This document shows, one piece after another, positions 1 to 22,397 of a stretch of DNA of 22,397 bases. The notes under the pieces were generated by a model, which ran no database searches, was not told the DNA's origin, and saw only the letters and a program-made list of their open reading frames with translations. The position numbers and the translations under genes are program-made. Each line of letters opens with the position of its first letter. The stretch's first letter is position 1. Source of the stretch: a virus; IMG/VR virus record IMGVR_UViG_3300021142_001840, positions 1 to 22,397 of that record; one strand, given 5' to 3'.

Positions 1-144
1 CCTCCCGCCCATTGCAACCATATCTGGGTCAGGCGGAGGTGCCGGTGCATCGACTCGGTCACCTAGTGCATTGTTCATAAACCCAACAAATTTTGGATCA
101 TTTATTGGTTTTTTACCTTCTTTAATTATTTCCCAGATTCTCAT
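1..144 (-). CDS. Truncated small phage protein, candidate internal head protein (left edge)
   Basis: An open frame reads from an ATG at 144 down to the window edge with no stop, giving 48 visible residues, so the C-terminus is missing. It begins MRIWEIIKEG; residues 7-10 read I-K-E-G, matching the (L/I)-x-E|(A/G/S) site cut by T4-type prohead protease gp21 at the end of capsid-targeting peptides. After a short KKP stretch comes an Asp/Pro-rich segment (APAPPPDPD). No Shine-Dalgarno sequence precedes the ATG; an AATAAATA box lies at 150-157 instead. The superoxide dismutase gene ends 26 bases upstream in the same direction. I do not recognise the family. That it is a real gene rests on the start context, codon-like composition and co-orientation; the internal-head-protein idea is inference. 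Confidence 0.6.
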   Translation of the reverse strand, partial: MRIWEIIKEGKKPINDPKFVGFMNNALGDRVDAPAPPPDPDMVAMGGR

Positions 145-149
145 AATAA

Positions 150-157
150 TATTTATT
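150..157 (-). promoter_or_regulatory. Late-promoter-like box AATAAATA before the truncated gene
   Basis: The minus strand reads AATAAATA, one base from the T4 late core TATAAATA, then TATT and ATG. With T4 spacing (core at about -13 to -6) the predicted transcription start is position 144, the A of the ATG itself. AT-rich chance matches are possible. Confidence 0.4.
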
Positions 158-170
158 TGTTAGATAGATT

Positions 171-731
171 TTAACTTACTCGACCGACTCTAGAACCAAT
201 GACATTCCAGTTCATTATTTTCCATTGGTTTTCAAGATATTCTTTCTTCTCACTCTGATAGTCTAGAGCCCATGCATGTTCCCACCAGTCTACTAGTAGT
301 ATTATATCCATTTTAATCTGATGATTTTTTATGGTCTTAATGCTACCGTCTCGAGCTAGATATGCCCATCCACTGCCCTGTATTTTCATTGCTTCTTTTT
401 CAAAAGCCTCTTTAAATTTGTCAAAGTTAGTAAAATATTTGTTGATAAAATTAAGAGCTATTGCTGTAGGCTCATTAGATCTAGAAGGACTTTGGAATTG
501 TCTAAAATATATGTCGTGTAAAAAAGCCCCTGCTTCGTTAAAGTCCGGGTCACCCTCACCTTTGTTATAGCGATCAACATAACCCTTATACAATTCACCA
601 TAATGATAATCTATCGTAGCTTTACTCATGCTGGGAGCTAGGGCTGTTTTACTGTAAGGTAATGGTGTTTGCTCCAAAGTTTTAGGAGTATTGCCCTCAT
701 TCAGGCTAACATATCTAATAAAGTTATACAT
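171..731 (-). CDS. sod: Fe/Mn-family superoxide dismutase with N-terminal extension
   Basis: Converts superoxide to oxygen and hydrogen peroxide. The whole 186-residue protein fits the Fe/Mn SOD fold: the PLPYSKTALAP entry motif (23-33), metal ligands His43 (DYHYGELY), His72 (FLHDIYF), Asp148 and His152 (DWWEHAW), and GSGWAYLA at 119-126. Gly68, four residues before His72, and the NHQ at 136-138 look Mn-type rather than Fe-type, so metal choice is open. The gateway Tyr is kept (Tyr51), but the residue equivalent to E. coli His30 is Leu47. Unlike bacterial SODs, about 20 residues precede the usual start; they form a short hydrophobic/basic stretch ending SLNE|G at 9-13, a prohead-protease-like site. 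It has no Shine-Dalgarno sequence and lies right behind a late-type box. Enzyme family is firm; virion packaging is inference. Confidence 0.95.
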   Translation of the reverse strand: MYNFIRYVSLNEGNTPKTLEQTPLPYSKTALAPSMSKATIDYHYGELYKGYVDRYNKGEGDPDFNEAGAFLHDIYFRQFQSPSRSNEPTAIALNFINKYFTNFDKFKEAFEKEAMKIQGSGWAYLARDGSIKTIKNHQIKMDIILLVDWWEHAWALDYQSEKKEYLENQWKIMNWNVIGSRVGRVS

Positions 732-735
732 AATG

Positions 736-753
736 ATATTTATTAATAAATAT
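736..753. promoter_or_regulatory. 18-bp palindrome acting as a candidate bidirectional late promoter
   Basis: The sequence ATATTTATTAATAAATAT is a perfect palindrome in the 40-base gap between two divergent genes. Each strand carries AATAAATA (minus 744-737, plus 745-752), close to the T4 late core TATAAATA. With T4 spacing, minus-strand transcription would start at 731, the A of the sod ATG. Plus-strand transcription would start near 758, just before the AAGGAG of the small basic gene. Confidence 0.5.
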
Positions 754-771
754 TTTACAAGGAGAGTTATT

Positions 772-1038
772 ATGAGAGAATTTATTAAACGAGTTTTTGG
801 GTTAAAACCAAAGGCAGTAGAACCCGAAGCACCTTATAAAGTAGAAACACCAACAACGCCAGTTGCTGATGATGTTACTCGTGCAATGTTAGAGTCAATT
901 CCAGCACCAGTTCCTGCTAAAAAGACTGCGGCTAAAAAAGCTAAAACAACTAAGCAATTAATCGAAGAACATCCTGATTACTTGCCAGAGACTAAAGTTA
1001 AAAAGCCACGTGCTCCAAAAAAGCCTAAAGCAGTTTAA
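772..1038 (+). CDS. Small basic Lys/Ala/Pro-rich protein, H1-tail-like
   Basis: An 88-residue protein. The start at 772 is chosen because a strong AAGGAG (759-764) sits 7 bases before this ATG; an upstream in-frame ATG at 691 lies inside sod and has no support. It opens with MREFIKRVFGLKPK, passes through an acidic/proline-rich middle, then a basic tail (AKKTAAKKAKTTK at 49-61; KVKKPRAPKKPK at 75-86) like histone H1 C-termini and other DNA-coating tails. No catalytic motif is visible. (L/I)-x-E sites occur at 63-65 and 71-73, so head-protease cleavage is conceivable. It diverges from sod and converges with uvsE, overlapping its 3' end by 14 bases. Nucleic-acid binding or internal-head function is inferred from composition only. 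Confidence 0.8.
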   Translation: MREFIKRVFGLKPKAVEPEAPYKVETPTTPVADDVTRAMLESIPAPVPAKKTAAKKAKTTKQLIEEHPDYLPETKVKKPRAPKKPKAV

Positions 1039-2050
1039 GTTCCTTAGCTTGCTCGTAAAGAGCAAAGCTGGCAAGATTCTTGCCTTTACTCTCCGCCATG
1101 ATATCATGTGTGTTTAGAAAGCTCAAAGCCCATTCGTTCGTTGCTGTATTCCAGTAAAAGTCTGAATGTGCTCTGAGCTTTTGCTTTTTGTAACCTTCTT
1201 TCAATAGTTCAGCATGACGAGGCATTATACTAGTGTCATGGCCCACAAGAACATCTTCACGAGATACTGAATAATGACAAGTAGGGCGCAGACCGCGCCA
1301 ACTGTCCACGACACGCTTAACACGGCTATCCTGGTTACTGATGTATTCACCTTCACGTATCCAATGATGGTGTATATCAAGCACAATAGGAATGATATCG
1401 CTAATAATAAGGCAGTCATTTAGTCCCCATGAGTTTTCTTCGTTTTCGATAGTAATACAGTTTCTTGCTTCTGGCGATAGTCGTTGGTACGCACGGCGGA
1501 TACCGGCTGGACCTTGACGACCGGAGATGTGGACGTTAATCTTGAAGTCCTGAAAGGATTTGCCGTAGCCCATGTAACGTGCCATATCCGCATGATATTC
1601 AAACTCCTCTATACTTCGTTGAACAATACCTTCATTATCGCTAGCCATAACGCAGAACTGACCTGGATGCATAGAGAGACGTACATTACGAGTGCGAGCA
1701 ATTCGACCCACTTCCAAAAAGTGTTTCTCACAATACTTAACCACATCCCCACGATGCCAAAAATAAGACCAGTCGCTGTGAGTATAGACAGGCAAGATGT
1801 CACTGCTAATACGTACCATACGAAGGTTATCATCTAAATCTCCTACTCGTTCTACAAGTTTACGGGTCGATTCGATGTTCTGAACCATTAAGTCCCACAG
1901 TTTTTGTTCTGCTACATCTTTAGTTTGGCGATTAAGCCAAGCCACAGTAGTACTACCTGTGTTGTATTCTTTACATTCGTCATTGGGTTTTATACCATCA
2001 ACCTGATGAGGAAAGTCAATCCATTTACAAGCAAAGCCGATACGTTTCAT
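1025..2050 (-). CDS. uvsE: UV-damage endonuclease UvsE (UVDE family)
   Basis: A TIM-barrel endonuclease that nicks DNA on the 5' side of UV photoproducts and other lesions, starting alternative excision repair. The 341-residue protein is full length for the family and carries the signature metal-site motifs in order: KWIDF near the N-terminus, SMHPGQF (126-132), INVHISG (171-177, His174), IENEE (201-205), DIHHHW (225-230), CHYS (258-261), VGHDTS (269-274) and RAHSDFYW (293-300). T4 itself uses the unrelated glycosylase DenV, so this is an alternative route to the same job. It has its own sigma-70-type promoter with a roughly 25-base leader and no clear Shine-Dalgarno sequence. The gene converges with the small basic gene at 1025-1038. 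Identification is firm from several independent motifs. Confidence 0.95.
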   Translation of the reverse strand: MKRIGFACKWIDFPHQVDGIKPNDECKEYNTGSTTVAWLNRQTKDVAEQKLWDLMVQNIESTRKLVERVGDLDDNLRMVRISSDILPVYTHSDWSYFWHRGDVVKYCEKHFLEVGRIARTRNVRLSMHPGQFCVMASDNEGIVQRSIEEFEYHADMARYMGYGKSFQDFKINVHISGRQGPAGIRRAYQRLSPEARNCITIENEENSWGLNDCLIISDIIPIVLDIHHHWIREGEYISNQDSRVKRVVDSWRGLRPTCHYSVSREDVLVGHDTSIMPRHAELLKEGYKKQKLRAHSDFYWNTATNEWALSFLNTHDIMAESKGKNLASFALYEQAKELKLL

Positions 2051-2069
2051 AATATGTAATCAATAATAA

Positions 2070-2110
2070 TGGACATAATGTATTATAACACTATGTCCAC
2101 TATAAGTCAA
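2070..2110 (-). promoter_or_regulatory. Sigma-70-type promoter of uvsE with inverted repeat over the -10
   Basis: On the minus strand TTGACT (2110-2105), a 17-base spacer and TATAAT (2087-2082) form a near-perfect host-type promoter, predicted start near 2075. An inverted repeat, TGGACATA (2070-2077) and TATGTCCA (2092-2099), brackets the -10 and could be an operator. Confidence 0.8.
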
Positions 2111-2119
2111 TGAGTTTGA

Positions 2120-2647
2120 TCAACCTTCGTATGTAGCCGAATTACCCGCATGTTCAAATACTTCTACATTTTTGATACGAACACTAGGATTTAATGGATA
2201 ACGATGATTACCATTTACTAGCAAGTCTGCCATTTTGTCATAGCACATTTTGGCAAACAATTCACAACCTACACCGGGTACAATGCGAAGATCACATACA
2301 CCTGATCTACGATAGGGCTCTGTTTGTACACGATCTGGATTGCCATCATGTTCTGGATTTGAACTCCAGCCAGACATCTCTTTGAATCGATCTAGCAATG
2401 GATCATCTTCGGCGATTACTGTGGTATGATCAAACATATAGTCTGCCCACGCCTTAAATTCTTTGAGTCCGCCAAAGTCCATGCCCCAGTTCTTTTCGTC
2501 TAGTGTATCGCATTCAAAGATTAATTTGATGCCAATTGAGTATCCATGTAGTAGTGAGCAGTGGCTATGCGTGGCACGCCATTGTCTGAAACAGCATGAT
2601 AAGCCGCGGTCGTTACCGTATGTTTTTGTTGAATAAAATTTTGCCAT
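2120..2647 (-). CDS. queD: QueD-like 6-carboxytetrahydropterin synthase / PTPS-family protein
   Basis: The family makes 6-carboxy-tetrahydropterin (queuosine and 7-deazaguanine routes) or pyruvoyl-tetrahydropterin from dihydroneopterin triphosphate. Visible motifs: HSHCSLLHGYS (27-37), with the catalytic-type Cys30 and zinc-type His34; MDFGGLK (56-62, the usual DF..LK); DHTT (73-76); GCELFAKM (127-134); and a C-terminal EHAGNSATY (165-173) matching the E......A.Y substrate motif. At 175 residues it is longer than QueD (about 120), mainly through an insert at roughly 85-125. The usual LHGH is LHGY here, so a third zinc histidine is replaced by Tyr36. No queC, queE, folE or DNA-transglycosylase gene is in the window. 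The Shine-Dalgarno AGGAG (2658-2654) fixes the start. Family is confident; exact reaction is not. Confidence 0.88.
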   Translation of the reverse strand: MAKFYSTKTYGNDRGLSCCFRQWRATHSHCSLLHGYSIGIKLIFECDTLDEKNWGMDFGGLKEFKAWADYMFDHTTVIAEDDPLLDRFKEMSGWSSNPEHDGNPDRVQTEPYRRSGVCDLRIVPGVGCELFAKMCYDKMADLLVNGNHRYPLNPSVRIKNVEVFEHAGNSATYEG

Positions 2648-2665
2648 TGTTATCTCCTAAAAGTA

Positions 2666-2712
2666 GCAATGACACGCAGAGTTTTTATTGCGGGATGAGC
2701 GTCTTAGTCCGC
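2666..2712 (-). promoter_or_regulatory. Structured 5' leader of the queD-like gene
   Basis: The predicted transcript has a leader of about 65 bases. In it the segment CCGCAAT can pair with an upstream GCGG (CCGC at 2693-2690 with GCGG at 2712-2709) or, through GCAAT (2691-2687), with a downstream ATTGC (2670-2666), and the two pairings share bases. It does not match the preQ1 riboswitch patterns I know. Stems are short, so function is speculative. Confidence 0.25.
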
Positions 2713-2714
2713 AT

Positions 2715-2748
2715 ATACTAATTATACATTAGTATGTAGATAAGTCAA
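2715..2748 (-). promoter_or_regulatory. Sigma-70-type promoter of the queD-like gene with inverted repeat
   Basis: On the minus strand TTGACT (2748-2743), a 16-base spacer and TATAAT (2726-2721). The inverted repeat ATACTAAT (2715-2722) / ATTAGTAT (2728-2735), 5 bases apart, overlaps the -10, the same layout as at uvsE but with a different sequence. Confidence 0.75.
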
Positions 2749-2750
2749 TA

Positions 2751-4202
2751 CTATTGAGTAGAAATTAATCCAAAGCCTGCCCAAGCGCCTGGAGTTCCGC
2801 TGGCTACACATACCCAACCAACATGCCCACCAAAGTTTGGTTGAGTGTTCCAGCAAATATCACCGGCTGTCCAAATACCTGTACCCGGAGCAGTAATACC
2901 ATTAGTAAACTTCTTACCTCCAATCTTTACATCACCGTTGACTGTGAACTGTACATCAGGATCTGGATTGTTTACATTAATGCTTAATGGTCCAAATATA
3001 CGAACTGGATTATTTTGTAAGTTGGCATTGCCGATAGTAACTTGATTTGCATTAACAGATACTAGTGATTCACCGTTAGATATAATACCGGTTGAATCAT
3101 ACACTAAGTTTCCTAGTGTTAAACTAGATGCTGATACTGCCCTTAGTGTTGTAGATCCAATAACATTTAGCCCTGTTAAAGAACCTAATGACACTAAACT
3201 ACTTTGAGTTACAGATGCACCTAAAGTAGTTTCACTTAGAACAGGTTGTTTATTAATACGATAAAAACGACCGCTGTCTAAGTCAAAATCTTCTGTAGTC
3301 CAAATTCTATCTGGCTCCGACATCATAACTAGTTGACGATCTGTTCCACGTCCTTGCCATTTTATACCAAGTCCGTATATGCTAGTGTCAGCAGTTGTTT
3401 TAAACTCTACAGAACTAGTAAGTCCGTTATCGCTAATTGTTTGTACGCTGTTAGCATAGATAGTACCGTAAACACGAAGAACAGCATTGTTATTTTGTAC
3501 AGTTCCTACTTGAACTTCGCCAAAACTTTTAACAGTAATGCGTGGTACATTATCAGTAACAATAGCAAGATCGTGCCCGCTGTGTGTTCCTATTGCTCCT
3601 AGGCTAATTTGTGGACTACCAAAAGTAAGTTCAACATTGTTATCTAGGATACTAAGAGCACTGTTTGGCTCTTCAGTACCAATCCCGATTCTATTTGAAG
3701 TACTGTCAACAAAGAAAAACTCAGCAACGCTAGTGTCGCCGGACACAGTTAACGATTCTAAAGTTCCTATTTTTGTTAAATTACTATTAGTAATAGTTGG
3801 GCCTAAACTATTTCCGCTTAACACAGGTATGTTATCAATGCTGTAAGTAGATCCGCCAGCAACATCAAAGCTACCGTTAGTCCACACTCTGTTGCCTGTA
3901 CGATAGGCTAACTGTGTTTGTCCACCACCGTAACTCCAAGTAAATCCTTTGCCATTTAGTTCAGCTTCTGAATTGTAAATCCACTGTCCAACTGAGTCTA
4001 AACTTCCGTTATCGGTAACTAAATTCTTAACATTGAAGGTATTGGCAGTAATAGTTCCTAACACTACTAGGTTAGTATCTATTTGTGTCTGCCCTGTTAT
4101 TGATAAACTACCAGAATGAATTATGCTCCCTGAAGTATAATTTAGGGCTATTTTGTTAATAATGACGCTTCCGTCTTCTGCTACTTGTAGTATTTGGGCC
4201 AT
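2751..4202 (-). CDS. Tail-fibre / receptor-binding structural protein
   Basis: A 483-residue protein made mostly of short beta-rich, Ser/Thr/Gly/Asn-rich repeats, as in trimeric phage fibres. It holds the common fibre motif NRIGIGTEEP (170-179). A segment of about 50 residues occurs twice (roughly 107-158 and 301-352); both copies follow the pattern W-T..FD....Y.I...PVLS...LG...T.S.L...G.L..L.V.G.T. The C-terminus (446-483) has GDICWNT, a conserved GHVGWVC, and PGAWAGFGLI, the glycine/tryptophan tip seen at the ends of many fibre proteins. It is transcribed away from the second fibre gene at 4272; the two share a 69-base divergent promoter region. A GATAAATA box precedes it, with a weak AAGAGA ribosome site. 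Structural role is confident; which fibre and which receptor are unknown. Confidence 0.85.
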   Translation of the reverse strand: MAQILQVAEDGSVIINKIALNYTSGSIIHSGSLSITGQTQIDTNLVVLGTITANTFNVKNLVTDNGSLDSVGQWIYNSEAELNGKGFTWSYGGGQTQLAYRTGNRVWTNGSFDVAGGSTYSIDNIPVLSGNSLGPTITNSNLTKIGTLESLTVSGDTSVAEFFFVDSTSNRIGIGTEEPNSALSILDNNVELTFGSPQISLGAIGTHSGHDLAIVTDNVPRITVKSFGEVQVGTVQNNNAVLRVYGTIYANSVQTISDNGLTSSVEFKTTADTSIYGLGIKWQGRGTDRQLVMMSEPDRIWTTEDFDLDSGRFYRINKQPVLSETTLGASVTQSSLVSLGSLTGLNVIGSTTLRAVSASSLTLGNLVYDSTGIISNGESLVSVNANQVTIGNANLQNNPVRIFGPLSINVNNPDPDVQFTVNGDVKIGGKKFTNGITAPGTGIWTAGDICWNTQPNFGGHVGWVCVASGTPGAWAGFGLISTQ

Positions 4203-4220
4203 GGTTAAGTCTCTTTAGAG

Positions 4221-4228
4221 TATTTATC
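4221..4228 (-). promoter_or_regulatory. Late-promoter-like GATAAATA before the minus-strand fibre gene
   Basis: The minus strand reads GATAAATACTC, one base from the T4 late core. The predicted start near 4215 leaves a leader of about 13 bases, fitting late expression of a virion protein. Confidence 0.55.
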
Positions 4229-4243
4229 TTAAGCCCAAATTAC

Positions 4244-4251
4244 ACTAAATA
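4244..4251 (+). promoter_or_regulatory. Weak late-promoter-like ACTAAATA before the plus-strand fibre gene
   Basis: ACTAAATA lies 20 bases before the ATG at 4272, followed by a clear AAGAGGA ribosome site at 4258-4264. It has two mismatches to TATAAATA, but the spacing resembles that of the gene starting at 772. Confidence 0.3.
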
Positions 4252-4271
4252 TCGTATAAAGAGGACTTTTT

Positions 4272-6551
4272 ATGCCAGTAGCTACAGGAGATGCTTTCCG
4301 TTATGTCACAACAAGTGGCACAAACGTGGGAGAAAATGACGCAACGTTAATAGCGCCAGACGTTAATGGAACGCTTACAATCGTAGGCGGGTTCGGTATT
4401 ACGTTAACTGCTGATGCTGTAAACCGTAAAATCACTATTACAAATACCGGAAATGGGTCAGGTGCGTTAACAACTATTACAACTCAAAACTCTGCTGGCA
4501 CTTATTATCCTGTATTTACAAGTGGCGGAGCAAGTCCTACAAGTACACTATACTACGAAACTACAACAAATCCGTTAACTTATAACCCAGGCACTGGTAC
4601 TCTAAACGTACAAAATTTAGTGCTAGGCGGTGCAGGAACTATTCAAATTGACAACGTAACTAGCACTGGAGTTACTGGTACAGGTAACTTAGTATTTGGA
4701 TCAAACCCTACGCTTGTTACCCCTACGCTAGGTGCGGCAACTGCTACAAGTATTAACAAAATTGCATTAACAGCGGTAGCAACTGGTGCAACAATCACAG
4801 CAACTGATGGCACAACAATTACACTACCTAGTACAACTGGTACAGTAGCGTTAAACAATCAAACATTCTATTTAGGTAGCACACAAATTGCTATTAATAG
4901 AACAACTGGTTCGTTAGCATTAACTGGTATTACAAGCATAGATGGATATGCAGGAAGTATAGCCGGTGGCGCAATTGGATACATTCCTTATCAATCGGCG
5001 GCTAATACTACACTATTTGTTGCCGGTAATACAACTACAACTCCTCAATTTTTAACATCGACTGGTACTGGTAGTGCCGCACAAGCACCTACACTTACTA
5101 GTTCAACTGGTAGCGGTAGTGTAGTGTTAGCAACAAGTCCATCATTAACTACACCTATATTAGGTGTAGCTACTGCTACAAGTATTAATAAAATGGCAAT
5201 TACTGCACCTGCTACTAGTTCAACACTAGCAGTAGCAGATGGTAAAACGTTTACGGTTAGCAACACAATTACTCTAGCCGGCACTGATTCAACAACAATT
5301 ACATTACCAAGTACAACTGGTACTGTACCTTTAAACAATCAAACTTTCTATTTAGGAACAACTAGTGTAGCAATTAATCGCGCCAGTGCTAACCTAGCAC
5401 TTACTGGCATTAGTTCAATAGCATTGCCTGGAAGTGTTAGTGGCACATCAACACTACAGCCACAAGCCACTGCGGGCACAACTACATTTACATTACCAAC
5501 AACTACCGGCACGTTGGTGGGCACGGGGGATAGTGCAACTGTATCGAACACAATGTTGGCTAACTCTAGTTTTAATATAGGCACTACAAGTATAACACTA
5601 GGCCGTGCAAGTGCTAACCTAGCACTTACTGGTATCAGTTCAGTGGCGTTTCCTGGTAGTACCAGCGGCACAGCAATTCTACAGGCAACTGCTACAGCAG
5701 GTACCCCAACACTATCGTTACCGATTACAACCGGTACACTGATTGGCACAGGCGACAGTGCAACGGTTACTAATACAATGTTGGCTAATACTTCAGTAAC
5801 CTTTGGATCAACTAGTGTAGCATTGGGAGCAACTTCAACAACCTTAGCTGGACTAACAAGCATAGATGGTACCACAGGATTAACTAGTGCTTTTGCTACA
5901 CCAAACGGTACAGTGGCACTATTAGGAGCCGCAACTACTCTTAACTTAGCTAATACAGCAACAAGTTTGTCAATCGGTAATACTGCTACTGCCGCACAAA
6001 CGGTTAACTTGTTTACAGCATCGACCGGTAACAGTTTTTATTACTTTGCTACTGGTGCTACGACCTCGGGCAACATTAAAACAATTAATATTGGTACTGG
6101 CGGACTAGCATCATCAACAACTAACGTAACACTTGGTGCTACAACTGGAACAAGTTCAGTTACTGTTAACGGATCTCTAACAGCTAGCACTAGCATATTG
6201 TTAAAAGGTACTGGCGGTATTGGATATGCTACAGGCAGTGGATATGGCGGAACTATAACACAAACTGGCAGTAGAACGGGTGCTGTAACAGTAAGTTATA
6301 TTACTGGTGCTATTACTTTATTTGCCGCGGCTCCTACTGTAGGTACCTACGTAACCTTTACAGTAACTAATACTACCGTAGCCGCAACAGATACTGTTAT
6401 TATTAACTTTAAATCAAGTACCAACACTTATATTGGATTTGTATCAGCAGTAGGTACCGGAAGTTTTAACATTACATTTGCCAGTGTTAGTGGTACAGCA
6501 AGTGATAGCCCTGTAATTAACTTTGCAGTAATTAAGGGCTCTGCTAATTAA
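4272..6551 (+). CDS. Large repeat-rich tail-fibre protein
   Basis: A 759-residue protein extremely rich in Thr, Ser, Gly and Ala, with beta-strand-length periodicity typical of long trimeric fibres. Two repeat families are visible. The first spans about 146-223 and again 290-383, sharing ATATSINK, TTITLPSTTGTV and LNNQTFYLG. The second spans about 371-431 and 446-507, sharing ASANLALTGIS and GTGDSATV.NTMLAN. The last 115 residues are different: a glycine-rich linker (GTGGIGYATGSGYGG, 646-660), then a beta-rich domain with VAATDTVIINFKS and the end VINFAVIKG, which I recognise as a recurrent C-terminal tip in aquatic phage fibres. The ribosome site AAGAGGA (4258-4264) fixes the start. The gene ends overlapping the stop of the convergent gene at 6548. 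Fibre identity is confident; receptor is unknown. Confidence 0.88.
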   Translation: MPVATGDAFRYVTTSGTNVGENDATLIAPDVNGTLTIVGGFGITLTADAVNRKITITNTGNGSGALTTITTQNSAGTYYPVFTSGGASPTSTLYYETTTNPLTYNPGTGTLNVQNLVLGGAGTIQIDNVTSTGVTGTGNLVFGSNPTLVTPTLGAATATSINKIALTAVATGATITATDGTTITLPSTTGTVALNNQTFYLGSTQIAINRTTGSLALTGITSIDGYAGSIAGGAIGYIPYQSAANTTLFVAGNTTTTPQFLTSTGTGSAAQAPTLTSSTGSGSVVLATSPSLTTPILGVATATSINKMAITAPATSSTLAVADGKTFTVSNTITLAGTDSTTITLPSTTGTVPLNNQTFYLGTTSVAINRASANLALTGISSIALPGSVSGTSTLQPQATAGTTTFTLPTTTGTLVGTGDSATVSNTMLANSSFNIGTTSITLGRASANLALTGISSVAFPGSTSGTAILQATATAGTPTLSLPITTGTLIGTGDSATVTNTMLANTSVTFGSTSVALGATSTTLAGLTSIDGTTGLTSAFATPNGTVALLGAATTLNLANTATSLSIGNTATAAQTVNLFTASTGNSFYYFATGATTSGNIKTINIGTGGLASSTTNVTLGATTGTSSVTVNGSLTASTSILLKGTGGIGYATGSGYGGTITQTGSRTGAVTVSYITGAITLFAAAPTVGTYVTFTVTNTTVAATDTVIINFKSSTNTYIGFVSAVGTGSFNITFASVSGTASDSPVINFAVIKGSAN
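4707..5420 (+). repeat. Fibre repeat family 1 (two diverged copies)
   Basis: Copies at about 4707-4940 and 5139-5420 encode the same motif order. DNA similarity is highest around TTAAACAATCAAAC at 4851 and 5331, so duplication is visible at both protein and DNA level. Confidence 0.7.
5382..5792 (+). repeat. Fibre repeat family 2 with an exact DNA repeat and hairpin
   Basis: Copies at about 5382-5564 and 5607-5792. A 23-bp block is identical at 5385-5407 and 5610-5632, offset 225 bp (75 codons). Each block contains the perfect hairpin AGTGCTA-acc-TAGCACT. Confidence 0.75.
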
Positions 6552-7747
6552 GCTACCTTAAGTAAGATAGTTTCTTCGTTAATGCGTCCATTCATCTTAG
6601 TGTCTGTAGCATTAATGTCTTCTAAGAACTTGCGCAACTGTACTTTGCCTGCCGCTTTGAACTCTTTAAGTTTTTCTTCTGGCTTGCGCAGTGTCTTACA
6701 AATACTTTGATGCTCATTGAATCCGGTAATTGTAGTGCCTTTAACACCTAACTCCATGTACTCATTAGCCACATACTTGCCCAATTTACGAGTCTTAGTA
6801 TTGTAAACCCACAATTCCTTGCTACCAATAATGTCAGTAGGATTAACTGACACAAGTTTAAGTGGCTCGTTAGTCTTCATGTACTTCAATTTAGCAACAA
6901 TCTTTTCTTTAGGTTGTGCTTTCTTAGCACGTGGAGCACGATTAACTTTGGCTTCTTGTGCAAGCATAGTGCAAGCTGACATAATTTCTTGATAGAAAGC
7001 AATCAAATTACGGATTTGCTTTTTGCTACGATGTGAGTAGCCTTCTTTCAATTGTTCGTCAGCACCGCCGCTAGCAAGTTCTTCCAATTCAGCCAAATCA
7101 CGAGCATAAAACTCTTTAATAATGCGAGCATGTGCGGCTTTTGCTTCAACTGCTTTCAACAGGTTAAGCACTTTAAATGCTTTTGGATCAAACGCTTCTG
7201 GATCAGTTTGGAAACCTTCAATAGCGTTTTCAATTTCTTCAGTCATACGTAGTGCAGATTCACGCACACGTTCTTGAATAGAAGGAACGTACACCGCAGG
7301 CTTTGCGGCCTCTAGTGCTTTAGCTTCATCTGGGTCAATGTCATTCTTGCCATCTGCAATAACTTTAACAATTTCAGAACGAAGCCAAGCCGCTGTGTCG
7401 CGTCCTTGGTTAAAATCTGCGCGAAGCGGTGTCATGCCGCGATTCAAACAGCAAGCAATAGCACCCATTGTAGAATTTACACGGCTATCTTTAACTTTTT
7501 TGAACGCTGTAATATCTGCTTTAGTACAACCAACGGATTCCATCCATTTGGCAACTGCTGGTTTGTAAGTTTTGATATCTGATTCCAAACGGTACCAATC
7601 CATAGCACGTTTAAAATGACGGTGAAATGTATCTGCGTCCCAAGTTTCGCAACCTTCCCAACTTGGGCTAGTATCTTTTACTGCGCGAGTACGATGAGCA
7701 ATTACTTGCTTCTTTGTAACACGAGTTTTTGTAGCGGCTTTAGCCAT
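6548..7747 (-). CDS. Orphan early phage protein, unknown function
   Basis: A 399-residue soluble, charged and mainly helical protein that I do not recognise with a function. The N-terminus is basic (KAATKTRVTKKQ), followed by a Trp/His-rich segment (ETWDADTFHRHFKRAMDWY, 34-52). The middle is Glu/Ala-rich and probably coiled coil (about 165-245); then comes a lysine-rich linker (RAPRAKKAQPKEK) and a C-terminal basic domain with short beta-like stretches (about 285-360). No Walker, metal-cluster or nuclease motif is seen. A perfect consensus promoter and a good AGGAG ribosome site (7757-7753) point to strong early expression. Its 3' end overlaps the stop of the convergent fibre gene by 4 bases. 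A nucleic-acid-related early role is possible but inferred only from charge and timing. Confidence 0.85.
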   Translation of the reverse strand: MAKAATKTRVTKKQVIAHRTRAVKDTSPSWEGCETWDADTFHRHFKRAMDWYRLESDIKTYKPAVAKWMESVGCTKADITAFKKVKDSRVNSTMGAIACCLNRGMTPLRADFNQGRDTAAWLRSEIVKVIADGKNDIDPDEAKALEAAKPAVYVPSIQERVRESALRMTEEIENAIEGFQTDPEAFDPKAFKVLNLLKAVEAKAAHARIIKEFYARDLAELEELASGGADEQLKEGYSHRSKKQIRNLIAFYQEIMSACTMLAQEAKVNRAPRAKKAQPKEKIVAKLKYMKTNEPLKLVSVNPTDIIGSKELWVYNTKTRKLGKYVANEYMELGVKGTTITGFNEHQSICKTLRKPEEKLKEFKAAGKVQLRKFLEDINATDTKMNGRINEETILLKVA

Positions 7748-7778
7748 TTCTGCTCCTAACTAGTTAAACAATACTTAT

Positions 7779-7807
7779 ATTATAACGTCAAACGAGCAGT
7801 ATGTCAA
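7779..7807 (-). promoter_or_regulatory. Perfect consensus sigma-70 promoter of the orphan early gene
   Basis: On the minus strand TTGACA (7807-7802), a 17-base spacer and TATAAT (7784-7779). The -35 overlaps the stop codon of the E1-beta-like gene. The stretch CTTGACATACTG is shared with the ligase promoter. Confidence 0.88.
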
Positions 7808-8343
7808 GCAAAATATAACTGTGGGTATTCTGCCACAATGTGTATACCGCCCGCATTGTAAGCATTTTTGTATATGTCCAAAATATCTTCAGCAGATTTT
7901 AGATCGTAAAATTGGATACTTGGGCACATGCTCTTAAATTCAGCAAAGAAATTGGCTTTGTGCTGTGGGCCCGGGTCCAAAGGATCGTCCGAACCCTTGC
8001 CAACTCGTATGATAATATTGGCTCGGTGCCCGGTCATTTCTTCATACTTGTCCAAATGATTAATCAATTGGTTAGCGGCACATATTAGAAAGTTCCAACG
8101 AGGATAAAAACTGACTACAGTTTGGCCCATCATACTCATGCCCAAACTCATGCCCATTTGTGTTTCTTCCATAACAGGCACTTCGATCATTTTATCTTTG
8201 ACTACGTTTACTAAAGTAGTACTCATCGGATTTCCTGGATAGACAATTTGCTGTCCAATGAATACAGTATTAGATTGCTCGCCTAAAAATGTCATTGCCT
8301 CGGTTAAGGCATCTTTATAAATTGATGTTTGTGGTTTACTCAT
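7804..8343 (-). CDS. TPP-dependent E1-beta-like subunit (transketolase pyrimidine-binding domain only)
   Basis: 179 residues matching the pyrimidine (PYR) domain of pyruvate-dehydrogenase E1-beta and transketolase. VPVMEETQMG (55-64) lines up with the TPI(S/A)E..G motif whose glutamate (Glu59 here) activates the TPP aminopyrimidine. MMGQTVVSFYPRW (71-83) follows the usual pattern; ANQLINHLDKY (90-100) corresponds to the D.i.N...K stretch, and GPQHKANF (125-132) to GPQHS. The roughly 130-residue C-terminal transketolase domain is absent, and the frame ends cleanly at 7804. The obvious partner is the E1-alpha-like gene at 15366-15995 in the same operon. Its start overlaps the previous stop as ATGA. 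Fold is confident; substrate is unknown, and with no E2 or E3 gene here a carboligase or transketolase-like reaction is more likely than 2-oxoacid dehydrogenation. Confidence 0.85.
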   Translation of the reverse strand: MSKPQTSIYKDALTEAMTFLGEQSNTVFIGQQIVYPGNPMSTTLVNVVKDKMIEVPVMEETQMGMSLGMSMMGQTVVSFYPRWNFLICAANQLINHLDKYEEMTGHRANIIIRVGKGSDDPLDPGPQHKANFFAEFKSMCPSIQFYDLKSAEDILDIYKNAYNAGGIHIVAEYPQLYFA

Positions 8344-8786
8344 GGCACTGAAGGTTTGTTATCGTCTGCAACATCCCGCCCCCAACTAATTTCCCAACCT
8401 TTAAAGTCAGCGGCAAGACAATCAACCTTATAATCTTTACGCCCGCCTACAACTTCTTGGATAATGTTTTTGCTTGTATTACGAATTCCATTTAGTCCGT
8501 GAGTCAATTCAAGATTGTTTCCATCTTTAATCCCCCTGCGGTAATTTGACTCGTTATGCCAAATATGTAAGTTCATTTGAGCTAGAACAATAATAGCACG
8601 GATTGTTTCTGCGTCTATTTTAGAATCCGGATTCTCGTCTAAAATTAACTGTATGTCGTGAACGATGTCAGCAATTTCTTCTCCGTACTCTTTTTTGTAG
8701 TCTGTAATAAAAACTTCTTTAAGTTGTACAATGCTTAGTCTGTCGATTAATTCACTGAATGTTTGGAGGTATCTGCGTTGTGTCAT
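8340..8786 (-). CDS. Small helical protein of sugar operon, faint DUF4254-like pattern
   Basis: 148 residues, mostly helical. It opens with a helix containing LIDRLSIVQLK (13-23) and has HIWHNESNYRRG (74-85) followed by LNGIRNTSKNIIQ (98-110). The order I-W-H-x-E ... R ... L-N-x-x-R-N ... I resembles the DUF4254 pattern, a family often next to glycosyltransferases; this is a by-eye match and may be coincidental. No catalytic site can be assigned. It sits between an SDR and the E1-beta-like gene with ATGA overlaps on both sides, so it is translated in step with them. A helper role in sugar or TPP-enzyme chemistry is inferred from position only. Confidence 0.8.
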   Translation of the reverse strand: MTQRRYLQTFSELIDRLSIVQLKEVFITDYKKEYGEEIADIVHDIQLILDENPDSKIDAETIRAIIVLAQMNLHIWHNESNYRRGIKDGNNLELTHGLNGIRNTSKNIIQEVVGGRKDYKVDCLAADFKGWEISWGRDVADDNKPSVP

Positions 8787-9721
8787 AGATTTGTAAAGTT
8801 CCGGTTATTGTAAACAACTGTCATCTGGTATGCATTAATTAGTTGTTCTATACCATAGTCTAAACTAAAAGTGGGTTTCCATCCTAGCGATTCTAATTTA
8901 GCATTACTTACAATATAATTACGTTGATCAAAGTCTTTATTGAACTCGTCTTGCTTAATTGCTAATTTTGGCACATACTTTTTGATACACTCAGCAAGTT
9001 CTAACTTGCTTAGGTTAGCAGTAGACAGTCCTACATTAAATGCTTGCCCTCGACACTTGTCGTAGTTTTCGATTATAAACTGAAATGTTTGGGCAATGTC
9101 CTGCACATGAATGTAGTTGCGTTTAAAATGTGCTTCAAACAATACCAAGTATCCATCAGTAACTGCTTTATAAACAAAGTCGTTCACTAGTAAGTCTTGA
9201 CGCATACGTGGACTAACACCAAATACAGTTGCTAGCCTTAGCGCAACACCGTTACCACTACCTAGAACAACATCTTCTGCATCACACTTAGTTTCAGCAT
9301 ACAAGCTCAAAGGTTTAAAAGGACTGTCTTCTGTTATGATAGTTTCACTAGAACCATATTGGCTATTAGTATTTGGTATGATTAACTTTTGATCATCACG
9401 TAGTGCCATAGAAATGTACTTAACGTGTTTAAAGTTTACATCTACTGCTAGTTCTGGGTTAGCTCGACAAGCAGGCATACCAACAATAGCGGCCAACGGA
9501 ATTATAATATCATGTTTTTTTACTAGTTCTAGCAACTTAGATGTATCTCTAACATCACCTAATACAAATTTAAATCCTTCTCGTTTAAAAAGGTGTAGCA
9601 ATGATAACTGTTTATACAACAGATTATCAAATACAGTTACACTATATCCTTGCGCTAGTAAATGTTCAGCTAGTGTAGAGCCTAAGTAGCCAGCACCGCC
9701 TGTAATTAAAACTCTTTTCAT
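8783..9721 (-). CDS. Extended SDR, NAD-dependent sugar epimerase/dehydratase
   Basis: 312 residues with the NAD-binding motif GGAGYLG (8-14), an acidic residue after the second strand (FDN, 31-33), GDVRD (55-59), and the active-site set NTNSQYGS (117-124) and YAETK (141-145, Tyr141/Lys145). This is the nucleotide-sugar epimerase/dehydratase class (UDP-glucose 4-epimerase-like). LAAIVGMPACRANPE (76-90) and the C-terminal LGWKPTFSLDYGIEQL are usual for the class. All catalytic residues are present, so it is likely active, probably on an NDP-sugar in the cytoplasm. Overlaps of 4 bases at both ends place it in the coupled operon. The exact substrate cannot be read from the sequence. Confidence 0.9.
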   Translation of the reverse strand: MKRVLITGGAGYLGSTLAEHLLAQGYSVTVFDNLLYKQLSLLHLFKREGFKFVLGDVRDTSKLLELVKKHDIIIPLAAIVGMPACRANPELAVDVNFKHVKYISMALRDDQKLIIPNTNSQYGSSETIITEDSPFKPLSLYAETKCDAEDVVLGSGNGVALRLATVFGVSPRMRQDLLVNDFVYKAVTDGYLVLFEAHFKRNYIHVQDIAQTFQFIIENYDKCRGQAFNVGLSTANLSKLELAECIKKYVPKLAIKQDEFNKDFDQRNYIVSNAKLESLGWKPTFSLDYGIEQLINAYQMTVVYNNRNFTNL

Positions 9722-10710
9722 GGTTTGCTATTTGGATCAAATTGGTCTTTGTGAGCACGATACCACTCAATAGTATCCTTTAGTGCTTGTTTGATTTCAC
9801 GCTTTGGTTTCCAGCCTAGCGCATTAATCTTTTCACTAGATACTAGACGTACTGGAATCATAGGTGCTCGATTATTAACATACTCAATTGGATTAGTATT
9901 GCCATCGGCTTCTTTCATCCACTCGAGTAATTGGTTAACGCTGTAACCTTCACCGTAGCATACGTTATAGATATCGTATTTGTCTACGTGTTGAGCAACA
10001 TAAACAATGCCGCCCGCCATATCGTCTGCGTGTAGTACATCGCGAATCTCTGTACCATCGCCCCATACTGGAATTGGATTAAGTCCGTCTGCTACCTTGC
10101 GAATGTTTGCTGGTGTAACGTGACATTTTTCAAAGTCATACTTGTCATTAGGACCAAATGCGTTGCTTGGACGAATAATAATGCACTGCATTGGATCATG
10201 TATTTGATTGCTAAAGAAGTCACACATCATTTCGCCAAAACGTTTCATAGCACCTACTGCTTTATACACAGGTACTAGGGGCATGTTCATGAAGTTAGGA
10301 TCTTCTACAGCGTATACTTCTTTTAAATCACCATTAACGTTTGCTGTACTGATAAAAATAAACTTACGTACTTTGTTAATCCATGACTGCTCCATAATAT
10401 TGTTATTCATTTCAACATTAGGTGTTACATGTAACAAGGGATTAAACTTAGTATCTAATGCGTTACTAGTGTTAGCCGCACAATGTATTACTACATCTAT
10501 GTCTTGCGACACAAATTTAGCAAACTCTGCATCACGCAAGTCACCTTTGACTAATTCAATAGTTTCTGATCCGTCAAAGTCGTTACGTAACCCTCGCTGT
10601 AATGTACTGGCACGTAGATTAGTGAACCCTTGTTGATACAGCACTCGAAGCACATTGGAGCCAATGAATCCGCTTGCCCCTGTTACCAAAATCTTATCTG
10701 TAGTTTTCAT
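9718..10710 (-). CDS. Extended SDR, GDP-fucose-synthase-like, altered active site
   Basis: 330 residues with the NAD(P) motif TGASGFIG (10-17), CAANTS (77-82), FISTANVNG (119-127), RPSNAFGPND (180-189) and VWGDGTEIRDVLHADD, the last two typical of GDP-4-keto-6-deoxymannose epimerase/reductase and related WcaG-type enzymes. The segment corresponding to YxxxK reads YKAVGAMKRFGE (149-160). If Lys156 is the catalytic lysine, as the following RFGE suggests, the tyrosine position is Val152, and the usual VYG tyrosine is Asn126. The fold is clear, but catalysis may be changed or lost. It sits in the middle of the sugar operon with ATGA overlaps. Sugar-nucleotide modification is the likely role. Confidence 0.87.
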   Translation of the reverse strand: MKTTDKILVTGASGFIGSNVLRVLYQQGFTNLRASTLQRGLRNDFDGSETIELVKGDLRDAEFAKFVSQDIDVVIHCAANTSNALDTKFNPLLHVTPNVEMNNNIMEQSWINKVRKFIFISTANVNGDLKEVYAVEDPNFMNMPLVPVYKAVGAMKRFGEMMCDFFSNQIHDPMQCIIIRPSNAFGPNDKYDFEKCHVTPANIRKVADGLNPIPVWGDGTEIRDVLHADDMAGGIVYVAQHVDKYDIYNVCYGEGYSVNQLLEWMKEADGNTNPIEYVNNRAPMIPVRLVSSEKINALGWKPKREIKQALKDTIEWYRAHKDQFDPNSKP

Positions 10711-12107
10711 TTATGGTTTTCTTTAAAATTATTTAAAAAGTGATTTAAATCTTCGGGAGTTCCTATACCCCACATGCTGTCTATTGATTTAGATTTTATT
10801 TTTTTGTTATCGGCAATAGCTTGATTAAAAACAGGACAAACATAAAATTCGTTATTAACTCTAATGTTTTTATCGATCATTTGTTCTGCATATTTAACAT
10901 AGTCACTGCCCTTCTTCCAATAATAAATTCCTACAGTAGCTTCGTTACTAATTACCTTTTTTTCTGCTACTTCACTAACAAACCCGTTATCACCTACTAA
11001 TGCATAACTCCATTTGGGATGGGTAGATTTAAAAGTAATGATTCCACCATCTATTTCATCAGCCATAAATGAATACATACATTCATTACTATTCCATTCT
11101 ACATACTGATCGCTGTTAGCAATAATTAAAGGAAGATTATTATTAATGTATTCTTTAGCTAATAATGTAGAGCAGGCCGCTCCTTCAGTGATTCCGTTAA
11201 GTTGAACAATATCACAACCCGGTGCAATTAAATTAAGTAGATATTTTAAATTGTATTTTTCATAATGTTCTTGTTGAACAATAAAAATATAATGAGCTTC
11301 AATGTTTAAATTTTCTACGACGACTTGAATCATAGGTTTACCGTTGACCTCAATTAGAGGTTTTGGAAATGTATAGCCTTGCTGTGCAAATCTACTACCT
11401 GCACCGGCCATTGGAACTAAAACATTTAATCTACGATCTTTCCAAGGAATATTATTTGTCATTTGTAAACTTATTTGTTGTAATTTTTTTTCAATATCCT
11501 CCCACAATACATCATGAGAGTTTTCTACTGCTAATAGCATTGCACCGCTATTTAACGCACCTTGACGTCCAATATGACTATCTTCGATTATTAACGTATC
11601 TTTTGGCAAGGCGTGTAATGCTATCATGCACTTCCAATACATTTCTGGAAAAGGTTTTGAATTAGTAACATCTTGATTGCTAACATAGTAATCAACATAT
11701 TCCATTATACCAATTCTTAAAAGACTTAATTTTACAGTTTCTCTAATACTGTTACTAGCAACAGCTATCATATACCCTGCTGATTTTATTTTTAAAATTA
11801 TATCAATTAATTTTTTATTTACTGGAAATTTTTTAATAAGTTCAAAGGTTGCTAATTGCTTACGTTGCCAAACCATATCATGATATTCTTGCGGAAGCCC
11901 TTTAGTTTCAGTTAGCAAATTTAATTTGCGTGTTGTATTTAAACCATCATATATAGATAAATGTTCATCTCTCGTAATAACATATTTTTCATCTATACTT
12001 TTTAATGCATCATTAAGACTGTAGTAATGTAACTCCCTACTGTCTATTAATACACCGTCTAGATCAAATATTACTAATTTGTTAGTTAACTGTACAGCCT
12101 GTTTCAT
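10707..12107 (-). CDS. HAD phosphatase - sugar nucleotidyltransferase fusion
   Basis: 466 residues with two enzymes in one chain. Residues about 10-205 are a HAD phosphatase: FDLDGV (14-19, nucleophile Asp15 and Asp17), VASNS (116-120), SKPFPE (150-155) and IIEDSHIG (173-180). Residues about 227-460 are a nucleotidyltransferase of the sugar-1-phosphate type: LVPMAGAGSRF (230-240), FPKPLIEVNGKPM (247-259) and ANSDQ (330-334, metal Asp333). The pairing would dephosphorylate one position of a sugar phosphate and activate another, as in heptose routes, which use two separate proteins for this. The start is set at the ATG at 12107, seven bases after AAGGAG (12120-12115); an in-frame GTG directly upstream is less likely. 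It overlaps the GT-like gene by 26 bases. The sugar is unknown. Confidence 0.9.
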   Translation of the reverse strand: MKQAVQLTNKLVIFDLDGVLIDSRELHYYSLNDALKSIDEKYVITRDEHLSIYDGLNTTRKLNLLTETKGLPQEYHDMVWQRKQLATFELIKKFPVNKKLIDIILKIKSAGYMIAVASNSIRETVKLSLLRIGIMEYVDYYVSNQDVTNSKPFPEMYWKCMIALHALPKDTLIIEDSHIGRQGALNSGAMLLAVENSHDVLWEDIEKKLQQISLQMTNNIPWKDRRLNVLVPMAGAGSRFAQQGYTFPKPLIEVNGKPMIQVVVENLNIEAHYIFIVQQEHYEKYNLKYLLNLIAPGCDIVQLNGITEGAACSTLLAKEYINNNLPLIIANSDQYVEWNSNECMYSFMADEIDGGIITFKSTHPKWSYALVGDNGFVSEVAEKKVISNEATVGIYYWKKGSDYVKYAEQMIDKNIRVNNEFYVCPVFNQAIADNKKIKSKSIDSMWGIGTPEDLNHFLNNFKENHK

Positions 12108-13035
12108 CACATAACTCCTTAATAATACTATAATTGTGTATGTAAGACTTTAATTCACTAAAATGTTGTTTATGAAAATCTTCTCCAGGATTTTTAACAG
12201 CGTTGACTTTAGGTGGCAACTCTAAAAAAAATCTTTCAAATGCATCAATCATAAAATAATTATCAACTGGTATATGTCTCCATAAATTTCTTAATAATGT
12301 ATAATCTAGATTTTCTGATTTTTTTAAATCAATACCCACATCTCTAATGTAGGACCATAATGATACATTAGGGGCCTTTAAACTTTCTTCCCAAAATAAG
12401 TTAGCCTTTTTAATTGTGTCACCGGTTGACACCCAGTATAAGTCACTAGTTTGATATAAAGCATTTGGGTTAGATAACACATTTGTTATGTCTTTTTCCA
12501 AATCAGCTTGTGCATGATAATATGTGTCGCCGCCGTCTTGCATAGGAAAAATAACATCAGGCCTCAGTTTAACTATAATGTCGTAGTTAATCTTGTGCTG
12601 CCTCTCATATTCTTGTAACATCTCTACACTTCGATAATATGAATAATACATTAATGGTGGAAAATATTCCTGCCCAGCTGGTAAATTATACTGTGTAATA
12701 AAATTACGTCGATATTCTTCTATGCTATCGGCTGTAGTTTTGTAATTTTCAATTAAAAATAATTTTGGATTATAAATACTTAAAAATCTATTAAGATCCG
12801 CAGTCTCCACTGGCGCCCAGTTTAGACGATCTGGATTTTTATAGTTAATCCTTATTGAAATTAAATTACTTAAATCGTTTATTACTTTGTCACTATAATT
12901 TTTATTATATTGAGAATCCCATGTGTGTACAAAAAAATCACAATCTTTCCATAGATCACCTATGAACGATTTTATTGCAGGGATTGCCCATACTCCTGTT
13001 CGCAGTTGTCCGCTAAAACAAACACCAATCTTCAT
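12082..13035 (-). CDS. Glycosyltransferase-like protein (SGQLR / HTW / LRPD family)
   Basis: 317 residues beginning KIGVCFSGQLRTG, with DFFVHTWDS (33-41), YYSYYRSVEM (129-138), YDIIVKLRPDVIF (about 150-162) and DLYWVSTGD further on. This set of motifs recurs in uncharacterised glycosyltransferase-like proteins of capsule and O-antigen clusters and in aquatic phages. R-P-D at the end of a strand may play the part of a DxD-type metal or donor site, though this is inference. No membrane helix or signal peptide is present, so it is cytoplasmic. It sits between an SDR and the HAD-nucleotidyltransferase fusion with overlaps on both sides. I cannot name donor or acceptor. Confidence 0.78.
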   Translation of the reverse strand: MKIGVCFSGQLRTGVWAIPAIKSFIGDLWKDCDFFVHTWDSQYNKNYSDKVINDLSNLISIRINYKNPDRLNWAPVETADLNRFLSIYNPKLFLIENYKTTADSIEEYRRNFITQYNLPAGQEYFPPLMYYSYYRSVEMLQEYERQHKINYDIIVKLRPDVIFPMQDGGDTYYHAQADLEKDITNVLSNPNALYQTSDLYWVSTGDTIKKANLFWEESLKAPNVSLWSYIRDVGIDLKKSENLDYTLLRNLWRHIPVDNYFMIDAFERFFLELPPKVNAVKNPGEDFHKQHFSELKSYIHNYSIIKELCDETGCTVN

Positions 13036-14015
13036 TTACTTAATACCTTTTTGTATGCTAGGATTGTTTTCATAATACCATCTCGTAAAGTTGTTTGTGG
13101 AAGTATACCGTATTTCTTTTGACGTTCTGGACTTAGGCAACGAACTGGGTCACCGTTCATCTTTGTTTCATCCCATACAATATTTTTAGTTTCGCCTGAT
13201 ATTTCTTTATAGCAATCAACGATTGTTTCAATAGTTTCTTTGATAGTAATTGCTTCACCACACCCAAAATTAATAATATCCTTAACTTCTTTCTTAACTA
13301 CATCAATGCTTGCTTGGGCAACATCATCTCCAAAGACAAAATCACGTCTTGCACTTCCGTTACCCCAACACACTATGTCATCTTCTGCGTTGAATAGTTT
13401 CCAAACATTACTACTGATAACAGTAGCAGTTTGTGAAAACACATCATTAGTGCCGTATATATTGCTTGGACGAATAACAGTCCAGTTATCCCAACCATAT
13501 TGAACTTGAAGTGCTTCTAATGTAGCTTCACCTATACGCTTAGTCCAACCTGGATACCAATCATTCTTACTTGGAGTTGTTACCCACACATCTTCTTCAC
13601 GCATGATTTCTGTAGGTTGATAAACCCCAACTGATGATAGATAAACAAACCATCCTACTTTAGCATCAAAAGCTGCCTTAATCATATTTGTATTAAACAT
13701 TAGCATAGGAAACAAATAGTCTGCAGGCTGTTTACTTGAACGCTCTGGAGATCCTTTTACTCCTGCAATATGCAATACAATATCTACTTTATTATTCTTA
13801 AATAGACTTTCGCAGTTGTGTAGGTAGCGTAGATCCATCATTTTAAACTCTACAATCTCGGGATACTCGTCAAGCAACAGATCCATTTGATGACCCATTT
13901 GTATATCAACGGCAATAACTTTAGCCGCACCTTCTTCCACACACTTGCGAACTGTTGGTATTCCTACTAGCCCATTAGCACCAGTAACAATTATTGTTTT
14001 ATTTTTAAATTCCAT
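13032..14015 (-). CDS. Extended SDR, GDP-fucose-synthase-like
   Basis: 327 residues with TGANGLVG (11-18), HIAGVKGSPE (82-91), PADYLFPMLMFNTNMIKAA (97-115, matching the PADF...N...I..AA stretch of GDP-fucose synthase), LSSVGVYQP (126-134) and RPSNIYGTNDVF (182-193). The YxxxK region is YPGWTKRIGE (154-163): Tyr154 and Lys159 are separated by four residues instead of three, so the catalytic geometry is unusual or the true tyrosine is replaced. C-terminal PVRCLSPERQKKYGI and TLRDGI are normal for the class. Second WcaG-like SDR in the operon after the one at 9718, with only moderate resemblance, so not a recent duplication. Likely acts on an NDP-sugar in the cytoplasm. Confidence 0.87.
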   Translation of the reverse strand: MEFKNKTIIVTGANGLVGIPTVRKCVEEGAAKVIAVDIQMGHQMDLLLDEYPEIVEFKMMDLRYLHNCESLFKNNKVDIVLHIAGVKGSPERSSKQPADYLFPMLMFNTNMIKAAFDAKVGWFVYLSSVGVYQPTEIMREEDVWVTTPSKNDWYPGWTKRIGEATLEALQVQYGWDNWTVIRPSNIYGTNDVFSQTATVISSNVWKLFNAEDDIVCWGNGSARRDFVFGDDVAQASIDVVKKEVKDIINFGCGEAITIKETIETIVDCYKEISGETKNIVWDETKMNGDPVRCLSPERQKKYGILPQTTLRDGIMKTILAYKKVLSK

Positions 14016-15381
14016 TTTGTAAATCTCTCATTAAGTTTTCGTACGGGTTTTGGTTAATAAACGTAGTAAGATGCTGTCGATTATAAATCAATACATCCTT
14101 TAGATTATAATACAAATCGTGTAATTTTTCAATCGGTAAATCATTTAGTTTCTTTATTTCTTGCTCAATCATCGACATGCGTTTTTCAGGATCTGTTTCG
14201 CTGTCATACTCCTCGTTAATATAAGGATGGAAAGTTTTAAATCCTAAACCTTGCAATGTTTTTAATGAATTGTAGTTGCCTACATATATAAATGGTTGCA
14301 AGTTTGCTATAGGTCGAAATGTTTTTTCTGAAATAAATGGACTATCACCGTCATGAAATCTTGTTTCGGATATAATATGAATATAGGTATTCAAATACAA
14401 ATCTTTTTTATTGTTGTTTGTTTGAAAATTAGTTTTTTCAGATTGACTAAGTGCCTGTGTATCAATTTCGTAAGGAAGAATTTGAGTCAGTTGTTTAGCA
14501 AATGCATCTACATCTACATCCTTGTAGTAAGTATTCCAGTATCGTATAGTGTCTAAAACTTCTATTTCACTTATCTTTTCAAGGAAACTGAATATACTAT
14601 TTGACAGTAAATTGTATTTTAATGCTATGTATCCAAGTGTTACTCTATGTTTTCGATTAGCAAGCTGTCTATTAAAACACAAAAATCTTTGAGGTCTAAT
14701 TACGCTAGGATCTAAATTATGTTCTCTAACATAATCTGACATATAACCAAGTCGATTAATGTGCGGGCGTGTCATAACTCGTTCAGCGTCTTCTCGAACA
14801 AATAAACTACCGCATGAGAATTTAATTTTAGAACTAGGAACAGAATAATCATTACCGGATGCAATGATAACATTGCTACCGTCTACTCCAATTGATTCTA
14901 GCATTGAGTCAAATTTTTCTATTTCATCGGGGTAGGTAATTGGATCGTGAACATAATTTATTACTAGTTTAACTTTTCCTAATTGCAAGTATTTTAATAT
15001 AGTTGGAGAAAATGTATCGTTAAAATAATATGTGTATTCTTTACCATCTAAACTAAAAGATTGTTGATCATATAAACGATTTAAATTAGTACGTATTTCT
15101 ATTGGGTATATGTATACAGCGCCGTCGTCTAATATTTGACTAGGAGAAACTATTTCATTGTTAGGATAATGCTGTTTAAAATACTTTAAAAAATTATTAT
15201 GGCTTCTAAATGGAAACTCAGGACCATTCATTATTGTTCGAACAGTATGTTCTGCCATAGATACATCCAACGGTTCAACAGTTCGTTTTATGTGTTCTAC
15301 TAACGCAGGGTGTATACCATTAGCCAATGGAACAACATCTTTACACCAGTTGTCGTATACTAATTTTAAAATGCGATCCAT
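14005..15381 (-). CDS. Glycosyltransferase-like protein with fucosyltransferase-type C-terminal motif
   Basis: 458 residues. The N-terminal part is unrecognised; the middle has RPQRFLCFNRQLANRKHR (229-246). The C-terminal part has FISEKTFRPIANLQPF (349-364), then GFKTFHPYINEEYDSE (380-395) and a helical tail with IYNRQHL. The S/T-E-K-x-F...P-I pattern resembles the nucleotide-sugar-binding motif at the C-terminus of GT10 fucosyltransferases. The gene at 16549-17955 carries the same C-terminal block, so the two are paralogues with different N-termini, suggesting the same donor and different acceptors. Overlaps of 11 and 16 bases with its neighbours put it in the coupled operon. GT assignment is by motif resemblance only. 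Confidence 0.75.
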   Translation of the reverse strand: MDRILKLVYDNWCKDVVPLANGIHPALVEHIKRTVEPLDVSMAEHTVRTIMNGPEFPFRSHNNFLKYFKQHYPNNEIVSPSQILDDGAVYIYPIEIRTNLNRLYDQQSFSLDGKEYTYYFNDTFSPTILKYLQLGKVKLVINYVHDPITYPDEIEKFDSMLESIGVDGSNVIIASGNDYSVPSSKIKFSCGSLFVREDAERVMTRPHINRLGYMSDYVREHNLDPSVIRPQRFLCFNRQLANRKHRVTLGYIALKYNLLSNSIFSFLEKISEIEVLDTIRYWNTYYKDVDVDAFAKQLTQILPYEIDTQALSQSEKTNFQTNNNKKDLYLNTYIHIISETRFHDGDSPFISEKTFRPIANLQPFIYVGNYNSLKTLQGLGFKTFHPYINEEYDSETDPEKRMSMIEQEIKKLNDLPIEKLHDLYYNLKDVLIYNRQHLTTFINQNPYENLMRDLQNGI

Positions 15382-15995
15382 TTTCCAGTTCCGTAATGCG
15401 GGTATTTTGATTTATAATTATAATGTATCACATCTCTAGGAATATCACGTTTGCCATTCCATGTTGCGTCAGTTGGTGTATAAGTCGATACTGCGTTATC
15501 TTCTACAATAAAGTATAAAGGCAAATCAAAGTTTCTAGCGTATTTGTGTACTTCGTAAAAGATACCGCTTTCAAAGCTCATGTCGCCTAAAAAGCACCAT
15601 ACCTTTTCTGTGCCATTGGTTCTTTTAATTTGTTGTGCTACACCTAAAGCAATTGATAGCGTACCGCCAACAATAGCACTACTGTAAAATTGTTCGTTAA
15701 TATTGCATACACTAATAGATTTACCCTTTAGAATTTCTTCAGTAATCCATTCAGGGGATATACCTTTAAGTAGGGCATGATAGTGCGAACGCCATGTAGA
15801 AAATACCCAATCAGTTGTTTCAATTCTTTTAAAGATTTCTATAAGTTCAGTTTCGTTACCGTTTGATAAATGCACCGGACCTCGAATCTTAGCATTTTCC
15901 CATAAGGATACAATAGAATCTTCAAAGTCTATTAGATTTTCTGTAGTGTAAGGAATATCTCTTTTAATAGGATATTGTTCTATATTTGTTATCAC
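15366..15995 (-). CDS. TPP-dependent E1-alpha-like subunit (PP domain)
   Basis: 209 residues matching the pyrophosphate-binding domain of E1-alpha. VFSTWRSHYHALLKG (64-78) corresponds to the TxxRxH..xLxxG motif, IVGGTLSIALGVA (108-120) to the G..G...P.a.G.A stretch, and GDMSFESGIFYEV (137-149) through EDNAVST (165-171) to the TPP/Mg motif GDGx(26)NN. The motif is altered: Met139 replaces the third glycine and Asp166 the first asparagine, but Asp138 and Asn167 are kept at the right spacing. It is shorter than usual E1-alpha (over 300 residues), lacking the C-terminal part. The start codon is GTG at 15995, overlapping the epimerase stop as GTGA, with AAGGA upstream. Its partner is the E1-beta-like gene at 7804-8343. 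No lipoyl E2 is present, so the acceptor may be a sugar. Confidence 0.83.
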   Translation of the reverse strand: MITNIEQYPIKRDIPYTTENLIDFEDSIVSLWENAKIRGPVHLSNGNETELIEIFKRIETTDWVFSTWRSHYHALLKGISPEWITEEILKGKSISVCNINEQFYSSAIVGGTLSIALGVAQQIKRTNGTEKVWCFLGDMSFESGIFYEVHKYARNFDLPLYFIVEDNAVSTYTPTDATWNGKRDIPRDVIHYNYKSKYPHYGTGKWIAF

Positions 15996-16537
15996 TTGTC
16001 ACGTCCTTGTAAGATAGGTGAATCAGTAGGCCATACTATTTTGAAATTTGAATCATCCCACTTTATTACACCTTGCTGATTTTCATTAACATATTCACCT
16101 TGGTAAAACAAACTGTAATGAAAAATGCAATCTGTTAGTGCATAATGCCCATTAGCAAACCCTGGAGGTATTAATACTTGATCTCTAGTATTTTCGGATA
16201 TTATGTAAGATTCCCATTTACCAAACGTTGCACTACCTTCTCGTGCATCAAGCACTACTAGATAAATGTCTCCGACTAGAGCTTGTACCAGTTTCCAAGT
16301 TTTATTGTCATAGTGTAATCCACGTAGGACATTCTTGTATGACTTTGAAAATCTAGTATGTACAGTAACATCATCCGGCAACAACTGATTAACTGGATGC
16401 GTACTAGAGTGATATGTAGTAAATATTTCTCCTCTATATTCTCTATACACCGCAGGAGAATAAACTGGAACTTCTTGTCCAAATGTTTTTAAATATGAAG
16501 TATCTACTGTGTGCCAGTTACTGTCTTTGTAATTCAT
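15992..16537 (-). CDS. rfbC: RmlC-like dTDP-4-dehydrorhamnose 3,5-epimerase family protein
   Basis: 181 residues, the normal length for the RmlC cupin family that epimerises 4-keto-6-deoxy NDP-sugars. Motifs: LRGLHYD (71-77, catalytic-type His75), KLVQALVGDIYLVVLDAR (82-99), IPPGFANGHYAL (123-134, His131), the FHYSLFYQGEY tyrosine region (139-149), and IKWDDSNFKIVWP (158-170, the usual w.dp...i.WP). All main residues are kept, so it is probably active. No rmlA, rmlB or rmlD is recognisable nearby by sequence, so the substrate may differ from the dTDP-rhamnose intermediate. It has no Shine-Dalgarno sequence, and an AATAAATA box lies just before the ATG in the only gap (11 bases) inside the long operon. 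Confidence 0.92.
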   Translation of the reverse strand: MNYKDSNWHTVDTSYLKTFGQEVPVYSPAVYREYRGEIFTTYHSSTHPVNQLLPDDVTVHTRFSKSYKNVLRGLHYDNKTWKLVQALVGDIYLVVLDAREGSATFGKWESYIISENTRDQVLIPPGFANGHYALTDCIFHYSLFYQGEYVNENQQGVIKWDDSNFKIVWPTDSPILQGRDK

Positions 16538-16541
16538 TGGA

Positions 16542-16549
16542 TATTTATT
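16542..16549 (-). promoter_or_regulatory. Late-promoter-like AATAAATA inside the long operon
   Basis: On the minus strand AATAAATATCC precedes the rfbC-like ATG at 16537, overlapping the stop of the gene at 16549. The predicted start is within one base of the ATG. It could let the downstream sugar genes be expressed late, but a chance AT-rich match is possible. Confidence 0.35.
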
Positions 16550-17955
16550 TACTGAGTTCTTTGGTGCAAATATTTTATCAGCTCAATACTGGTAGGATCG
16601 TTCTTATGTAGTTCCAATAGTAAATTACGATTGTGTACGAAGATATCCTCCATTTGCCAATACCAATTGTGTATTTCATCTTTAGACATAGCACATAATC
16701 TAGCAATTTCTTTGTAGATCATATTTACTCGTCGCCCTTCATTTAGCTCGGAGTCGTAACTTTCGTCTATAAAAGGACTAAATGTTTTAAACCCTATGCT
16801 CCTTAGTAGGGCTAATGCTCCAGGGTATGCTACAAACAGAAAAGGTTGAAAGTTAGCAATAGGTTTAAAAACTTTTTCAGTTAGCGATTTATGTTCACCA
16901 TGCACAAAAGTTTCTGTACAGATGTAAAAATAACTGTTAGCATGTGGAGTAGGATCTTTATCAGTCCATGCACTTACATATTCGTGCCTATTATTACCTT
17001 CATTTTGTAATGTGTATGGTGTAGAATCGCATATTTGTTTAACAGAGTCGATATTAAAATCTAATTGATAAACATTTTTATAATACTCGATTGTTCTAGG
17101 ATCAAGATGTAGTTTAGTTAAACAAGACCAATCCCCAATACGCAATAACCCATCTGACGCCATTTTGTATAACAATGCTAGTCTATGGTGTCGGGTATTT
17201 CTAATTTTAAATAAGAAATGATTAGGTCGCTTAACATTACGACTGTTATTAAATTGTTCAGGACTTACACTATAAGTAGGATTTTGAAAAAAATAATTTG
17301 AAGATTGGCACATTACATAGCACCAATTATGTACTTCTAATCTTCTTTCATGTGGTGCGAACCAAGACTCATAAAGCTCTTTGCCATTAAATGTATTAAA
17401 TGCTAAAATAACTTGTTCTTTTGGAATTCCGCTTTGCTTTAATGCCTCATGTAAATTTTGATAAGTTTCTTTTTCTATAAAGTTTTCTTGAGCATAGTCA
17501 ATGAATATAACAGCACGTCTGTTTTGTGCATCTTGTAATGCTTCTTCAGACATGTGTTTCCAAAAATATTCACCATTTAATTTACTTCCAGGTTTTAAAT
17601 TAACTCCTACAAATTCATTTAAATGCGGAGTTATTTTAATAAGGTAAATGTATTTGTCTACTTGCTTTTTACCAAAGTACAATGAGTTCTCAACAATATC
17701 TAAATTCTCAGCATAAGTGAATGCATTAAAGTGAGAACCGTTATGTCTAATACTGCTTGGCCAATCACCAAATTTTTTATTAAAAATAGATTGGGTAACG
17801 TTACTAGCACCTGGATCAGTAAAACAATTATCCCTATCCTGATTAGAATATTGACTGTTTAAATAGTTTAGAATTGTGTATTCAGGTGCAAGTGCATTAG
17901 GTACAATAAAGTTTGGGAATACATAATCGTATAAAAAGTTTAATTGATATTTCAT
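16549..17955 (-). CDS. Glycosyltransferase-like protein, paralogue of the 14005 gene
   Basis: 468 residues. The N-terminal 230 residues are unrecognised, with FIDYAQENF (151-159) and VILAFNTFNG (182-191) as strand-like segments. The middle FLFKIRNTRHHRLALLYKM (247-265) parallels FLCFNRQ...HR of the 14005 gene. The C-terminal SLTEKVFKPIANFQPF (357-372), GFKTFSPFIDESYDSE (388-403) and the following helices with HNRNLLLEL match the other protein almost residue for residue, and resemble the donor-binding E-K motif of GT10 fucosyltransferases. Cytoplasmic, with no signal or membrane segment. It overlaps the radical SAM gene by 4 bases and precedes the rfbC-like gene. Function by resemblance only. 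Confidence 0.75.
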   Translation of the reverse strand: MKYQLNFLYDYVFPNFIVPNALAPEYTILNYLNSQYSNQDRDNCFTDPGASNVTQSIFNKKFGDWPSSIRHNGSHFNAFTYAENLDIVENSLYFGKKQVDKYIYLIKITPHLNEFVGVNLKPGSKLNGEYFWKHMSEEALQDAQNRRAVIFIDYAQENFIEKETYQNLHEALKQSGIPKEQVILAFNTFNGKELYESWFAPHERRLEVHNWCYVMCQSSNYFFQNPTYSVSPEQFNNSRNVKRPNHFLFKIRNTRHHRLALLYKMASDGLLRIGDWSCLTKLHLDPRTIEYYKNVYQLDFNIDSVKQICDSTPYTLQNEGNNRHEYVSAWTDKDPTPHANSYFYICTETFVHGEHKSLTEKVFKPIANFQPFLFVAYPGALALLRSIGFKTFSPFIDESYDSELNEGRRVNMIYKEIARLCAMSKDEIHNWYWQMEDIFVHNRNLLLELHKNDPTSIELIKYLHQRTQ

Positions 17956-19313
17956 AATGCTTTACAGAAATAATAAAATTCTTCCATTTCAGGAAAGGTA
18001 GCTAAAAAATTAGTACCGCGTCTACGATCATGCTCGTCAACAAATATAACAAAATCTTTTCTATTTTTTATAATATCAGAATCTTTATTTGATAAAAAGA
18101 TTTCGTATGTACGCTTCATTCGTTCGACTTCTAATCGATCAAACCCTAGATAAGTATCTGTTGTTTTACCTTCTGCATGTGCTTCAACAAAGTCTACATG
18201 CTCTTTAATTGTTGCGGCAAAGTCTTCTGTTAAGATAAAAATAGATTGGTGTGGAGGCCAACGCAAGTATGGAATATCTAAAAGTACAGCAGTCTGTTTG
18301 TATTCAGGTTTATAATATTGCGTCTTAAGTCTTAATACATCTTGTAAAAACTTAGTATAACTAGGAACACTAAGAGCATTGTATGTGCTCATAATAGTAA
18401 ATCCTACTCCAGGCACTTCTGTAAGCACACGTTCTATGTTAGCAATCCATTGAACATAATCCATACCATTACGGATATATTCTGCCTGGGCACCGTGTGC
18501 CTCTGCGCTAGTAAAGATTTTAAATCTTTTAACTTTACCTTGTATTAGCTTTATCTTTTCAATAAACTTATCTAGTATATCATCGGGTGGACACATATTA
18601 GCATTGATGCTAAAGTCTAAGTTTGGATTAGGATTATCAATTATATAATCTAATATCTTAAAAGTGTTTTTGTTTAGTAAAGGTTCGCCACCGGTGATAC
18701 GGAAATGTTCAAGCTCGCGATAAGCAGTAGGCCACCACGCCCAAAAAGCATCGACATAGGGATTCTCATCCTTATGCGGTATAGGCATTTGGTCAGTTTG
18801 TTTAAGCCAATCTAAGTTATTAAAGTTTCCTGATGTAGGATATGGACCAAACTTTTCAATTTCTTCCATCCAACGTGAGCTAACATTGGGCGCACAATAA
18901 CTGCATTTGAAGTTACATACATTGCCAAAACTAACTTCAACATAGCTAGGAACAGCATCATGGTCCCACGGCTTGCTAACAATATCTGGTATATGTGGAG
19001 CGGCCCACTTGTCAGCACTTTTAAAAATTCTATCGCTTAGTGAATTGCTGTTATCTTCAACACGCCAACAATAGTCGCATTCCTTTGGACGCTCACCGTT
19101 CAGCATCATTTTACGTTGTTCTTTTTTGAACTTAGTATTATGTAATGCTGACGGATTAGCTGTTAGTTCTTCCAATGGTATTTTATGCGGAGCAGGGTGA
19201 TGACAACTATGATTATGCCCTGTTTGAAGATGTAAGGTTACTTGCTTCCATTTTGCCGCGCAAAACGATGGACTAATACTATTTAGGTCATCTCTAAATT
19301 TGTTTATGTCCAT
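17952..19313 (-). CDS. Radical SAM protein with twitch-type extra cysteines
   Basis: 453 residues. The 4Fe-4S/SAM motif C-x3-C-x2-C is CNFKCSYC (133-140), preceded by a VEVSFGN strand and followed by RITGGEPLL (205-213), both hallmarks of radical SAM enzymes. Extra cysteines precede the core: Cys18, Cys37, and the ECDYCW pair (Cys79, Cys82), fitting a second cluster of the shortened SPASM (twitch) kind, here apparently N-terminal. The C-terminal region (about 330-450) is unassigned. Such proteins modify peptides, sugars or nucleosides; the position between GT-like genes suggests sugar or glycan chemistry, but a peptide target cannot be excluded. It overlaps its neighbours by 10 and 4 bases. 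Family is firm, substrate unknown. Confidence 0.93.
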   Translation of the reverse strand: MDINKFRDDLNSISPSFCAAKWKQVTLHLQTGHNHSCHHPAPHKIPLEELTANPSALHNTKFKKEQRKMMLNGERPKECDYCWRVEDNSNSLSDRIFKSADKWAAPHIPDIVSKPWDHDAVPSYVEVSFGNVCNFKCSYCAPNVSSRWMEEIEKFGPYPTSGNFNNLDWLKQTDQMPIPHKDENPYVDAFWAWWPTAYRELEHFRITGGEPLLNKNTFKILDYIIDNPNPNLDFSINANMCPPDDILDKFIEKIKLIQGKVKRFKIFTSAEAHGAQAEYIRNGMDYVQWIANIERVLTEVPGVGFTIMSTYNALSVPSYTKFLQDVLRLKTQYYKPEYKQTAVLLDIPYLRWPPHQSIFILTEDFAATIKEHVDFVEAHAEGKTTDTYLGFDRLEVERMKRTYEIFLSNKDSDIIKNRKDFVIFVDEHDRRRGTNFLATFPEMEEFYYFCKAL

Positions 19314-20131
19314 AGGCTCTGACGGATCTTAATAAGACGAATCATCATAGCTTCGTCTTCTGCTTCGTAAGCCTCTTCCATTTTATGCATCTTGTCCATA
19401 GCAACACGGCTCATCTCGGCAAGCTCGGGACTTTTGTCTTTACTAAAACTTAGTCGACCACCATTGGCTAGACGTGCGGCTTCACAATACGCAGTCCAGC
19501 CACTTGCTTCCATTGGCTCAGGACGATTACGATACACAGTAGTCCACCAAGTGTAAAGCTCGATAATTTCTTTTGCGGCAGTAGCTTGATAAGTTAGGAC
19601 AGCTTCGTGCTTCTTATCATCGTCGAGGAACTCTTCGTTAGTAAGAGTAGAGGCCCAATTCAAGTAAGCCATACCAGCCTCTGGACTACGCCAAGTGCGC
19701 CAACGCAACCAGCCACTACGCCACCATGGAGTTTTGAACTTCTTACGTTCTTCGTCATTCCACATTACATAATGCCACGCTTGTTCGATTTCAACAAAGT
19801 TAACAAGTTCGTTAAAAAGACAAGGGAGAAACCTATTGCCAACGTCACTCCAACGGCCAGGGCGGATATCACGAGGGTGAGCAGTAAGAGCGTGACTCTT
19901 ACTAACCCAACGATTGTTGATGTAATATCTGACGTCATTTAATCTCTCCGGTATGTAAAGGAAGAATCCTTGAATGTTATCAAGCAATTCTTCTGCGACC
20001 CAATAACGAAAGTTATGTCGCATTTGAGCAGTGGTGCGCCACTCGTCCCACTCTTCACTAGTTGCCGCACTTAGTTTTTCAGTACCGCGAATCCAGTCGG
20101 CAAATTTTGTACATGACCAATAATTTCTCAT
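19304..20131 (-). CDS. Trp-rich conserved phage protein, unknown function
   Basis: 275 residues with very high tryptophan content, for example FKTPWWRSGWLRWRTW at about 132-147. A conserved-looking core, FRYWVAEELLDNIQGF (41-56) and VRYYINNRWVSKSHAL (67-82), is one I have seen in uncharacterised large-phage proteins but cannot give a function. Mostly helical, with a Glu/Met-rich C-terminal helix (about 237-262). No nucleotide-binding or metal motif is visible. Its start overlaps the stop of the small membrane protein as ATGA and its end overlaps the radical SAM gene by 10 bases, so it belongs to the ligase-led operon and is probably expressed early. Confidence 0.85.
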   Translation of the reverse strand: MRNYWSCTKFADWIRGTEKLSAATSEEWDEWRTTAQMRHNFRYWVAEELLDNIQGFFLYIPERLNDVRYYINNRWVSKSHALTAHPRDIRPGRWSDVGNRFLPCLFNELVNFVEIEQAWHYVMWNDEERKKFKTPWWRSGWLRWRTWRSPEAGMAYLNWASTLTNEEFLDDDKKHEAVLTYQATAAKEIIELYTWWTTVYRNRPEPMEASGWTAYCEAARLANGGRLSFSKDKSPELAEMSRVAMDKMHKMEEAYEAEDEAMMIRLIKIRQSLWT

Positions 20132-20385
20132 ATGTTTACTCTGTTGTTTGTCGGCTCCGGCAATGTGTCATCATCGTCACATGGCACAAGTCGTCCGTCT
20201 TTACTTAAAAATGTAGTTCCCCAAACATTACCGTTATGTTCAAATTCTACATACACTTGTCCGTATGCGCAGAATCTACGTGTGTGTACGTCATCGTTAG
20301 TACTTAGTATATCGCCAATAGGCCATACTAGCATAGCGATTACACATACAACTAGTAACGCTAACATCTTTTGAAACTTACTCAC
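20128..20385 (-). CDS. Small single-pass membrane protein
   Basis: About 85 residues. The GTG at 20385 is preferred as start: it sits one base past the ligase stop, AGGTGA (20402-20397) lies 11 bases upstream, and it yields a natural (M)SKFQK basic N-terminus. A TTG at 20409 would add eight residues. A membrane helix follows (residues about 7-24, MLALLVVCVIAMLVWPIG), then an outside-type domain of 60 residues with two cysteines (RRFCAYG and LVPCDDDD) that could form a disulfide, and an acidic cluster. The topology suggests an inner-membrane-anchored periplasmic domain; a spanin, superinfection-exclusion or lipoprotein-like role is possible but unproven (no lipobox is seen). It lies between the ligase and the Trp-rich protein genes. 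Confidence 0.75.
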   Translation of the reverse strand: MSKFQKMLALLVVCVIAMLVWPIGDILSTNDDVHTRRFCAYGQVYVEFEHNGNVWGTTFLSKDGRLVPCDDDDTLPEPTNNRVNI

Positions 20386-20386
20386 A

Positions 20387-21712
20387 TTAAATCTTTTCAC
20401 CTGGCACAAATCCTCTAAATCCTTTAAATCTTGGGAACCGCAAACTATATGTTCCGTCTTGATTCTGTGTTACAGCGTCTGCCCTAACTTCAACAATATT
20501 TCCGCTAAGACTACTACGGCTACTCCAAAAAGTATCACGATCAGCATCAGTGAAGCCACTGCCAACGTTGACTCTGATTTGTCTTCCATCATCTTCTCCC
20601 TCGCATACTAGCGCACCAAGTTTACCTACATTTTTACCTGTACCTTCCTCTACTGCTACTACTGCTAAACTAACCTCAATGAATGGCTTCAACTTCAACC
20701 ATGCTGTACTACGTTTACATTCATACCCGGCATCTGGATCCTTAATCATAATACCTTCGTAACCACCGTCTATGGCCTTTTGATTAATATCTTTGAAACG
20801 TGTTTGTCCTTCTTCTGTATCCAAATCAACTAGTTCATTGGCAACATAAGTTACATTAGGAATCAAATGCTGATTAGTCTCAACCCAAAACTTAACCATA
20901 CTACTACGAGTAGTTTGATCCTTATCATAAAATCCTTTTTCAAAATCTTCCAATGGTAGTACATCGAACAAGTTGAGGATAGCATCACCTGCTTCTACAT
21001 TGTCCTTGCGATGTACTTGCTTCATTAAGTCTTGGAAACTAGACGACATAATCTCGCCATCCAGTACAACATCCATGCTCTTGCTAGAACCTTTTTGTTT
21101 AATTACTGAACTAATCTGTTCTGCTATGTGAGGGAAGTTAGCAAGTTCCTTACCGTTACGACTAAACATGTCCACGCGGCCGTCAGCGCGAACGATAGTA
21201 ATAACACGGACACCGTCAAGTTTAACTTCAATAAGTTTCTTGCCGGCAACTTTAGCTTCGTGATTAGCACTGTCATGAGCAAGCTGACAACCAAAAATGG
21301 GAATAGCATACTGAGCATATTTCTTCTCCACTACTTTGTTTATTGTTTTTTCGCTTACACCGCAACGTAAGTCTTTAATAAGGATACGACGATACCAGCC
21401 ATTCCACTCTCGTTTAGTGGCTGATTTCATCATGGATGCAACCATATCTCTTGCAGTATTCCCGGTGACATTACGAGTAACGAAGCCAGTAAGAGCGAGA
21501 GTAAAACTATCCCAAGGTAAGCCAGCACCATCCTCATCTTGTTTCTCCGGTATTTGTTTAAGACCAAAAGTAATCATTGGATCCAGTGCAAGGCGGCATC
21601 CTTCAAAAAATTCATCACACCCTTCTTTGGCAATAGCTTCAATAATGCCTTCTTTATTAAGACGACTAGGATGACTTTCCAAACTCCAAATGTGACTAGC
21701 ACAAACACTCAT
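20387..21712 (-). CDS. ATP-dependent DNA ligase, T4 type
   Basis: 441 residues. Seals nicks via an enzyme-adenylate. Motif I is KLDGVR (164-169, Lys164 adenylated); then SRNGKE (184-189), LDGE (217-220, motif III), GYEGIMIK (317-324, motif IV) and AWLKLK (337-342, motif V). The C-terminal OB fold follows, with the basic RFPRFKGFRG (425-434). The N-terminal domain of 160 residues resembles that of T4 gp30, including a helix-rich start and WNGWYRRILIKDLRCGVSEK (103-122), the typical R.LL..LR.G..EK region. It is probably used for replication, repair and recombination of phage DNA. First gene of a 15-gene co-directional chain behind a perfect sigma-70 promoter; ribosome site TTGGAG. Confidence 0.95.
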   Translation of the reverse strand: MSVCASHIWSLESHPSRLNKEGIIEAIAKEGCDEFFEGCRLALDPMITFGLKQIPEKQDEDGAGLPWDSFTLALTGFVTRNVTGNTARDMVASMMKSATKREWNGWYRRILIKDLRCGVSEKTINKVVEKKYAQYAIPIFGCQLAHDSANHEAKVAGKKLIEVKLDGVRVITIVRADGRVDMFSRNGKELANFPHIAEQISSVIKQKGSSKSMDVVLDGEIMSSSFQDLMKQVHRKDNVEAGDAILNLFDVLPLEDFEKGFYDKDQTTRSSMVKFWVETNQHLIPNVTYVANELVDLDTEEGQTRFKDINQKAIDGGYEGIMIKDPDAGYECKRSTAWLKLKPFIEVSLAVVAVEEGTGKNVGKLGALVCEGEDDGRQIRVNVGSGFTDADRDTFWSSRSSLSGNIVEVRADAVTQNQDGTYSLRFPRFKGFRGFVPGEKI

Positions 21713-21730
21713 AGCGGCTCCAATAATTAA

Positions 21731-21771
21731 CTGTATCTATGTATTATACAGTCTAATTATCAGTATGTCAA
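21731..21771 (-). promoter_or_regulatory. Perfect consensus sigma-70 promoter of the ligase-led operon
   Basis: On the minus strand TTGACA (21771-21766), a 17-base spacer and TATAAT (21748-21743). The -35 lies inside the last codons of the upstream metalloprotease gene. An inverted repeat CTGTAT (21731-21736) / ATACAG (21746-21751) overlaps the -10. Confidence 0.88.
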
Positions 21772-22397
21772 GTGGTTGTTTGTCTTAAATGGTTTGCCTA
21801 AGTAGGCATTTTCCAATTGGCGCATAATTAGATTTTTCATTCTGCATATAATTGGATGGTTGTGATCAAAGTTAAATGTTTTTAGATAATAAAACCACCA
21901 ACTGTGTCTGTGTCTTTTGGCTTGATTAGAATCTAGGTATTTGCCAATAACGTTGGGCTCGTAGCCAAAACGGTCAACTAGTTCGCAGGCTGTGTTAAAA
22001 GCAAACGCACCCATTTCGTCTCTGTCACCATAATACTCTTGCTCTTTGCGCTCTTTGGCTAGTTCTGCTGTACTTTGATATCCGGGCAACGATTTAAAGT
22101 TACGAGCTCGAAATTGACGCATATGGATCATTTCGTGTAGCATTACATCTGCGAACCGAATAGCCATACGCTTAAAACGATATTGTGTAAGTTTTAACTT
22201 ACGATCAGTTGGATTGTAATTAAAGTTAACTTCTATAGCAGGTATTGATTTAGCGTCTTTATCGCTGTAATAAACTCCGCCCATAAACACGTAGCCTTTA
22301 GTTGTAGGTGCATGTATGCACTTTTTAATCTTAATGGGCAAGTGTTGTTTAACGTGTCTAGTAATACGTTTTTGGATTTGACTAGGGGATAGCTCTT
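21760..22397 (-). CDS. HExxH metalloprotease-like protein, SprT-like (right edge)
   Basis: At least 212 residues, and open at the right edge: the frame continues past the internal TTG at 22341 to position 22397 without a stop, so the true start lies outside the window. The zinc-protease motif is MLHEMIHMRQF (codons around 22143-22111; His, Glu and His of HEMIH). A later DEMGAFAFN stretch could supply a third ligand, and a Trp/Tyr/His-rich region follows. The layout of a small soluble HExxH domain resembles SprT-like phage proteins, which in cells act on DNA-protein crosslinks, but I do not see a clear zinc-ribbon. Its 3' end contains the -35 of the ligase promoter. HExxH enzyme: confident; SprT family: moderate. 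Confidence 0.8.
   Translation of the reverse strand, partial: ELSPSQIQKRITRHVKQHLPIKIKKCIHAPTTKGYVFMGGVYYSDKDAKSIPAIEVNFNYNPTDRKLKLTQYRFKRMAIRFADVMLHEMIHMRQFRARNFKSLPGYQSTAELAKERKEQEYYGDRDEMGAFAFNTACELVDRFGYEPNVIGKYLDSNQAKRHRHSWWFYYLKTFNFDHNHPIICRMKNLIMRQLENAYLGKPFKTNNHLTY

Follow-up and report, generated by a model that had tools for sequence, protein, structure and literature searches.

A superoxide dismutase of jumbo phages with a predicted cleavable capsid-targeting leader

The Alt protein of phage T4 is the classic example of an enzyme that is packaged and injected, and phage-encoded superoxide dismutases (SODs) are usually called auxiliary metabolic genes. The capsid-targeting sequence (CTS) of T4 depends on residues 4 and 7 for targeting and on residues 8 and 10 for processing, and foreign enzymes tagged with this sequence are delivered into cells by the phage (PMC9026906). 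Alt itself is cut at both ends, and in phages phiKZ and SPN3US a gp21-related protease removes propeptides from head ejection proteins after glutamate (PMC5694885). These propeptides are much longer than the leader described here, and their cargo consists of inner-head proteins and the virion RNA polymerase, with no SOD. A packaged SOD has been reported from chlorovirus PBCV-1: its late Cu/Zn enzyme A245R is described as a virion component that is associated with lower superoxide levels in infected cells (PMC7019647); it differs from the phage protein in having an unrelated fold and metal, a eukaryotic host and no described phage-type cleavable tag. The literature that we searched, with most subscription journals outside its coverage, yielded no description of a head-packaged phage SOD.

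The window analysed here comprises the whole 22,397 nucleotides of IMG/VR record IMGVR_UViG_3300021142_001840, a 22.4-kb virus fragment that holds no head genes, and its twin contig of 37 kb is also a fragment. Positions 171–731 (minus strand, stop codon included) encode a protein of 186 amino acids that the original prediction had named a SOD, an assignment that our analysis confirmed. The protein matches both Pfam domains, Sod_Fe_C (PF02777, 2e-22) and Sod_Fe_N (PF00081, 2e-9), and its metal ligands (H43, H72, D148, and H152) and gate tyrosine Y51 are invariant in alignment A1 and match the corresponding positions in solved SODs. An AlphaFold2 model computed from an input of 27 phage sequences has a mean pLDDT of 85.7 and matches SODs of the PDB in Foldseek searches with E-values of about 1e-13. 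By both domains, fold and ligands it is an Fe/Mn SOD, with catalysis and metal identity predicted. The locus resembles those of T4 IPI, IPII, IPIII and Alt in its short N-terminal propeptide, its hydrophobic-x-E rule, a gp21-type protease (here in relatives) and its late genes. It differs in that the cargo is a superoxide metalloenzyme, that the leader has 12 rather than 10 residues and that packaging is predicted from sequence.

The protein carries an N-terminal extension, MYNFIRYVSLNE/G (slashes mark predicted cuts), that is absent from cellular SODs. About 20 extra residues had been predicted; the extension was borne out, but its length was not, as chain residue 3–4 of the best FeSOD matches in the PDB aligns with residue 20 of the query, which leaves an extension of about 16–17 residues. 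Residues 1–12 (696–731, minus strand) form the predicted capsid-targeting propeptide and end in a predicted prohead-protease site, L10-N11-E12/G13, with the cut between nucleotides 696 and 695; LNE/G stands in the reading frame as originally stated and fits the gp21 rule (L/I)-x-E/. Given the length of the extension, a cut after E12 would leave a mature SOD (residues 13–186; 174–695, minus strand) that retains all four ligands and the gate tyrosine and starts close to the normal N-terminus of the family. The proposed likeness to a T4 capsid-targeting peptide also stands: the N-terminus of T4 ipII/ipIII, included as a control, reads MKTYQEFIAE/A, and with Y4 and F7 in T4 and F4 and Y7 in the window both targeting positions are aromatic and precede the x-E site. 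Residue 4 is phenylalanine in 45 of 45 sequences, and residue 7 is tyrosine in 27, histidine in 17 and asparagine in one. This aromatic pair is restricted to the leader of the window clade, and more distant leaders are without it.

In the structural model, pLDDT values below 50 occur only at residues 1–13, which constitute its main unstructured part. The leader codons 2–12 show a pS of 0.86 with a pN/pS of 0.13, compared with a pN/pS of 0.19 for the SOD core, which argues that the leader peptide is translated and subject to strong purifying selection. We rejected the motif alone as proof of a leader, since, in two related genomes, internal methionines precede [LIVM]xE[AGSN] with the glutamate at position 8–14 in about 2.7–3.3% of cases, a chance rate of roughly 3%; the argument that the leader is not random comes from its conservation among homologues. 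A signal peptide was rejected on inspection, the hydrophobic core FIRYVSL being interrupted by an arginine.

The SOD family of the window is present on more than 500 viral contigs, and its close phage relatives were sampled twice, as the 80 nearest IMG/VR loci and as a second, more divergent set of 56 distinct N-termini collected with a 59% identical homologue. All 80 nearest homologues carry the leader, and the only large departures still conform to LxE (LSE/D, LLE/E, and LHE/G). In the second set, [LIVM]xE is found just ahead of the SOD domain in 55 of 56 N-termini, and in the 56th (L180) the start was mis-called, the corrected start giving MRDLISLTE/E and thus 56 of 56; these N-termini are related by descent and hence are not independent trials. 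Variants in this set include MREHIDLLE/A, MDLRNTIDLVE/A, MNDIRQTLDLLE/A, MTQDIKHFIDLVE/S, and MRDIIDLLE/E. Judged from these alignments, leader sequence and length drift across phage SODs and the [hydrophobic]-x-E cleavage rule is retained. Among cellular SODs, the nearest ones on genome contigs lack such a leader, and some of them bear unrelated N-terminal extensions; FeSODs of the PDB and bacterial relatives start just before the LPY motif or likewise carry unrelated extensions. Unrelated extensions on homologous phage SODs, named at the outset as evidence against packaging, were not what we found, as both sets have related or equivalent leaders.

Two departures from this layout retain the putative cleavage motif at other positions. 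The distant SOD of Vibrio phage 2.275.O has no N-terminal leader and ends in ...MLDE/SVNIRHLINFISK; its neighbour starts with MFTIRHFIDVMNE/A, and the C-terminal end of the SOD echoes that N-terminal leader. Three contigs encode a fusion of the SOD with an SGNH-like hydrolase domain (338 amino acids; Pfam support for SGNH is weak), namely at L015 563–1579, L062 2103–3119, and L073 5637–6653. The joint is an internal [V]xE/[DG] junction that reads IVKE/D or LVSE/G. It can be aligned with the end of the leader on a stand-alone protein of the related contig G001 (6e-7), which would fit the joining of a tagged gene to the SOD together with its cleavage site. A truncated remnant of the SGNH-like fusion, TKVISESKFSKIGR, is seen in L072 and others.

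The original prediction of a late-type promoter holds. The element ATAAATA lies at 737–743 on the minus strand and ends 5 nt upstream of the ATG of the SOD, fitting a TATAAATA-like late promoter of the T4 type. A divergent copy at 746–752 on the plus strand reads towards the gene at 769–1038, and a further copy at 150–156 on the minus strand ends 5 nt ahead of the gene that follows the SOD. In G001, 47 of 425 genes have ATAAATA[CT] in the 100 nt that precede them, compared with 3.5 expected, a 13-fold excess, and these genes include tail, fibre, and leader-bearing genes. Leader and late promoter are associated in G001 (p=0.02), and in G002 and G012 the association is not significant. In the clade with the gene order infA-sod-erpA, the element can overlap the infA stop codon and is not independent evidence there. 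The two elements at 737–752 stand back to back on opposite strands, and the gap between element and SOD start codon is only 5 nt; with the spacing of T4, the SOD mRNA would have almost no untranslated leader. This layout, with the element next to the ATG, recurs at several other late genes of G001.

The gene order of the window, which comes from a large freshwater phage, is collinear with that of two jumbo phage contigs (356 and 345 kb), from the SOD through a UV endonuclease, QueD, and a fibre-like protein to a ligase. A repetitive, Thr/Ser/Ala-rich protein of 759 amino acids (4272–6551, plus strand), encoded opposite to most of its neighbours, is probably fibre-like. By inspection, 7804–16537 (minus strand) is an island of sugar or surface-polysaccharide genes, which holds NAD-dependent epimerase, RmlC-like, and HAD-nucleotidyltransferase genes and two thiamine-enzyme-like half proteins (7804–8343 and 15366–15995); most genes of this island are without a match in G001 or G002. 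The SOD is followed in most relatives by an ErpA/IscA-type Fe-S carrier (L004 11664–11987; L234 353–676) and preceded in another clade by an IF-1-like gene (L163 contig, about 53570–54640). Locus L234, which combines a SOD fragment with the Fe-S carrier and comes from a Polaromonas MAG contig, is apparently mis-assembled and may hint at betaproteobacterial hosts.

Cleavage would call for a gp21-type prohead protease, the lack of which had been named as a possible objection, and the large relatives encode one. Of seven SOD contigs that reach 250 kb or more, six carry a Peptidase_S77 protease (G001, G002, and G011–G014), among them the two collinear jumbo phage contigs; the seventh, G003, gave no Peptidase_S77 match. 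The protease is also encoded by phage PA5oct and Vibrio phage 2.275.O, and all matches have E-values of 1e-23 to 1e-27. This evidence comes from large relatives, as the window is a fragment and most shorter contigs stop short of the protease region.

Leaders of the same design were expected on other proteins, and they are present, beginning with the gene directly downstream of the SOD. Its 5' end lies at 1–144 (minus strand) and encodes the leader MRIWEIIKE/G; in the 100% identical contig L004 (10588–11322) the product has 244 amino acids. It matches no Pfam family, is found on only nine IMG/VR contigs and is likely another packaged protein. Relatives fill the same slot with MKIWELLNE/G (L021; no family match) or MRLYEFLNE/N (L023), and the occupants in L042, L049, and L075 have no such leader. 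Encoded at 5628–6389, 8 nt beyond the SOD gene, the leader-bearing L023 protein belongs to the ADP-ribosyltransferases (Pfam, 5e-15) and also matches an Alt-like PHROG (3.6e-4), so that a relative of the window carries an Alt-like counterpart of the ADP-ribosyltransferase cargo of T4. On the other side of the SOD, and beside it in most relatives, a divergent gene at 769–1038 (plus strand) encodes a small, basic, K/P-rich protein (MREFIKRVFG...). It has no clear cleavage site and resembles the basic internal proteins of T4 in composition only, which makes it a possible internal protein.

Across G001, [LIVM]xE[AGSN] is found at 24 of 425 gene starts compared with 2.7% of internal methionines (p=0.003), and the Asp, Gln, Lys, and polar control motifs show no significant excess. 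The enrichment is less clear in G002 and G012 (p=0.10 and p=0.085, respectively). Homologous late genes of the relatives start with MKSFTQYLVE/S and MKSFKNYLTE/S, the former being a G001 protein that resembles PA5oct gp282, a structural protein detected by mass spectrometry (MS; homology by inspection). Two peptidoglycan-degrading enzymes of G001 (L114 12020–13336 and 14703–15350) have leader-type starts, a LysM-lysozyme with MRFTEFKLVLKE/N and a PG_binding-M23 peptidase with MRAKEFLILE/A, and both are possibly packaged too.

Among cultured phages, PA5oct encodes the nearest homologue, gp223, which is 43% identical and carries the leader MNDSIKKYISIAE/A. This SOD, of the PA5oct/MIJ3 jumbo phage type, resembles that of the window in sequence and in having a leader, which here ends in ...SIAE/A, and the PA5oct genome encodes a head protease. 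The protein is annotated as hypothetical in PA5oct and as sodB in MIJ3, and the records give no processing or role. The ESI-MS/MS note stands in the GenBank record of gp223, and we took the MS status of all PA5oct proteins from such notes. As the MS-positive list also includes ribonucleotide reductase, thymidylate synthase, and GTP cyclohydrolase, which are likely intracellular enzymes or contaminants, the detection of gp223 is supportive and no proof of packaging. Leader-like starts are modestly enriched among MS-positive proteins of PA5oct (8 of 93 compared with 9 of 351 others, p=0.013, using annotated starts); other patterns are weaker, and the enrichment is not significant for proteins of at least 100 amino acids.

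The original proposal that the SOD may be packaged in the head is supported by leader conservation, the protease of the relatives, the tagged neighbours and the ESI-MS/MS note of the PA5oct homologue. From these we infer targeting, cleavage, injection, and function as follows. The SOD would be made late from the ATAAATA promoter of a T4-type jumbo phage, and leader residues 1–12, with F4 and Y7 followed by L-x-E, would act as a capsid-targeting sequence that directs the protein to the prohead core. A gp21-type protease would cut after E12 during head maturation, and the mature SOD, starting at G13, would ride inside the capsid. We consider this course, from late synthesis to carriage in the head, very probable. 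The enzyme would then probably enter the host with the DNA and remove superoxide at the start of infection, ahead of any phage gene expression; delivery with an antioxidant action at entry is a step that we put at about even chances. The mechanism in general is that of T4, and SOD as its cargo appears to be new for phages.

The main rival to host delivery accepts packaging and cleavage and lets the SOD work within the virion, where it would shield the packaged DNA or the capsid against superoxide and the iron chemistry of sunlit waters. The packaging evidence is identical for both readings, the relatives are contigs from environmental metagenomes and threading a folded SOD dimer through a tail tube may be difficult. 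However, cell metabolism is the main source of superoxide, neighbouring tagged cargo such as the Alt-like ADP-ribosyltransferase makes sense only inside the host, and T4 does bring CTS-tagged foreign enzymes into cells (PMC9026906). We therefore regard protection of the virion as possible and the less favoured of the two. It is improbable that the SOD is a late enzyme of the usual intracellular kind, an auxiliary metabolic gene product whose leader serves contact with the core or membrane or protein stability. Viral SODs have been reported as auxiliary genes in blooms (PMC12542629), and the MS-positive proteins of PA5oct include likely intracellular enzymes, but the end of the leader always obeys the prohead-protease rule although its sequence varies, it matches T4 propeptides, and the leader recurs on neighbouring and structural proteins and persists within the SOD-SGNH-like fusions. 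A mis-assigned start codon with an untranslated leader, to which the lack of a Shine-Dalgarno sequence directly upstream and the late element abutting the ATG might point, has a negligible probability and was rejected on the basis of codon-level selection on the leader (saturated synonymous change with few amino-acid changes), with no other methionine standing before residue 35 and the same start layout recurring in relatives and at several other late genes.

A broader proposal, which we judge equally balanced between true and false, is that widespread freshwater jumbo phages load their heads with active Fe/Mn SOD by means of a cleavable CTS and inject it together with Alt-like and other cargo, bringing superoxide under control by the time the genome enters. 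The SOD locus would then be a modular cargo slot, marked by tagged neighbours, a C-terminal tag in the Vibrio phage and polyprotein cargo that is cut in the prohead. If capsid-borne, phage SODs would work ahead of all phage gene expression, as the phage equivalent of the SOD packaged by the chlorovirus, and would suggest that oxidative stress is a barrier when the genome enters. For jumbo phages that lack a cultured host, the tag rule, [LIVM]xE at residue 8–17 of a late gene, could help to predict further injected cargo, with PA5oct as a cultured system for testing it.
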